NCBI GenBank assembly: GCA_019240115.1
Contig: JAFAYV010000017.1
Span: 1-64,000 of the forward strand
Source of the DNA: Solirubrobacterales bacterium
Lineage (GTDB): Bacteria; Actinomycetota; Thermoleophilia; Solirubrobacterales; Solirubrobacteraceae
DNA length: 64,000 nt
Direction of reading: 5' to 3'
Shown: piece after piece, positions 1 through 64,000 of the stretch
Position numbering within the stretch: position 1 is the first letter of the stretch
How the letters are laid out: each line of letters starts with the position of its first letter
Notes under the pieces: generated by a model
The model's input: only the letters and a program-made list of their open reading frames with translations
Told to the model about the DNA's origin: nothing
Databases searched by the model: none
Made by a program: the position numbers and the translations under genes

Positions 1-129
1 ATCGCCAAACAACGCCACGCCGGCAAGACCACCCCCGAGGCCCTGCGCTGCCTCAAGCGACATCTCGTCCGCCGCGTCTTCACCCTCCTTCATAGCCCGA
101 AGTTGGTGCCCCAGACCGTCTGCTCTTGA
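1..129 (+). mobile_element. C-terminal fragment of IS110-family transposase
   Basis: The first 43 codons read in frame from base 1 to a TGA at 127-129. The fragment contains GKTTPEALRCLKRHLVRRVF, which resembles the conserved C-terminal end of IS110-type (DEDD) transposases, where an ALRCLKRHL-like segment precedes the stop. The rest of the gene lies outside the window, so I cannot say whether the element is intact. The family call is from recognition of this short tail only. Confidence 0.6.
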
Positions 130-200
130 CATAGGAGGCTTTGTCGCATCCGGGTCAGGGCCGCCGGCGACTCTCGCGGCCGCGCGGACAGACGGGGACG

Positions 201-249
201 TGGGCCGTGGGCCGCCGGCCGCCGGCCGCCGGCCGTGGGCCGCCGGCCG
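201..249. repeat. 7-bp GC-rich tandem repeat, seven units
   Basis: Seven consecutive heptamers alternate between TGGGCCG and CCGGCCG (order T,T,C,C,C,T,C by first base). The array lies between the transposase tail and the acyl-CoA ligase 3' end and codes for nothing recognisable. Confidence 0.85.
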
Positions 250-341
250 CGGCGATCTGCACGAACGCCGCGATTTGCGGCCGATGCGTGGTCATGAACT
301 CCAGGTTGAAGGTGATGTAGGCGCCCAGATTGAAGTGATGT
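243..341 (-). pseudogene. Possible TetR-family regulator scrap
   Basis: On the minus strand a 33-residue stretch reads HHFNLGAYITFNLEFMTTHR and then PQIAAFVQIAAAGG. It resembles the start of a TetR ligand-binding domain, where a helix with E/NxxFxxTHR precedes an 'ALxxI' segment. There is no start codon, no helix-turn-helix and the frame is not maintained on either side, and the repeat at 201-249 cuts into it. It would be a remnant beside the insertion sequence tail; similarity over so short a stretch may be chance. Confidence 0.3.
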
Positions 342-421
342 CGAGCCGCACGACAGCCCGCGCAGTGGACGCGCGACCGCAGGCGGCGAACCGCGGACGA
401 CGGGGGCCACGCTCGCGCTGG

Positions 422-1936
422 TCAGGCCGGTCGCCGGTCGCCGAGTCGCTCCGCGCGGTCGCGCAGCTCGCGCTTGAGCACCTTGCCCGACGCGTTGCGC
501 GGCAGCGCCTCGACGAACTCCACGGCCTGGGGGACCTTGAAGCGCGCGAGGCGCTCGGAGCAGTGCGCGATCAGCGCGTCGGCCTCGAGCGTGACGCCGT
601 CGGCGGCGACCACATAGGCCGTGGGCACCTCGCCCCAGCGCTCGTCGGGCGTGGCGACGACCGCGGCCTCGAGGATCGCGTCGTGCTCGTAGAGCACCCG
701 CTCGACCTCGGAGGAGGCGATGTTCTCGCCGCCGGAGACGATCAGATCGCCCATCCGGTCGACGATCCACAGGTAGCCGTCGGCGTCCAGGCGGCCGACG
801 TCGCCGGTGTGAAACCAGCCGTCGCAGATCGCTTCGGCGGTCGCCCGGTCATCGCGCCAGTAGCCGCCGAACACCTTCGGGCCGCGCAGGCAGATCTCGC
901 CCGTCTCGCCGGGGCCGGCGCGCGCTCCGTCCTCGAGGACCACCTGGCACTCCAGGTGCAACACCGGCTTGCCCACCGAACCGAGCTTGTCGAGCACATG
1001 GAGGCGATCCACGTAGGTGTCCCCGCCGACGGTCTCGGTCAGGCCGTAGGCGTCGGCGACCCGGCAGTTGGGCAGGCCGTCGAGCAGGCGGCGCATCAGC
1101 GGCAGCGGCATCTTCTCGCCGCCGTTGATCATGAAGCGCAGGCTGGCCAGATCGCGCTCGGGAAGGTCGTCGCGCTCCATCAGGCCGCGCACCATCGCCG
1201 GCGCCAGCCACACGCACGTCGGCCGCTCGGCCTCGATCGCGTCGAGCACGAGACCCGGTTCGAAGCGCCGGAGGATCACCATCGAACCGCCGTGGGCGAG
1301 GATCCCGGTCCCGGGCAGGTCCATGCCGCCGACGTGGTAGAGCGGTCCGGCGACGAGCACCCGATCGGCGCCGGTGACGTCGAACTCGACGCTCAGCCCG
1401 AGCGTCTTGAAGATCGCGTTGCCGTAGGTGATGCGCACGCCCTTGGGCCGCGAGGTCGTCCCCGACGTGTACATCAGGCGCTGGGTGTCATCCAGGCCGA
1501 CGTCGGCATCGGGCCGCTGCTCGCCGGCGTGGGCCGCGGCCACGGCCTCGAGCTCGTCGCCGAACTCCAGGCGCTCGCAGTCCGGGGCGTCCGTGAGCAT
1601 GCGCTCGCACAGGGCGGGCTCGGCGACGACCAGGCCGGCGCCCGCGTGCTCGAGGATGTAGCGCCACTCGGGGGGCGCGAGACGGTAGTTGAGCGGCAGA
1701 TAGATGGCGCCGAGCCGATTGACGGCCAGCACGAGCTCCACGTACTCGACGCGGTTCTCGCTCAGCACCGCGACGACGTCTCCGGGCCCCACGCCGCGCT
1801 CGGCCAGCCCGGCCGCGAGCTCGCCGACGCGGGCGTGCAGCGCGGCGTTGGTCAGCCGACGACCGCCGCCGATCAGCGCGACCGCATCCGGTTCGCGGTC
1901 GGCGTTGCGGGCGACGGCCCCGGAGGTGTTGATCAC
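422..1936 (-). CDS. Acyl-CoA synthetase (AMP-forming, ANL superfamily)
   Basis: A 504-residue adenylate-forming ligase that would activate a carboxylic acid to its CoA thioester through an acyl-AMP. Motifs in order: ATP-binding loop MYTSGTTSRPKGV, YGLTET, the hinge region GWFHTGDVGRLDADGYLWIV, GGENIASSEVE, and the C-terminal catalytic lysine in PRNASGKVLKREL. The GTG start at 1936 overlaps the stop of the upstream hydantoinase B-type gene by 4 bp (GTGA), so it is the last gene of a coupled four-gene operon. The same frame stays open far upstream, but that part is a shadow of the neighbour. Family is certain; substrate is not. Context suggests a beta-keto acid or aromatic acid. Confidence 0.9.
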   Translation of the reverse strand: MINTSGAVARNADREPDAVALIGGGRRLTNAALHARVGELAAGLAERGVGPGDVVAVLSENRVEYVELVLAVNRLGAIYLPLNYRLAPPEWRYILEHAGAGLVVAEPALCERMLTDAPDCERLEFGDELEAVAAAHAGEQRPDADVGLDDTQRLMYTSGTTSRPKGVRITYGNAIFKTLGLSVEFDVTGADRVLVAGPLYHVGGMDLPGTGILAHGGSMVILRRFEPGLVLDAIEAERPTCVWLAPAMVRGLMERDDLPERDLASLRFMINGGEKMPLPLMRRLLDGLPNCRVADAYGLTETVGGDTYVDRLHVLDKLGSVGKPVLHLECQVVLEDGARAGPGETGEICLRGPKVFGGYWRDDRATAEAICDGWFHTGDVGRLDADGYLWIVDRMGDLIVSGGENIASSEVERVLYEHDAILEAAVVATPDERWGEVPTAYVVAADGVTLEADALIAHCSERLARFKVPQAVEFVEALPRNASGKVLKRELRDRAERLGDRRPA

Positions 1937-3882
1937 CCGGCCGGCTCGGCTCGCTTCGCCTCGGTCGCGGCCGAATCGATCTCGAGACCCTCGGGATCGC
2001 GATCGGGATCGCCGGTGATCACCACCCCGTAGTCGCGCTCCGCTCCCTCGATGGTCACGTACCCGTCGCGGACGTCGCGCTTGACCCGCTCGGGGTCGCG
2101 CTCGAATGGGTTGCCCCAGCCGCCGCCGCCGTTGGTCAGGTACCTGAACACGGTGTTGGGCTCGGTCTGCCACATCGGCACCCGGGCGAAGAAGAAATAT
2201 TCGCCGTCCTCGCGCAGCGCATGGGTCTCGGGGTCCAGGACCCCCGCCACCGGAGTGGTCCCCGCGTAGGCCTCGGGCGTGTCGGGGATCAGCGCCGAGG
2301 GGTCGAAGGCCTCGGGCTCGAACACCCACACCGCGCCGTTGCGCCCGTCGCCGCCGCCTCCGACCCCGAACCCGGACGCCGACTTGACGTGCATCGGCGA
2401 GGAGTAGTGCTCGACGCCCTCGGTCCACAGCGTGTCCTTGAGCACCGCTGCGCCGCCGCGGTGATAGCCCGCGCCGGCCGTGTCGGCGACGTACTCCTTG
2501 CGCATCACGAGCACCGGAAAGTCCGCCTCGATCGCCTCGGTCGCGGGGTCGATGTTGTTGGCCAGGTAGAACACGTTGTAGGAGTCCGCGTCGCCGGTCG
2601 ACGTCGCGCCCCACGGCCCGTGCTCGCCCCCGCACTGGGCCATCGTCGCCCAGGGCGTCCCGTCCGCGGTGGCCCCGCTGGCCGAGTGGATCGACAGCGA
2701 GCCGTAGTCGCCGCCGACCGCGCGCTCGCCGACGGCGTCCTCGAGCGCGCGCAGGATCGCGTTGACCAGCGGCATGGTCGACTCCCAGTAGAGGAAGATC
2801 GCCCCGTCGGGCGGCAGCGCCGAGACCAGCGAGCCGTCCGGCAGCACGATGTCGATGTCGCGGAACGTCGCCGAGGTGAACGGCGTCTCGCGATCGATGA
2901 GGAACTTGAAGGCCACGCCGACCGCCGTCTTGGCGTCCAACCAGCCGGCGTTGATCGACGTGCGGGCCTGGCGCGAGGATCCCGAGAGATCGACCTCGGC
3001 CCGGCCGCCGCGCTTGCGGATCGTGACCCGGACGGTGAACTCCTCCTCGTCGTCGACGCCGTCGCAGTCGATCCGGTCCTCGCCGGCGTAGTCGCCGTCG
3101 GGCAGCGCGCGGAGCGCGTGGTGCATCGCCTCGCCGGCGATGTCGCAGGCGTAGCGCATCGCGCCATGGAAGGCGCGGATGCCGTAGCGCTCGAGCGTCT
3201 CGCTCAACAGCCGCTCGCCGAGGCGCAGGTTCTCGTAGATCGTCTTGATGTCGGGGAGCAGCACGTCGCCGAACCGGGCGTTGTCGAAGATCAGGCTCCA
3301 GCCGGACGTGACCGCCCGGTCCTCGGCGTACAGCAGCTGGGGCGCGATCACGACGCCGTTCTCGTAGACGTTGCGCTTGGTGCCCGAGAACCCGCCGGGA
3401 ACCACGCCGCCCATATCGAGCATGTGCGCCTGGAGGTTGACGAAGCCCGCGATCTCCTCCTCGTGAAAGATCGGGCGCACGAAGTTGACGTCGTTGACGT
3501 GCGTGCCCGTCCGATAGGGGTCGTTGCACATCAGCACGTCGCCGGGCCGGAGCTTCTCCGGGCCGTACTCCTGCACCGTGTTGCGGATCGCGTCGGTCAT
3601 CGTCCCGAGGAACAGGACGAGCGAGTTGGACACCGCCGGCATCGAGTAGTTGTCCCGCGGCGGGCCGGCGATCGTCGCCGCGAAGTCGTACCAGTCGCGC
3701 AGGATGATCGAGAACGCGTTGGACAGCAGGCCGGCGCACATGTGCTCGACCGTGTAGCGGTAGCGGTTGGCGAGCACGGTGGCCGTGAACCGGTCACATC
3801 CGTACCGCGCCTCGAACTCGTCCTCGGGGATGTCCCGCAGCAGGGGCTGCTCGGCCTGGGTCCCGGTCTCGACGGTGCTCAT
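1933..3882 (-). CDS. Hydantoinase B / oxoprolinase family subunit (acetone/acetophenone carboxylase alpha-like)
   Basis: This 649-residue protein belongs to the HyuB family, which includes N-methylhydantoinase B, 5-oxoprolinase and the large subunits of ATP-dependent acetone and acetophenone carboxylases. Family landmarks: NDPYRTGTHVNDVNFVRP followed by AHMLDMGG near residues 120-160, and the glycine-rich GGGGWGNPFERDPE near the C-terminus. ATG at 3882 overlaps the stop of the HyuA-type gene (ATGA), and its own stop overlaps the ligase start. It would form a complex with the two upstream products. Hydantoin hydrolysis cannot be excluded on sequence, but the neighbouring dehydrogenase, Baeyer-Villiger enzyme and CoA ligases favour ketone carboxylation. 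Confidence 0.88.
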   Translation of the reverse strand: MSTVETGTQAEQPLLRDIPEDEFEARYGCDRFTATVLANRYRYTVEHMCAGLLSNAFSIILRDWYDFAATIAGPPRDNYSMPAVSNSLVLFLGTMTDAIRNTVQEYGPEKLRPGDVLMCNDPYRTGTHVNDVNFVRPIFHEEEIAGFVNLQAHMLDMGGVVPGGFSGTKRNVYENGVVIAPQLLYAEDRAVTSGWSLIFDNARFGDVLLPDIKTIYENLRLGERLLSETLERYGIRAFHGAMRYACDIAGEAMHHALRALPDGDYAGEDRIDCDGVDDEEEFTVRVTIRKRGGRAEVDLSGSSRQARTSINAGWLDAKTAVGVAFKFLIDRETPFTSATFRDIDIVLPDGSLVSALPPDGAIFLYWESTMPLVNAILRALEDAVGERAVGGDYGSLSIHSASGATADGTPWATMAQCGGEHGPWGATSTGDADSYNVFYLANNIDPATEAIEADFPVLVMRKEYVADTAGAGYHRGGAAVLKDTLWTEGVEHYSSPMHVKSASGFGVGGGGDGRNGAVWVFEPEAFDPSALIPDTPEAYAGTTPVAGVLDPETHALREDGEYFFFARVPMWQTEPNTVFRYLTNGGGGWGNPFERDPERVKRDVRDGYVTIEGAERDYGVVITGDPDRDPEGLEIDSAATEAKRAEPAG

Positions 3883-5918
3883 CGCCCTCCTCCTTGCTCG
3901 ATCACGATCTCCCCGTAGTCGCCGACCGTGGCCGTCTGGCCGGTCCCCACCCGGGTGGTGGACAGCTCCTCGCGGATGACTGCGGGCCCCTCGATCCGGT
4001 CGCCGGCGCGCAGGTCATCCCGCTCGTACTCCTCGGACTCGTAGGTCGAGCCATCGAGATCGCGTAGCTGGATCGTCCGGCTGGCCTGCAGCGACTGGCC
4101 CTCCCGGCGGTCGCTGTGCGGGTAGCTGACCTTGTCGACCGGCACGATCGCCTGCACGCGGTAGGTCACCCCCTGGACCGGCAGCGCGTCGAAGCGGTTG
4201 CCGGCGCGCTCCTGGTAGGCGACGTGGAAGGACTCGATCATCGTCTCGATCGCCGCGGCATCGATCGTGTCCTGCGGTACGGGGATGAACGGCGTGTCCC
4301 AGGTCTGGCCGACGAGCCGCGCGTCCATCGACCGCTCGAAGCGCACGTCGTGCGCGTCGGCGCCGAGCCGCTCGCGCAGCCCGTCCTCCATCTGGCGGTA
4401 CACCTCGTCGACTGGGCCGGCCGCGTCCGGGGTCAGCACGGTGTAGGCGCTGCGACTGTCGGCGTACACGAGGTCGGAGCTGAGCAGCCCCAGGGCGCTG
4501 AACAGGCCGGGGTGCGGCGGGACGATGACCCGCCGGGCATGCACGAGCTCGAGCGCGGCGGGCAGCAGCATCCCCCCGGCGGCGCCGTAGGCGAGCAGCG
4601 AGTAGTCGCGCGGGTCGACGCCGTGCTTGACGGCGATGTCGACGATCCCCTCCGCGATGTTGTTGAGCCCCATCAGGTAGGCCTGGGGGGCCCGCTGGTC
4701 GGGATCGATGCTCGTTTCCAGCCCCTCGAACGCGTTCTGCGCCGCCGCGGCGTCGAGCGCCATGCGCCCGGCCGCGAAGCGCTCGGCGTCGAGGATGCCC
4801 ATCAGCAGGCAGGCGTCGGTCAGCGTCGGCTCGGTGCCGCCCTTGCCGTAGCACGCCGGCCCCGGATCGGCCCCCGCGCTGGCGGGCCCGACGCGCATCT
4901 CGCCGGCCGGCGAGATCGAGACGATCGACCCGCCGCCGGCGCCGATCGAGGAGATCTCGTTGGACAGCGCGTTGACGACCAGATCGTGCTCGAGCTCGAA
5001 CTCGGTCTGCACGAACGGCTGCCCGGCCGTGACCAGCGAGATGTCGCAGCTCGTGCCACCGACGTCGGCACACAGGAGGTTCTCGTCGCCGATCAGCCCG
5101 CCGAAGTGCGCCCCCGAGACCGTCCCGGCGGCCGGCCCGGAGAACACGATGCGAAACGGCGCCTGCATGGCGAAGTCGGAGTCGACGAGCATCGCCGCGC
5201 AGTCGGCGAAGTTCAGCCGGCCCCCGAAGCCCATTTCGCGCAGGCCCGATCCCAGCCGCTCGGTGTAGCGCGAGTAGATGATCTTCATGAACACGTCGAC
5301 GACCGTCGTCGAGGCCCGCGCGTATTCCTTGGCCAGCGGCGAGACGTCGCTGGAGATCGAGCACTCCACCCCGTCGCCGAGCTCCTCGGCGACCAGCTCG
5401 CGCAGCCGGACCTCGTGACGGGCGTCGACGTAGGCGTTCAGCAGGCAGACGGCGACGCCCTGCACCCCGTCGCAGCGCGACAGCACCTGGAGCTGCTCGC
5501 GGGCCTGATCCTCGTCGAGCGCGATCGCCTCCTCGCCGGACGCGGTCATCCGCTCGGCGATCCCGCGCCGCAGGTAGCGCGGGACCAGCGGCGACGCCGC
5601 GTCCCCGAACGAGCGGCGCCACGTCGGATCGGTCATCGCGCTCAACGGGCGCCACGCGCGGCCGATGTCGAGGATGTCGCGATGGCCCTCGGTGGTCAGG
5701 AACGCGACCTTGGGCAGGCGGCGGGTGATGATCGCGTTGACCCCGGCCGTGCTCGCGTGATTGAACACCGCCGCGTCGTCGACTCCGAGCTCCTCCGCAC
5801 CCTGCAGGACTCCCCGTTCGGGCTCCCGGGTGTCGGTCGGCACCTTGGTGGTCACGATCCTGCCGTCGCGGAAGGCGACCACGTCGGTGAACGTCCCGCC
5901 CACGTCGACGCCGAGCAT
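3879..5918 (-). CDS. Hydantoinase A / oxoprolinase family subunit (acetone/acetophenone carboxylase beta-like)
   Basis: A 679-residue HyuA-type subunit. It begins with the ASKHA-fold phosphate-binding segment MLGVDVGGTFTDVVAF, has a central ADVGGTSCDISLV repeat of that motif (around residue 285), and GAGGGSI, all typical of the ATP-using half of oxoprolinase and acetone/acetophenone carboxylase. The ATG at 5918 overlaps the stop of the upstream 73-residue protein (ATGA) and puts the VGGTFTD motif at the very N-terminus as in the family. The reading frame is open further upstream, but that region belongs to the small gene. Role inferred: ATP hydrolysis for activation of bicarbonate or ketone, together with the HyuB-type partner. 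Confidence 0.88.
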   Translation of the reverse strand: MLGVDVGGTFTDVVAFRDGRIVTTKVPTDTREPERGVLQGAEELGVDDAAVFNHASTAGVNAIITRRLPKVAFLTTEGHRDILDIGRAWRPLSAMTDPTWRRSFGDAASPLVPRYLRRGIAERMTASGEEAIALDEDQAREQLQVLSRCDGVQGVAVCLLNAYVDARHEVRLRELVAEELGDGVECSISSDVSPLAKEYARASTTVVDVFMKIIYSRYTERLGSGLREMGFGGRLNFADCAAMLVDSDFAMQAPFRIVFSGPAAGTVSGAHFGGLIGDENLLCADVGGTSCDISLVTAGQPFVQTEFELEHDLVVNALSNEISSIGAGGGSIVSISPAGEMRVGPASAGADPGPACYGKGGTEPTLTDACLLMGILDAERFAAGRMALDAAAAQNAFEGLETSIDPDQRAPQAYLMGLNNIAEGIVDIAVKHGVDPRDYSLLAYGAAGGMLLPAALELVHARRVIVPPHPGLFSALGLLSSDLVYADSRSAYTVLTPDAAGPVDEVYRQMEDGLRERLGADAHDVRFERSMDARLVGQTWDTPFIPVPQDTIDAAAIETMIESFHVAYQERAGNRFDALPVQGVTYRVQAIVPVDKVSYPHSDRREGQSLQASRTIQLRDLDGSTYESEEYERDDLRAGDRIEGPAVIREELSTTRVGTGQTATVGDYGEIVIEQGGGR

Positions 5919-6139
5919 CAGACCTGCTCGCTGAGGAAGGTGATCGACCCCGCGAGGTTCCACGGCTCCCGCGACTTGGAGACCAGGCACCGCTGGCACT
6001 TGACCACGCGGAACCACCCGCCCTCGCTGAGTACCGGATAGCTGCGCAGCTCCTGCGCGCCGCAGGCGGCGCACTCCCCCTCCACGGGCTCGCGCGCGAC
6101 CGAGACGGTGGCCTCGGCCGGCCGGGGGAACGTGTGCAT
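5918..6139 (-). CDS. Small four-cysteine (zinc-ribbon-like) protein, putative small subunit of the carboxylase
   Basis: A 73-residue protein with two CxxC pairs: ECAACGAQEL in the middle and VKCQRCLVSK further on, spaced as in a small zinc ribbon. A good ribosome-binding site (AAAGGAGAG) precedes the ATG at 6139, and the stop overlaps the HyuA-type start. Acetone and acetophenone carboxylases are known to contain a small metal-binding third subunit, so a place in this complex is a reasonable inference. It is much shorter than the acetone carboxylase gamma subunit, so a chaperone or rubredoxin-like role is also possible. It is the first gene of the leftward operon. Confidence 0.7.
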   Translation of the reverse strand: MHTFPRPAEATVSVAREPVEGECAACGAQELRSYPVLSEGGWFRVVKCQRCLVSKSREPWNLAGSITFLSEQV

Positions 6140-6210
6140 GACGTCTCTCCTTTCGCCGCAGCGGGCCGGGGCACGCCCGGCTTGGGCTACCGTACCGGAC
6201 GGACGCAGTG
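6140..6210. promoter_or_regulatory. Divergent intergenic region driving both ketone operons
   Basis: Only 71 bp separate the leftward carboxylase operon from the rightward monooxygenase operon, so both promoters and any shared operator must lie here or inside the coding ends. A Shine-Dalgarno sequence for the leftward gene is at 6145-6153. No convincing -10/-35 pair is visible, and no regulator gene is adjacent. Confidence 0.5.
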
Positions 6211-8148
6211 ATGCGCAGCTCGATCGAGACGACCGCTCGGCCGGACCACGAGACCCTCCTCAGGGCCGTCGAGGTGGCCAACGTCCCGGTGCTCGAGCTC
6301 GTGCTCGTGCAGCTCACCGCCGACCTGCGCTGGCTGGAGCCGCCGTATGCGCCGCGGCGCAGTCACGGCCTGGACGACAATCCCGACGGCGGCCTGCCCG
6401 AGGCCGAGCAGCGTGCGGTGCGCGCGGCCGCCGCGCCGGCGATCGAGGCCTGGCTGGACGGGCGGCCGCCGGCGCTGCCCGAGCCGTCGCCCGAGCTCCT
6501 GGTTCGCATGCTCGCGGTCTCGATGGGCGAGCCCGTGCCCCCGGAGTACGGGCCGCTGATCGCGCAGGAGCTGACGGTCGCCGAGCACGGCCCCGAGCCG
6601 GTGCCGTCGATCCCGGCGCCGCCGGGCTTCTCGGTGCTCATCGTCGGCGCGGGCCTGTCTGGGCTGGCGATGGCCCACCACCTGCGCGAGGCGGGCGTGA
6701 GCTTCACGATCGTCGAGAAGAACGACGGGGTCGGGGGCACCTGGCACGAGAACCGGTATCCCGGCGCGGCCGTCGACACCCCCAGCGCGCTGTACTCGTT
6801 CTCGTTCGCGCCGTACCCGTGGTCGCACGTGTTCGCCACCCGCGACGAGCTGGCGGCCTATCTGAACGAGCTGGCCGCGCCCGTCGCCGACGAGCTCGAG
6901 CTGGCCACGCGAGTGCACGCGCTGACCTGGGACGAGGACTCCCGGCGCTGGACGGCGCGCACCGAGCGCGCGGGGAGCGTCCGCGAGCGGCGCTTCGACG
7001 TCGTGATCACCGCGGTGGGCGGCCTCAACCGGCCCACGCTGCCGACGATCGACGGACTGGCGGGTTTTGCGGGGCCGGTCGTCCACACCGCCCGCTGGCC
7101 CGCGGACCTGTCGGTGGCCGGCAAGCGCGTCGGGGTCATCGGCAACGGGGCGAGCGCGATGCAGGTCGTGCCCGCGATCGCGCCCGAGGTCGCCGCGCTG
7201 TCGATCTTCCAGCGCTCGCCGCAGTGGGCGGCGCCGTTCACGCAGTACCGGCAGCCGATCCCCGAGGCACTGCGGCAGCTGACCGCCGCCGTCCCCCTCT
7301 ACCGGGTGTGGTCGCGCCTGCGTGCCGGCTGGACGTTCAACGATCGCGTCCACGAGGCGCTGCAGAAGGACCCCGCGTGGGAGCATCCCGAGCGGGCCGT
7401 CTCGGCCACCAACGACAACCATCGGCGCCTGTTCACGCGCTACATCGAGCACAAGCTCGCCGGCCGGCCCGACCTGATCGCCAAGTCGATTCCCAGCTAT
7501 CCGCCGTTCGGCAAGCGGATCCTGCTCGACAGCGGCTGGTACGACACGCTGCGCCAGCCCCAGGTCGAGCTGGTCACCGACGCGATCGATCACGTGGAGC
7601 CGCGAGCGGTGGTGACCACCGGCGGCAGGCGTCGCGAGCTCGACGTGCTGGTGTGTGCGACGGGCTTCGACGCGACCCGGTTCCTGGTGCCGATCGAGAT
7701 CCGCGGCCGCTCGGGACGCACGCTGCGCGACGCCTGGGACGACGACGACCCGCGAGCCTACCTCGGGATGACGGTGCCCGACTATCCGAACCTGTTCATC
7801 CTCTACGGGCCCAACATCCAGGCCGGGCACGGCGGCTCGCTGGTCGGCTCGGCCGAGGTGCAGGTCCGCCACGTCATCGACGCGCTGGCCAAGATGACGT
7901 CCGCGGGCGCGGCCACGATCGAGGTCCGGCCGGAGGTCTTCGAGGACTTCGCCGCCGACGTCGACGCCCGCCACGAGCGGATGATCTGGACGCATCCGGG
8001 GATGAGCACCTACTACCGCAACGATCGCGGCCGCGTCGTCGTCCCCTCCCCCTTCCGCGTCGTCGACTACTGGCGCATGGCCCGCGAGGCCAACATGGAC
8101 GACTACGAGCTCTCGCCCGCGCGCGCCGAGAACGTCGCCCGGGTATGA
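6211..8148 (+). CDS. Baeyer-Villiger monooxygenase, 4-hydroxyacetophenone monooxygenase type
   Basis: A 645-residue flavin enzyme that would insert one oxygen atom from O2 next to a ketone carbonyl, giving an ester, with NADPH. An N-terminal extension of about 140 residues precedes the FAD loop VLIVGAGLSGLAMAHHL; this extension and the total length match 4-hydroxyacetophenone monooxygenase rather than the shorter cyclohexanone type. The Baeyer-Villiger fingerprint FxGxxxHxxxWP is present as FAGPVVHTARWP, followed by the NADPH loop GVIGNGASAMQ. The ATG at 6211 is chosen; a GTG one codon upstream is possible. The stop overlaps the next gene start (ATGA). Substrate is inferred only. Confidence 0.88.
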   Translation: MRSSIETTARPDHETLLRAVEVANVPVLELVLVQLTADLRWLEPPYAPRRSHGLDDNPDGGLPEAEQRAVRAAAAPAIEAWLDGRPPALPEPSPELLVRMLAVSMGEPVPPEYGPLIAQELTVAEHGPEPVPSIPAPPGFSVLIVGAGLSGLAMAHHLREAGVSFTIVEKNDGVGGTWHENRYPGAAVDTPSALYSFSFAPYPWSHVFATRDELAAYLNELAAPVADELELATRVHALTWDEDSRRWTARTERAGSVRERRFDVVITAVGGLNRPTLPTIDGLAGFAGPVVHTARWPADLSVAGKRVGVIGNGASAMQVVPAIAPEVAALSIFQRSPQWAAPFTQYRQPIPEALRQLTAAVPLYRVWSRLRAGWTFNDRVHEALQKDPAWEHPERAVSATNDNHRRLFTRYIEHKLAGRPDLIAKSIPSYPPFGKRILLDSGWYDTLRQPQVELVTDAIDHVEPRAVVTTGGRRRELDVLVCATGFDATRFLVPIEIRGRSGRTLRDAWDDDDPRAYLGMTVPDYPNLFILYGPNIQAGHGGSLVGSAEVQVRHVIDALAKMTSAGAATIEVRPEVFEDFAADVDARHERMIWTHPGMSTYYRNDRGRVVVPSPFRVVDYWRMAREANMDDYELSPARAENVARV

Positions 8149-8867
8149 GCGGCGAGCTCGCGGGCCTGTCGGGGGTCATCACGGGCGCCGCCAGCGGGAT
8201 CGGCGCCGCGCTGGCCGAGGCGTTCGCCGAGGCGGGGGCGACGCTCGACCTGTGGGACGTCGAGGCGGGCGAGCGGATCGCCGCGATCGTCGACGTCTCC
8301 GACCCCGCCGCGGTCGGCGAGGCGACCGCCGGCGCGGTGCGGCGGCTCGGGCGCGTCGACTTCCTCGTCAACAACGCCGGCGTCCGCGCCCAGGGGCCGT
8401 TCCTGGAGTGCGAGTTCGACGACTGGCAGCGCGTGATCGACGTCGATCTCAGCGGCGTCTGGAACTGCTCACAGGCCGTCGGGCGTCACATGGCGCAGCA
8501 GGGCCGCGGCAAGGTGCTGAACATCGCCTCCATCGTTGCCACCCACGCGCTGCGCAACCGGCCCGCCTACGTGGCGGCCAAGGCGGGCGTGGCCGGGCTG
8601 ACGCGCGCGATGGCGTTCGAGCTCGGGCCGCGCGGCATCCGCTGCAACGCGATCGGCCCCGGCGTGATCGAGACCCCGCTCACCCGGTCCTACTTCGAGG
8701 ATCCCGAGCTCGCCCAGCTGATCCGCGACGAGACCCCGCTCGGATACTGGGGGACTCCCTCCGACCTCGCCGGCCCGGCGATCTTCCTGTGCTCGCCGGC
8801 GGCCGACTACGTGAGCGGGCAGCTGCTGTTCGTCGACGGCGGGTGGACGGCGGGAAAGGGGTACTGA
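8145..8867 (+). CDS. Short-chain dehydrogenase/reductase (SDR)
   Basis: A 240-residue classical SDR. Cofactor loop SGVITGAASGIGAALAEAFA, the NNAG motif in FLVNNAGVRAQ, and the catalytic triad Ser (NIASI), Tyr and Lys (YVAAK) are present. It would interconvert an alcohol and a ketone with NAD(P)H. The ATG overlaps the monooxygenase stop by 4 bp. Beside ketone-using enzymes, its likely task is oxidising a secondary alcohol such as a 1-phenylethanol-type compound to the ketone, but the sequence does not fix the substrate. The cofactor-specificity position reads LWDVEAG, with an acidic residue at the end of beta-2, which favours NAD. Confidence 0.87.
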   Translation: MSGELAGLSGVITGAASGIGAALAEAFAEAGATLDLWDVEAGERIAAIVDVSDPAAVGEATAGAVRRLGRVDFLVNNAGVRAQGPFLECEFDDWQRVIDVDLSGVWNCSQAVGRHMAQQGRGKVLNIASIVATHALRNRPAYVAAKAGVAGLTRAMAFELGPRGIRCNAIGPGVIETPLTRSYFEDPELAQLIRDETPLGYWGTPSDLAGPAIFLCSPAADYVSGQLLFVDGGWTAGKGY

Positions 8868-8871
8868 GCCG

Positions 8872-10497
8872 ATGATCGCCCGCGGGACCGCGGGCACCCG
8901 CTTCCCGTACGCGCCGACCACGCTGCACGCGCTGCTGGACGAGACCGCGGCGGCCCACGGGGAGCGCGACGCGATCGTGTTCGGGGAACGGCGGCTCACC
9001 TGGGAGCAGGCACGGCGGCGGGCCCGCGAGCTGGCGTGCGGGCTGCTGGCGGCCGGCGTGCGGCCCGGCGACCACGTCGCGGTGTGGGTCCCCAACCACC
9101 CCGAATGGGTGCTCCTGTGGTTCGCCTGCTCGATGGTCGGCGCGGTCGTCGTGCCGGTCAACACGCGCTACAAGGCCGAGGAGGTCGGCTTCATCCTCGG
9201 CCAGTCCGACGCCGCGGTCCTGGTGCTGGTGCCCGAGTTCGCCGGGATCGACTACCTGGCGATGCTCGCCCGCCTGCGTGGGCTGCAGCTCCCGGCGCTC
9301 CGCCGGGTCGTGGTCATCGGCGAGTCCGCCCCGGCCGACGCGGTCACGCTCGAGCGCTTCGTGGCCGACGGAGCGGCCGTCGCGCCGGACGCGCTTGACG
9401 CGACCGCCGCCGAGCGCGACGAGAGCGATCCGACGATCATCGTCTACACCTCCGGCACCACCGGGCACCCCAAGGGCGCGGTGCACACCCACCGGATCCT
9501 GCGCAACGAGCGCTCGATCGCGCAGGCGCTGGACCACGACGCCGACTCGCGCGTGATGAATCACCTGCCGTTCTTCCACGTGGGGGGCGGGTTCACCGGG
9601 ATCCTGCCGCCGCTGATCACCGGTGGCGCAATGATCCTGATGGACCAGTGGGACCCGACCCGCGCCTTCGAGCTCATCGAAGCCGAGCGCGTGACGGTGC
9701 TCAGCGGCATCCCCACGCACTTCATCGACCTGCTGGGCCACCCGGGGCGGGAGCGCTACGACGTCTCGTCGCTTCGCACCGGCTGGATCGGCGGCGCCAA
9801 CAACCCGCCGGAGCTGATCGCCGGCGCGATCGAGAAGCTCGGCATGGATGGTCTGTTGCCGGTCTACGGGATGACCGAGACGACGTCGATCACCTGCATC
9901 CCGCGGCTCGGCGATCCGCGCGAGGTGGTGATCGCGGGCAAGGGCTTCCCGGTCTCCGACATCGAGGTCAAGGTCGTCGACACCGACTCGGGCGCCGAGC
10001 TCGACGCCGAGGCCGAGGGCGAGGTCTGCCAGCGCGGCCACCATCTGATGGAGGGCTACTATCGCGACCCGGAGGCCACCGCGGCCGTCATCGACTCCGA
10101 CGGCTGGTTTCACACCGGGGACCTCGGGGTGCTCGACCCCGACGGCTACCTCTCGATCACCGGGCGCAAGAGCGACATGTTCATCGTCGGCGGGGCCAAC
10201 GCCTACCCCGCGGAGATCGAGAGCGCGCTGGCCGAGCACCCCGACATCCAGCAGGCCTACGTCGTGGGCGTTCCCGACCAGCGACTGGGCGAGATCGGCC
10301 ACGCGTTCGTGGAGGCCCGCGCCGGAGCGGCGCTTGAGCCCGAGGCCGTGATGGCGTTCTGCCGTGACCGGCTGGCGGACTACAAGGTGCCGCGCCGGGT
10401 CGAGTTCGTCACCGAGTGGCCGCTGACGCCCACCGGCAAGATCCAGCGCTTCCGCCTGCGCGAGCTGGCGGCCGAACGCGTCGCCGCGCCGCCCTGA
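8872..10497 (+). CDS. Acyl-CoA synthetase (AMP-forming), second copy in the locus
   Basis: A 541-residue adenylate-forming ligase starting 4 bp after the dehydrogenase stop. Landmarks: VYTSGTTGHPKGAVHTH, YGMTETTS, GWFHTGDLGVLDPDGYLSIT, GGANAYPAEIESAL and the catalytic lysine in LTPTGKIQRFRL. It resembles fatty-acyl or aryl-acid CoA ligases of the FadD3/FadD17 style. It differs clearly from the ligase at 422-1936, so the locus encodes two activation steps, perhaps for products of two routes. Last gene of the rightward operon. Confidence 0.9.
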   Translation: MIARGTAGTRFPYAPTTLHALLDETAAAHGERDAIVFGERRLTWEQARRRARELACGLLAAGVRPGDHVAVWVPNHPEWVLLWFACSMVGAVVVPVNTRYKAEEVGFILGQSDAAVLVLVPEFAGIDYLAMLARLRGLQLPALRRVVVIGESAPADAVTLERFVADGAAVAPDALDATAAERDESDPTIIVYTSGTTGHPKGAVHTHRILRNERSIAQALDHDADSRVMNHLPFFHVGGGFTGILPPLITGGAMILMDQWDPTRAFELIEAERVTVLSGIPTHFIDLLGHPGRERYDVSSLRTGWIGGANNPPELIAGAIEKLGMDGLLPVYGMTETTSITCIPRLGDPREVVIAGKGFPVSDIEVKVVDTDSGAELDAEAEGEVCQRGHHLMEGYYRDPEATAAVIDSDGWFHTGDLGVLDPDGYLSITGRKSDMFIVGGANAYPAEIESALAEHPDIQQAYVVGVPDQRLGEIGHAFVEARAGAALEPEAVMAFCRDRLADYKVPRRVEFVTEWPLTPTGKIQRFRLRELAAERVAAPP

Positions 10498-10580
10498 GCC
10501 CGATGGCGCGGCCTGCGGGCTGCCCGTGGTACTTGCGCGGGACGGCCACAGCCGCGGAACCTCGGCCGGTCAACGGTCTA

Positions 10581-10599
10581 GGAGCTTGCGACAAGCTCC
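10581..10599. terminator. Hairpin between convergent genes
   Basis: A perfect 8-bp stem (GGAGCTTG / CAAGCTCC) with a 3-nt loop sits between the converging ligase and GH16-like genes. There is no T-run, so rho-independent function is uncertain, but the position suits a bidirectional terminator. Confidence 0.55.
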
Positions 10600-10605
10600 G
10601 GTGCC

Positions 10606-11655
10606 TCAGTGCTCCGTCGCGATCGTGGTGCCGTGCGCGATCCCGCCGCCGATGATGCCGTGACCGGCGTGCGCGCCGTCCTGATAGCACGCGACGCTGC
10701 GCACCACGACCGCCCTGGTGCCCACGAACGTCGGGGCCTGCCCGGGGTACGCGGCGCGCAGGTCGAAGCTGAGAAGCAGCGAGATCGGCTTCCGGGGCCA
10801 GACCGGGGGCCAGTCGTAGTCCAAGGCCGAGTCGTGGCTGCCGTCGACGTAGGTCCGAACCGTGCGTGTCACGCCGTCGATCACCGTCGTGTAGCGGTGC
10901 AGCGCGCCGTCGGTCTGGAATGGACGGTGCAACGCCTGGCCCTGGCTGACGTGGTCGGTCTGGTGGTCGATCCACGCCGCGGTCGCGCTCCACTGGCCGG
11001 GATGGCCGGCGGCGTAGTCGGTGAACTCGAGGAAGTCCTGCTCGTTGTGACCCTCTCCGTCCTGCGCCCACCAGCCGACGTCCATGCCCTCCAGGAATCT
11101 CGGGAGCCTGAGTTCGGTTTCGAGCACGACGATCCCGCCGTCGAGCTGCTCGAAGCCGAACCCGTGGATCGGAAAGCCCGTGGCGCCGCCGACCGGTGAC
11201 GCCGGCTGCGAGCTCAGGCAGCCGGACACGTAGTCGATCGGCTGGCCGGCCCGATTGCGCTTGCCGCTCGGGCGATGGGTGGCGTTGAGATGCACACCGT
11301 CGTCCCGAAGCACCACCTGTGACGAGTTGAACCGGGTGACGCCGTGTTGCTCGTCGAAGCTGGGGCGATCGACGGCCGCGGTGCCCTCATCGTTGTCCCG
11401 GTTCGCGGCCCACATGCTCTTCGCCCGGCCGAACGGCGACTCCGTGTGGAAGCCGTCCGCGAACGCCACGTGCCAGCCGCCCGCCGGCTTCGGGGGCCCT
11501 GTCGGCTGGCTACTGACTCGGCGAAGGACCAATCGGCCACCCGAGGTTGACGAGGCGGGACTGCAGCCCCGGGGGCGGTGCCGTTCCCGGGTTCGTGAGA
11601 TCGGAGGTGTTCGTCGCGGCGGGCAAGGGCTTCGGGCGAGCGCATTATCGGCCAC
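10606..11655 (-). CDS. GH16-like glycoside hydrolase / concanavalin-like lectin domain protein
   Basis: From about residue 65 (GGWHVAFADGF) to the end, this 349-residue reading frame looks like a GH16-type beta-sandwich. The segment GHNEQDFLEF contains E-x-D-x-x-E, the GH16 catalytic signature, and GMDVGWWAQDGE precedes it as in laminarinase-like enzymes. It would cleave a beta-glucan or galactan outside the cell, yet no signal peptide is visible: the first 60 residues are Arg/Pro-rich and look non-native. The start is therefore uncertain (GTG at 11655 is the furthest upstream), and the 5' end may have been lost or frameshifted. Confidence 0.6.
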   Translation of the reverse strand: MADNALARSPCPPRRTPPISRTRERHRPRGCSPASSTSGGRLVLRRVSSQPTGPPKPAGGWHVAFADGFHTESPFGRAKSMWAANRDNDEGTAAVDRPSFDEQHGVTRFNSSQVVLRDDGVHLNATHRPSGKRNRAGQPIDYVSGCLSSQPASPVGGATGFPIHGFGFEQLDGGIVVLETELRLPRFLEGMDVGWWAQDGEGHNEQDFLEFTDYAAGHPGQWSATAAWIDHQTDHVSQGQALHRPFQTDGALHRYTTVIDGVTRTVRTYVDGSHDSALDYDWPPVWPRKPISLLLSFDLRAAYPGQAPTFVGTRAVVVRSVACYQDGAHAGHGIIGGGIAHGTTIATEH

Positions 11656-11792
11656 CGAGCTGACGCCTCGTCGGCCCCGTGAGCGCCGCCAGCGGTGCGC
11701 CGCTGCGCGGTGACGCCCGGAGCGGCGAGACGATATGTGCTCGTCGACGTCTCGGACCCTGGCGGTCGCTGCGCCCCGAGTCCCGTCGCCGC

Positions 11793-13847
11793 TTACGGAT
11801 CCCCAGCTGGGGGACGGGGCGCCGGCTGCGCGGCGCCGGCGGCGAAGCTGCGCTCGAGGTCGTCCATCACCCGGGGGTCGCGCAGCGTCGTCACATCGCC
11901 CGGATCGAGCCCATAGGCCAGGTTGCGCAGGAGTCTTCGCATGATCTTGCCCGAGCGGGTCTTGGCCAGGTCGGCCGCCCAGACGATCCGCCTCGGCACG
12001 GCAGCCTCACCAAGACGCTCGAGCACCACCTCGCGGATCTCCTGCTCCAGTTGCGGGGATCCTTCGGTATTGCCGACGAGCGTCACGAAGGCGCAGACCA
12101 CCTGACCCCATTCCCGGTCGCGCAGACCGATGACGCCGGCCTCGGCGACCTTGGGATGGGCAACGATGGCCGACTCGACCCGGGCGCTCGGCAGACGCTC
12201 GCCGTTCACGGTGATCACGTCGTCGACCCGGCCCTCGATCCAGAAGTGACCGTCGGCGTCCACCCGGGCGACGTCGCCCACGTAGTAGGCGGGTTCGGTG
12301 AAGCGGCCGAAGTAGCTGCTGTCGTCGAAGCGACCGAAGTATGTCTGCCGGTAGCGCTCGTCCTCCTTGTAGAGCGTGCGAAGCATCGAGGGCCAAGGGC
12401 GCCTCAGCACGAGCGCGCCGTGCTCCCCGAGCACCGAGTCGCCGTCGTCGTCGAGCACCTCGGGGAGAATGGCGGGCAGCGGGCGACCCGCTGCGCCGGG
12501 CTTGGTGGCCACCACGCCCGGTAGCGGCGCGATCAGCATGGCCCCGGTCTCCGTCTGCCACCACGTGTCGACGATCGGGCAGTGCCCGCCGCCGATCACC
12601 GTCCGGTACCACAGCCAGGCCTTCGGGTTGATCGCCTCGCCCACGGTGCCCAGCAGGCGCAGCGACGAAAGGTCATGGGCGGCCGGCAGTTCGGCGCCCC
12701 AGCTCATGAACGAGCGAATGATCGTGGGGGCGGTGTACAGCACGGTGACGCGGCGGCGTTCGACGAGCTCCCACCAGATCGCGCGGTGAGGATAATCTGG
12801 CGTGCCCTCGTACATGACGCTCGTGACCCCGTTCATCAACGGTCCGTAGACCAGGTAGGAGTGGCCGGTCACCCACCCGGCGTCGGCGGTGCACCAGAAG
12901 ACATCGCTCTCGGGCTTCAGGTCGAACACGTACTTCGACGTCCAGTGAACACCGGTCAGGTAGCCGCCGGTGCTGTGCACGACGACCTTTGGCTTACCGG
13001 TGGAGCCCGAGGTGTAGAGGAGATAGAGCGGGTGCTCGCTGTCCAGCGGCTCGGCCGCGCAACTGCCGCCGCCGGACACCACCGCGTCCTCCCACCACAC
13101 GTCGCGGCCCGGACGCATCGGACAGGGCGCCGCTCGGTGATGACGCACGATGACGGTCTCAAGCGAGGCCAGCTCGTCCAGGACCGGATCGATCTCCTGC
13201 TTGACGGAGCGCGTCGCGTCGCGCTGGAGGGCGCCATCGACGGTGATCAGGGCAACGGCCTCGGAGAAGGACAGCTGCTGATGCAGCGTTTGCGGCGAGG
13301 ACCCCAGGAAGACGACGTTGTGGGGAGCGCCGATCCGCGCACAGGCCAGCATCGCCACCGCCACCTCAGGCACCATCGGCATGTAAATCGCGACGACGTC
13401 ACCCGGCCCGATGCCCCGAGCGCGCAAACCCCCTGCCAGCGCCTCGACCTCGCGCAGGAGCTCGGCGTAGGTCACCGCTCGCTCCTCGCCACACTGCCCA
13501 TGCCAGTGGTAGGCGACGCGGTCGCCCCGGCCTTTCAGCACGTGGCGATCGAGGCAGTTGTAGGAGGCGTTCAGCTGCCCGCCGAGGAACCAGCGGTAGT
13601 TGGGAGCGTCTGACTGGTCCAGCACGGTGTGCCATGGCGCCATCCAGTCGAGCAGCTCCTCGGCTTGGCGACCCCACCAGCCCTCGTAGTCGCGCTCGGC
13701 CTCCTCATAGACCGAGTCGTCGGTGATCAGCGCCTGCGCTCGGAACTGGGCTGAGGGCGCGAAGCACGGCACCGCGAGCAGTCGCTCCAGCTCGCGCTCG
13801 AGGGCCTCGCCGAGGAGGGGCGGCGGTGACGCGGCGAACTTGGTCAT
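11793..13847 (-). CDS. acsA: Acetyl-CoA synthetase
   Basis: A 684-residue AMP-forming acetyl-CoA synthetase: acetate + ATP + CoA to acetyl-CoA. Family marks are YRWFLGGQLNASYNCLDRH near the N-terminus, LYTSGSTGKPKVVVHSTGGY, WCTADAGWVTGHSYLVYGPL, DTWWQTETGAMLIAP, and the C-terminal lysine in KTRSGKIMRRLLR that is the usual acetylation target. The ATG at 13847 overlaps the stop of the upstream GGDEF-EAL gene (ATGA). Around residue 510 it carries YFGRF twice (TYFGRFDDSSYFGRFTEPAY) where most homologues have one YF..YF segment, and the usual SGHRL is NGERL, so this is a divergent member. Substrate could be another short acid. Confidence 0.88.
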   Translation of the reverse strand: MTKFAASPPPLLGEALERELERLLAVPCFAPSAQFRAQALITDDSVYEEAERDYEGWWGRQAEELLDWMAPWHTVLDQSDAPNYRWFLGGQLNASYNCLDRHVLKGRGDRVAYHWHGQCGEERAVTYAELLREVEALAGGLRARGIGPGDVVAIYMPMVPEVAVAMLACARIGAPHNVVFLGSSPQTLHQQLSFSEAVALITVDGALQRDATRSVKQEIDPVLDELASLETVIVRHHRAAPCPMRPGRDVWWEDAVVSGGGSCAAEPLDSEHPLYLLYTSGSTGKPKVVVHSTGGYLTGVHWTSKYVFDLKPESDVFWCTADAGWVTGHSYLVYGPLMNGVTSVMYEGTPDYPHRAIWWELVERRRVTVLYTAPTIIRSFMSWGAELPAAHDLSSLRLLGTVGEAINPKAWLWYRTVIGGGHCPIVDTWWQTETGAMLIAPLPGVVATKPGAAGRPLPAILPEVLDDDGDSVLGEHGALVLRRPWPSMLRTLYKEDERYRQTYFGRFDDSSYFGRFTEPAYYVGDVARVDADGHFWIEGRVDDVITVNGERLPSARVESAIVAHPKVAEAGVIGLRDREWGQVVCAFVTLVGNTEGSPQLEQEIREVVLERLGEAAVPRRIVWAADLAKTRSGKIMRRLLRNLAYGLDPGDVTTLRDPRVMDDLERSFAAGAAQPAPRPPAGDP

Positions 13848-16624
13848 GCCGCCGCCCGTATAGCGCCTGCCGCCACCCAAGCCCGGAACTCGTCGGGCGG
13901 CAGCGGCCGAGCGTAGTAATAGCCCTGCGCCGTGTCGCAGCCCAGGCCCGCCGCATACGTGATCGACGTGTCCGTCTCCACGCCCTCGGCGACGACCCGC
14001 AGCCCGAGCGAGTGCCCGAGGGATACGACTGACCGGACGATCGCGGTCGTTGCGGGGCGATCATTGTCGCGCAGAAAGCCACGGTCGATCTTCAGCTCGC
14101 TCACCGGCAGTTGGTTGAGCAGGCCAAGCGACGAGTACCCGGTTCCAAAGTCGTCGAGGCTCACCGACACCCCGAGTGTAGCCAGCTCTCGCAGGCCCGC
14201 GATGACCTGCGACTGGTTGCGGATCAGAGAGCTCTCGGTTATCTCCACCGTCAGGCGGTGGCCCTCGACGCCCGTGCGCTCGAGCGCCTCCTGAACGATG
14301 CTGGCGAAACCGGGGTGGCTGATGTCCGGCGTCGTGACGTTGACCGCCACGCCGAGGTCGAGGCCGTCATCGAGCCAGCGCCGACACTCCTGGAGCGCGT
14401 CCATGAGCACCAGCCCGGTGATCTGGCGGATGAGGCACGTCGCCTCTGCCAGCGGAATGAACTCGGCGGGCGGAATGTAGCTGCCATCCGCTTGCCGCCA
14501 GCGCACGAGTGCTTCGGCGCCCGTGACCCTCCCCGTCCGCAGGTCGACCTTCGGCTGATAGTGCACGACGAGCATGCGTTCGGCGATGGCCTTGCGCAGT
14601 CGCTGCACCACCAGCGCCGGCCTCTCGTCCCTCCCTGCCCGCTGCTCGTAGAACACGATGCCCGAGTGCTCACGCTTGGCCTCGTACATGGCCGCGTCGG
14701 CGGCACGCAACACGACCTCAGCGCAGTCACCGTGATCGGGAAACAGCGCGATCCCGACGCTGGCGCCCACGCGGACCTCGATCTCGCCGAGCGCGACCGG
14801 CGCCCCCACGGCGGCGGCAATCCGCCGCGCGGCGGCGAGCGCGGATTCTCTTGAGCCGCCGGTGGTCAGAGCCACCGCAAACTCGTCGCCGCCCAGGCGC
14901 GCCACGATGTCGCTCTCACGAACCGCATTCCGCAGGCGAGTCGCGACCTCCGCCAGGAGCCGATCGCCATGATCGTGGCCGAGACCGTCGTTGATGTCCT
15001 TGAATCCGTCGAGGTCGATCAGCAGAAGGACCATCTGGCGGCGCTCGCGCCGGGCGATGGCAAGCGCGACGGCGATGCGCTCATAGAACAGGCGGCGGTT
15101 GCCCAGACCGGTCAGCGGATCGTGATGCGCCCGATGCTGGAGCTCCACCTGGTGAGCGCGGTCGAGCTCGCGGAGGCGAGCCGCCTCGAGCACCAGCCCG
15201 CCCTCCAGACCCAACTGGGAGCAGAGCTCGAGCGTCCGCGCGCTCCACAGGCGAGGCTCGCGAGCGCCGCATACGAGGACGCCGCTGCCGTCCTCATAGC
15301 CGGCCAGCGGAACCACCACGCCGGAGGCGAGACCGAGCTGTCGGATCAGCCGCCCGGTTGCGCCGGCGTCGTCAGCCACATCAACCACGGCCGCCGGGGC
15401 GATCGGCTCCTCCGCGGCCGGCGACTCGATCCTCCCCGACACGCGGCGGCCGGGCGCCGGATCGGTGGCTGCGTGACCAGCCTCACGCAGCGTGCCTTCG
15501 CCGGCGGGTAGGCAGACCAAGGCCACTCCGGCCTGCGCGCCCTGCCGCGCGATGGACGCCAGGCGATCGGCCATGTGGGCCACGTCTGGGCTGGCCAGAC
15601 CGTGCTTGAGAAGCTCGCGAACCGACTCCCCGGCGGCCAGCCGCGCTTCGCGCTCGGTGGCCTGCTGGATGCGGCGAACGATCTCCCCCAGCAGCGACCC
15701 GAAGGCGGTGATCACGCGAATCTCGTCGCTGCGGAAGGACCGCGGGACGCTCGAGTCCAGGACCAGCACCCCGACCGGGGGGGAGGCAAGCGGTACGGCC
15801 ATGGCCGACTGGATCCCGAACGCCTCGGCCCACCGTTCGCCCAGCTTTGGATCGTGGCGGTGCGCGGCCCGAACGGGCTTGCTGGAGGCGAAGGCCGCCT
15901 CCACCATCGGCGGCAGCTCCTGGGCTTGGTGTAGCTGCTGCCAGGCATCGGTCTCCCGGCGACCATCGCTGAAGGTGGCCATGCGCGGGACGAGACGGTC
16001 GCCCACCTGCAGAAACACGCTGGCCCGGTTGACGTCGAGCTCGCGGGCAAGGCGCGTGCACACCATGTACAGAAGCTCGCCGACCGATCCGGAATGGGTC
16101 CCGGCGGCCTCGATCACCTCGAGCAGGAGCTCGGCCTGCGTCCGCCCTCGCTCAGCCGCCTCCCAGGCCAGCAGCGGAGCGGCACAGATACTCAGCTGCG
16201 ATAACGCGCCCGCCGCGTCCTCGGACGGAGCCGGCTCAACGGTCATCATCCCGAGCGGCTGCCCATACAGCAGCAGCGGTTCGCAGGAGATCGAATCGCC
16301 GACCAGCTCCTCGGCCAGCTCCCACGCCACGTCATGGAGCGCGTCGCGCGAGACGACTACCGGGCGATGCTCCTGAAGACAGCTCTCGAACGGCGCGACC
16401 TCCTCGATGCTGCGCCGGGCCCACCAGCTCGGCGCCGGTGGACCATCCTGATCCCGTCGGCGCCCGGCAACCGGAGAGACAAGCCGCGACCCGGCCGAGT
16501 AACGCCACACGACGACCCGCTCGGCCTCCAACCGCTCGAGCGCGAGCGAGCACAGCCGCTCGAGAGCAGTGCGGCCCGGATCGTGAGGTAGCGTCGTTTC
16601 GGCCATGAGACGAGGAGGCGGCAC
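13844..16624 (-). CDS. Multi-GAF GGDEF-EAL cyclic-di-GMP enzyme
   Basis: A 926-residue soluble signalling protein. Residues ~20-165 and ~175-320 look like GAF domains, with a third possible sensory domain at ~345-475. The diguanylate cyclase domain (~490-650) has an intact active site RLGGDEF with an RxxD inhibitory site (RESD) five residues before it. The phosphodiesterase domain (~665-915) has intact EALVRW, EITESSL, DDFGTGYSSL and EGVET. Both activities are therefore possible. There are no membrane segments. GTG at 16624 is used; ATG at 16606 is an alternative. Translational coupling to acetyl-CoA synthetase suggests that the c-di-GMP output and acetate use respond together. Confidence 0.88.
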   Translation of the reverse strand: MPPPRLMAETTLPHDPGRTALERLCSLALERLEAERVVVWRYSAGSRLVSPVAGRRRDQDGPPAPSWWARRSIEEVAPFESCLQEHRPVVVSRDALHDVAWELAEELVGDSISCEPLLLYGQPLGMMTVEPAPSEDAAGALSQLSICAAPLLAWEAAERGRTQAELLLEVIEAAGTHSGSVGELLYMVCTRLARELDVNRASVFLQVGDRLVPRMATFSDGRRETDAWQQLHQAQELPPMVEAAFASSKPVRAAHRHDPKLGERWAEAFGIQSAMAVPLASPPVGVLVLDSSVPRSFRSDEIRVITAFGSLLGEIVRRIQQATEREARLAAGESVRELLKHGLASPDVAHMADRLASIARQGAQAGVALVCLPAGEGTLREAGHAATDPAPGRRVSGRIESPAAEEPIAPAAVVDVADDAGATGRLIRQLGLASGVVVPLAGYEDGSGVLVCGAREPRLWSARTLELCSQLGLEGGLVLEAARLRELDRAHQVELQHRAHHDPLTGLGNRRLFYERIAVALAIARRERRQMVLLLIDLDGFKDINDGLGHDHGDRLLAEVATRLRNAVRESDIVARLGGDEFAVALTTGGSRESALAAARRIAAAVGAPVALGEIEVRVGASVGIALFPDHGDCAEVVLRAADAAMYEAKREHSGIVFYEQRAGRDERPALVVQRLRKAIAERMLVVHYQPKVDLRTGRVTGAEALVRWRQADGSYIPPAEFIPLAEATCLIRQITGLVLMDALQECRRWLDDGLDLGVAVNVTTPDISHPGFASIVQEALERTGVEGHRLTVEITESSLIRNQSQVIAGLRELATLGVSVSLDDFGTGYSSLGLLNQLPVSELKIDRGFLRDNDRPATTAIVRSVVSLGHSLGLRVVAEGVETDTSITYAAGLGCDTAQGYYYARPLPPDEFRAWVAAGAIRAAA

Positions 16625-17031
16625 TTGCCGCCGTTAACAATTTCTTTCGGACGCATCCGGCGCAAGCTTTAGTCGGCGACCAGCGCGCTGGACGCCACCG
16701 CTCGCTCGCGGTAGCGGCTGTCCGGCAACGTCGTCGGCCACACGGCCACTCGGCGGCACGGCGGCACGGCGGCACCGCGGCACCGCGGCACCGCGGCACG
16801 GCGGCACCACGGCACGGCGGCACCGCGCCACGGCGGCACCGCGGCACGGGATTCGTGCTCGCGAAGCGCGGCCGGCGGGTCGGGCACGTCCGCGGGGGGG
16901 TGGCCATTGGGGTGGCCGGGGGGGGTGGCCGCCAATAAGCCGGTCCCGCACGACGATCCGGCTGCCACGGTCGCGTCCTGCTTCTGTACCACCGCCGCCT
17001 GGCGGTCACGACGCGTGCGTGGCGAGACGAA
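16625..17031. other. Intergenic stretch without a gene
   Basis: Roughly 400 bp between the GGDEF-EAL gene and the DHFR-like gene. It holds an 8-bp tandem array and then a G-rich segment (16890-16935) with runs of seven and eight G interrupted by TGGCC. Reading frames here only reflect the repeat. Confidence 0.7.
16751..16846. repeat. 8-bp tandem repeat, twelve units
   Basis: Twelve consecutive octamers of the form C(G/C)GCGGCA cover 96 bp with only two units carrying internal changes (CCACGGCA and CCGCGCCA). No coding role is seen; the array lies upstream of the GGDEF-EAL gene and downstream of the DHFR-like gene. Confidence 0.9.
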
Positions 17032-17586
17032 CTACTTGGGCGCGTAGACGAGGATGACGACGCCGCTATCGAAGCGCTGGACGTCGACCAGCCGCAGGTG
17101 CGGAGCGGTATCGATGCTCTCGAACAGGTGCGTCCCGGTTCCGATGGCAACCGGGGTGAGGAAGAGATGGAATTCGTCGATCAGCCCGTGCTCCATCAGG
17201 GTGGTGTCCAGCGGCCCATTTCCGAATCTCAAGAGGCTCTTGCCTCCGTTGCGCTTCAGATCGTCAACCTCTGCAGCGACGTCGCCGTCGAGGGTGGTGG
17301 CGTTCCAGGTCAACTCTCGGAGCGTGGTCGACGCGACAAACTTCGGGATGCTGTTCATCCGCTCGATGAAGCTGGTCGGTATCCCCGCCGGGGCTTCGTC
17401 GGCCATCCGCAAATATGCCGCCGATAGACCCTCGTATGTCAGTCGTCCGAGGAGGAGGGCGTCGGCGTCCGTCAACAGCTTCGTGGCGTAGTGCACGTGC
17501 TGTTTGTCGAGGTACGGGAACGCCCAGTCGGTTGAGCCGATCTCGCCGCCGAGCGTGACGTGGGTTGCCTCCACCAGCTTGCTCAC
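17032..17586 (-). CDS. Dihydrofolate reductase-like (RibD C-terminal domain) protein
   Basis: A 184-residue member of the DHFR/RibD-C superfamily of NADPH-dependent reductases, seen in VEATHVTLGGEIG near the N-terminus, ALLLGRLTYEG, GNGPLDTTLMEHGLIDEF and the final VILVYAPK. The GTG at 17586 overlaps the stop of the SRPBCC gene (GTGA), making it the third gene of an ArsR-SRPBCC-DHFR-like operon. Such stand-alone DHFR-like proteins are common in actinobacteria next to SRPBCC proteins and their substrate is usually unknown. It is not likely to be housekeeping folA. Confidence 0.8.
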   Translation of the reverse strand: MSKLVEATHVTLGGEIGSTDWAFPYLDKQHVHYATKLLTDADALLLGRLTYEGLSAAYLRMADEAPAGIPTSFIERMNSIPKFVASTTLRELTWNATTLDGDVAAEVDDLKRNGGKSLLRFGNGPLDTTLMEHGLIDEFHLFLTPVAIGTGTHLFESIDTAPHLRLVDVQRFDSGVVILVYAPK

Positions 17587-18080
17587 GCTTGCCTCCGATT
17601 GGTTTCGATTGCTTGGAGCCATTCGTCGAGACGGTCGTGGGACTCCCGCAGCCCAGCGTCCATCCCAGCCTTCGCGTAGAACTCGCGCGCCGCGAATGAA
17701 GGGAAGACCGACTGGCTGGTGATGAGCGTGCCGGCACCTTCACGCTGGAAGGTGACCGTCTCGACAGACTCATCTGCGGGCGATCCCGCGTACACGAAGG
17801 TTCGGACGAGGCGGTGCGGGCGGTCGACCTCGCGGTATACGCCGTGGAAGGTGTGTTCCTGGCCATCGGGCGCGCGTTGCACGAAGCGGTACCGGCCACC
17901 GGTGCGCGGGTCGCTCTCGCAGACCACGAGCTCGAACTGGCGTGGCCCCCACCAGTGGCGCAGATGCTCGGGCTCGGTCCACACCGCGAACATGAGGTCC
18001 GGTGACGCATCGACCAAGCGTCGGAAGACGACCGCCGGCTCCCCCGGCGGGACTTCGATCACGAGCGGCCGGTCGGTCAT
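17583..18080 (-). CDS. SRPBCC (AHSA1/Bet v1-like) domain protein
   Basis: A 165-residue helix-grip protein of the activator-of-Hsp90-ATPase-1-like family: PDLMFAVWTEPEHLRHWWGP near the N-terminus, FVQRAPDGQEHTFHGVYREV in the middle and a C-terminal helix GLRESHDRLDEWLQ. These proteins bind hydrophobic ligands; no enzyme residues are evident. It overlaps the ArsR stop (ATGA) and the DHFR-like start, so the three genes are co-transcribed and translationally coupled. ArsR-SRPBCC pairs are a widespread arrangement in which the regulator controls the pair. Confidence 0.85.
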   Translation of the reverse strand: MTDRPLVIEVPPGEPAVVFRRLVDASPDLMFAVWTEPEHLRHWWGPRQFELVVCESDPRTGGRYRFVQRAPDGQEHTFHGVYREVDRPHRLVRTFVYAGSPADESVETVTFQREGAGTLITSQSVFPSFAAREFYAKAGMDAGLRESHDRLDEWLQAIETNRRQA

Positions 18081-18430
18081 GTTCCATCCTCGTGGTCCTC
18101 ACGGGCCTGAAGCTCCTCCAAGTACTGATCGAGCCGATCAAAGCTCGCGTCCCAGAACTCCCGGTAGCGCTCGAGCCAACCGCTGGCCGCCTGCAGGCCA
18201 CCCGAGGAGAGCCGTGCAGGACGCGTCTGCGCCAGACGACCGCGCGTGACCAGACCGGCTCGCTCGAGAACCTTCACGTGCTGCGAGACGCCCTGCACGC
18301 TCATCTCGAACGGAAGAGCAAGTTCGTTCAGTGTCGCCTCCCCGCAACGCAAGCGGTCGAGCACCGCCCGGCGCGTCGGGTCAGCGAGCGCGGCGAAAAC
18401 GCTGCTCAGCTCATCGGTTGCAGGAGTCAT
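18077..18430 (-). CDS. ArsR-family transcriptional regulator
   Basis: A 117-residue winged-helix regulator. FAALADPTRRAVLDRLRCGE is the classic ArsR opening, followed by the recognition helix region MSVQGVSQHVKVLERAGLV. No metal-binding cysteine motif is present, so a non-metal signal is likely. The ATG at 18430 is preferred; the frame also has a TTG just upstream. It heads the SRPBCC/DHFR-like operon, and an inverted repeat overlaps its start codon, suggesting autorepression. Confidence 0.87.
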   Translation of the reverse strand: MTPATDELSSVFAALADPTRRAVLDRLRCGEATLNELALPFEMSVQGVSQHVKVLERAGLVTRGRLAQTRPARLSSGGLQAASGWLERYREFWDASFDRLDQYLEELQAREDHEDGT

Positions 18431-18461
18431 CAAGCAATTACTTTATCAAGGTAGTGCTTGA
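18430..18461. promoter_or_regulatory. Inverted repeat at the ArsR gene start (probable operator)
   Basis: TCAAGCA at 18430 pairs with TGCTTGA at 18455-18461, and TTAC/GTAG inside extends the dyad. This AT-rich 32-bp island in very GC-rich DNA overlaps the ArsR start codon and holds the only likely promoter. Position and symmetry suit ArsR autoregulation; no binding data are available. Confidence 0.5.
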
Positions 18462-18709
18462 ATTGTGACGAGACGAGACGTAAGGACGCGCGGGCCGTCG
18501 GCGAGCTTTCGAATCCTCATGACTCCCCTGGGGGTGCGATATCGGCGGCGGGGCGCGTCGCTGAAGATCTCCGTGATCGCGTCGCGCACGACGATTCCGA
18601 TCTGCATCGTCCCGGTGAAGACAGGTGCTCGCTAAGGCGCGGACGAGTCAGCCACGAACAGCGGCGAGGCTGAGCGCCTGCGACAAACGCGGGGGTTCAG
18701 TCTGGCCGT

Positions 18710-19183
18710 TCAGCGGTGCGCGTCGTCGAGCCGCTGGGCGAGTTCGACGATCAGGCCTTCGGGTCCACGCACATAGCAGAGGAGGTAGATGCTCTCGTAG
18801 TCGACGATCTCCCCGACCGTCTCCCAGCCGGCCTCACGGACGCGCGCGACGACGCCGTGCACGTCGTCGACGGTGAACGCGATGTGGCGCAGCCCGGGAC
18901 GGTTGGCGGCCGGCGCCGGCTCGTGGGCGCCGGCATAAGGCGAGTGGAAGCGCACCACCTCGAGCAAGTCGCTGCCGTCGGGGGCGCGGGCCATCGCAAT
19001 TTCGATCGTCACATCCTCAAGGCCGATGATCCGATCGATCCAGTCGCCGCGCAACATTCCGGGCTCGTCGCAGTCCAAGCCGAGCAGCTCAAGGAACCGG
19101 ACCGTCTCGGTCACGTCCTCGACGACGAGGCCCACGTGGACGAAGTTGGTGACGCCGGCGTTGGCGCTGAAGGTCTTGCTCAT
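18710..19183 (-). CDS. VOC/glyoxalase-family protein
   Basis: A 157-residue vicinal-oxygen-chelate protein. It begins FVHVGLVVEDVTETVRFLEL, has DLLEVVRFHSP at the end of the first module, then RHIAFTVDDVHGVVARVREA and ends with PEGLIVELAQRL. Family metal ligands are visible: His in FVHVGLVV, Glu in LLEVVRF, His in LRHIAFTV and Glu in IVELAQ, so it is likely an active metalloenzyme (dioxygenase, epimerase or lyase). The ATG at 19183 has an AGGGAGG ribosome site 6 nt upstream. It is transcribed divergently from an HxlR regulator that probably controls it. Confidence 0.82.
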   Translation of the reverse strand: MSKTFSANAGVTNFVHVGLVVEDVTETVRFLELLGLDCDEPGMLRGDWIDRIIGLEDVTIEIAMARAPDGSDLLEVVRFHSPYAGAHEPAPAANRPGLRHIAFTVDDVHGVVARVREAGWETVGEIVDYESIYLLCYVRGPEGLIVELAQRLDDAHR

Positions 19184-19238
19184 GTCCATCCTCCCTCTGG
19201 GGTTCCTTGAGAAGACGCTGGAACGGTAGCAGCTTTCG

Positions 19239-19253
19239 TTTCCTAAAGGAACC
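19239..19253. promoter_or_regulatory. Short palindrome between VOC and HxlR genes
   Basis: GTTTCCTAAAGGAAC, with perfect TTCCT/AGGAA arms, lies in the 90-bp divergent spacer 21 bp before the HxlR start. A related half-site GGTTCCTT occurs at 19201. This is a candidate operator for the HxlR protein. Confidence 0.45.
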
Positions 19254-19273
19254 CAAGTTGGTATGCTGATCGC

Positions 19274-19726
19274 GTGCAACGGACCAACTTCGGCGAGATG
19301 GCGTGCTCGATCGCGCGCACGCTGGAGGTGATCGGGGAGCCCTGGTCGCCGCTGATCCTGCGCGACGTGTGGGTGGGGCTCACCCGGTTTGACCAGATCC
19401 AGGCCGACCTCGGCATCTCACGCAAGGTCCTCACCGAGCGGCTCCACCACCTCGTCGAGCAGGGAGTTCTCGAGCGGAGGCCCTACGACCGCCGACCGCG
19501 CCACGAGTACCTACTGACCGACCAGGGCACGGAGCTCGTCGACATGCTGATGGTGATGGTGGGCTGGGCCGACAAATGGCTCGCCGGCGACGCCGGCCCC
19601 CCGGTCCTCTACCGCCACCACGCGTGCGGCGAGATCAGCCGCGTCGACCTTCGCTGCGCACACTGCGGAGAGCCGATGCACGCCAGCGACGTCGAGCTAC
19701 TCCCAGGCCCCGGCGCTGCGGTGTGA
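19274..19726 (+). CDS. HxlR-family transcriptional regulator
   Basis: A 150-residue winged-helix regulator of the HxlR (MarR-like) type: CSIARTLEVIGEPWSPLILRD, where CsiArTL is the signature N-terminal cysteine region, then GISRKVLTERLHHLVEQGVLE as the recognition helix. The C-terminal tail holds CGEISRVDLRCAHCG, a small Cys pair that may bind zinc or sense thiols. GTG start at 19274. It faces away from the VOC gene, which is the likely target. Confidence 0.85.
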   Translation: MQRTNFGEMACSIARTLEVIGEPWSPLILRDVWVGLTRFDQIQADLGISRKVLTERLHHLVEQGVLERRPYDRRPRHEYLLTDQGTELVDMLMVMVGWADKWLAGDAGPPVLYRHHACGEISRVDLRCAHCGEPMHASDVELLPGPGAAV

Positions 19727-19734
19727 GCCAGAAG

Positions 19735-20237
19735 GGCATGGCGGCAACCGGTCCAAGGGTCGCCTGGGTGACTGCGGCGGCGGTGCGGGCGGCGCTGGCG
19801 ATCGCCTCCTCGGGTGAGAGTCCGCACGGGTCGGTGAGCATGAACAGCGCCTCGGCGCCGACGATGACCGCGAGGTCGCGTTTGAGTTGATCGAGTGTGT
19901 CGGCGTCGACGGGCGGGTCGGCGTGGCTGAGGGGCGCGAGCGCGGCGTCGATGAGCGCGAAGCGGCAGCCGGGGCGGTGGTCGGCGACGAGATGCGGGCG
20001 GTCATGGTGGCGGCGGTCGTCGAGGGCACCGCGCTCAGGCCAGGACGTGGCGCATGAGCGCCTCGGCCGCGCGGTCGATGCGCTGGGCCGGGTCGGTAGA
20101 TGCGCGACCGGCCCAAGCGCGACAGCGGGATCGGGCCAGGCGTCGCGCGTCGCTTCGCCAAGGAGCGAGACGAGGTCTGGGAAGTAGCGGTACGCCGTCG
20201 CCTCCCCGATCGTCTCGAACGAGGCTATACGGGACAT
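19735..20237 (-). pseudogene. Frameshifted TetR-family regulator
   Basis: Pieces of a TetR protein lie in alternating frames. EATAYRYFPDLVSLLGEATR (end of the helix-turn-helix) and LDQLKRDLAVIVGAEALFML followed by DPCGLSPEEAIASAARTA (C-terminal helices) are in one frame. The linking DPAQRIDRAAEALMRHVLA is in another and ends at a stop at 20035. At least two frame changes are needed and the N-terminal helix-turn-helix start is missing. It lies just outside the leftmost tRNA-derived repeat, so insertion there may have damaged it. Confidence 0.55.
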
Positions 20238-20377
20238 CCCCTGCGGCCTTGACGGCCCGGCGTCCGAGAAGCCCCAGCGCCGCGGGCACCTCTGGAAGGT
20301 TGGTAGCCCACGTCCGCTTCGACCAACTCCTTGTGCCACCGTTGCCCGGTCGCCGCCCGACCTTCCGAATCCCCAGA

Positions 20378-20412
20378 GCCGACGCGGGGACTCGAACCCC
20401 GGACCCCTTCAT
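20378..20412 (-). repeat. Partial tRNA-Thr 3' copy (outer att-like site)
   Basis: Thirty-five bases are identical to the 3' part of the tRNA-Thr gene at 28998-29070 (acceptor, T arm, variable region, 3' side of the anticodon stem). Identity stops where the anticodon loop would begin (ACGATG instead of TACGAGTG). It lacks the 5' half and cannot be a tRNA. It reads as an attachment site left by integration into tRNA-Thr. Confidence 0.8.
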
Positions 20413-20599
20413 ACGATGGCGTGGGTCGACGTGGCTCGGTCGCGGGGATTTGCAGACGCCACGGGCGAGTCTGCGCCGTGCGGTGGTCGGCTCGGACCCC
20501 GGTTTGGCGACCTGAGGCTTCCGTCAGGCTTCCATAGCTTCACCCCCGTGCCGGGTCCGAGTTCAGACGCGTCTGTCCGGCGAGACTGCGGGCGCTCGC

Positions 20600-20911
20600 T
20601 CAGCAGCCGGCGGCGCGTGCGAGCGCCCGACAGATTTCGTCCATCCGCACGGCATCGAGTCTCGTGATCGGCTCGGTCAGGAGTGCTTGCGGCACGGTGC
20701 GGAGGTTGTCGAGGCCGACGGCACATTCGATCGGCATGCCGTCAGCGGGTCCGATGTGAACTTCGGTGTCGATCCCTCGGGTCGTGCGAGTGACTAGGGC
20801 GACGACCACGTTACGCAGCGTTGGGAGAGCCGCGTCCCGCGTCAGGACGACTACCGGACGGCGACCCTCCTGCTCGAGCTCGAGCCAGACGACCTCGCCA
20901 CGAGCTACCAC
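20600..20911 (-). CDS. MazF/PemK-type toxin (type II toxin-antitoxin)
   Basis: A 103-residue MazF-like endoribonuclease. RGEVVWLELEQEGRRPVVVL is the family opening, VVVALVTRTTRG and GLDNLRTVP are the conserved second and third strands, and the C-terminal helix is RMDEICRALARAAGC. All core segments are intact, so the toxin is probably functional and cuts RNA. The GTG start at 20911 overlaps the antitoxin gene by 7 bp. It lies inside the decayed element, where toxin-antitoxin pairs are often the last genes kept. Confidence 0.85.
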   Translation of the reverse strand: MVARGEVVWLELEQEGRRPVVVLTRDAALPTLRNVVVALVTRTTRGIDTEVHIGPADGMPIECAVGLDNLRTVPQALLTEPITRLDAVRMDEICRALARAAGC

Positions 20912-21096
20912 GGCTCCTCACGGATCGCCTCGCGCGCGTTCGCGAGCGCCCAGGCGTCCTCAGTCGTCCCTGCCCCCTCGCCCTCGCTCCACTGGAACAG
21001 CAGCTCCCGCTCTCGCGTCAGGCGAGCGAGCGCAGCCTCTGCCTCCACATCGCTCAGCTCATCGACCAGCAGGTGAAGCTTCTCGCGCGTGGTCAT
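20905..21096 (-). CDS. Probable antitoxin partner of the MazF-type toxin
   Basis: A 63-residue acidic protein, MTTREKLHLLVDELSDVEAE at the N-terminus and ALANAREAIREEPW at the end. The opening resembles small antitoxins that begin with 'xKLxxLVDxLpxxEa'. ATG at 21096 is chosen over the upstream open frame because it matches that opening. Stop TAG overlaps the toxin start by 7 bp, so the two are made together, antitoxin first. No DNA-binding motif is clear. Confidence 0.75.
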   Translation of the reverse strand: MTTREKLHLLVDELSDVEAEAALARLTRERELLFQWSEGEGAGTTEDAWALANAREAIREEPW

Positions 21097-21310
21097 CGCG
21101 CCCTTATGGTATGCGCGCGCGCCAATCGAGACCATCTACCGGTATCCGCCGGGCGGCTCCTCCGACAGAGGCTTTAGCTCACTGAGCGCAGACCTCTGCT
21201 CGGCATCGCGACGCTCGCAATAGACGAGCGCATCCTCGAACTTGACCCCCCGGTGGTTCCCGCCCCAGCGGGCGAAGCAGTCGAACGTCCTGTCGGTGCA
21301 TGGGTCGCGT

Positions 21311-21952
21311 GCGGAGCGGAGGTCAAGAGGATCAAGAAGATGACAGGCGCCCGCATCTCCGAACTGTGCGGCCTCACCTGGGCGGACGTCACCCTCGACG
21401 ACCTCGACGAGGCCGAGATCACGTTCGGCTTCCAGGTCGACCGGCACGGCCACCGCCGCCCGACCAAGACCGACGGCTCCGCCCGCACGGTGCCTATCCC
21501 CCGCGAGCTCGCGCTGATCCTCGCTCGGCACATGAGCGCAACAAACGATTCACGCCAAGAGGCATTCGTGTTCGCCACTTGCACCGGCCGTCCCCTCGGG
21601 CAGCGGAACGTCGCCCGGGAGCTTCGCAGGCACAGCAGCGCGCGACCGGCGATCACGGACAGCCGACGTTCCCGGTCCTCCACCAGGCGGATGCCGCCGG
21701 CACCCGATCCCGGCACCGGCCGGTTCGGTGCCGTCGATGCACTCGTTCCGGCACACCGTCGCCTCGGGGGCGCTGCTCGCGGGCGAGAGCGTGGACGAGG
21801 TCGCCTTCTTCCTCGGCCACCGGGACGCGACCGTCACGCGTGTCGTCTACATCCGCGAGATCGCCGACGCCCGCCGGCGGCACATGCGCCGCTCAAGGAT
21901 GACGGCCGAGTTCGGCGGGGCCCTCTGTATCGCCCTCGGCGACGAGGCGTAG
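21311..21952 (+). pseudogene. Truncated, frameshifted tyrosine integrase
   Basis: Catalytic-domain pieces of a phage-type integrase. Frame one gives MTGARISELCGLTWADVTL (box I arginine) then TVPIPRELALILARHM; a second frame gives DHGQPTFPVLHQADAAGT; a third, from about 21728, gives SMHSFRHTVASGALLAGESV, then FFLGHRDATVTRVVYIREI (box II H-x-x-R, then H and the nucleophile Tyr). Two frame changes and loss of the N-terminal arm-binding half make it inactive. It points towards the tRNA-derived repeat at 22071. It is only distantly like the intact integrase at 27741-28937. Confidence 0.75.
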
Positions 21953-21972
21953 AACATCGCCAATCGCCAGAC

Positions 21973-22010
21973 CAAGCGCCCTCGCTCCGAGACTGGAGCG
22001 GGGGCGCTTG
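21973..22010 (+). terminator. Rho-independent-type terminator after integrase remnant
   Basis: A 16-bp stem with one G-T pair (CAAGCGCCCTCGCTCC with its complement) closes a 6-nt loop, followed by CTGTTT. It starts 21 bp after the integrase stop and would end rightward transcription. Confidence 0.75.
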
Positions 22011-22070
22011 CTGTTTCAACAGGCTTCCAAATGGCTTCCATCCGCGGCCCCGAAACCCCGAAACCCCAGA

Positions 22071-22113
22071 GCCGACGCCCGGATTCGAACCGGGGACCCC
22101 TTCATTACGAGTG
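22071..22113 (-). repeat. Partial tRNA-Thr 3' copy with compensated T stem (inner att-like site)
   Basis: Forty-three bases align with the tRNA-Thr 3' half. The last twenty or so, from GGACC to GAGTG, are identical, while the T arm differs at five places. Four of these are paired changes that keep the T stem (CGGGG/CCCCG becomes CCCGG/CCGGG). This is probably the left attachment site of the younger island. Confidence 0.8.
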
Positions 22114-22194
22114 GCTCCTTTGCAGGGCATTTGCCGCAGCTAAGGGCGTCTTAGTGCAAGTCAGTGCAGTTGGCGCAGGTCAGAATTGCTGCGT

Positions 22195-22233
22195 TCGGGA
22201 CACGCTGTTTCGGGACACGGTTGGGGACACGTT
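22195..22233. repeat. Three GGGACACG iterons at the left end of the island
   Basis: TTCGGGACACG occurs at 22195 and 22209 and TTGGGGACACGT at 22221. The last 12 bases recur exactly at 28971-28982 beside the integrase start. Repeats of this kind flanking att sites are typical arm-type integrase binding sites. Confidence 0.65.
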
Positions 22234-22247
22234 TCCGCCGCGGCCCA

Positions 22248-22538
22248 TCACGGATCCCGCAGCACGTCGTGCGTCCCGGCTCGCCGCCAGACGATGTGCG
22301 GTTCGCCGGGAACCCTCCTCGCCGTACGCGAACGTGGCGCGGCCGTCGGCCGCAAATGTGATCTCCCAGACGCCGTCAGCTCCCTGGACGCGCTTGATGC
22401 GAAGGGCGGAAACTCAGGCGGGTCAGCGCGCAGCGCCGAGATGAACATGGGCAGCATCGCCAGAAACGCGGCCTGGAGGTCGCGTGACAGCCGACGGAAC
22501 TCCCGGTCGACCCGGGCCACCGACTCGAACGTCGGCAC
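22248..22538 (-). pseudogene. RelE/HigB-like toxin with two compensating frameshifts
   Basis: The open frame (96 codons, GTG at 22538) starts with PTFESVARVDREFRRLSRDL and ends with EPHIVWRRAGTHDVLRDP, both characteristic of a RelE-fold toxin family. The middle part of that frame is unlike the family. Another frame there reads IKRVQGADGVWEITFAADGR then ATFAYGEE, exactly the missing core strands. So one indel near 22400 and a second near 22310 throw about 30 residues out of frame and then restore it. It begins 6 bp after the antitoxin stop. It is likely inactive unless these are sequencing errors. Confidence 0.65.
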
Positions 22539-22544
22539 CGGCGG

Positions 22545-22784
22545 CTACTCGGCGGCGTCCGCTGCCAGGTCGTCCTCGGTGGCCGCGACCCGCTCCAGGT
22601 GGGCGATGAACCCCTCATCGCGAAAGACCGAGCCCTCCGTCTCCCGCAACACCTCGGACAGCAGCTCGCGCTCAGGCCGCAGCACCAAGGACCCGTCCGC
22701 ACGGCGCTCGACGAGCTCGTAGGAGCCGCCGAGCCCGCGCTGCGTCACCGTGATCGTGCTCCTGGCGGGGTCCATCGAATCCAT
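22545..22784 (-). CDS. Putative antitoxin upstream of the RelE-like toxin remnant
   Basis: A 79-residue acidic protein: MDSMDPARSTITVTQRGLGG, then SYELVERRADGSLVLRPERE and a C-terminal helix rich in Glu/Asp (LERVAATEDDLAADAAE). The layout (short beta N-terminal region, acidic tail) and its position 6 bp ahead of the RelE-like frame suit an antitoxin. No close family is recognised with confidence. A second ATG three codons in (22775) is an alternative start. Confidence 0.6.
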   Translation of the reverse strand: MDSMDPARSTITVTQRGLGGSYELVERRADGSLVLRPERELLSEVLRETEGSVFRDEGFIAHLERVAATEDDLAADAAE

Positions 22785-23191
22785 TCTCGCACCATTGTCC
22801 GAACGGCCCGAGGCAGCCAGGTTTGCCTCCCGGGCTCAAGGCGGCAGCCTCTCGGTGAGTGCCTGAAGGGCGACGACGGGGAGGGTGCCCTGCGGTCGCG
22901 ACGGGCCCTCCCTCCCGCGCGCAGACCAAGTCTCCCGAGGCGTCGTCGGCAATCGCTCCTTCTAGATCGAAAGCTGGGCTGCGGGTGATGACGCAAGCGC
23001 GGCTGTCGTTGACCGCGCTTCCGGGACCAGACAGGCGACGATCAGGCTGCGGCCATCGATGGTGCTGGGTATGGTGGAGCGGCGTCTTCGGGTTGCTGGT
23101 TCGGGGTAGCGCACTCCTCAACTGCAACGGCCGTGGCGGTTGCGGTCGAGGCTGGCAGCCGTACAGCGAATCTGGGCGGCGGCTGCTGTGG
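22785..23191. other. Intergenic stretch without a gene
   Basis: About 400 bp between the antitoxin and the HxlR-type regulator. Open frames exist on both strands but show Arg/Gly/Pro-rich composition and no recognisable motif. Promoter for the antitoxin pair is expected near 22790-22830. Confidence 0.6.
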
Positions 23192-23854
23192 TCAGGTTCG
23201 TCGCCGCATGATGGCGAACGCCCGACGGATGGCGGCGGCGCGACCGTCGATGCGCGCGTTGCGCTCGCACCGAGCGCCGGCGGGCGTCAGGGCGCCGGCG
23301 TCGAGCATGAGCAGTGTCTGAATGTCGCACTCGATCGTGACGTCGGCGCTGACCGGCGAGGGCCCAGATCTCGGGATCGCTCGGTCGTGGTCGACGATGA
23401 TGTGAAACCGCTCGGTACCGACCATGAAGTCGTAGGTCTCGCGGACGCCGCGGAGGAGCTCAGGCGGAGCGGTGGCGCAGCGCACCAGGGCGAGCAGGAC
23501 GCCACGGGCGGTGCTCGGGTCCAGGCGTTCGTCGAGCGGTAGCCCGGCGCCCCACTGGGCGAGGCATACGACCGGTGCGCGCAGCTGTTCGCCCAGGTCG
23601 GTGAGGACGTAGACCCGTGCCTCGCCGGGCGGCGGCAGGGTCATCTTGGCGATGACACCGTCGGCCTCGAGGGATTTGAGGCGGTCCGACAAGCGGTTGG
23701 TGCCCATCGCCGGCAGCTCGGCGAGCAGGTCCTTGAACCGCTTGGGACCCAGCAGCAGCTCGCGGACGATCAGCAGGGTCCAGCGCTCGCCGAGCACGTC
23801 TAGCGATCGAGCGACGGGACACATCTGTCCATAGGTGCGAGTTGCGGACGCCAT
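23192..23854 (-). CDS. HxlR-family regulator with SCP2-like C-terminal domain
   Basis: A 220-residue regulator. Residues ~8-100 are an HxlR winged helix: YGQMCPVARSLDVLGERWTL, LLLGPKRFKDLLAELPAMG and NRLSDRLKSLEADGVIAKM. The remaining 110 residues (from LDPSTARGVLLALV through ETYDFMVGTERFHIIVDHDR) resemble a sterol-carrier-like ligand pocket that follows HxlR domains in many actinobacteria. It would sense a small hydrophobic molecule. It is transcribed divergently from the MMPL operon across 146 bp that hold AT-rich dyads, so it is the likely regulator of that operon. Confidence 0.83.
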   Translation of the reverse strand: MASATRTYGQMCPVARSLDVLGERWTLLIVRELLLGPKRFKDLLAELPAMGTNRLSDRLKSLEADGVIAKMTLPPPGEARVYVLTDLGEQLRAPVVCLAQWGAGLPLDERLDPSTARGVLLALVRCATAPPELLRGVRETYDFMVGTERFHIIVDHDRAIPRSGPSPVSADVTIECDIQTLLMLDAGALTPAGARCERNARIDGRAAAIRRAFAIMRRRT

Positions 23855-23891
23855 CGACGAGAACGTTAGTCGTAAAAGTTAGCTAAATGAC

Positions 23892-23922
23892 TTGACAGGC
23901 TCCAGTATATGATACGTATAGT
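23892..23922 (+). promoter_or_regulatory. Promoter of the MMPL operon with nearby dyads
   Basis: TTGACA at 23892-23897 and TATAGT at 23917-23922 (19-bp spacer) lie 79 bp before the MMPL start. The spacer and flank contain ATACGTAT and, upstream at 23877-23884, TTAGCTAA within an AGTC...GACT dyad. These are candidate operators for the divergent HxlR protein. Confidence 0.55.
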
Positions 23923-24000
23923 CTGCGGTGCAGCCGGCGGAAGACGCCAGAGCCTTCCGCCGGTGGTCCATACCACCAACGTACGGGGGCCATCCACCGC

Positions 24001-26205
24001 ATGAGCATCGACGCACGCCGTGACCGATCCGTAGGGCCGGTGGCTCGCGCCGCCATGTGGACGTCGCGACATCGGGGTCGCGTGCTGCTCTGCTGGCTGA
24101 TGGTTCTCTTGGCGGCGATCGCGCTCTTCAAGAGCGCCGGCTCGAACTTCTCTAACAGCCTCACGCTTCCCGGCACGCAGTCCCAGGCGGCCGTGAATCT
24201 GCTGGGGCACGACTTTCCACAGCAGGCCGGAGATCAGGACCAGATCGTGTTCGCCACCCCAGACGGGTCGATCAGCGGCCCGGCGGTGACCGCGCAGATC
24301 GAACGCACGCTGGCTGACGTGGCGCAGTTGCCCCACGTCGTCTCCGTGGTCAGCCCCTATTCGGCTCAGGGGTCGCAACAGATCGCCGCCGACCACCGCG
24401 TTGCGTTCGCGACCGTGACCTTTGACGAGCAGGCCCGGTCGCTACCGGTCCCAGCGATGGACCGAGTGATCTCGACCGCGCGGTCAGCGCGCTCACCGTC
24501 GCTGGAGGTCGCGCTCGGCGGCCAGGCGATTGAGCACGCCCAGAGGCCGTCACTCGGCTCGGCGACCGCGATCGGACTGCTGGCCGCGAGCGTCGTCCTG
24601 CTGATCACCTTTGGCTCGTTCATCGCGATGGGCCTGCCGATCGTGACCGCCCTGCTCGGCCTCGGTGTCGGCATCAGCCTCGCCGGCCTGGGCTCCCACC
24701 TCATCCAGATCCCCGATTTCGCCACCCAGCTGGCCGCGATGATCGGTCTGGGGGTGGGGATCGACTATGCGCTGTTCATCGTCACCCGCTTCCGCGAGAA
24801 CCGAGGACGTGGCGACACGGTCGATGCCGCCGTCACCGTGGCGATGGACACCGCGGGACGCGCCGTCCTGTTCGCCGGAGTGACCGTGATCCTTGCCTTA
24901 GGGGGTCAGCTCGTGCTCGGCGTCAGATTCCTTGACGGCCTCGCGATCGCGTCCGCGCTCGCCGTCCTGACCACGATGCTGGCGGCCCTGACCGCGCTGC
25001 CGGCGCTGCTCTCCCGCTTCGGTGAGCGTGTCAAGCACCGGTCACCGCGGCTGTCGCGCCGGCGCCGCCCGGGCGCGCCGGCATCCGGAGCCTGGCTGCG
25101 CTGGTCACGCATCCTCGCCCGGCATCCCTGGCGAGGGGTGATCGCGGGACTGGCGATCATGGTCGCCCTCGCGGTACCAGCACTGTCGTTGCGGGCCGGT
25201 TCAAGCGATGCCGGCAACGACGCCACAAACCTGACCACGCGCCACGCCTACGACCTGATCGCCCAGGGCTTCGGCGCCGGGGCCAACGGCCCGCTGTCAG
25301 TGGTGGTCAGGCTGCCCCTCGCTCGTGACACCGCCGCCGTGGACCGCGTGACCGGCGCGCTGCGTGGCGCGGGCGATGTCGCGCGGGTCTCCCCGGCGCA
25401 GATCAGCCGCGAGGGAACCACCGCGGTCTTGCAGGCCTATCCACGTTCCTCACCACAAGCCGCGGCCACGACTGACCTCGTCAACCACCTGCGCCACGAC
25501 GTCCTCCCGCGCGTGCAGCGATCCACGGGCGCGAGGATCCTGATCGGCGGAGCGAGCGCCTCGGCGATCGACTTCAGCCATGTGCTGTCGAGCAAGCTGC
25601 CGCAGTTCATCGGAGTGGTGCTGATTCTGTCCGCGATCCTCCTCGCGGTGGTGTTCCGGTCGCTGGTCATCCCGATGCAGGCCGCCGCGATGAACCTGCT
25701 GTCAATCGGCGCGTCGCTGGGCGTGATCGTCGCCGTCTTTCAATGGGGGTGGCTCGGCAGTCTGCTCGGCGTCACGCCGGGGCCGATCGAGGCGTTCATC
25801 CCCGAGATTCTGTTTGCGATCGTCTTCGGGCTCTCGATGGACTACGAGGTGTTCATCGTCAGCCGCATCCACGAGGAATGGGTGCGCCGGCGCGACGCTG
25901 CGGCGGCGGTCCATCACGGCATGAGCACCACCGGGCGCCTGATCACCGCTGCGGCGACCATCATGATCTGCGTCTTCGCGTCCTTCGCGCTGGGCGACAA
26001 CCGCGACGTCAAGCTGTTCGGCATCAGCCTGGCCACTGCGGTGTTCCTCGACGCGTTCGTCGTGCGCAGCCTGCTGCTTCCCTCGGTCCTTCAGCTCCTC
26101 GGACCGCGCACCTGGTGGATGCCGACCTGGCTCAGCGAGCACGTGCCGCGGATCTCGATCGATGCGCAGAACCCCGTCCGCATCCCAGCGTTGGAGGAGC
26201 GATGA
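24001..26205 (+). CDS. MMPL/RND-family transporter
   Basis: A 734-residue inner-membrane exporter of the MmpL type. One membrane helix near residues 27-46 is followed by an extracytoplasmic domain of ~130 residues. A block of helices then carries the family motif GVGIDYALFIVTRFRE, and after a second outer domain (~400-515) a second helix block carries GLSMDYEVFIVSRIHEEW. The two Asp-Tyr motifs are the proton-relay sites. It would export lipids, siderophores or toxic hydrophobic compounds using proton motive force. It is first of a three-gene coupled operon under the divergent HxlR-type regulator, which suggests an inducible efflux function as island cargo. Confidence 0.9.
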   Translation: MSIDARRDRSVGPVARAAMWTSRHRGRVLLCWLMVLLAAIALFKSAGSNFSNSLTLPGTQSQAAVNLLGHDFPQQAGDQDQIVFATPDGSISGPAVTAQIERTLADVAQLPHVVSVVSPYSAQGSQQIAADHRVAFATVTFDEQARSLPVPAMDRVISTARSARSPSLEVALGGQAIEHAQRPSLGSATAIGLLAASVVLLITFGSFIAMGLPIVTALLGLGVGISLAGLGSHLIQIPDFATQLAAMIGLGVGIDYALFIVTRFRENRGRGDTVDAAVTVAMDTAGRAVLFAGVTVILALGGQLVLGVRFLDGLAIASALAVLTTMLAALTALPALLSRFGERVKHRSPRLSRRRRPGAPASGAWLRWSRILARHPWRGVIAGLAIMVALAVPALSLRAGSSDAGNDATNLTTRHAYDLIAQGFGAGANGPLSVVVRLPLARDTAAVDRVTGALRGAGDVARVSPAQISREGTTAVLQAYPRSSPQAAATTDLVNHLRHDVLPRVQRSTGARILIGGASASAIDFSHVLSSKLPQFIGVVLILSAILLAVVFRSLVIPMQAAAMNLLSIGASLGVIVAVFQWGWLGSLLGVTPGPIEAFIPEILFAIVFGLSMDYEVFIVSRIHEEWVRRRDAAAAVHHGMSTTGRLITAAATIMICVFASFALGDNRDVKLFGISLATAVFLDAFVVRSLLLPSVLQLLGPRTWWMPTWLSEHVPRISIDAQNPVRIPALEER

Positions 26206-26357
26206 ACCAGCAACCATCACCAGCGCTCACGGTCGCCGCGCCGGCGAGGAGCACGATCCCGGCGATCGACATGCAGGGCGTGGCGCTCGGCACCCTGGTG
26301 GTGGCAATCTCGGCCCAACCGGGTCTCGCCGCCGCCGAGGACGCGACCGCGGCATGA
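26202..26357 (+). CDS. Small protein of unknown function in the MMPL operon
   Basis: A 51-codon frame starting in the MMPL stop (ATGA) and ending in the next gene start (ATGA). The central part, IPAIDMQGVALGTLVVAISA, is a weak hydrophobic segment that could span or touch the membrane; the ends are polar and Ala-rich. Coupling on both sides is the main evidence that it is translated. I recognise no family. Confidence 0.5.
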   Translation: MNQQPSPALTVAAPARSTIPAIDMQGVALGTLVVAISAQPGLAAAEDATAA

Positions 26358-26923
26358 GCTCCGCCCTGCGAAACCTCTACCTGTTCCGCGTCGCGTTCTC
26401 AATCGTCTGGGTTGCCCTCCTCACCCTAACCAGCCCACCGTCTCACCCAGGAACCACGGTGAGCATCCTTGGCGGCCTGCTCCTCGTCGCCTACCCGATC
26501 TCCGACGCGGCCGCGACGGTCGTCGACCTGCGCACCGACACCACCGGACGGCTACGTCTCCCGCAGCGCGTCAATGCCGCCACCAGCGCCGCGGCCGCGA
26601 TCACGGTCGCCATCGGCGTATCGGTGAGCCTGGTCACCGCGATGGACATCTTCGGCGTCTGGGCGATCATCAGCGGCGCGATCCAGCTGACAGTCGGGGC
26701 CCGTCGCCTCGGGCAGCTCGCCGGCCAGTGGCCCATGATCATCAGCGGCGCTGGCTCGATCTTCGCCGGAACGACCTTCATCGGCTGGAGCCGCTCTCCC
26801 ACCTCGGCACTGCACGCCCTCGCGCAGTACTCCATCGGCGGAGCCATCTGGTACCTGCTCACAGCCCTCTGGCTCCAGTCAGCCAGGCCCGCAGCACCCA
26901 CCATCGTGGCCCACGACTCCTGA
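26354..26923 (+). CDS. Membrane protein, DUF308/HdeD-like
   Basis: A 189-residue integral membrane protein with about six hydrophobic helices: FRVAFSIVWVALLTL, VSILGGLLLVAYPI, AAAAITVAIGVSVSLV, IFGVWAIISGAIQLTVGARR, MIISGAGSIFAGTTFIG and IGGAIWYLLTALWL. The IFGVWAIISGAIQL helix followed by a basic residue cluster is characteristic of HdeD/DUF308 proteins. It is coupled to the 51-residue frame upstream. A role as accessory of the MMPL exporter or in acid/envelope stress is inferred from position only. Confidence 0.72.
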   Translation: MSSALRNLYLFRVAFSIVWVALLTLTSPPSHPGTTVSILGGLLLVAYPISDAAATVVDLRTDTTGRLRLPQRVNAATSAAAAITVAIGVSVSLVTAMDIFGVWAIISGAIQLTVGARRLGQLAGQWPMIISGAGSIFAGTTFIGWSRSPTSALHALAQYSIGGAIWYLLTALWLQSARPAAPTIVAHDS

Positions 26924-27025
26924 CCATCACTCCCTGGTGACCAACAGACAAGCCCGGGCCCAACCCCGCCGGCTCGGTCGAGCCCGCGCGCCCGCGCAAT
27001 CACACCTGGGAAACGCCCAGCGTGA
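26924..27025. other. Short non-coding spacer
   Basis: About 100 bp after the DUF308-like gene. No terminator hairpin or promoter is obvious. Confidence 0.4.
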
Positions 27026-27328
27026 ACGCGTGAAAAACAAGGCTGCTTTGTCAGACCAGTCCTCGGGCAAGCGGCCGGAATCTGCGCCACCGACGCCGAA
27101 ATCAAATGCGCCTCACACCGCGCCGGCGACCCACGGGCGCTGCCAATGACCCGCGAGACACACACCACGGTCATGATCCTCGCCGCCGGAAAATGCCAGA
27201 TCGAGCTCAGCACCGGACCCTTCCTCCTCTCCGAGCCCGGGGACTACGCGATGTGGGATCCAAGCATCGACCACACCTCGGACATCCTCGCCCGATTCGA
27301 TCATCACGATGCGGTGCTTACCCACTAA
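27026..27328 (+). pseudogene. Cupin-domain protein, start lost
   Basis: The frame after a TGA at 27023 reads FVRPVLGQAAGICATDAEIK, then CASHRAGDPRALP, THTTVMILAAGKCQIELSTG, GDYAMWDPSIDHT and ends at 27328. This is a single-cupin pattern (compare the 'VEVKWGxHxAGE...TTxxxLxxGRFRI...GDYVxWGPGxDH' type). There is no start codon before the conserved N-terminal part; the first ATG (27146) would remove it. Either the gene is a 5'-truncated remnant or it uses an unseen start. The loss of the usual Trp in the 'KWG' position supports decay. Confidence 0.5.
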
Positions 27329-27740
27329 GCATCGCCCGACCACCAGCAGCACGCCTGCCCAGAGCAAACATACGAGAGCTCTCCGCGCCGCGGTCAACCA
27401 ACCGTGCCTCACAACCCACAACCAGGACCAGACCAGCTAGAGCGATGCCTGCGTTGTCGGGAAAGCAGGTCTGCGCCGGGCAGAGCGCTGATCGACCTGC
27501 TCGTCGCCCAAACCGGCAAGCGGCTCGCCGTGTTCAGCGACGCGTCGACAGACCCGCTTTCACGAAACGTGGGGAAGCCTCAGCGGCACTCCTCGGCCAT
27601 TGCTTTGCTCGACGGCCCACATCCGCTGCGGCGATCGGTGCCCCGTCGGCAGACACAGGCCGGCTCGCCAAAGTTGCCGCCGCTCGCCGGCGGGCCCCGA
27701 AACCCCGCCCACCCCCCGAAGATGTCCCGAGATGTCCGAG
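27329..27740. other. Gene-free stretch with short direct repeats near the integrase end
   Basis: About 400 bp holding no recognisable gene. At 27719-27775, running into the integrase stop, GATGTCCCGAGATGTCC, GACGTCCCGAGATGTCCC and CAAGTCGCCCCAAGTCGTCC form short direct repeats. They could be recombination-protein sites or simple sequence drift. Confidence 0.5.
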
Positions 27741-28937
27741 CTAGACGTCCCGAGATGTCCCAAGTCGCCCCAAGTCGTCCGAAGACCTCCCGGCCGGAAC
27801 GGCGGCTGAGGCGAGCGCGAACGCCTCCGCCACCAGGCGGGCGTCCTCCTCGTCGCGGGGCGCGTAGTGCAGGTAGCGCATCGTCGTCTGGATGTCCGCG
27901 TGGCCCATCCACTCCTGCACCCGCCTGATGTCAGCCTTGGCGATCATCCGGGTCCCGAACGTGTGGCGCAGATCGTCGAAGCGCAGCGGCCTGAGCCCGG
28001 CGCCTCCCAACGCCACCTTGTACCGGCGGCGCAGCGCTGAGCTGTCCAAATATCCGCCGGCCTCGCCGCAGAACACGAGGTCGTCCTCGCCGACGAACAT
28101 CTTGCGGGCACCGAGCTTGGCCAGCGCCTCAGCGACGTCCGGCGCCAGCGGCACCGCACGTACCTTCCCCGACTTCGGCGTCGTCAGAACGCCGGCGGCA
28201 TAGCTTCCGCGGACCCGGACCACCGAGCCGGCGAAGTCGACGTCGCGCCACGTGAGCGCGAGCAGCTCACCCAGGCGCAGCCCGGTGAACGCCGCGGTGA
28301 GGAACACCGCGGCGTCCTGTTCTGAGGCAGCGGCTCGGACCAGCGACCACACCTCCTCGGGCGAGAACACCTGTATATCGCCGCTGCGCTTCAGCGCCGG
28401 CTTTTCGACCTCCGCCGCGGCGTTGACCTGGAGCCCCCACACCTTCGAGGCCCGTTTCAGGATCCCGTGCAGCAGCACGAGCGACTTCGTGCGGCTGCTC
28501 GCAGCGCCACCCAGCCCGGACAGCCACCGCTCGATCGCCTCCGTCGTCACCTCCTCCAAAGCCATCGAGCCGAACGCCGGCAGCAGCTGCGAGCGCACGA
28601 GCACCTTGTAGCCCGCAAGCGTGGACGGCTTGCGCTGGCGGTCGAACTCCACGTAGCGAAGCCACTCAGCCGCCGCGTCGCCAAACGTCGCGCCGGTCCG
28701 CACCTGCCCCACCAGCGTGCCGCGCCGCGCCTCGTGCAGCACTTCGCGAAGCCAGTTCTCCGCCAGGCGCTTCGTGAAGTAGCCGGTCGGCGGACGCCCC
28801 CGCTCAGTCCACGCCGGACCCAGCTTCCTCTGCACCTGACGCCCGTCCGGAAGCCGGTACTTGGCGTACCAGACCGGGCCTCGCGCCCGCTCGACCCGAA
28901 AGACGTGACCCGTCGGCTGCCTCGGCTGTCCCGCCAT
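27741..28937 (-). CDS. Tyrosine-type site-specific integrase
   Basis: A 398-residue phage-type integrase that would integrate and excise the island at tRNA-Thr. Residues ~1-60 form an arm-binding region (VWYAKYRLPDGRQVQRKLG). Residues ~85-170 are the core-binding SAM-like domain (FGDAAAEWLRYVEFDRQRKP). The catalytic domain has Arg in TGLRLGELLALTWRDVDF, H-x-x-R in FDDLRHTFGTRM, His in EWMGHADIQTTMRYLHY and the nucleophile Tyr in the same motif. All catalytic residues are present, so it is probably active. Its 5' end is 60 bp from the tRNA 3' end, in the same orientation, as is usual for tRNA-targeting elements. Confidence 0.92.
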   Translation of the reverse strand: MAGQPRQPTGHVFRVERARGPVWYAKYRLPDGRQVQRKLGPAWTERGRPPTGYFTKRLAENWLREVLHEARRGTLVGQVRTGATFGDAAAEWLRYVEFDRQRKPSTLAGYKVLVRSQLLPAFGSMALEEVTTEAIERWLSGLGGAASSRTKSLVLLHGILKRASKVWGLQVNAAAEVEKPALKRSGDIQVFSPEEVWSLVRAAASEQDAAVFLTAAFTGLRLGELLALTWRDVDFAGSVVRVRGSYAAGVLTTPKSGKVRAVPLAPDVAEALAKLGARKMFVGEDDLVFCGEAGGYLDSSALRRRYKVALGGAGLRPLRFDDLRHTFGTRMIAKADIRRVQEWMGHADIQTTMRYLHYAPRDEEDARLVAEAFALASAAVPAGRSSDDLGRLGTSRDV

Positions 28938-28959
28938 CGTCTGCAGATCTTACGCCGAT

Positions 28960-28982
28960 CTGGGGACATATTGGGGACACGT
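28960..28982. repeat. Two GGGGACA iterons at the right end of the island
   Basis: TGGGGACATA and TTGGGGACACGT lie in the 60 bp between integrase start and tRNA 3' end. The second is identical over 12 bases to 22221-22232 at the other end. Confidence 0.65.
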
Positions 28983-28997
28983 ACCCCGAAAACCTAA

Positions 28998-29070
28998 AGC
29001 CGACGCGGGGACTCGAACCCCGGACCCCTTCATTACGAGTGAAGTGCTCTACCAGCTGAGCTACGTCGGC
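28998..29070 (-). tRNA. tRNA-Thr (anticodon CGT)
   Basis: A complete 73-nt cloverleaf: acceptor GCCGACG pairing with CGTCGGC, D arm GCTC...GAGC, anticodon stem CTTCA/TGAAG with loop CTCGTAA (anticodon CGT, reading ACG), and T arm CGGGG-TTCGAGT-CCCCG. The discriminator is T and CCA is not encoded. Its 3' half serves as the integration site of the island. Confidence 0.95.
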
Positions 29071-29121
29071 GCGGCCCCAGAGGCTACCGAGCATCCGCCG
29101 CGCCTCGGCGCGCGAGGTCGC

Positions 29122-29679
29122 TCAGAACGGCCCGTCGGGAAGCGCGGGATCGCCGGTGCGGTCGCGCCAGTCCTCGACGAGGATGGCCCAGCGCTCGTGG
29201 TCGCGCCAGCGCCCGCCGATCTTCAGGTAGCGGGGGGAAAAGCCCTCGCGGCGGAAGCCGGCGCCGCGGGCGAGGGCGAGCGAGCTGGCGTTCCCGGGCT
29301 GGATGTTGGCCTCGATGCGATGGAGGCGCAGAGCGGTGAAGGAATGGCGGACGACGAGCGCGAGCCCTTCGCGCATGTAGCCCTGGCCGGCGTAGGGCTC
29401 ACCGGCGGCGTAGCCGAGGAACGCGCTCTGCAGGCGCCGGCGCACGATCTGGGAGAGATTGAAGAAGCCCAGGATGGCGCCGTCGCTGCGCCGGCAGAGG
29501 AGCATCCCCTCGAAGTCGGGCCGCCGGGCATCGGCAAGGTAGGCGTCGTAGCGCTCGTCGTCGGTCGGAGCGGTGGCCCAGGGACTGTGGAAGTCCGAGC
29601 TCGCGCGCATCAGCGCGGTGAACTCATGCCGGTCGCTGGAGGCGGGCGAGCGGATGAAGACGCGGGGCTCGTCGGTCAC
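29122..29679 (-). CDS. GNAT acetyltransferase, RimJ/RimL-like
   Basis: A 185-residue N-acetyltransferase that would move an acetyl group from acetyl-CoA to a protein N-terminus or small amine. GYAAGEPYAGQGYMREGLAL contains the acetyl-CoA loop (Q-G-Y-M-x-E), followed by LRLHRIEANIQPGNASSLAL and GFRREGFSPRYLKIGGRWRD, all characteristic of RimJ/RimL proteins. The ATG overlaps the holB stop (ATGA), so it is the second gene of a holB operon. The true substrate is unknown. Confidence 0.88.
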   Translation of the reverse strand: MTDEPRVFIRSPASSDRHEFTALMRASSDFHSPWATAPTDDERYDAYLADARRPDFEGMLLCRRSDGAILGFFNLSQIVRRRLQSAFLGYAAGEPYAGQGYMREGLALVVRHSFTALRLHRIEANIQPGNASSLALARGAGFRREGFSPRYLKIGGRWRDHERWAILVEDWRDRTGDPALPDGPF

Positions 29680-30785
29680 GGCGCGAGCTGGTCCTGCAGG
29701 CGATAGGCGAGCGCCTCGCAGGCAAGGTCCTCGGAGACGTTGAGCACGAAGCGCTCACGGGTGTCCTCGACGAGCTCGATCGCCGCCAGCAGACGCTCGG
29801 GCGCGACGCCGGCGTCGGCGCCGAGCTCCTCGATGCGATCGAGGTTGCGCACGAGCTCGGGAGCGTCCCAGGCGAGCGCGGCGAGGTCGGCGAACCAGAG
29901 CGAGACGAGCTGCAGCGCGAGGTCGAGCGCGCCGGTCTGGACGCGGCGGCGGGTGCGGCGGATCCGCTCGGTCCATTCAGTCTCCAAGCGTTTGCGCTCC
30001 TTGCGCGGGACGAGCTCGAGCTCGGCGGCGGCCCGGGCCTCGAGCTGGGCGCCGGCGGCGGCAGCGCGGGCGCGGACCGCGTCCAGCAGCCCGCCCCAGG
30101 GCCGGAGCTCGGCGACCCGCCGGGCGATCGCCGCGCGCGCGTAGTGCTCGGCGGAGACCCGGAGCGTCCGGCCCTCGGGGCCGGCGAGCTCCGCGGCACG
30201 GTCGCCGTCCTGTAGGCCGAGCCGGACGCACGCCCGCGCGGTCGGCTCCTCGACGCCGAGCGCGACGACGTCGGCGGCCGCCTCGTCCTCGCTGGGCGCC
30301 TCGAAGCGGACCGGCTGACAGCGGGACCGGATCGTCGGCAGGACCTCCTCGGGACGGTCGGTGAGCAGGATGAGATGGGCGAACGACGCCGGCTCCTCAA
30401 GCGTTTTGAGCATGCGATTGGCCGCCTCGTCGCCGAGCTCGTCGGCGCGCTCGATGACGAACAGGCGGCGCCGCGCCTCGAACGGGGTCTTGCTGGCGGC
30501 CGAGACGACCGGACGGTCGATGTCGGCGACCAGCACCTCGTGGGCCCCGCTCGGCATCACCCAGGTCAGGTCGGGGTGCGCGCCCGAATGCACCCGGGCG
30601 CGCGCGCCCGCCGGGTTCGGCGACCCCTCGGCGAGCAGCTCGGCCGCGAGAGCCCGCGCGGCCGCCCGCTTGCCGGCGCCGCCGGGGCCGTGGAACAGAT
30701 AGGCGTGCGAGGGACGCGCGGGCACCTCGAGAGCGGGCGCGAGGACCGCTTGCGCGTGCGGATGACGTTCCAGCTCGGCCAACAT
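29676..30785 (-). CDS. holB: DNA polymerase III delta-prime subunit
   Basis: A 369-residue clamp-loader subunit of the replisome. AYLFHGPGGAGKRAAARALA is the (modified) P-loop region, RRLFVIERADELGDEAANRM and LKTLEEPASFAHLILLTD form the Walker B/sensor region, and the IRSRC motif (TIRSRCQPVRF) marks delta-prime/gamma-type proteins. The ATG at 30785 is chosen because the conserved protein begins MLAELERHPHAQ and AGGA precedes it; the open frame upstream overlaps the tmk promoter. The usual zinc-binding cysteines are absent. It is divergent from tmk, its common genomic neighbour. Confidence 0.9.
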   Translation of the reverse strand: MLAELERHPHAQAVLAPALEVPARPSHAYLFHGPGGAGKRAAARALAAELLAEGSPNPAGARARVHSGAHPDLTWVMPSGAHEVLVADIDRPVVSAASKTPFEARRRLFVIERADELGDEAANRMLKTLEEPASFAHLILLTDRPEEVLPTIRSRCQPVRFEAPSEDEAAADVVALGVEEPTARACVRLGLQDGDRAAELAGPEGRTLRVSAEHYARAAIARRVAELRPWGGLLDAVRARAAAAGAQLEARAAAELELVPRKERKRLETEWTERIRRTRRRVQTGALDLALQLVSLWFADLAALAWDAPELVRNLDRIEELGADAGVAPERLLAAIELVEDTRERFVLNVSEDLACEALAYRLQDQLAP

Positions 30786-30849
30786 CGCGTCGATCCTAGT
30801 CGTCGGTCGGGCAGCGGCCGACGGGAGCGATAACGTCGCCGCCAGCTCG

Positions 30850-31470
30850 ATGGGCGCCGGCCGACTGATCACGATCGAGGGCATCGACGGCGCCGGCAAG
30901 ACGACCCTGGCCGGGGCCCTCGCCGAGGCGCTCCGGGCGCGCGGCGTCGACGTCCGGCTGCTGCGCGAGCCCGGGGGCGTGCGGATCGCCGAGCGCGTCC
31001 GCGAGCTCGTCACCGACCCGGGGGCGGCGATCGGGGCCCGCGCCGAGGCGCTGCTGTACGCGGCCGCGCGCAGCCAGCTCGTCGAGGAGGCGCTGCGCCC
31101 GCTCCTTGCACAGGGCCGCCTCGTCCTGCTCGACCGCTTCGTCGATTCCTCGCTGGCCTATCAGGGCGCCGGGCGGGAGCTGGGCATGGACGCCGTGCGG
31201 ACGATCAACGACTTCGCGACCGGCGGCCTGCGGCCCGACCGCACGCTCCTGCTGCGCATCGAGCCCGGCCGCGCGCGGGCGCGCTCGGCATCGCGCGGCG
31301 GCGACCAGGATCGTCTCGAGCGCGAGGACGAGGCGTTCTTTCAGCGGATCGCCGGTGCCTACGACGCGCTGGCGGCTGCCGAGGCCGACCGCTTCGCCGT
31401 CCTTGACGGGGCGCTCACCCCCGAGGCCGTGCTCGCCGCGGCGCTGCGAGCGGTCGGCGACCTACTCTGA
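30850..31470 (+). CDS. tmk: Thymidylate kinase
   Basis: A 206-residue dTMP kinase making dTDP for DNA synthesis. ITIEGIDGAGKTTLAGALAE holds the P-loop, LLREPGGVRIAERVRELV matches the dTMP-binding region, LLDRFVDSSLAYQGAGRELG is the DR(F/Y) motif, and RARSASRGGDQDRLERED is the lid. Length is standard. It is transcribed away from holB; the last 9 bases overlap the converging galE gene. Confidence 0.95.
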   Translation: MGAGRLITIEGIDGAGKTTLAGALAEALRARGVDVRLLREPGGVRIAERVRELVTDPGAAIGARAEALLYAAARSQLVEEALRPLLAQGRLVLLDRFVDSSLAYQGAGRELGMDAVRTINDFATGGLRPDRTLLLRIEPGRARARSASRGGDQDRLEREDEAFFQRIAGAYDALAAAEADRFAVLDGALTPEAVLAAALRAVGDLL

Positions 31471-32439
31471 GTAGCCGTCGGGACGCGCCTGTTGAAAGCT
31501 CCACGCGTCGGCGATCATCGTCTCGATCTCCGGCTTGCGCGGTTCCCAGCCGAGCTCGTCGCGGATGCGCTGGCCAGCGGCGACGAGCATCGGAGGGTCG
31601 CCCGGCCGGCGGGCAGCCTCGCGGGTCGCGATCTGGAGCCCGGTCACCGTCTGAGCGGCGGCGATCATCTCGCGGACCGAGAACCCGCGGCCGGTCCCGA
31701 GGTTGAAGATCCGGTGGCGGCCCGGCTCGGCGCCGTCGAGGGCGAGCAGGTGGGCCGCCGACAGGTCATCGATGTGGATGTAGTCGCGGATCGCGGTGCC
31801 GTCCGGGGTGGGATAGTCGGTGCCGAACACCTCGACGTAGGGGTTGCGGCCCTGGGCGGTGCGCAGGATGTTCGGGATCAGGTGGGTCTCGGGATCGTGG
31901 TCCTCGCCCGCGCCGCCGCTCGCCCCGGCGACGTTGAAGTAGCGCAGGCTGACCGCCCCGAGCCCGTAGGCGACGCAGTAGTCGCCGATCATCCCGTCCA
32001 CGGCGAGCTTGGAGGCGCCGTAGGCGTTCGTGGGGCGCGGGGGCGCCGCCTCGGAGATCGGCACTTCGTCGGGCTGGCCGTAGACCGCGCACGTCGACGA
32101 GAACACCAGGCGCGAGACCTCGGCGGCCCGCAGCGCCTCGAGGAGGTTCAGCGTGCCGAGCACGTTGTTGCGGTAGTAGCGCTCGGGATGGGCGATCGAT
32201 TCGCCGACGAGCGCGAAGGCGGCGAAGTGCAGCGCGCCGTCGAAGCCCTCCGACACGGCCTGCAGGACCGCCCCGGGGTCGCGGAGATCGGCGACCGCGA
32301 GTCGCGCCTGCGGGGCCACGGCGGCGCGATGCCCGCGCTCGAGGTTGTCGAGCACGACGACCTCGTGGCCCGCACCGAGCAGCTGACGGCTGACGATCGA
32401 CCCGACGTATCCAGCGCCTCCGGTGACGAGTAGCTTCAT
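31462..32439 (-). CDS. galE: UDP-glucose 4-epimerase
   Basis: A 325-residue extended SDR that interconverts UDP-glucose and UDP-galactose with bound NAD. VTGGAGYVGSIVSRQLLGAG is the cofactor loop, Ser-Thr in VFSSTCAVYG and Tyr-Lys in YGASKLAVDG are catalytic, and RYFNVAGASGGAGEDHDPET followed by HLIPNILRTA is the family-specific GalE signature. It probably supplies galactose for surface glycans made elsewhere in the window. It overlaps tmk by 9 bp at convergent 3' ends. Confidence 0.93.
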   Translation of the reverse strand: MKLLVTGGAGYVGSIVSRQLLGAGHEVVVLDNLERGHRAAVAPQARLAVADLRDPGAVLQAVSEGFDGALHFAAFALVGESIAHPERYYRNNVLGTLNLLEALRAAEVSRLVFSSTCAVYGQPDEVPISEAAPPRPTNAYGASKLAVDGMIGDYCVAYGLGAVSLRYFNVAGASGGAGEDHDPETHLIPNILRTAQGRNPYVEVFGTDYPTPDGTAIRDYIHIDDLSAAHLLALDGAEPGRHRIFNLGTGRGFSVREMIAAAQTVTGLQIATREAARRPGDPPMLVAAGQRIRDELGWEPRKPEIETMIADAWSFQQARPDGYSE

Positions 32440-32468
32440 CGCGCGCGGTTCCAGGTGACGGTTGCCAT

Positions 32469-32498
32469 TTGAATCAGGTCATTTAAGCGGCTTAGAAT
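32469..32498 (+). promoter_or_regulatory. Promoter for the coiled-coil gene
   Basis: TTGAAT (32469-32474) and TAGAAT (32493-32498) are 18 bp apart in a short AT-rich patch. A start site near 32505 would give an almost leaderless mRNA for the GTG at 32509. Confidence 0.5.
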
Positions 32499-32508
32499 CG
32501 CGCGCCGG

Positions 32509-34068
32509 GTGACCGATGCGTGGCATGCGGTGAAGGTCAGGGAGTTCGAGCACGTTCTCGTCTCTCCGAGCGTCGCGCTGCTCCGAGTCACCGGCAAGGC
32601 GCCCCGCCGCCGCTCGGCGGACACGTCCCGCCCGACGCTGCTGGCCGACGACGGGCACACGGTCAAGCGCGTCGCGGCCATCCCGTCGCCGCCCGACGCC
32701 CGGGGGACGCTGCGCGCCGCCTACACGGTCGCCGCCGACCTGATCGACTCGGGCAGCGTCTTCTCACTCGAGCTCGACGACGGTGAGGTCATCGCTCTGC
32801 CCACTCCGACCCGGGGTGCGACCCGACTGGCGCCCAAGCCGCGGTCGTCTCGTGGCAACGCGATCGCGGCGGCGGCCGATCGCCGAGCCGACGAGGAGCG
32901 CCGCACGGGCATGGTGACCAAGCTCTCCGAGCTGTCCGCCGCGCTGGCCGAGAGCGAGCGGGTCCGCGGTCGCCTGCGCAGCGCGCTGGCCTCCGCACGC
33001 GCGGAGTCCGAGCAGGCGGGCGAGCGCACGCGCGCGCTCGAGGCCCGGCTCGGCGACCTCGAGAGCCGCCCGCCGGCCGCCCTGCCGGCTGCCATCGCTC
33101 CTGCGGCGGACGTCGATGAGCGGGTGCGCGCCGCGCTCAGCGCAGCCGAGGGTCGGGCGCAGGCGGTGCTCCTCTCCGAGCAGGAGCAGGCCCAGGCGCG
33201 CATCGCGGCGCTGGAGTCCGAGCACGCCGAGGTCCGGGAGCGCCACGAGGCGCAGCTCGCCGAGCTCGCCGAGGCGTACAGGATCCGGCGCGCCGAGGTA
33301 GAAATGGCACATGAGGCCGCGATGACCGACGCCCGCCACGCCCACGAAACCGAGCTTGACCGGGTCAAGCGCTCGCGTGACGAGCTCGAGCGCTCGCTCG
33401 CGGCCTACATCGCCGAGGCCGACGCCCGCCAGGAGCTCCAGAGCTCGGTCGAGCAGGAGCGCGGGCGCGCGGCGCGAGTCCGCGACGAGCTCGAGACGAC
33501 GAAGGAGACGGTGCGCCGAGTGTCCGAGGAACGCGACGAGCTCGAGGCGTGGCGCGGCGACCTCGAGCGCCGGCTGATCGGCACGACCGACGAGCTCAGC
33601 CAGCTCATGCAGGACCGCAGCGGCGAGGCCGGCGAGCTGCTGTGGCTGCGCGCCGAGCTCGCCGAGGCGCAGGCGCGGGCCGAGCTCGCCGAAGCGCGCG
33701 TGACGGCGCTCGACCGCCGCCTCGCCGACGCGCGCGCCCAGGAGGCCCGGCGGCTGACCGAGGAGACCGCGGCGCGGGCCGAGCCGAAGGGCAACGGGGC
33801 CGGCAACGGTTCGCCGACCTCCGCCGAGCCCCGCAGCGCGGTGGGCCTGGTACGCAGCCTCGCGCCCGCGAGCGTTCGGCCGCCGGAGGCCGGCGATCAG
33901 GCGCTGGCGGTCGCGCGCCAGGAACTCGAAACGCTGCGCGGCGAGCTCGCCGCCACTCGCGACGCGGCCTCTCGCGAGCGAGCCGAGATGCTGCGCCGAA
34001 CAGCCGTCGCGGCGGCCGAGGAGCAGGCCGAGCGCGAGCTCGCGCAAGCCGCTTCATCCACGGCCTAA
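32509..34068 (+). CDS. Long coiled-coil protein of unknown function
   Basis: A 519-residue protein starting at a GTG. The first ~105 residues (VREFEHVLVSPSVALLRVTG, RGTLRAAYTVAADLI) look like a compact beta-rich domain without known family. From ~125 to ~420 it is an almost unbroken heptad pattern rich in Glu/Arg/Ala, e.g. LAESERVRGRLRSALASARA and EELRETTK-like stretches, interrupted near residue 195 by a Pro/Ala hinge. A Gly/Asn/Ser linker (~425-440) precedes another short coil. There is no signal peptide or membrane helix. A cytoskeletal, scaffolding or DNA-segregation role is possible but unsupported. Confidence 0.7.
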   Translation: MTDAWHAVKVREFEHVLVSPSVALLRVTGKAPRRRSADTSRPTLLADDGHTVKRVAAIPSPPDARGTLRAAYTVAADLIDSGSVFSLELDDGEVIALPTPTRGATRLAPKPRSSRGNAIAAAADRRADEERRTGMVTKLSELSAALAESERVRGRLRSALASARAESEQAGERTRALEARLGDLESRPPAALPAAIAPAADVDERVRAALSAAEGRAQAVLLSEQEQAQARIAALESEHAEVRERHEAQLAELAEAYRIRRAEVEMAHEAAMTDARHAHETELDRVKRSRDELERSLAAYIAEADARQELQSSVEQERGRAARVRDELETTKETVRRVSEERDELEAWRGDLERRLIGTTDELSQLMQDRSGEAGELLWLRAELAEAQARAELAEARVTALDRRLADARAQEARRLTEETAARAEPKGNGAGNGSPTSAEPRSAVGLVRSLAPASVRPPEAGDQALAVARQELETLRGELAATRDAASRERAEMLRRTAVAAAEEQAERELAQAASSTA

Positions 34069-34194
34069 CGGCCACGTTTCACCCGCAAACACTGGGGTTC
34101 TCCGCCGTCCTGAAGGCCGGGATCGCGTCGCGGACGCGGTAGAATACCGGGGGAAGAGATCGCCTCATCGACGGCATCCGCGGCGACGGTCTCG

Positions 34195-34216
34195 GGCTCG
34201 GTCTTCCGTCCGAGCC
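34195..34216 (+). promoter_or_regulatory. Hairpin in the nrdJ leader
   Basis: GGCTCGG and CCGAGCC form a 7-bp stem around an 8-nt loop about 85 bp before nrdJ. It may shape the leader or end upstream transcription. No cobalamin riboswitch or NrdR box could be recognised in the 230-bp gap. Confidence 0.35.
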
Positions 34217-34300
34217 GTTCGCAAGCATTCCCGGCCCGCTCGAGCACTCCGAGCTCGAGCCGGGGCACTTGCCCAGCCAGCGGAGAACGAGAGGAGCAGC

Positions 34301-39571
<5,271 letters not shown>

Positions 39572-39590
39572 TCCGGCCGGTGGCGGCGGC

Positions 39591-39655
39591 GCCGGCCGGA
39601 ACCGCCGGCCGGAACCGCCGGCCGGAACCGCCGACCGGAACCGCCGACCGCAACC
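39591..39655. repeat. 13-bp tandem repeat, five units
   Basis: Three identical units GCCGGCCGGAACC are followed by GCCGACCGGAACC and GCCGACCGCAACC, starting 20 bp after the nrdJ stop. The remaining spacer up to 39809 holds no gene. Confidence 0.9.
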
Positions 39656-39809
39656 CCCCCGGCCGCACCCCAGGCCCGGCGGCTCGGAGAAAGACCGGCG
39701 TGTCCCGAATTCGCCTCGGGCATCCGACGCCGCTCGGGCGAGGGCGTCGGCTACCGTCCCGCATGAGCGGGGTGCCTTCTACGGACGATTGCTCGGAGAG
39801 GAGAGCCGG

Positions 39810-40730
39810 ATGCGGATGAGGATCGAGACGAGCGCGCGGCGGCTGGCGACGGCGGCGACCGTTCTGGTCTGCGTGGTCGCGGCGACGGCGCTCGGCGCGG
39901 CGTGCGCGTCGGCGCGGCGGGCGCCGGTGACCTCCGCGCCGGTGACCGCGGGCTCGGGCTATCTCGCGCTCGGGGACTCGGTCAGCTTCGGCTATCAGGA
40001 ACCGCAGGTCGTCCCGGCGCCCGATTATCTGAAGTCGTCGAGCTTCCTGGGGTTCCCCGAGCAGCTCGCCTCAGAGCTCCATCTCACGCTCGCCAACGCG
40101 TCCTGCCCGGGCGAGACCTCGGCGAGCCTGGTCAACGCGAACGCGCAGAGCAACGGGTGCGAGAACGCCGCTCGTGGCATGCCGCCGATCGCCTACCGCA
40201 AGCTGTTCCCGCTGCACGTGTCCTACACGGGCTCACAGCTCGCGTTTGCCGTGTCCTATCTGCGCGCCCATCCCGGCGTCCGGCTCGTGTCGCTGATGAT
40301 CGGCGCCAACGATGCGTTCGTCTGCCAGGAGACGACGGCCGACAAGTGCGCGAGCCTGCTCGAGCAGGCGGCCCTGCAGTCGCGGATCAGCGGCAACGTA
40401 CGCCGGATCCTGACCGCGATCCGGGACACCGCGCACTATCGCGGCCAGGTGGCGATCGTCAACTACTTCTCGACCGACTACGCCTCGCCGACCATCGACG
40501 CGCTCTCGCACGCGCTCAACCGCATCCAGGACACGGCCGCCAAGCCGTTCCATGTCGTCATCGCCGACGGGTACGGCGAGTGGCAGGCAGCGACCGCGCG
40601 CGCCGGCGGAAGCAGCTGCACAGCGGGGCTGCTGACGCAGCTGCGCACGGGCAAGTGCGGCATCCACCCGACGTATGCGGGGCAGGCACTGCTCGCCGAG
40701 GCGCTGCTGAAGGCGATCCGGGTCGGCTGA
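39810..40730 (+). CDS. Secreted SGNH/GDSL hydrolase
   Basis: A 306-residue exported esterase/lipase-like protein. The N-terminus has Arg residues, then the hydrophobic AATVLVCVVAATALGAACAS ending in an Ala-rich cleavage site or lipobox-like LGAAC. Block I is YLALGDSVSFGYQ (nucleophile Ser), block III is SLMIGANDAFVC (G-x-N-D), and block V is GIHPTYAGQALLAEAL with the catalytic His (D/I-x-H). Eight cysteines suggest disulfides outside the cell. ATG at 39810 follows GGAGAGGAGAGC. It would deacylate lipids or polysaccharides; the target is unknown. Confidence 0.85.
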   Translation: MRMRIETSARRLATAATVLVCVVAATALGAACASARRAPVTSAPVTAGSGYLALGDSVSFGYQEPQVVPAPDYLKSSSFLGFPEQLASELHLTLANASCPGETSASLVNANAQSNGCENAARGMPPIAYRKLFPLHVSYTGSQLAFAVSYLRAHPGVRLVSLMIGANDAFVCQETTADKCASLLEQAALQSRISGNVRRILTAIRDTAHYRGQVAIVNYFSTDYASPTIDALSHALNRIQDTAAKPFHVVIADGYGEWQAATARAGGSSCTAGLLTQLRTGKCGIHPTYAGQALLAEALLKAIRVG

Positions 40731-40793
40731 GGCATCGCTCGGGGCGATCCGCTTCGGCTGGGGCATCGCGCGAGGCGATCCGGGTCGGCTGAG
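40711..40793. repeat. 31-bp imperfect tandem repeat over the SGNH gene end
   Basis: Two full 31-bp units (40711, 40742) and a partial third (40773) share GGCGATCCG..TCGGCTG and GGCATCGC. The first covers the last codons (AIRVG) and stop of the hydrolase, so the gene 3' end has been copied downstream. Confidence 0.85.
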
Positions 40794-40835
40794 TTCGCGG
40801 CCCTAGGCAAGCCGGAGTCGGCTGATCGCGAGCCG

Positions 40836-41471
40836 TCAGCCGTTCGCGGCGACGCCGAAGAGCATCGCCACGAGGGCGGTGGTCGAGCCGTCGGTCGGCC
40901 CGCCGTCGGCCGACCCGCCGTCGGCCGACCCGCCATCGGCCGACCCGCCATCGGCCGACCCGCCGTCGGCGGTGCGCGCGGCGCTCTCGCGCTCGATCTC
41001 CTCGGCTCGGCTGACGAGCTCGGAGACCGCTGCCGCCAGGTCGCTGCGGCCCTGCTCGTCGAGGGCGAGCGAGCGCCGGCTGACCGACGCCTGCTCGGCG
41101 TCGAAGCCGCCCGCGTTGGCCGCCGCGCCGATCATCCGAGCGGTCTCCTCCAGCGCCGAGCCGGTCACGGCGTTGCGCACGACGCGCGGGAGATCGCTCC
41201 ATGCCTGATCGGTGATCTCGGGCAGGCCGATCGCCCGGTAGTAGTGCTCGACCGCGCCCCGGCGAGGCTGGGTGCCGGCGAGCTCGATCAGGCCGACGCG
41301 GACGAGGAAGCGGACGTGGTAGCTGACGTTGCCAAGCGGGGCACCGAGCTCCTCGGCGATCTCGCTCGGACTCGCCACCCGATCCTGCAGGACCCGCAGG
41401 ATGTGGATGCGCAGTGGGTGGGCCAACCCCTTGACCAGGCGCGGATCGTCGATCTCGGTGATCGGTTTCAT
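40836..41471 (-). CDS. ArsR-like (winged-helix) regulator with Ala-Asp-Gly-Gly-Ser repeats
   Basis: A 211-residue regulator. Residues 8-90 are a winged helix: RLVKGLAHPLRIHILRVLQD, ASPSEIAEELGAPLGNVSYH, VRFLVRVGLIELAG. A helical dimer/ligand region follows, then near residue 170 five copies of (A/S)DGGS-type repeats, then a short hydrophobic end TALVAMLFGVAANG. The ATG at 41471 starts MKPITEIDD; an upstream TTG/ATG frame is less likely. The repeat is encoded by a 15-bp DNA repeat and may vary between strains. Its target is unknown; the divergent GT4 gene is a candidate. Confidence 0.8.
   Translation of the reverse strand: MKPITEIDDPRLVKGLAHPLRIHILRVLQDRVASPSEIAEELGAPLGNVSYHVRFLVRVGLIELAGTQPRRGAVEHYYRAIGLPEITDQAWSDLPRVVRNAVTGSALEETARMIGAAANAGGFDAEQASVSRRSLALDEQGRSDLAAAVSELVSRAEEIERESAARTADGGSADGGSADGGSADGGSADGGPTDGSTTALVAMLFGVAANG
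40896..40970. repeat. 15-bp coding tandem repeat
   Basis: Four near-identical 15-bp units (CGACCCGCCGTCGGC with one third-base change) and a variant fifth encode SADGG on the minus strand inside the ArsR-like gene. Unit length is a multiple of three, so gain or loss keeps frame. Confidence 0.9.
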
Positions 41472-41644
41472 GGCAGCCGAGCGCTCAATGTGGAGCACGC
41501 CATTCTCCCGCTCACAATACGCTGCACCGAGGAACCCCGTCGAGTTACGTCCATGTCTGCCGACCCCAACGCAATCGAAAGCATCGACCGGAGCGCGGCC
41601 GGCGCGGCCGGCGCGCGGCGCGCACGAGCCATGGCGGGGACCCC

Positions 41645-42847
41645 GTGATCCTGTTTCTCCACCACCGCTACCGCATGACCGGCGGGGAGGAGCGCGGCGT
41701 CGCCGATCTCATGTGGTTGGTCCGGGAGTGGCTGGGCGAGGACGCCGAACTGATCGCTCGAGACTCGAGCGGGCTTTCCCGCCATGTCGCCGGAGCAGGG
41801 CTTCTGGCGGGGGGACTGCATCCTGAGACGGTCGCGCGGGCGGTCCGACGGACCCGTGCCCGGATCGTTCATGCGCACAACGTACACCAGACGTTCGGTT
41901 GGCGGGCCCTGTCGGCGGCGCGCTCCGCGGGAGCCCGAGTCGTCCTGCACCTGCACCAGTACCGCATGGTGTGCGCGATCGGGGTCTGCTTTCGCGACGG
42001 CACCGAGTGCATGCGCTGCCACGGGCGCAATACCCTGCCCGGCATCGCGCTGAACTGTCGGGGCTCGCGCGCGGAGGCGCTGGCCTACGGCGCCGGACTC
42101 GCCGTCTGGCAACGACGGCTCGCCGCGCACGTCGACGCCTTCGTGGTCCCGAGCCGATTCGCCGGCGTCCGCCTGGCCGAGCTCGGGGCGCCGATCCGCG
42201 CGCCGCTCGTCGTCCCCCACGTCGTGCGCGAGACCGAGAACGCAGGGATGATCGCAGCGGGGCCAGTCGCACCTGATCCCGGAGTCAGCTCCGAGAATCC
42301 CGACGGCCACCATCCCGGCGCGCCGTTCGCGCTCGTCGTCGGGCGCCTGACGCCCGAGAAGGGCATCGACGTCGCGATCGATGCCTGCGGGCGTCTCGGG
42401 CTCGACCTCGTCGTCGCCGGCGACGGCCCCGAGCGCGAGCGGCTCGCGGCGCGTGCCGCCGCCGACCGTCCCCCCGCCGCCGGGCGTGCCGCCCGGGCGG
42501 TGCGCTTCCTCGGAGCGGTCGCCCCGGCCGAGCTCGCCGCGCTGCGGCGGCGGGCGGTGATCGGGCTCATGCCGTCCCGCTCGGCGGAGACGTTCGGACT
42601 GGCGGCGGCCGAGGCGATGGCGGCGGGGCTCCCGATGGTCGCATCGCGCATCGGAGCCCTGCCCGAGCTCGTCCCCGAGCAGTGGCTGGCCGCGCCCGGC
42701 GATCCCGGCGCGCTGGCGGAGACGATCGAGCGGGTCTGTGCCGACCCGTCGGCGCCCGCGCGCGCTCGCGAGGCCGCCCGCGCGACCTGCGCGCCGGAGG
42801 TCGTGGCCCCGGCGTTGCGCGCGGCCTACGAGCACGCGACGGGCTGA
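41645..42847 (+). CDS. Glycosyltransferase family 4
   Basis: A 400-residue retaining GT-B glycosyltransferase. The N-terminal half starts [20 protein letters not shown] (the GG near residue 12 is typical), has [12 protein letters not shown], and a Cys cluster [20 protein letters not shown] seen in a subgroup of GT4 enzymes. The C-terminal half has [20 protein letters not shown] and the nucleotide-sugar site [23 protein letters not shown] at 41645. It would add a sugar to a cytoplasmic glycolipid acceptor; donor unknown. It is away from the main glycan locus. Confidence 0.88.
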
Positions 42848-43043
42848 CCGCAGAACCGCGCGCAGCGGGGCCGGTGCGTGCCAGCGCGATCGGCGTCCCG
42901 CCGCCAGCCGCGGCAGCGAGCCGCCGATCAACGACCCGCCGAGCACCTGCGAAGTCATGCTGGCAAGCCGAATCGGCCCAGGCCGCCGGCTCGTTTCTGG
43001 CCCCCGGGGAGCCGGCCGCCAGCTCACAACTAGACTGAACGTC

Positions 43044-43451
43044 ATGGATACCGAACGCGATATGAACCTCACCGACGAGCAGTGGCGGGCCCGGCTGACG
43101 CCCGAGCAGTACGAGGTCCTGCGCCGACAGGCGACCGAGCGTCCCTTCACCGGCGAGTACGTCAACGTCAAGGACGACGGGACCTATCGCTGCGCCGGCT
43201 GCGGAGCCGAGCTGTTCTCCTCCGACACGAAGTTCGAGTCCGGCACCGGCTGGCCGAGCTTCTATGAGCCGGCCAACACCGAGAACGTCGAGCTGCACCG
43301 GGACCGCAGCTTCGGCATGGTCCGCACCGAGGTCCGCTGCAAGCGCTGCGGCGGCCATCTCGGGCACGTCTTCGACGACGGCCCCAGGCCCACGGGGCAG
43401 CGCTACTGCATCAACTCCTGCGCGTTGTCCTTCGACACCGCCGGCAAGTAG
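43044..43451 (+). CDS. msrB: Peptide-methionine (R)-S-oxide reductase
   Basis: A 135-residue MsrB that repairs methionine R-sulfoxide in proteins. The zinc-binding pairs CAGCG and CKRCGG are present, with [13 protein letters not shown] and [20 protein letters not shown] as family signatures. The catalytic Cys is in RYCINSCAL; a second Cys three residues later replaces the more usual Ala/Val. ATG at 43044 gives [17 protein letters not shown] 43062 is the alternative. The stop abuts the stop of the converging DedA gene. Confidence 0.93.
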
Positions 43452-44057
43452 TCACCGCCTCCGCCTCCGCCTCCGCCGCCGCCGCCGGCTCAGCGCGAAG
43501 GCGCCGGCCGCCACCACGATCACCACCGCGAGCGCGACGACGCCGAACTGGGTGATGACGTGGGCCGCGGCCTCGCCCGCGTAGTAGCCGACGAGGCCGA
43601 AGGTGATGCCCCAGGTGATGGCGCCGAGCGCGTTGTAGACGAAGAACACGAGGAACGGCATCTCGTCGATGCCGGCCAGCCACGCCGCGGCGAAGCGGAT
43701 GAGCGCGATCCAGCGGGCGAGGAACACCGCCTTGGGCCCGTGGCGCGCGAAGAAGCGGTCGCCCGCGGTGATCGCCTCGAGGCGGCGGTGATGCAACGGC
43801 CCGGGATGCTCGAGCACGCGGCGCCCGAAGTGGCGGCCGAGCAGGTAGCCGAGGTTGTCGCCGACGATCGCCGAGGAGACGCCGATGAGGATGACCAGCC
43901 AGAGCTGCAGCTTGCCCTGGCTGGCGAGCACTGCGGCGAGGACGAGCGCGGTCTCGCCCGGCGAGGGCACTCCCATCGACTCCAGGCCGATGATTGCCGG
44001 CAGCGCGTAGCCGAGCCCGCCGGAGACGCTGATGATCGCGGCGAGGGCGATCAGCAC
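43452..44057 (-). CDS. DedA/SNARE-associated family membrane protein
   Basis: A 201-residue DedA protein, a family now linked to lipid-carrier flipping. LESMGVPSPGETALVLAAVL contains the E-x-x-x-x-P-x-P-G-E motif, GVSSAIVGDNLGYLLGRHFG follows, and FFARHGPKAVFLARWIALIR is the conserved F/Y-x-x-x-G motif. Five hydrophobic helices can be counted. The C-terminus is a run of eleven Arg encoded by CGG/AGG-like codons. GTG at 44057 overlaps the methyltransferase stop by 7 bp. Confidence 0.87.
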   Translation of the reverse strand: MLIALAAIISVSGGLGYALPAIIGLESMGVPSPGETALVLAAVLASQGKLQLWLVILIGVSSAIVGDNLGYLLGRHFGRRVLEHPGPLHHRRLEAITAGDRFFARHGPKAVFLARWIALIRFAAAWLAGIDEMPFLVFFVYNALGAITWGITFGLVGYYAGEAAAHVITQFGVVALAVVIVVAAGAFALSRRRRRRRRRRR

Positions 44058-44788
44058 GGGCGGCGCAGGACCGCGAGCAGCGAGAGCCCGAAGGCGAGCG
44101 TGCGCCCGGCGGCCAGCCAACGAGCCTCGAGGGCCATCGGCAGCTCGAGCGCGTCGTTGAGCCACGCCGGGCCGACGTCGAGGTCCGATCCCCGCCCGTT
44201 GCGCGACGGCAGCCGCCGCCGGGCGAGGCGCACGACCGCCGCGGGGGCGAGGAGGAGGCTGTTGAACGAGCTGAGCCGCCCGACCGTCCACCCCGCCCCA
44301 CGGGCCGCGTCGGAGAGCATCGCCCGCGTGTAGCGGCGGAAGTGGTGGTTGGCCTCGTCGTGGGCCGACCACAGCGAGGGATAGGCGGGCACGGTGACGA
44401 GGAGCCGCCCACCCGGCCGACAGACGCGGCGCAGCTCGGCGAGCGCGGCGCGATCGTCGGCCGTGTGCTCGATGACGTCGAGGCACGTGATCAGATCGAA
44501 GCTCGCATCCGGCCAGGGCAGCTCCTCGAGACGCCCCACGCGAACCTCGCCGTGGCCGCGCGAGCGCGCCAGCGCGGCCGCGTCCTCGTTGAGCTCGATG
44601 CCGCTGACCGTGCCGTAGCGCACGAGCTCCTGCAGCATCCGGCCCGAGCCGCAGCCGGCGTCGAGCAGCTGGGCGTCCGCGGGCAGGGCGAGCCGGCGCA
44701 GCTCGGCGTCGATGATCCGGCGGCGGCCGCGATACCACCAGTGGTGCTCGTCGACCGCGTGGGTCGCCTGCATGAGCTTCTCGTCCAT
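44051..44788 (-). CDS. Class I SAM-dependent methyltransferase
   Basis: A 245-residue methyltransferase. AQLLDAGCGSGRMLQELVRY is the SAM-binding motif I, LEELPWPDASFDLITCLDVI covers motif II/III, and the N-terminal HHWWYRGRRRIID segment is typical of methyltransferases found with glycosyltransferases and lipid-linked pathways. A weakly hydrophobic C-terminal end (FGLSLLAVLRR) may contact membrane. It overlaps the DedA gene, so both act in the same transcript, perhaps on lipid-linked intermediates. Confidence 0.87.
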   Translation of the reverse strand: MDEKLMQATHAVDEHHWWYRGRRRIIDAELRRLALPADAQLLDAGCGSGRMLQELVRYGTVSGIELNEDAAALARSRGHGEVRVGRLEELPWPDASFDLITCLDVIEHTADDRAALAELRRVCRPGGRLLVTVPAYPSLWSAHDEANHHFRRYTRAMLSDAARGAGWTVGRLSSFNSLLLAPAAVVRLARRRLPSRNGRGSDLDVGPAWLNDALELPMALEARWLAAGRTLAFGLSLLAVLRRPC

Positions 44789-44844
44789 CGTTTGGTGATC
44801 CTGCCAGTTGGGGGCGCGGCGCGTCCGGCGGCGGCGCGTTTCGC

Positions 44845-46317
44845 TCAGGCGACCGCCACCGGATCGTGATCGGCGGCGGGCGCCCGGGGCAGCCGCAGCG
44901 TGAACCGCGCACCGTGATCCCCAGTGCCGTCGAGCACGAGCGTCCCGCCCATCCGCTCGGCCAGTTCGCGCCCGATCGCCAAGCCGAGGCCGAACCCGGC
45001 CTGGCCCGCGGTGTTCTGCCCGCGGCGAAAACGGCTGAAGATCGCCTCGCGATCCTCCTCGGCGACGCCTGGCCCCTCATCGCACACGCTGATCGCGACC
45101 TCGGGCGTGCAGCGCAGGATGACACGGACCTCCGCCCCGCGGGGGCTGACCTGAACCGCGTTGTCGAGCAGGATGCGCAGGATGCGCGCGATGCTGCCGG
45201 GGTCGCCGAGCGCCCACACCGAGCCGTCGAGGTCCTCGAGCTCGGAGCGAACCCCGCGCTCCTCGGTGCCGAGCTCGAACTCGGCCACCACCGCCCGGCT
45301 CAACTCGCCGAGCTCCACCGGCTCCGAGCGCAGCTCGACCTGGGCGTCGATCCGGCTGAGGTCGAGCAGATCGGCGGCGAGGCGACCGAGGCGGCGCGAC
45401 TGGGCCCGCGCCCGCTCGAGCAGCGCGCGGGCGTCGTCGAGATCGGGCTCGGGATCGTGCAGGTCCTCGTTGAGCAGCTCGAGCATGCCGTCGAGCGAGG
45501 TCAGCGGCGTGCGCAGCTCGTGCGAGGCGGTGGCCACGAACGCCCGGCGGGCCTCCTCCTGGACGATCAGCCGCTTCTGCATCGAGGCCAGCGTCCGGGC
45601 CAGGTCGCCGACCTCGTCGCGGGCGCGGTCGACCGGGACCTGTCCGCCGGGGCCACCGTCGGCGAGCAGCAGCGCGGCCTCGCGCAGCCGCCGCAGCCGT
45701 CGCACGAGCGTCGCGGCGAGCGGGATCCCGAGGATCAACGTCAGCGCGAGCCCCGCCAGCGAGGCGTCGAGGAACGCGCGGCGCACGACCCCGACGGCGT
45801 CGGCGATCTCGTCGATCGGCTTGATCACGACCAGGACCCAGTACTGGTTGGCGTTCGTGAACGGGATCGCGGCCAGCGCGTATTCGTGGTCCTCGATCGT
45901 GACGTAGCCGAAGTTCGGGCGCTCGGTCGTGAACGCCTTCGCGCGCGCGGCCTGGCTCTCGCTCTGCGCGACCGGATGGCCGTACGGCGCGGTGCTGTCG
46001 TAGCCGCCGCGACCGGGATAGCCGTAGACGCCGACGAGCGCTCCGCCGATGCGGTTGCCGGTCCGGACCTGCAGCCGGTGCAGCGCCTCGCGCGAGTGTA
46101 GGTCGGGATCGTCGATCGCCGGCAGGTGCTCGAAGCTGCTCTTCGTCGAGGCGCCGAGATCGTGGCGCAGCGCGGCCACCTCGGCGTGGCGGAGGCTGTT
46201 CTCCAGCGGCCCGAGCAGCGCGACGGCGGCGACGGCGAGCGTGGCCAGGGCCGTGACCACGACCGCCCCGACGATCCGGCCGCGCAGACCCAGCGCCCCG
46301 CGTCCCGGCAGTCGCAT
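44845..46317 (-). CDS. Sensor histidine kinase
   Basis: A 490-residue membrane kinase. A membrane helix (VVVTALATLAVAAVALLG) is followed by an extracytoplasmic domain to about residue 175, a second helix (LAGLALTLILGIPLAATLV), and a HAMP domain (LRRLREAALLLADG). The phosphoacceptor is in FVATASHELRTPLTSLDG, and the ATPase has N box ILRILLDNAVQVSP, DEGPGVAEED and GFGLGLAIGRELAERMGG. All catalytic motifs are intact. It is 8 bp downstream of its response regulator. The ligand is unknown. Confidence 0.93.
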   Translation of the reverse strand: MRLPGRGALGLRGRIVGAVVVTALATLAVAAVALLGPLENSLRHAEVAALRHDLGASTKSSFEHLPAIDDPDLHSREALHRLQVRTGNRIGGALVGVYGYPGRGGYDSTAPYGHPVAQSESQAARAKAFTTERPNFGYVTIEDHEYALAAIPFTNANQYWVLVVIKPIDEIADAVGVVRRAFLDASLAGLALTLILGIPLAATLVRRLRRLREAALLLADGGPGGQVPVDRARDEVGDLARTLASMQKRLIVQEEARRAFVATASHELRTPLTSLDGMLELLNEDLHDPEPDLDDARALLERARAQSRRLGRLAADLLDLSRIDAQVELRSEPVELGELSRAVVAEFELGTEERGVRSELEDLDGSVWALGDPGSIARILRILLDNAVQVSPRGAEVRVILRCTPEVAISVCDEGPGVAEEDREAIFSRFRRGQNTAGQAGFGLGLAIGRELAERMGGTLVLDGTGDHGARFTLRLPRAPAADHDPVAVA

Positions 46318-46325
46318 CGGGCGAC

Positions 46326-47063
46326 CTACGATCCCCGCAGGCGGTAGCCCGCCCCGCGGACGGTGAGGATGTAGCGCGGCTTCTCGGGTTCGGGCTCGAG
46401 CTTCTCGCGCAGGTGGCGGATGTGGACGTCGATCGCGCGCGGGTCGCGATAGGCGCTGTCGCCCCAGATCGCGCGCAGCAGCTCCTGACGGTTGAGCAGG
46501 CGGCCGGGATCGGCGATCAGCGCGTCGAGCAGCTCGAACTCCGAGAAGGTCAGCTTCACCGGCTCGCCGTCGATCGTCACCTCGCGCTGCGCGCGGTCCA
46601 GCGCGATCGGACCGACGGTCAGCACCTCGGCCTCCATCGTCCGCGTCCCGGCGCGGCGCAGGACGGCGCGGATACGGCTGCGCAGCTCGGCGAGCCCGAA
46701 CGGCTTGGTGACATAGTCGTCGGCGCCGGCCTCGAGCCCGAGCACCGCGTCGGCCTCGGAGTCCAGCGCGGTCAGCATGATGATCGGGACGACGTTGCGC
46801 CGGCCGCGCAGCGTCCGGCAGACCTCGTAGCCGTCGGGGCCCGGACCCAGGGCGACGTCGAGGAGCACGATGTCGAAGCTCTCGCTCGATGCGCGCTCGA
46901 CGGCCGCGCGACCGTCGGCGACCGCCTGCACGTGGTGGCCCTCGCGCGAGAACGACCGCGTCAGCATGTCGCGCAGGTCGGACTCGTCGTCGACGACGAG
47001 GATGCTCAGCGTTGCCTCGGGAGCGCGGGCGGGCGGGATGGAGCTTTGCGAGAACGCGGCCAT
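46326..47063 (-). CDS. OmpR/PhoB-type response regulator
   Basis: A two-domain regulator of about 245 residues. Receiver: acidic pair in ILVVDDESDLRDML, phosphoacceptor Asp in DIVLLDVALG, Lys in YVTKPFGLAELR. DNA-binding winged helix: KLTFSEFELLDALIADPGRL, RAIDVHIRHLREKLEPEP and YILTVRGAGYRLRG. ATG at 47063 (MAAFSQSSIPP) is used; a GTG 30 bp upstream is an alternative, and neither has a good ribosome site. It partners with the kinase just downstream. Confidence 0.93.
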   Translation of the reverse strand: MAAFSQSSIPPARAPEATLSILVVDDESDLRDMLTRSFSREGHHVQAVADGRAAVERASSESFDIVLLDVALGPGPDGYEVCRTLRGRRNVVPIIMLTALDSEADAVLGLEAGADDYVTKPFGLAELRSRIRAVLRRAGTRTMEAEVLTVGPIALDRAQREVTIDGEPVKLTFSEFELLDALIADPGRLLNRQELLRAIWGDSAYRDPRAIDVHIRHLREKLEPEPEKPRYILTVRGAGYRLRGS

Positions 47064-47127
47064 GGCCCTCTGCGATCGTACCGAGCGCTCCACCCGGATC
47101 GGGTCGGGCGCACCTCCCGTCCGGCGC

Positions 47128-48099
47128 TCAGACGGCCTCCAGCTCGCGAGCCTGCGCCGGCGACCGCGCGTCGGCGCCGGCGACCTCCAGCGGCGGCACC
47201 GGCTCGGGGGTGCGGGCGTCCGCCCACGCCCACAGCGCTGCCAGCCATGTCAACGTGGCGAGCGCGACGTGGACCCAGACCATGTCGGCAGGCAGGTGCA
47301 GCTCGTACTGGACGCTGCCGACCAGTCCCTGAGCGGCGACGAGCACGCCGAGGACGACGAGCGGCTCCTGCTGCGAGGCGCTGGCGCCGCGGCGGCGACA
47401 CAGCAGCCACGCGCCGACGACCGCGATGCCGAAGACGGCGGCGATCGTCGCGTGGCGGTGGATCGCCCACTGCAGCGTGTCGGCCCCCTCGAAGGTGAGG
47501 CGATGGACGTGGTCGCCGCTGATCCCGCCCGAGTGCGGGCCGGCCGCGGTGGCCGCGGTCCCGGCGAAGATCGTCAGGGCGCCGAGCGGCGCGAGCGCTC
47601 GGACCGCCCACACCGACAGCCGGTCGCGCTCGGTGCCGGGCGCGGTGGCCGCCGTCGGCCGGGCGCGCCAGGCGAGCGCCACCGCGCCGATGAGGATGAG
47701 CATCGAGAGGGAGAAGTGCGCCATGACGAAGCCGGGCGCGAGATGCTCGCGAACGGTGAAGCCGCCGAGCACCGCCTGGGCGAGGACGCCAAGCGGGAGG
47801 ACGAGCGCCAACCAGGCGAGGTCGCGGCGGAACGGGCGCCGAGTGCAGGCGAAGATCGCGGTGACGATGGTCAGCACGCCGACCGCGCCCGACAGCGCCC
47901 GGTTGCCGAACTCGATCAGCGCGTGCCCGGACAGCGGCGGGAGCGTGCCGCCGTAGCAGCGCGGCCAGTTCGGGCACCCGAGGCCGGAGTCGGTCAGGCG
48001 CACCGCGGCGCCGGTCATCACGATCAGCGTCAGCGCCGCAAGCGTGACGCCGGTCAGCCGCCGGAAGCCGACGGGCCCGATCGCCAGTCGCTCACGCAT
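47128..48099 (-). CDS. ctaA: Heme A synthase
   Basis: A 323-residue COX15/CtaA protein of the cytoplasmic membrane, which hydroxylates heme O to heme A for cytochrome c oxidase. GAAVRLTDSGLGCPNWPRCY is the family signature with the Cys pair, LIEFGNRALSGAVGVLTIV carries a heme-ligand region, MAHFSLSMLILIGAVALAW and WAIHRHATIAAVFGIAVVG carry conserved histidines. About eight membrane helices. It indicates aerobic respiration with an aa3-type oxidase. Eight bases overlap the rfbC gene upstream. Confidence 0.93.
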   Translation of the reverse strand: MRERLAIGPVGFRRLTGVTLAALTLIVMTGAAVRLTDSGLGCPNWPRCYGGTLPPLSGHALIEFGNRALSGAVGVLTIVTAIFACTRRPFRRDLAWLALVLPLGVLAQAVLGGFTVREHLAPGFVMAHFSLSMLILIGAVALAWRARPTAATAPGTERDRLSVWAVRALAPLGALTIFAGTAATAAGPHSGGISGDHVHRLTFEGADTLQWAIHRHATIAAVFGIAVVGAWLLCRRRGASASQQEPLVVLGVLVAAQGLVGSVQYELHLPADMVWVHVALATLTWLAALWAWADARTPEPVPPLEVAGADARSPAQARELEAV

Positions 48100-48646
48100 C
48101 GCTGACGGCCGCCGGCGCGAGCCCGAGCTCGGCCAGCCGGGGGGCGCCGCGGTCGCGCGCCGACGCGGTCAGCCGATCGGCGTCGGGCCACGCGATCCCG
48201 ACCTCGGGATCGTCAAAGGCGAAGCCGGACTCGGTCTCGGGGTCGTAGTAGGAGGTGATCCGATAGGTGACGTCGGCGAGCTCGGACAGTACGCAGAAGC
48301 CGTGCGCGAAGCCGTCGGGTACGTAGAGCTGGTGGTGCTCGACGTCGTCGAGTCCGAACGCCTCCCACTGGCCGAACTGCGGCGAGCCCGGCCGGATGTC
48401 GACGACGACGTCGTGGATCGCGCCACGCACGCAGCGCACGAGCTTGGCCTGGCCGGGCTGGAAGTGCATGCCGCGCACGATGCCCTGGCGCGAGCGCGAG
48501 TGGTTGTCCTGCACGAACGCGTCGTCGACGCCGAGGTCGGCGAGGACGCTGCGGCGGAAGGTCTCCAGGAAGAACCCCCGCTCGTCGCCGTGCACCACGG
48601 GCGCCAGCAGGATCGGGCCTATGAGCTTGGTCGGGAGCTTCTGCAT
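48092..48646 (-). CDS. rfbC: dTDP-4-dehydrorhamnose 3,5-epimerase
   Basis: A 184-residue cupin epimerase of the dTDP-L-rhamnose pathway. ERGFFLETFRRSVLADLGVD, QDNHSRSRQGIVRGMHFQPG (catalytic His in RGMHFQ), KLVRCVRGAIHDVVVDIRPG and VPDGFAHGFCVLSELADVTY are all family signatures. Length is usual. rfbA, rfbB and rfbD are not in the window, so the other rhamnose steps are encoded elsewhere. It likely supplies deoxysugar to the glycan locus that follows. Confidence 0.93.
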   Translation of the reverse strand: MQKLPTKLIGPILLAPVVHGDERGFFLETFRRSVLADLGVDDAFVQDNHSRSRQGIVRGMHFQPGQAKLVRCVRGAIHDVVVDIRPGSPQFGQWEAFGLDDVEHHQLYVPDGFAHGFCVLSELADVTYRITSYYDPETESGFAFDDPEVGIAWPDADRLTASARDRGAPRLAELGLAPAAVSDA

Positions 48647-48803
48647 CGCGAGGCGGTCCGCCGACGATACCGAGGCGCCGTCACGGGCGTTTCACGGCGT
48701 CCGCCCGGGCCCGTGCAGCGCAGCGGCCGCAGGGGATCTCGCCATCGCAGGCCCGAGAATCGCGAGAAGTCCGCGTCGCAGGTGCTCAGCTCGGCGCCGC
48801 GCC

Positions 48804-49982
48804 TCAGAGTCCCCACCGGCCACCGACGAGCACCGCCACCTCACGGCCGTCGCGCGTCGTCCCGGTGACGTCGACCTCGGGCCCCCCGATCATGAAGTCC
48901 TCGTGGACGCCGCTCGAGTTCACGCGCGCCGCGCCCGCCTCGTCGGCGGCGAGATCCGTGAAGCCCGACCCGAGCGCGATGTGGCTGGCGGCGTTCTCGT
49001 CGAGCAGGGTGTCGTGGAACACCAGGCCGGCGGCCCCGACGCGACCGCTGCCGTCGACGAGCGCCACCTCGCCGAGGCGGTCGGCGCCGGGGTCGCGGCG
49101 GATGAGCTCGCGGAAAACGCCGGCGCCCTCGTCGGCGTCGACCTCGACGGCGCGGCCGCCGGCGAAGCGGACCCGCAGTCCCTCGACCTTCCGACCCGAC
49201 ACGAGCAGGGGCTTGGTGGCGGCGACCGTACCCTCGGCGCGCTCGCGATCGGGGCTCGTGAACACCTCCTCGGTCGGGAGGTTGGGCACGTGGTCGCGGC
49301 CCCACACGCTCGTCAGCCCGCCGCCGTGCCAGCGCGCGCCCGCGATCAGCCCGACGGTCAGGTCGGTCCCCGGCCCGCGGAAGCGCAGCGAGTCCAGGCC
49401 GGCCTCGGTCAGCCGGTCGGCGGTGCCGCTCAGCTCGGTGGAACGCCGCCACCAGGCGGCGGCCGGATCGGCCTCGTGCAGCCGGCACACCCCCGCCAGC
49501 TTCTCCCACAGCGCGGCCAGCGGATCGGGCTCGTCGTCGCCGAACACCGTCCGCGCCCACCCCGGCGTCGGCCCGGGCACGATCGCCCAGGTCACCTCGC
49601 GGCGGTCGACCACCCGCGCCCACTCCACGAGCGCGGACCGATCGCGCCCGATCCGCCCGGGATCGACGTCGTCGAGCAGCCCCGGCGCCGGCGGCCCGCT
49701 CAGCCCGATCCACGACGCGCGCATCTCGGCCATCTGCCCCGGGCGTTCGCGCACCCACGGGATCACCTCGCCGAGCGCCTCGTCGGCCGCCCGCAGCAGC
49801 CGCTCGCGCTGGACATACGGGTCGAGGTAGTCGACCTCGACCTGGTGCGCGCCGCGGTCATAGCACGCCGCGGCGATCGCGCGCGCGAGCTCCTCCTGCC
49901 CGAGCTTGGCCGAGACGACGACGGTCTGGCCGGGCGCGACGTTGGCGCCGGTGTCGACGGCCAGCCGGGCGAGGGCGCTCAC
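48804..49982 (-). CDS. M29-family aminopeptidase
   Basis: A 392-residue metallo-aminopeptidase (AmpS/PepS/thermophilic aminopeptidase T type) removing N-terminal residues from peptides. The metal ligands can be placed: Glu in NLPTEEVFTSP, Glu in LGEVALVD, His in AASHIALGSGF and His/Asp in SGVHEDFMIGGPEVDVTG. GTG at 49982 begins MSALARLAVDTGANVAPGQT, a normal N-terminus. It stands alone, divergent from a glycan operon, and probably has no link with it. Confidence 0.9.
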   Translation of the reverse strand: MSALARLAVDTGANVAPGQTVVVSAKLGQEELARAIAAACYDRGAHQVEVDYLDPYVQRERLLRAADEALGEVIPWVRERPGQMAEMRASWIGLSGPPAPGLLDDVDPGRIGRDRSALVEWARVVDRREVTWAIVPGPTPGWARTVFGDDEPDPLAALWEKLAGVCRLHEADPAAAWWRRSTELSGTADRLTEAGLDSLRFRGPGTDLTVGLIAGARWHGGGLTSVWGRDHVPNLPTEEVFTSPDRERAEGTVAATKPLLVSGRKVEGLRVRFAGGRAVEVDADEGAGVFRELIRRDPGADRLGEVALVDGSGRVGAAGLVFHDTLLDENAASHIALGSGFTDLAADEAGAARVNSSGVHEDFMIGGPEVDVTGTTRDGREVAVLVGGRWGL

Positions 49983-50175
49983 GTACGGTTCGATCGCTCC
50001 AGGCTAACGGCGGCGCAGGGCGCCATGACGAGCGCCCCACCGTCGGCCAGACCGCTGAGCACGCTGTGCCGGCGAACCCGCCCGCCCCGGTCACGCGCGG
50101 CTGTGCCCAGACAATCCGCTCGCCCCCTGTGCCCGAGGCGTCGCGGCGGCGCGAGGTGGCTGCCATCATGAGATC

Positions 50176-50556
50176 GTGTCCTCGGACGACGAACCCCCCG
50201 CGGGCGCGGCGCCGGGTGCGGAGGGTTCGTCCGATGAACCCGCGGGCGCAGCGCCGGGCGCGAACGCGGAGACGGCCCTGAGGAAGGCCTACCAGGAGCG
50301 CAGCGAGGAGGTGTACGTCACTCGCGGCGTGCTGGCCGAGGCGGTGTCAGCGCTCATCGCGGACCACGACGCCCGACGCGAGGAGGTCAACGGCCTGCGC
50401 GATCACCTGGAATCGCTCGTGGCCGAGAACGTCACGCTGCAGGCCGAACTGCGCGATGCCCACCACCGGATCGCCGAGCTGCGCGCGATGAGGGCCGTGC
50501 GGTGGAGCCGACGGGCGCGTGAGCTGGCCGACCGCATCCGTCCGCGCCCGGGATGA
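50176..50556 (+). CDS. Small coiled-coil protein coupled to a glycosyltransferase
   Basis: A 126-residue protein: an Ala/Gly/Pro/Glu-rich N-terminal tail with a repeated PAGAAPGA motif, then a helix (ALRKAYQERSEEVYVTRGVL) and a clear heptad coiled coil (VNGLRDHLESLVAENVTLQA). It ends with a basic patch AVRWSRRARELADRIRPRPG, which could contact membrane lipids. GTG start. Its stop overlaps the next gene (ATGA). No known family; a partner or targeting subunit for the glycosyltransferase is plausible. Confidence 0.6.
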   Translation: MSSDDEPPAGAAPGAEGSSDEPAGAAPGANAETALRKAYQERSEEVYVTRGVLAEAVSALIADHDARREEVNGLRDHLESLVAENVTLQAELRDAHHRIAELRAMRAVRWSRRARELADRIRPRPG

Positions 50557-51776
50557 CGCCGCCTCGGCCGCGGACGGGAGAGCTGGCGCTGTCGGTCCTG
50601 GTCGTCGCTCACGGCGCCTGGGAGCTGACGCAGCGGGCGCTGGCGGCACTTGCCCAGCACACGAGCGTCTCCTACGAGCTGATCGTCGTCGACAACGGCT
50701 CGCAGGACGAGACGCGCCGAGGGTTGCGCGAGATGGCTGACGCCCGAGTCATCATCAACGAGCGCAACCGGGGGTTCGCTGCCGCCAACAATCAGGCGGC
50801 GCGACTGGCAGGCGGCGAGAACCTGCTGCTGCTCAACACCGACGCGTTCGTCCGTCCCGACTGGCTGGCGCCGATGCTTGAGACGCTCGCCCTGCCCGGC
50901 GTCGGCGCGGTCGTCCCGCGCTACCTGCACGGCGACGGACGCCTGCAGGAGGCCGGCACCCTGCTCGCCCGCGACGGCACCGTGCAGGTCCACGGCGACG
51001 GCGACGATCCCGAGGCGCTGCGCTACCGCTTCCGGCGTCGGGTCGACCACGGCGGGGCGGCGTGCATGCTGATCGCCCGCCGCACCTACGAGGCGCTGGG
51101 CGGCTTCGACGAGTCGTTCACGATCGCCTACTACGAGGACGCCGACCTGTGCCTGCGGCTGGCCGAGCGCGGGCTGTCGGTCGTCTACGAGCCGCGCGCC
51201 ACCGTGACGCATCTGCGCTACGGGTCAGGCAGCCCCGGGCGGGCGGCGGAGCTGAGCGAGCGCAACCGCCACCTGTTCACCGGCCGCTGGGGGCGCCGGC
51301 TGGTCCCCCGCCCGTGGACGTTGCCAGGCGCCGGCGGCCAGGCGGCGATCGCCGCGCGCGACGCCCTGGCCACGCCACGTGTCCTGCTGCGCTGCCCCGC
51401 GCCGCGGGCGGACACGCTCCTCGGTGGGCTCCTCGGGCGCTTGCCGGCCGGCCGGCTCACCTGGGTGCCGGAGCCGCTGGGCGACGGGCCGCCGGTCGAC
51501 CCCTGGCTGGCGCGCGGCGTGGAGGTCGCCGACGAGCTCGATCCCGGCTGGCTGGACCATCGTCTGTTCCATTACGACATCGTCGTGCTGGACGGCGATC
51601 CCGAGCCACGTTTCGCGGCCGCCGCGCTGCGAACGCAGCCCCAGGCGCGTCGCGTCCGGGCCGACGAGCTGGCTGAGGGGCTGGGATCGGCCTCGGCGCT
51701 CACCGAGCTGCTGGCGGTGCCCGTCCAGGATCCGCCGCGGCCGTTCTTCGACACCGCCGCCGAGCTCGCGGCCTGA
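50553..51776 (+). CDS. Glycosyltransferase family 2 (rhamnosyltransferase-like)
   Basis: A 407-residue enzyme with an N-terminal GT-A domain: LSVLVVAHGAWELTQRALAA, ELIVVDNGSQDETRRGL, NRGFAAANNQAARLAGGENL, the metal motif LLNTDAF, and FDESFTIAYYEDADLCLRLA, all of the WbbL-like rhamnosyltransferase type. The last ~130 residues are a separate domain without clear family (LLRCPAPRADTLLGGLLGRL). It may transfer rhamnose, consistent with rfbC nearby. Coupled to the small coiled-coil gene. Confidence 0.87.
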   Translation: MTPPRPRTGELALSVLVVAHGAWELTQRALAALAQHTSVSYELIVVDNGSQDETRRGLREMADARVIINERNRGFAAANNQAARLAGGENLLLLNTDAFVRPDWLAPMLETLALPGVGAVVPRYLHGDGRLQEAGTLLARDGTVQVHGDGDDPEALRYRFRRRVDHGGAACMLIARRTYEALGGFDESFTIAYYEDADLCLRLAERGLSVVYEPRATVTHLRYGSGSPGRAAELSERNRHLFTGRWGRRLVPRPWTLPGAGGQAAIAARDALATPRVLLRCPAPRADTLLGGLLGRLPAGRLTWVPEPLGDGPPVDPWLARGVEVADELDPGWLDHRLFHYDIVVLDGDPEPRFAAAALRTQPQARRVRADELAEGLGSASALTELLAVPVQDPPRPFFDTAAELAA

Positions 51777-51793
51777 CTGACGCCCACTCGGGG

Positions 51794-53062
51794 TCAGGGA
51801 CGGCCGATACGCCGAAACGCGACCCCCGCCGCCACCCAGACCGCGGGATCCAGGACGCCGCGGCCGTCCACGAGCGCGCGGACGCCCGGAAGATCCGAGC
51901 TGTCCAACCGGGCGTAGGAGGAGTGATCGGCTTGGACGATCGCCGCATCGACGCTCTCGCCGCCCCACGGCGTAAAGCCGAGCGACCGCAGCTCCTCCGC
52001 GCCGTAGAGCGGGTCGGAGGCCACCGCCAGAGATCCTCTCCGCTCCAGCTCGCGGCGCACGGCGAAGGCGCCGGAGAACGCCGTCTCCTTGACGTCGCCG
52101 CGGTAGGTGACGCCGAGGATCAGGACCCGCTTTCCCGAGAGATCGTCGCCCAGGTCGCCGGCCAGCAGATCGACCGCGTAGGCCGGCATGCGCTCGTTGA
52201 CCTCTCGCGCCACCGCGGGCAGCCGGGCGGCCGAGTCACCGGCGAGGTAGAACCGTGGATAGACGGGGATGCAGTGCCCCCCTACGGCGACCCCCGGTCG
52301 GTGCACGTGCGAGAACGGCTGCGAGTTCGCCGCATCGATGACCCGTTCGATGTCGACGCCCAGAGTGTCGGCGAACCGCGCGAACTCGTTGGCCAGCGCG
52401 ATGTTCACATCGCGGTAGGTCGTCTCGGCGAGCTTGGTCAGCTCGGCGGCCTCGGCACTGCCCATGCCGCGTACCTCCGCGTCGAGAAACGATTCGTACA
52501 ACTCGACGCCGCGCGCCTCGCCGGGCTCGCTGAGCCCGCCGACGAGCTTCGGATAGGCGACCAGGTCGCGAAAGATACGTCCCGAGTACACCCGCTCCGG
52601 GCTGTGGATCGTGAAGAAGTCCTCCTCGGAGCGCAGTCCCGACAGCTCCGCCAGGGCGGGAGCGACCCGGTTGCGCGTCGTGCCGACGGGAAGCGTCGTC
52701 TCGATGCAGACGGTCGTGCCCGCTCGCAGTCCGCGGCCGATGTCGCGGACCACCGCGTCGAGGATCGCGTAATCGGGTCGCGCGTCGGAGTCGACCACGA
52801 GCGGGGGCACGGCGATGACCAGGTCCGCTCCTTCTGCCACCGCGGCCGTCGTATCGCCGGTCGCGCGCAGGCGGCCGGCGGGGATCAGCTCTGAGAGCGC
52901 GTCCTGCAGCCCGGCCTCACCGGGAAACGGCTCCACGCCGCGGTTCACTTGGTCCACGACCCGAGGATCGGCGTCGCACCCGATGACCGCGTGTCCACGC
53001 AGCCCGATCTGGACTGCGATCGGCAGTCCGATCTTCCCGAGCGCCACGACGACTGCGCGCAT
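51794..53062 (-). CDS. Nucleotide-sugar (UDP-glucose/GDP-mannose type) dehydrogenase
   Basis: A 422-residue four-electron dehydrogenase making a UDP-uronic acid. The NAD loop is AVVVALGKIGLPIAVQIG (first Gly replaced by Ala), then ETTLPVGTTRNRVAPAL, HSPERVYSGR, AELTKLAETTYRDVNIALAN and the catalytic Cys in AVGGHCIPVYPRFY. The pattern is closest to UDP-N-acetyl-mannosaminuronate/UDP-GlcNAc dehydrogenases. The ATG shares one base with the upstream stop (TGATG), so it is coupled to the Gfo/Idh gene. The pair is the usual route to modified amino-uronic sugars. Confidence 0.88.
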   Translation of the reverse strand: MRAVVVALGKIGLPIAVQIGLRGHAVIGCDADPRVVDQVNRGVEPFPGEAGLQDALSELIPAGRLRATGDTTAAVAEGADLVIAVPPLVVDSDARPDYAILDAVVRDIGRGLRAGTTVCIETTLPVGTTRNRVAPALAELSGLRSEEDFFTIHSPERVYSGRIFRDLVAYPKLVGGLSEPGEARGVELYESFLDAEVRGMGSAEAAELTKLAETTYRDVNIALANEFARFADTLGVDIERVIDAANSQPFSHVHRPGVAVGGHCIPVYPRFYLAGDSAARLPAVAREVNERMPAYAVDLLAGDLGDDLSGKRVLILGVTYRGDVKETAFSGAFAVRRELERRGSLAVASDPLYGAEELRSLGFTPWGGESVDAAIVQADHSSYARLDSSDLPGVRALVDGRGVLDPAVWVAAGVAFRRIGRP

Positions 53063-54087
53063 CAGCCGACGACGGTGGTGCCCAGAGTCCGTCCCGTGCG
53101 CGCGCTTTCGATCACGGTCTCCGCGATCTCGACGATCTCGACCCCCCGCTCGAGGGTGACGACGTCGGCTTCGGGACTTCCCGCGATCAGGTCCAGGAAG
53201 GTCTCCAGTTCCACCCGCAGCGGTTCGTCCCGACTGAGCGCGTACCGGATGACGTTACCCTCACTGACGCCTCGGAACTGCTGCGTGGTCGACCATTCGA
53301 TCCCCACCTCGGCGTTCTCGTAGAAGAACAGGTCGCCGGTGAGAGTGTCAGCTTCCAGCATGCCGCGCTCGCCGAGCACTCGGGTGCGCCGCACCTTCGT
53401 CGGTGACACCCGGTCGGCCATCAGGCTGAAGGCGGTTCCCGACTCCAGCGCCCCGGTCGCCAACAGGAGATCCTCGTGCACCTGACCGCTGAGATGCTGC
53501 GTCTGCGCCGCCAGTCGCGCGATCTTCGAATCCGACAGCCAGCTCACGACGTCGATGTCGTGCGTCGCCAGGTCCTTGACGACGCCCACATCGCGCACCC
53601 TGCCGGCGAAGGGACCGCTGCGGGTCGTCGAGATTGCGAAGATCCGGCCGAGCTGGCCGTCCACCAGACGCCGTCGCATCTCCTGCAGCGCCACGTTGAA
53701 TCGCTCCACGTGACCGACCGCGCCGTGGACGCCGTGCTCCTCGCACAGCTCGACGATCTGCCTGGCCTCCTCGGCGGTCGACGCCAGCGGCTTCTCCACC
53801 AGCACCGAGACGCCGGCGCCGACCAGCTCCTCGGCCACCGGAAGGTGAACGTCGGTGGGCACGGCCACGATCGCGAAATCCGGCGCGCCGCGCGCCATCA
53901 GCGCCGCGATCGACTCGAACACCAGGCTGCGGTCGTGGACGCTGCGGTAGCGATCCCCGTCGCGATCGACGGCACCGGCGAAGTCCACTCGCTCGGCGGC
54001 CTGCAGGAGCCTGGCGTGGTGGCGCCCGATCATCCCCAAGCCGACGACGGCCCCGCGCAGCCGTACCGGTCGTTCTCGCATCGCCAT
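53062..54087 (-). CDS. Gfo/Idh/MocA-family oxidoreductase
   Basis: A 341-residue NAD(P)-dependent sugar oxidoreductase. AVVGLGMIGRHHARLLQAAE is the cofactor loop and VLVEKPLASTAEEARQIVEL holds the E-K-P motif with the family lysine. The C-terminal region (KDLATHDIDVVSWLSDSKIA) is usual for WlbA/WbpB-like 3-dehydrogenases. Next to a UDP-sugar dehydrogenase it probably oxidises C3 of a UDP-uronate. ATG at 54087 is used; another ATG is two codons in. Confidence 0.87.
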   Translation of the reverse strand: MAMRERPVRLRGAVVGLGMIGRHHARLLQAAERVDFAGAVDRDGDRYRSVHDRSLVFESIAALMARGAPDFAIVAVPTDVHLPVAEELVGAGVSVLVEKPLASTAEEARQIVELCEEHGVHGAVGHVERFNVALQEMRRRLVDGQLGRIFAISTTRSGPFAGRVRDVGVVKDLATHDIDVVSWLSDSKIARLAAQTQHLSGQVHEDLLLATGALESGTAFSLMADRVSPTKVRRTRVLGERGMLEADTLTGDLFFYENAEVGIEWSTTQQFRGVSEGNVIRYALSRDEPLRVELETFLDLIAGSPEADVVTLERGVEIVEIAETVIESARTGRTLGTTVVG

Positions 54088-54120
54088 GCGGAGCAGAAGG
54101 CTATCGAGCGCGTTGCGCGA

Positions 54121-54942
54121 TCACGATCGGCGTCGGCCCCAGATCAGGTGGTAGAGACGCTGCTCGACGACGGCCGGGATTGGCCGCGGTCCCCAATAGA
54201 AGCGATACAGGAGGCGACCCACCGCGCCCAGATCGCTGCCGCGCGCCAGCTCGCGCCGCCGCCGGTAGAGATCTGAATGCTTGAGGCGCATCCGTCGGTA
54301 CCACCGGCGATAGTCGCGTCTCGCCCCCGCCAGCATGGTGACGCCGTGGCGGCGGTACAGGAACGTCACCTCGGCCACCTTGACCCCGTGCCAGCCGTGC
54401 GCCAGCGCGTGGAGCCAGAACTCCCAATCCTCGAAGCCGGTCACGTGCTCGTCGTAGCCCCCCACGTCCTCGAATAGCTCGCGACGCGTCAGCGCCGTGG
54501 GGCCGATCGTGTGTCGGTACAGGAGGCGGTACGGATCCCACCCGGGCATCGCCAACTCCCCGGACCATTCGCCGAAGAAACGCGTCACCCCGTAGGCGAA
54601 GCCCGCCACCGGGTCGGCCTCGAGCCCCTGCTTGAGCGCCCGCAGCGCTGCCGGCGGGAGCAGGTCGTCGGCGTCGAGGGCCAGCAGCAGCGGAGTACGC
54701 GCCGCCCGAAAGCCGGCGTTGCGGGCCGCGGAGAGCCCGGCGTTTCGCTGACGTAACAGCCCCACGTCCTCCGAGAGCGAGCCGAGCGTCCGCTGGGTCT
54801 CGGGCTCGGTCGAGCCGTCGTCGACGACGAGCAGGCGCGGCGGTCCGCCGGCCTGCGCGCGCACGCTGGCGAGCGCCTCCTCAAGGAAGCGCCCATAATT
54901 GAAACACGGGACCACGACCGTGACGTCGTCGTGCTCGGACAC
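54121..54942 (-). CDS. Glycosyltransferase family 2
   Basis: A 273-residue GT-A enzyme: VTVVVPCFNYGRFLEEALAS, LLVVDDGSTEPETQR, RQRNAGLSAARNAGFRAART, the metal site LALDADDLLPPAAL and GGYDEHVTGFEDWEFWL with the catalytic acidic pair. The GTG at 54942 is preferred since the open frame further up overlaps the divergent GT4 start and lacks conserved sequence. It is third in the leftward Gfo/Idh-dehydrogenase group. Confidence 0.87.
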   Translation of the reverse strand: MSEHDDVTVVVPCFNYGRFLEEALASVRAQAGGPPRLLVVDDGSTEPETQRTLGSLSEDVGLLRQRNAGLSAARNAGFRAARTPLLLALDADDLLPPAALRALKQGLEADPVAGFAYGVTRFFGEWSGELAMPGWDPYRLLYRHTIGPTALTRRELFEDVGGYDEHVTGFEDWEFWLHALAHGWHGVKVAEVTFLYRRHGVTMLAGARRDYRRWYRRMRLKHSDLYRRRRELARGSDLGAVGRLLYRFYWGPRPIPAVVEQRLYHLIWGRRRS

Positions 54943-54980
54943 GGCGGGATGCTCGCAGATGCGCCGATACGATCCCGGCG

Positions 54981-56330
54981 GTGCCCGTCCCACGCTCGGC
55001 TGCTCCAGCGACCGCACCGCCATCGACCTGTACCGCGCCAGCGGGCCCACGGCCATCACGGTCGATTCTGCTGGTCGCCCACGTGACGCCGCCCACGACG
55101 ATGTCGGCGGCGCGACGGGCAGCCGGGCTGACGAAGTACCTGACCCGTCTGGGACACCGGGTGACCGTGCTCAGCTCGGTGATGTGCGGATCAGGGCCGG
55201 TCCCGGGAGCCGCGTGCACCGTCAAGACGCGAGACCTGCTCGTGAGCCCGCTCAACTGGCGCCGGAGCGGCTTCGCCGCGCTCAAGGGGGAAGCGGCGCA
55301 GGCCTATCCGGGCGGCCCGAGCGCGCTGGCCGCCTGGGTGATCCCGGACCTGGAGCTGATCGGATGGCTGCCGTTCGCGCTCCCCCGGGCGCTGGCCCTC
55401 GCCGCGTCCGGGCGGTTTCACTGCGTGATCACGAGCTCGCCGCCGCAGTCCGCGCACCTGATCGGGCTCGCGCTCCAGCGAGCTGGCCTGCCGTGGGTCG
55501 CCGACCTGCGTGACGGCTGGTCGTTCGAGCCCAGCGGCGAGCGCTTCCCCTCGGGGCGCAGGCGCCAGCTGGACAGGGCCCTGGAGCAGGTCGTGCTCGC
55601 CCGCGCCGACGCGCTGGTCGCCGTGACCCCTCCGATCGCCGAGGATCTCCGCGAGCGCCTGAACCCGGCCGCCGTGACGATCACCAACGGCTACGATCCC
55701 GACGAGCTGGCGGGCGCGGACGCGGCCTCCGCGCAGGCTCCGGTCAGCGCCGAGCGCTTCACCGTGGCCTACACCGGCACCCTCGCCTACGGCGGGGCAT
55801 CGGCCGCGTCGTTGCTCGACGGCTTCCGCGCGCTGCGCGGCCGGGAGCCCGCCATCGCGGCGCGGCTCGAGTTCGTGTTCGCGGGTCCGATGGCGGGCGA
55901 GGATCTGACGCAGCTGCGGGCCCCCGACCTCGACGGCCACGTCCGCGTGGTGGGCGCGATGAGCCGCGAGCAGGCCCTGGGCCTGCAGCGGGCGGCCGAC
56001 GCGTTGGTGCTGATCGTCGACGGCCGGCGCCCCAGCATCGCCACCGGAAAGCTGTACGAGTACCTGTCCTCCGGGCGTCCGATCCTGGTGATCGGCGAAG
56101 GCAGCGTCGCCGCCCGGATCGTCGAGGAGTGCAGCGCCGGGGTGGTGGTCGGAGCCGACGCCCCCGAGGCGATCGCCGAGGCGCTGCGACGGCTTCTACG
56201 GGGTGGTGCAGCGGTTCCCACGCCGGCGCGAGGAGCGGCCGAGCGATTCTCGTACGCGCAGATCGCGGTCGAGATGGCCGACGTCGTCGAACGGGCGATC
56301 GCCCGCCGGAGCCTCAGGACGGCCCGCTGA
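54981..56330 (+). CDS. Glycosyltransferase family 4
   Basis: A GT-B glycosyltransferase of up to 449 residues. The N-terminal domain has LLVAHVTPPTTMSAARRAAG and VTVLSSVMCGSG; the C-terminal domain has FTVAYTGTLAYGGASAASLL, MSREQALGLQRAADALVLIV and KLYEYLSSGRPILVIGEG with the donor-binding Glu. It is like WbuB/Fuc4NAc or GlcNAc transferases. GTG at 54981 gives ~28 non-conserved residues before the domain, so a start nearer SILLVAHV is possible. The 3' end overlaps the converging FdtA-like gene by 17 bp. Confidence 0.85.
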   Translation: MPVPRSAAPATAPPSTCTAPAGPRPSRSILLVAHVTPPTTMSAARRAAGLTKYLTRLGHRVTVLSSVMCGSGPVPGAACTVKTRDLLVSPLNWRRSGFAALKGEAAQAYPGGPSALAAWVIPDLELIGWLPFALPRALALAASGRFHCVITSSPPQSAHLIGLALQRAGLPWVADLRDGWSFEPSGERFPSGRRRQLDRALEQVVLARADALVAVTPPIAEDLRERLNPAAVTITNGYDPDELAGADAASAQAPVSAERFTVAYTGTLAYGGASAASLLDGFRALRGREPAIAARLEFVFAGPMAGEDLTQLRAPDLDGHVRVVGAMSREQALGLQRAADALVLIVDGRRPSIATGKLYEYLSSGRPILVIGEGSVAARIVEECSAGVVVGADAPEAIAEALRRLLRGGAAVPTPARGAAERFSYAQIAVEMADVVERAIARRSLRTAR

Positions 56331-56745
56331 TACGCACGGTCGCCTTCGCGTCGCGGACGTCGTCGTCGAGGTAGTCGCGCTCGTTGTAGCGCTTGGAGGC
56401 CAGCACGACGCATACCGTGCCCGGCGCGAACGCCGACAGCTCCCGCCACGAGCGGCCCGGGATGTACAGGCCCTGGGTCGGTCGATCGAGCATGAAGTGA
56501 CGGCGCACATGGTCGGTGACGGTCTGCACGCGCAGCGAGCCCGACGCCGCCATCAGCACCTCATCGACGTCGCTGAGCGCATGGTTCGCTCGCGTCGCGC
56601 CCTCGGGGACCCCGACGATGATGAACACCCGGCGGATCGTGAAGGGGACCTCGGCGGTCTCCTCGAGCGGGACAAGGCTGCCGCGCGGGTCTTGGTGCGC
56701 TGTCAGCTCGATGAGCTCGGGTTCGGCCCGCTGGACGGTGCTCAT
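56314..56745 (-). CDS. FdtA/WxcM-like dTDP-sugar 3,4-ketoisomerase (altered active site)
   Basis: A 143-residue cupin of the sugar 3,4-ketoisomerase family, which makes dTDP-3-keto-6-deoxy sugars for 3-amino sugars. DPRGSLVPLEETAEVPFTIR, RVFIIVGVPEGATRANHALS and LDRPTQGLYIPGRSWRELSA follow the family closely. The conserved R-G-x-H-A-H motif is RANHAL, so one of the two histidines is a leucine. Activity may be changed or lost. The ATG at 56745 matches the usual family start. No partner aminotransferase is in the window. Confidence 0.82.
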   Translation of the reverse strand: MSTVQRAEPELIELTAHQDPRGSLVPLEETAEVPFTIRRVFIIVGVPEGATRANHALSDVDEVLMAASGSLRVQTVTDHVRRHFMLDRPTQGLYIPGRSWRELSAFAPGTVCVVLASKRYNERDYLDDDVRDAKATVRISGPS

Positions 56746-56771
56746 CCTGGGGCGCATCGTACGATAGGCCG

Positions 56772-57878
56772 ATGGCGACGGACGGTGCCCGGACGGCGGA
56801 GACCGCACATCTCGCCTCCCGGATCGGGCTGCTGGAAACCCGGGTCTCGCAGTTGACCGACGAAGTCACGCGCCGTCTGCAGACGCTCCAGGACGCTCTC
56901 GAGTTCCTGGTGGACGACGACCCCAGCGGGCGCCGCGCCCTCGCCGAGCTCCGCGACGACCCCGGCTATGCGACGCCGTTCATCGCGACCGATCCTCTCG
57001 TGTCGGTCATCATTCCCACCTACGACCGGGCGGATTCGCTGCGGACGCGCTCGATCCCCTCGGTGCTGGCGCAGAGCCACCGCAACCTCGAGGTCGTGGT
57101 CGTCGGTGACCATGCGTCGGCCGCGGTCTCCGAGGCGGTCACGCGAGTGCAAGATGCCCGGGTGAGCTTCCACAACCTGACCATCAACGGGCCCTACGAT
57201 GCCGACTCCTATCGAGCCTGGTGCGCGTCGGGGACTCCCGCGCTGAACGCCGGACTGGCCCGTGCCCGGGGCGACTGGATCGCCATCATCGGCGATGACG
57301 ACACCTACCCAGAGCGCCACCTCGAGATCCTGCTGCGATTCGCCCAGGAGCGGCGGCTGGAGTTCGTCTACGGCGGGTTGCGCCAGCTCGCTGACGACGG
57401 CTCGTGGATGACCCTGAAGGCGTTCCCCCCTCAGCTCGGGCGTATCAACTTGCAGACCTCCCTGTTGCACTCCGGGCTGCGCTTCCTCCAGTTCGAGCTG
57501 GCCCACGCGGTGTTCGAGGTCCCCAACGACTGGGGGATCATCCGACGGATGATGCGCATCGGGGTGAGGATGGGCCAGACAGACGAGACCGTGATCGACT
57601 ACATCCCCTCGCGCCGCCACGGCTTTCGCGAGGAGCGCACCTCCGCGGGCCCGCTGCGCCGGCGGGACTCGGACGCCCAGGCCCAGCTGGTGGCGCTGCA
57701 GGAGGAGTGCGCCCGTCTCACCGGCAGGGCCGCGGCCGCCGAGCAGGCGGCGCAGGCCGCCGGACTCGAGCTGGAACGCCGCCTCGACGACGTGCGCAGC
57801 TCACTGAGCTGGCGCGTGACGGCGCCGCTGCGCGCTGCGATGCGCCTGATCCGCGACGGTCAGCCCGGCCGGCGGTAG
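56772..57878 (+). CDS. Glycosyltransferase family 2 with coiled-coil N-terminus
   Basis: A 368-residue protein. Residues ~14-50 are a coiled coil (LASRIGLLETRVSQLTDEVT), then a GT-A domain: VSVIIPTYDRADSLRTRSIP, LEVVVVGDHASAAVSEAVTR, GTPALNAGLARARGDWIAII and the metal site GDDDTYPERHLEILL. The C-terminus has a second coiled coil and the motif SLSWRVTAPLRAAMRL, common at the ends of polysaccharide glycosyltransferases and likely to touch the membrane. Start ATG at 56772. Confidence 0.86.
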   Translation: MATDGARTAETAHLASRIGLLETRVSQLTDEVTRRLQTLQDALEFLVDDDPSGRRALAELRDDPGYATPFIATDPLVSVIIPTYDRADSLRTRSIPSVLAQSHRNLEVVVVGDHASAAVSEAVTRVQDARVSFHNLTINGPYDADSYRAWCASGTPALNAGLARARGDWIAIIGDDDTYPERHLEILLRFAQERRLEFVYGGLRQLADDGSWMTLKAFPPQLGRINLQTSLLHSGLRFLQFELAHAVFEVPNDWGIIRRMMRIGVRMGQTDETVIDYIPSRRHGFREERTSAGPLRRRDSDAQAQLVALQEECARLTGRAAAAEQAAQAAGLELERRLDDVRSSLSWRVTAPLRAAMRLIRDGQPGRR

Positions 57879-57977
57879 AGCACATTCAGTCTCGGCGCGG
57901 ACCGATGCCCTCGGCCCGGTCGGCGCGCGCCGCTGGCGGAGGCCGCGGGGACCGTTGATACAGTCGCGCACGACCTG

Positions 57978-58898
57978 ATGGCCGAGCTTTCAAACAGGCA
58001 CGTGCTCGTCACCGGCGGTGGCGGCTTCGTCGGCGCTCCCACGGTCCGAGCCCTGCTGGCCCAGGGAGCGGTCGTGCGCGTGCTCGACGCCGTGGCGTCC
58101 GATCGCCTCGAAGGCCTCGAGTGCGAGCTCGTCGTCGGAGACATCTCCGATCAGGACACGGTGGCGGCGGCGTGCCGGGGCATCGAGCTGGTCGTCCATC
58201 TTGCCGTGCTGCCGCTGAACCTGGCCAACGCCGACCCCGCGACGGCGTTTGCGACCAACGTCCGCGGCTCGTTCAACGTGTTCGACGCCGCCGGCCGAGC
58301 CGGCGTGTCGCGCGTCGTGTACTCCTCGGCGTCGTCTGCCTACGGCCCCACCGACGCCTATCCGATCGTCGAGGATCAGCCGCTGCGGCCGACCGCCTTC
58401 TATCCCGCCAGCAAGGCCGCGGCCGAGATGCTGCTCCGCGGCCTGGCGGGCACCTACGGCTACAGCTTCATCGTGCTGCGCTACATGAACGTCTATGGAC
58501 CCGGTCAGACCGCCGGGGTGGTGCCCGCGGTGGCGCGCTCGCTGCTGGCCGGCAACCGTCCCCGGCTCACCGGCGACGGGAGCCAGGCCTTTGACTTCGT
58601 GCACATCGAGGACTGCGCGCAGGCGAACATGCTCTCGATCGCCGCCGAGAGCAGCGGCGCCGAGCTCAACGTGGGCTCGGGCGAGGCGACCTCGCTCAAC
58701 GCGCTGGTGGCGACGATGACCGACCTCCTCGGCGCGGACCTGCAGCCCGAGTACGACGGACCGGTGTCGAGCGCTCCCCCTCGGGTCGGCTCGATCGAGC
58801 GCGCGCGACAGCTCATCGGATACCGGCCGCAGGTTGCGCTCCGCGACGGCATGGCCGACGTGCTCGACGCGCTGCGCGATCGAGCCCGCGCCGCGTAG
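57978..58898 (+). CDS. NAD-dependent nucleotide-sugar epimerase/dehydratase
   Basis: A 306-residue extended SDR acting on an NDP-sugar. VLVTGGGGFVGAPTVRALLA is the cofactor loop, YSSASSAYGPTDAYP includes the catalytic Ser, YPASKAAAEMLL has Tyr and Lys, and RYMNVYGPGQTAG is the family substrate loop. It is similar to UDP-GlcNAc/UDP-glucose 4-epimerases. It begins the rightward run that continues with asnB, a second epimerase and the flippase. Confidence 0.88.
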   Translation: MAELSNRHVLVTGGGGFVGAPTVRALLAQGAVVRVLDAVASDRLEGLECELVVGDISDQDTVAAACRGIELVVHLAVLPLNLANADPATAFATNVRGSFNVFDAAGRAGVSRVVYSSASSAYGPTDAYPIVEDQPLRPTAFYPASKAAAEMLLRGLAGTYGYSFIVLRYMNVYGPGQTAGVVPAVARSLLAGNRPRLTGDGSQAFDFVHIEDCAQANMLSIAAESSGAELNVGSGEATSLNALVATMTDLLGADLQPEYDGPVSSAPPRVGSIERARQLIGYRPQVALRDGMADVLDALRDRARAA

Positions 58899-58902
58899 CG
58901 CC

Positions 58903-60744
58903 GTGTGCGGGATCGCGGGGGTGCTGCGCCATGACGGCGCGCCGGTCGGCGCCGAGGCGCTGCGCCGCGCGGCGCGCAGCATCGCGCACCGGGGACCCGA
59001 CGACGAGGGCCTGCGCCTCGACGGGCCGGTGGGGCTGGTCCACCGGCGCCTGTCGATCATCGACCTCACCGACTCCGGGCATCAGCCGATGTCAAACGAG
59101 GACGGCACGATCTGGCTGACCTTCAACGGCGAGATCTACAACTTCCGGGAGCTGCGGCGGCTGCTGGAGGCCCGCGGCCACCGCTTCGCCTCCCACAGCG
59201 ACAGCGAGGTGCTCGTGCACGGCTACGAGGAGTGGGGCGTGCGGCTGCTCGAGCGCCTCAACGGCATCTTCGCGTTCGCGATCTGGGACGGCGGCGAGCG
59301 TCGGCTGCTGCTCGCGCGCGACCGCTTCGGCACCAAGCCGCTGTACCTGCGCCGGGACTCGCATCGCCTGCTGTTCGGCTCGGAGATCAAGGCGGTCGTG
59401 GCGCTGGCCGGCGAGGCGCCGCGGCTCTCCTTCCCGGCGCTGCTTGAGTACATGAGCTTTCAGAACACCTACGGTGAGCAGACCCTGTTCGAGAACGTCA
59501 CGATGCTGCCGGCCGGGACCTGGCTGGGGGTGCACGCCGACGGAAGCGCGCAGGGGGGCACCTACTACGACCCCCTGCCGAACGCCGAGCCGACGCTCGA
59601 GGACCGGCACGTCACCGAGGCGCTCGCGGCGTCGCTGCAGCGCGCCGTCGATCGTCAGCTGATGGCCGACGTGCCGGTGGGCGCGTACCTGTCAGGAGGG
59701 ATGGACTCGGCCTCGCTGGTGGTCCTCGCCGGGCGGCGGATCCCGCACATCCACACCTTCACGGCCGGCTTCGACGTCAGCGACGCCTCGCCGCTCGAGG
59801 TCGCCGTCGACGAGCGCCCGGACGCGGAGGTCGTCGCCCGCGACGTCGGAACCGAGCACTACGGCGCCGTGCTGCATGCCGGAGACATGGCCCGCGTCCT
59901 CCCGGACCTGGTCTGGCACCTCGAGGACCTGCGCGCCGGCACCTGCTACCAGAACTACTTCGTGGCCCGCCTGGCCTCGAAGTTCGTCAAGGTCGTGATC
60001 GCGGGCACCGGCGGCGACGAGCTGTTCGCCGGGTACCCGTGGCGGTACTCGCTCCTGGACCCGGCGCAGGGTCGGGGGGGCTTTCTCGACGCCTACTACG
60101 ACTACTGGTGCCGGCTGCTCAAGGACTCCGACCGCTCACAGGCGTTCACCCCGGACGCGTTGGCCATGGCGGGCGGCCGGGACCCACGGGAGAGCTTCGA
60201 GCAGGTTACGCGGCATCTCGACCCGGGGCTTGACCCGTTCGAGCAGGCGCTGTACTTCGAGCAGCGAACGTTCCTGCACGGGCTGCTCGTCGTCGAGGAC
60301 AAGATGTCGATGGCCCACAGCATGGAGGCCCGCGTGCCGTTCCTCGACAACGAGCTGGTCGACTTCGCGTTGCGCATCCCCGCCCGGGTCCGGGCCGGCT
60401 CCGACGAGGGCAAGGTGCTGCTGCGCCGGGCCGCTCGGTCGTTTCTGCCCGACGTGCTCGTGCGCAAGCGCAAGCAGGGGTTCAGCCCTCCCGACGGGAC
60501 CTGGTATCGCGGTCGTAACCTCGGCTACGTGCGTGACGTCCTGCTCGATCCCGCCTCGCTGCGGCGCGGGATCTTCCGGCCGGAGTTCCTCGAGCGCGTG
60601 ATCGACGAGCACGCCCACGGACGGGCCGATCACCGCCTGATGATCTGGTCGCTGCTCTGCCTGGAGTGGTGGCAGCGTCTGTTCATCGACGACGCCGGCG
60701 CCGCCATCCGCGGAGCGGCCGCTCCCACGGGGGCGCACGCGTGA
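58903..60744 (+). CDS. asnB: Asparagine synthetase (glutamine-hydrolysing)
   Basis: A 613-residue two-domain amidotransferase. The GTG at 58903 gives M-C-G-I-A-G so that Cys2 is the glutaminase nucleophile. The N-terminal Ntn domain has ARSIAHRGPDDEGLRLDGPV and WLTFNGEIYNFRELR; the synthetase domain has the P-loop GAYLSGGMDSASLVVLAG, VIAGTGGDELFAGYPWRY and EDKMSMAHSMEARVPFLDNE. In a glycan locus, such AsnB-like enzymes often amidate uronic sugars, fitting the nucleotide-sugar dehydrogenase nearby; free asparagine synthesis is the alternative. Starts 5 bp after the epimerase. Confidence 0.92.
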   Translation: MCGIAGVLRHDGAPVGAEALRRAARSIAHRGPDDEGLRLDGPVGLVHRRLSIIDLTDSGHQPMSNEDGTIWLTFNGEIYNFRELRRLLEARGHRFASHSDSEVLVHGYEEWGVRLLERLNGIFAFAIWDGGERRLLLARDRFGTKPLYLRRDSHRLLFGSEIKAVVALAGEAPRLSFPALLEYMSFQNTYGEQTLFENVTMLPAGTWLGVHADGSAQGGTYYDPLPNAEPTLEDRHVTEALAASLQRAVDRQLMADVPVGAYLSGGMDSASLVVLAGRRIPHIHTFTAGFDVSDASPLEVAVDERPDAEVVARDVGTEHYGAVLHAGDMARVLPDLVWHLEDLRAGTCYQNYFVARLASKFVKVVIAGTGGDELFAGYPWRYSLLDPAQGRGGFLDAYYDYWCRLLKDSDRSQAFTPDALAMAGGRDPRESFEQVTRHLDPGLDPFEQALYFEQRTFLHGLLVVEDKMSMAHSMEARVPFLDNELVDFALRIPARVRAGSDEGKVLLRRAARSFLPDVLVRKRKQGFSPPDGTWYRGRNLGYVRDVLLDPASLRRGIFRPEFLERVIDEHAHGRADHRLMIWSLLCLEWWQRLFIDDAGAAIRGAAAPTGAHA

Positions 60745-61643
60745 CCCTGCTTCTCACCGGGGCGACGGGCTTTCTCGGACGAGCGCTGCTGCCGCTGCTG
60801 GCCCAGCGCGACGACGTGGTGGCCCTGCACCGCCCCGGCACTGATCCGCCCGACGTCGGCCACCTCGACGGCGGCCACCCCGACGGCGCCGCCCCACCGG
60901 AAGCCGGCCGCGTGCGCTGGGTCGCCCAGGACCTCGCGGCCCCACTCTCAGAGCAGCTGCCCGCGCGCATCGACGGTGTCCTGCACGTGGCCCAATCGCG
61001 CCGCTACCGTGAGTTCCCCGACGGGGCGCTCGACGTGATGGACGTCAACACGATGGCGACGACGCGGCTGCTGGACTACTGCCGCCGGGCGGGCGGCGCG
61101 ACGTTCGTCTACGCCTCCACCGGCGCCGTCAGCGGCGCCGGTCGCAAGGCCATCCGCGAGGACGATCCGCCCGCGCCGGGCAACCTGTACGCGATCTCCA
61201 AGCACGCCGGCGAGCAGGTCGTCGCCCAGTACCGGCCGCTGTTCTGCGCCCACTCGCTGCGCTACTTCTTCATCTACGGGCCCGGGCAGGAGGGGATGAT
61301 GATGCCCGGCATCATCGGGCGCGTCGCGAGCGGACAGGAGGTGCAGCTCGCCGGCGCGGACGGCATCTCGCTCAATCCGGTGTACGCCGGCGATGCCGCT
61401 CGGGCCACCGCGGCCGCGCTGGAACTCGACGAGAGCGCGACAATCAATGTCGCTGGACCCGAGACCGTGTCGATCCGCCAGATCGCCGAGATCATCGGCG
61501 GCGAGGCAGGAAAGGCGCCAACATTCGAAAACGTGGCCGAGCAACCGGACTTCGTCGCGTCGATCGACCTGATGACCAGCCTCCTGGGAGCTCCCACCAC
61601 AACACCCAGGGAGGGTCTGGCACGTATGGTGGCGGCCGGCTGA
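60741..61643 (+). CDS. NAD-dependent epimerase/dehydratase, second copy
   Basis: A 300-residue extended SDR. LLLTGATGFLGRALLPLLAQ is the cofactor loop, FVYASTGAVSGAG has the catalytic Ser/Thr and NLYAISKHAGEQVV the Tyr-x-x-x-Lys. Distinct from the 57978 protein, so probably another step in sugar-nucleotide modification. GTG at 60741 overlaps the asnB stop (GTGA), coupling the two genes. Confidence 0.87.
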   Translation: MTLLLTGATGFLGRALLPLLAQRDDVVALHRPGTDPPDVGHLDGGHPDGAAPPEAGRVRWVAQDLAAPLSEQLPARIDGVLHVAQSRRYREFPDGALDVMDVNTMATTRLLDYCRRAGGATFVYASTGAVSGAGRKAIREDDPPAPGNLYAISKHAGEQVVAQYRPLFCAHSLRYFFIYGPGQEGMMMPGIIGRVASGQEVQLAGADGISLNPVYAGDAARATAAALELDESATINVAGPETVSIRQIAEIIGGEAGKAPTFENVAEQPDFVASIDLMTSLLGAPTTTPREGLARMVAAG

Positions 61644-61653
61644 GGTCGTCGCC

Positions 61654-63129
61654 GTGAGACAGCACTTCATCCGCCTCGGCAAGCAGACCGCTGTCTACGG
61701 GCTAGGGGCGGTCGCCGCGCAGCTCCTGGGCATCATCACCCTGCCGATCTATGCCAGGGTGTTCGCCCCGAGCGAGTACGGCGTCATTGAGGTGCTCACC
61801 GTCGGACTGTCGGTGCTGGCGATCGTCGTGGACTTCGGCCTGAACTCGGCGGCCCAGCGGTCGTATTTCGACTACACGGAGGACAACTTCGAGGAGCGCC
61901 GCGTGGTCTTGTCGACCTCGATCGGATCCTCCATGAGCATCGCGCTGCTCCTGGCGGCTGGCGTGGCAGCCGCCAGCGATCCGATCGCCGCGTGGCTGTT
62001 CGGCAGCGACCGCTACGGCACCGCGGTCCTGTTGGTGGCAGCGTGTGTCCCCGCCGGCACGCTGGCGTCGCTCACGCAAGAGGTCATGCGGCTGCGGTTC
62101 CAGCCGTGGCGCTACCTCACCGTTTCGCTGATCGCCGGCGGCCTCGGGACGACGCTGGCACTGACGTTCGTGCTCGCCTTCGGATGGGGCGTCAACGGCG
62201 TGTTCGCGGGGACGCTGGCCGGCAGCGTGGCCGCCGCCGGCTACGCGCTGTCCGTCGCGCATCCGTACATCGGCCGGCGGATCTCACTCGCGGAGTTACG
62301 CGTGATGCTCGCCTTTGGCCTGCCACTCATCCCCGTCGCGATTGCCATGTGGATGCTCCAGTTCATCGACCGCATCCTCCTCACCAAGCTGGGCAGCCTC
62401 GATGACGTTGGACAGTACGCCGTCGCCAACCGGCTCTCTTTCGCCATGCTTCTGTTCGTGTCGGCGTTCAGCATCGCCTACGCCCCGTTCATGCTCTCGT
62501 TGCACGCCGACGACGCGGAGACTGAGCGGGTGGTCCGCGCGCGCCTCATGACGTACCTGACCGCGGGCCTGGTCGTACTCGCAATCGTCTTCTCCGTGTT
62601 CGCACGGGAGATCATCGCCATCATCGCTCCCGGTTTCGACCGCAGCTACCAGGCGGTCGCGCTTGTGTGTGCCGGTACAGCGGCGCTCGGCTTCTGTCAG
62701 ATCCCGATGGCCGGCATCAGCATCTCCCGGCGGACGAAGCTCTTCGCCTACTACTCGACGATCGCGGCCGTGGTCAACCTCGGGCTCAACGTCCTGCTCA
62801 TCCCGGCGTGGGGACAGGTCGGGGCCGCCGCGGCGACGGCCGCCGGATACCTGTTGCTGGCCCTGCTCTACTACCGAGGCGCCCAGCGCGTCGCGCCCAC
62901 CCCCTATGCCACGAGCAAACTGATCGCCCTCGCGGGACTCGGCGCGGCGCTGATGCCGATCGGCCTGATCGGAGACGACCCTCTCTGGCTGGCGCTGCTG
63001 GTCAAGCTGGGTGCCCTGGTTGTCCTGGCGATCGGATTGCGCATCATCGGCGTGATCGGTCCTGAGGAGATCGGTGAGCTGCGCGCACTCATCGGCCGGG
63101 CCCGGAACGTGCGAGCGGTCAGCGCCTGA
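61654..63129 (+). CDS. Wzx-type oligosaccharide flippase (MOP superfamily)
   Basis: A 491-residue integral membrane protein with about 14 hydrophobic helices, e.g. AVYGLGAVAAQLLGIITLPI, LVSLIAGGLGTTLALTFVLA-like segments, and IPMAGISISRRTKLFAYYST. The N-terminal FIRLGKQTAVYGLG and the PIYARVFAPSEYGVIEV segment are typical of polysaccharide biosynthesis flippases. It would move the undecaprenyl-linked repeat unit across the membrane. GTG at 61654, 10 bp after the epimerase stop. No Wzy polymerase is visible in the window. Confidence 0.9.
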   Translation: MRQHFIRLGKQTAVYGLGAVAAQLLGIITLPIYARVFAPSEYGVIEVLTVGLSVLAIVVDFGLNSAAQRSYFDYTEDNFEERRVVLSTSIGSSMSIALLLAAGVAAASDPIAAWLFGSDRYGTAVLLVAACVPAGTLASLTQEVMRLRFQPWRYLTVSLIAGGLGTTLALTFVLAFGWGVNGVFAGTLAGSVAAAGYALSVAHPYIGRRISLAELRVMLAFGLPLIPVAIAMWMLQFIDRILLTKLGSLDDVGQYAVANRLSFAMLLFVSAFSIAYAPFMLSLHADDAETERVVRARLMTYLTAGLVVLAIVFSVFAREIIAIIAPGFDRSYQAVALVCAGTAALGFCQIPMAGISISRRTKLFAYYSTIAAVVNLGLNVLLIPAWGQVGAAAATAAGYLLLALLYYRGAQRVAPTPYATSKLIALAGLGAALMPIGLIGDDPLWLALLVKLGALVVLAIGLRIIGVIGPEEIGELRALIGRARNVRAVSA

Positions 63130-63151
63130 ACCGATCGATAACCTCGGCCGG

Positions 63152-64000
63152 ATGCTCAGCTTCGTCTGCCCCGTGTGTCACGTCGACGTGCCCGAGCCCG
63201 GTTCGTCCGGCGTCCGGTGCCCGACGTGCGGGCGCCAGTTCCCCGACCGTGACGGAGCGATGGACTTCACCCCCAACCCTCCGCCCGATCCGGACGTGCA
63301 GGAGCGGTGGCCGCTCTGGGAGCAGCTGCAGCACAACTTCGTCGTTGCCGCCGACGAGATCCCCGAGCACAGCCTGTCGGTGGGGCGTCGCGCGGACGCC
63401 ACGGCGTTCGCCCGGTTCTCGGACCTCCGGGGCTCGGTGCTCGACGTCGGCTGCGGGCCGCAGACCGAGCCGAGCTATGCGGTGGGCGCAAACGGGAGGT
63501 TCGTCGGCATCGATCCGCTCCGCGGGGAGAAGCAGCGTGAGTTCACATTCGTCCAAGGCATCGGCGAGTATCTGCCCTTCGCCGACGGGAGCTTCGACCG
63601 GGTCCTGTTCGCCACGTCACTGGACCACGTGCTCAGCCCGGCGCGCTCGCTGTCGGAGGCGCGGCGCGTGCTGAGCCCGAGCGGGACCGTCAACATCTGG
63701 TTCGGGGAGGTGCCCGATACCGAGCTTCCGCCGCCGGCGACCGATTCACCGTCGCTCCGGCGCCGCCTGGGCGACGCAGCAATGCACCCGCGGGCCGCGA
63801 TCAGGAGGCTGACGGGCCGCACGCCGCCCCAGCCGCCGGAACCGGCCTACCTCCGGGAGCTGGCCGTTCCAACCGGCGCAATCGACATCTTTCACGTTGT
63901 GCACCTGAGCAGTCCGCTTGTGTCGGAATGGCTCTCGGCGGCGGGCCTGACCGTGGCCGATGCCGGTCGCCACGGGGCCAGCGTGTTCCTGTGCGCACGG
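63152..64000 (+). CDS. SAM-dependent methyltransferase with N-terminal zinc ribbon (partial)
   Basis: Open from the ATG at 63152 to the window end (283 codons, no stop). The first 35 residues have CPVCHVDVPEPGSSGVRCPTC, a zinc ribbon with two CxxC pairs. The class I methyltransferase domain has SVLDVGCGPQTEPSYAVGAN (motif I), FVGIDPLRG, EYLPFADGSFDRVLFATSLD and EARRVLSPSGTVNIWF. This ribbon-plus-methyltransferase layout recalls RlmA-like and glycan-locus methyltransferases. Position after the flippase favours glycan or lipid-carrier modification. Confidence 0.85.
   Translation, partial: MLSFVCPVCHVDVPEPGSSGVRCPTCGRQFPDRDGAMDFTPNPPPDPDVQERWPLWEQLQHNFVVAADEIPEHSLSVGRRADATAFARFSDLRGSVLDVGCGPQTEPSYAVGANGRFVGIDPLRGEKQREFTFVQGIGEYLPFADGSFDRVLFATSLDHVLSPARSLSEARRVLSPSGTVNIWFGEVPDTELPPPATDSPSLRRRLGDAAMHPRAAIRRLTGRTPPQPPEPAYLRELAVPTGAIDIFHVVHLSSPLVSEWLSAAGLTVADAGRHGASVFLCAR

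What the first reader, a model, noticed from the sequence alone, without database searches (positions are those of the whole stretch)
22071..22113. Compensatory T-stem changes in the inner tRNA-derived repeat
Relative to the resident tRNA-Thr the copy at 22071 differs at five positions in the T arm. Four are paired G/C swaps that keep the stem intact, while the adjacent ~20 bases through the anticodon loop are identical. Random decay would not preserve pairing. The copy probably descends from a functional tRNA-Thr allele of a different host, which would mark transfer between species and place the crossover in the identical block. The outer copy at 20378, in contrast, matches the resident T arm exactly.
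Basis: partly seen in the sequence, partly recalled or inferred. Interest (0 to 1): 0.62.

Follow-up and report, generated by a model that had tools for sequence, protein, structure and literature searches.

The report
Foreign tRNA-Thr half between stacked islands
A leftover tRNA fragment carries a working but foreign T arm because two mobile elements inserted one behind the other at the same tRNA gene, each bringing its own copy of the gene's 3' half; it is a clear example of a known kind of event, not a new system.

Summary
The 44-nt fragment at 22070-22113 differs from the resident tRNA-Thr(CGT) at five positions: four make two exact G-C/C-G pair swaps in the T stem, one is in the T loop. 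Five random substitutions would give this about 4 times in 100,000. The same T stem is found in complete tRNA-Thr(CGT) genes of congeners, and the exact variant in other genera of the family (Solirubrobacterales). The fragment is the junction of two stacked integrative elements. Its tRNA-5' side is the distal arm of element A (22114-28997, intact IntA-type tyrosine integrase). Its 3' side is the tRNA-proximal arm of element B (20377-22069, frameshifted and truncated IntB). Identity to the tRNA begins at the anticodon loop in nine such fragments, which puts strand exchange there. So the variant arm was most likely delivered by B, the resident arm by A, and the outer copy keeps the older host arm. 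B's integrase groups with one from a distantly related congener, which favours transfer between species; no exact donor was found. A control shows that T-stem variation alone is common in this genus. This is a well-resolved member of a known kind (tandem tRNA-integrated islands), of modest interest.

The parts
28998..29070 (-). resident tRNA-Thr(CGT); 5' half host, 3' half (from the anticodon loop) inferred to be supplied by element A
   Evidence: ARAGORN; identical 73-mer in nine congeners
22070..22113 (-). inner tRNA 3'-half copy: junction of element A's distal arm with element B's tRNA-proximal side; T arm CCCGG-TTCGAAT-CCGGG
20377..20416 (-). outer tRNA 3'-half copy: distal end of element B, inferred to keep the older host T arm (CGGGG-TTCGAGT-CCCCG); 1-nt deletion at the anticodon loop
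22114..28997 (.). element A (6.9 kb): IntA integrase at the tRNA end; HxlR regulator and MMPL transporter as cargo
   Evidence: parallel element in congener G007
27741..28937 (-). IntA, tyrosine integrase, 398 aa, open frame, start about 62 bp from the tRNA 3' end
   Evidence: PF00589 E 1.3e-29 and PF14659; family relatives sit 3' of many tRNA genes in the same arrangement
22115..22228 (.). element A distal attachment arm
   Evidence: 81% over 114 nt to the distal end of the IntA element of G007 and 81% over 107 nt to G010; alignment z 45 and 46
20417..22069 (.). element B remnant (1.7 kb): PemK module plus IntB pseudogene
   Evidence: 20600-21097 is 79% identical to a PemK module beside an att copy of G020; 21343-22043 is 81% identical to the IntB element of G024
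21343..21952 (+). IntB pseudogene: N-terminal half missing, frameshifted; stop about 120 bp from the inner copy, convergent with it
21953..22069 (.). element B tRNA-proximal arm
   Evidence: alignment z 52, 19 and 14 against the same place in G024, G016 and G001
20600..20911 (-). PemK/MazF-like toxin gene at the distal end of element B
   Evidence: PF02452 E 5.7e-16; 84% aa to G020
23192..23854 (-). HxlR-type regulator, element A cargo
   Evidence: PF01638
24001..26205 (+). MMPL-family transporter, element A cargo
   Evidence: PF03176

Best explanation
Two integrative elements with different tyrosine integrases inserted at the same tRNA-Thr(CGT) gene and now lie in tandem behind it. Each recombines inside the 7-nt anticodon loop (CTCGTAA) and carries on its attP a 3' half of tRNA-Thr, so insertion rebuilds a full tRNA and pushes the previous 3' half to the element's far end. 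The 44-nt copy at 22070 is the joint between element A (22114-28997) and the decayed element B (20377-22069). Its T arm is the one element B brought, copied from a working tRNA-Thr of another species whose T stem reads CCCGG/CCGGG. The outer copy keeps the host arm from before B, and the present tRNA carries the arm that A brought. Shown: the fragment, its pairing, the identity of its two flanks, the variant arm in tRNA-Thr genes of relatives, and identity starting at the anticodon loop. Inferred: the exact exchange point, that B carried the arm, and the donor species. The order A-after-B is likely but not proven; the assignment of the arm to B holds under either order.
For: Five differences, two perfectly compensated pairs, chance 3.8e-5. 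The tRNA-5'-side flank of the inner copy matches the distal arm of IntA-type elements (G007 z 45, G010 z 46), and its 3' side matches the proximal arm of IntB-type elements (G024 z 52, G016 z 19, G001 z 14) (nucleotide matches). IntB-type integrases sit convergent, about 120-180 bp from the tRNA-Thr 3' end, in G024, G016 and G001, as the pseudogene does here. In nine partial copies identity to the tRNA is 24% 5' of the anticodon stem, 94% over CACTCGTAA and 92-99% after it; this is an anticodon-loop site, where the loop equals the 7-bp overlap (PMC8371274). The variant stem is in complete tRNA-Thr(CGT) genes of congeners and of other genera, and beside the IntB integrase of G001. The sister genome in the delta' tree (G013) has the CGGGG arm, the same as the outer copy. 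IntB of the window is nearest to G024 (82% aa, support 0.88) although those hosts share only 57% in delta'. Internal control: the IntA-type element at this genome's tRNA-Thr(TGT) has tRNA and distal copy identical from the anticodon loop on.
Against: No sequenced relative was found with both an IntB-type element and the exact CCCGG/TTCGAAT arm: the G001 IntB site has the stem with loop TTCGAGT (and an assembly gap), and G024 and G016 have CGGGG stems. T stems vary in this genus even in tRNA-Thr(GGT), so a T-stem difference alone does not prove transfer. The IntB tree rests on about 200 residues of a pseudogene. No empty site with the window's left flank was found in relatives. The outer copy's tRNA-5' flank has only a weak match to other distal arms.
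Confidence: 0.78

Rival explanations
1. Element A, not B, carried the variant arm: strand exchange took place 3' of the T arm (T/acceptor junction), so the distal copy kept A's own T arm and the resident tRNA arm never changed.
For: Outer copy and resident tRNA share the same arm, so a single variant on A would be the simplest count of arms. IntA-type integrases sit next to CCCGG-stem tRNA-Thr genes in G026 and G126.
Against: All nine partial copies keep the tRNA sequence from the anticodon loop onward and lose it sharply before it. With an exchange 3' of the T arm, the kept anticodon and T-arm part would be a functionless passenger and should decay.
Confidence: 0.12
2. The variant arm was the host's own arm before element A came, and host lineages flip T stems by ordinary compensatory mutation; no transfer between species is needed.
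For: tRNA-Thr(GGT) T stems also vary in the genus; CCCGG stems are scattered in the delta' tree.
Against: The inner copy's 3' side is IntB's proximal arm, so its 3' half came with or after B. The outer copy, displaced by B, has the CGGGG arm, as do the sister genome G013 and eight other congeners.
Confidence: 0.06
3. Gene conversion of the fragment's T arm by tRNA-Pro(TGG) or tRNA-Gln(TTG) of the same genome, which carry the identical 17-nt T arm.
For: Exact 17-mer present in both.
Against: The tract would have to be very short, flanked by acceptor and variable-loop sequence that does not match; the same arm occurs in true tRNA-Thr genes of relatives.
Confidence: 0.02
4. Random decay after displacement.
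For: The outer copy does show decay (1-nt deletion).
Against: Chance of two compensated pairs from five substitutions is 3.8e-5, and the same variant exists in complete tRNA-Thr genes.
Confidence: 0.01

Closest known systems
Tandem tRNA-integrated genomic islands as catalogued by Islander (PMC4383910)
   Same: tRNA gene plus displaced 3' fragments in the same orientation downstream, an integrase near each fragment, anticodon-loop sublocation (class A).
   Different: Here the stacked copies differ in sequence, so each 3' half can be assigned to an element; member B is a 1.7-kb remnant with a broken integrase.
Tyrosine integrases that cut at the borders of the anticodon loop, e.g. IntSSV1 and classical bacterial ones (PMC8371274)
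   Same: Identity between element and tRNA begins at the 7-nt loop; PF00589 integrase beside the tRNA.
   Different: Cleavage not measured here; two integrase subfamilies with opposite gene orientation share one site.

Membership tests
tRNA-integrated island (element A) | complete tRNA at one end and a same-orientation 3' fragment at the other, downstream | tested here: met
   28998-29070 and 22070-22113
tRNA-integrated island (element A) | tyrosine integrase gene inside | tested here: met
   PF00589 E 1.3e-29
tRNA-integrated island (element A) | fragment flanks match element ends in an independent insertion | tested here: met
   G007 element
tandem array member (element B) | own tRNA fragment | tested here: met
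   20377-20416
tandem array member (element B) | own intact integrase and length over 2 kb (Islander filters) | tested here: not met
   pseudogene, 1.7 kb: a decayed remnant
anticodon-loop integrases | strand exchange bordering the anticodon loop | tested here: inconclusive
   identity boundary agrees; cleavage itself needs experiment
tyrosine recombinase IntA | domain match and catalytic region present | tested here: met
   Pfam match; motifs TGLRLGE, FDDLRHTFGTR and GHADIQTTMRY read by eye in the translation; the usual first His of HxxR reads Asp, effect not tested

The most novel reading that the evidence does not exclude
Successive integrative elements rewrite the T arm and acceptor half of a working tRNA gene, so that the tRNA's T stem in this genus is in part horizontally inherited from mobile elements (CGGGG to CCCGG to CGGGG in this one genome) and its displaced fragments are an ordered record of past T arms.
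Probability: 0.45. Interest if true: 0.42.

Novelty: new member of a known kind. Interest (0 to 1): 0.24.

Why it matters
Tandem islands with identical repeats do not show which 3' half came from where. Here the compensated stem swap works as a marker. It lets one read the stacking, argue that exchange lies on the anticodon-loop side of the T arm, and see that a tRNA gene's 3' half can be replaced by a mobile element's version. It also warns that T-arm differences in tRNA genes used as attachment sites need not be vertical inheritance.

Tried and rejected
Own-genome second tRNA-Thr as source: none found with the arm. Association of the variant arm with one integrase type: not clean, both types occur with both stems. 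T-stem variability as evidence that elements drive it: a control with tRNA-Thr(GGT) shows comparable variability, so I do not claim it. Empty site of the left flank in relatives: no synteny found. IntB outside the genus as donor lead: only two distant hits at 39-43%. RNA folding of the 40-nt fragment alone is not better than shuffles and says nothing. Literature searches for element-driven T-arm replacement gave no direct precedent in the held library.

Full report
What is there. The window holds one tRNA gene, tRNA-Thr(CGT) at 28998-29070 on the minus strand, and two partial copies of its 3' half in the same orientation: 22070-22113 and 20377-20416. The inner copy differs from the resident at five of 44 positions; four of these exchange two whole T-stem base pairs (G-C to C-G) and the fifth is in the T loop (G to A). 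The stem stays fully Watson-Crick. A simulation gives 3.8e-5 for two or more compensated pairs from five random substitutions, and 0.0012 for that with an intact stem even if all five are forced into the T arm. The outer copy has the resident T arm but a 1-nt deletion at the anticodon loop.

Is the variant arm real elsewhere? Yes. In the genus (28 genomes held) most tRNA-Thr(CGT) genes read CGGGG/TTCGAGT/CCCCG, nine of them identical to the resident over all 73 nt. G025 and G026 have the CCCGG/CCGGG stem in complete genes, and G001 and G027 have it in partial copies. In the family, 44 of 146 genomes (16 of 25 genera) match the variant stem within one mismatch, and the exact loop form TTCGAAT occurs in several genera. 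A scan of named genomes found 25 stretches with the exact 38-mer. Most are labelled Solirubrobacterales, Thermoleophilaceae, Conexibacter or Actinomycetota. Three carry a Bifidobacterium breve label, but they correspond by contig number, length and position to genomes G103 and G104, which the genome search places in this family, so that label is doubtful. In this genome the only other exact copies of the 17-nt arm are in tRNA-Pro(TGG) and tRNA-Gln(TTG); near matches are in tRNA-Phe and tRNA-Pro(CGG).

What lies around it. An intact 398-aa tyrosine integrase (IntA; PF00589 E 1.3e-29) starts about 62 bp from the tRNA 3' end. Its relatives sit in the same arrangement beside tRNA genes for Thr, Lys, Arg and Met in the family, and G007 holds a parallel 6.9-kb element with an 83% identical IntA and its own distal copy. 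Next to the inner copy, on its other side, is a second integrase type, IntB, pointing toward the copy; here it is truncated at 21343 and frameshifted. IntB genes lie convergent, about 120-180 bp from tRNA-Thr(CGT), in G024, G016 and G001; in G016 the frame is broken. A PemK module at the far end of B is 79% identical to one beside an att copy in G020.

The junction. The 120 nt on the tRNA-5' side of the inner copy match the distal arm of the IntA element of G007 (z 45) and a distal copy in G010 (z 46), and nothing else strongly; the 150 nt on its 3' side match the tRNA-proximal arm of IntB elements in G024 (z 52), G016 (z 19) and G001 (z 14). So the inner copy is the seam between A and B. Whether B came first and was pushed out, or B later entered A's distal site, the 3' half at the seam is B's if exchange is at the anticodon loop. 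B's decay against A's open integrase favours B first (inference).

Where exchange happens. In nine partial copies identity to the tRNA is at background (24%) up to the anticodon stem, 94% over CACTCGTAA, and 92-99% beyond. The boundary is the 7-nt anticodon loop, the standard overlap for tRNA-targeting tyrosine integrases (PMC8371274). As an internal control, the IntA-type element at this genome's tRNA-Thr(TGT) has a distal copy identical to the gene from the loop on. It follows, by inference, that the outer copy is the host arm from before B, the inner arm was brought by B, and the present tRNA arm was brought by A.

Transfer between species. The window's IntB is nearest to that of G024 (82% over 203 residues; sister with support 0.88), although the hosts' delta' proteins are only 57% identical and lie across the midpoint-rooted split of the genus tree; the host's sister in that tree is G013. 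This favours movement of the IntB element between species of the genus. An exact donor (IntB plus TTCGAAT loop) was not found. A control weakens one tempting extension: tRNA-Thr(GGT) T stems also vary widely in the genus, so T-stem variation as such is not evidence that elements drive it.

Known or new. Tandem islands at tRNA genes, restoration of the gene by an attP-borne fragment and displaced 3' fragments are known and catalogued; Islander lists 125 tandem arrays of two or more (PMC4383910). What is less usual is that the repeats are distinguishable by a clean compensated marker, which makes the stacking readable. I file it as a new member of a known kind.

Noticed in passing
L127 4543-4581, L123 10171-10209, L124 5497-5535, L125 5319-5357, L126 7590-7628: In five congeners there is a copy of only the 5' half of tRNA-Thr(CGT), ending at the anticodon loop (CTCGTAA) and then unrelated sequence. 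In G015 a complete gene lies 72.8 kb downstream. This looks like the rarer class of islands that displace the 5' half (Islander lists 159 islands with a 5' fragment).
   Followed up: partly
L123 9911-9984: In G006 a complete tRNA-Thr(CGT) with a different anticodon stem and T stem lies about 190 bp after such a broken 5' half, next to a long open frame on the opposite strand that looks like an integrase by eye (no hit with a profile built from IntA and IntB).
   Followed up: no
G000:C16:30471-45855 (L223, L227): Same genome, second IntA-type element (72% aa, one internal TGA) at tRNA-Thr(TGT); distal copy at C16:45809 identical from the anticodon loop on, about 15 kb element.
   Followed up: partly
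G000:C48:528-1513 (L224): Third IntA-type integrase in the same genome, beside tRNA-Lys(TTT).
   Followed up: no
window 27741-28937: IntA reads FDDLRHT where the first His of the HxxR motif is usual; whether this Asp matters was not tested.
   Followed up: no
window 19274-19726 and 23192-23854: Two HxlR-type regulators, one inside element A and one just left of element B.
   Followed up: no
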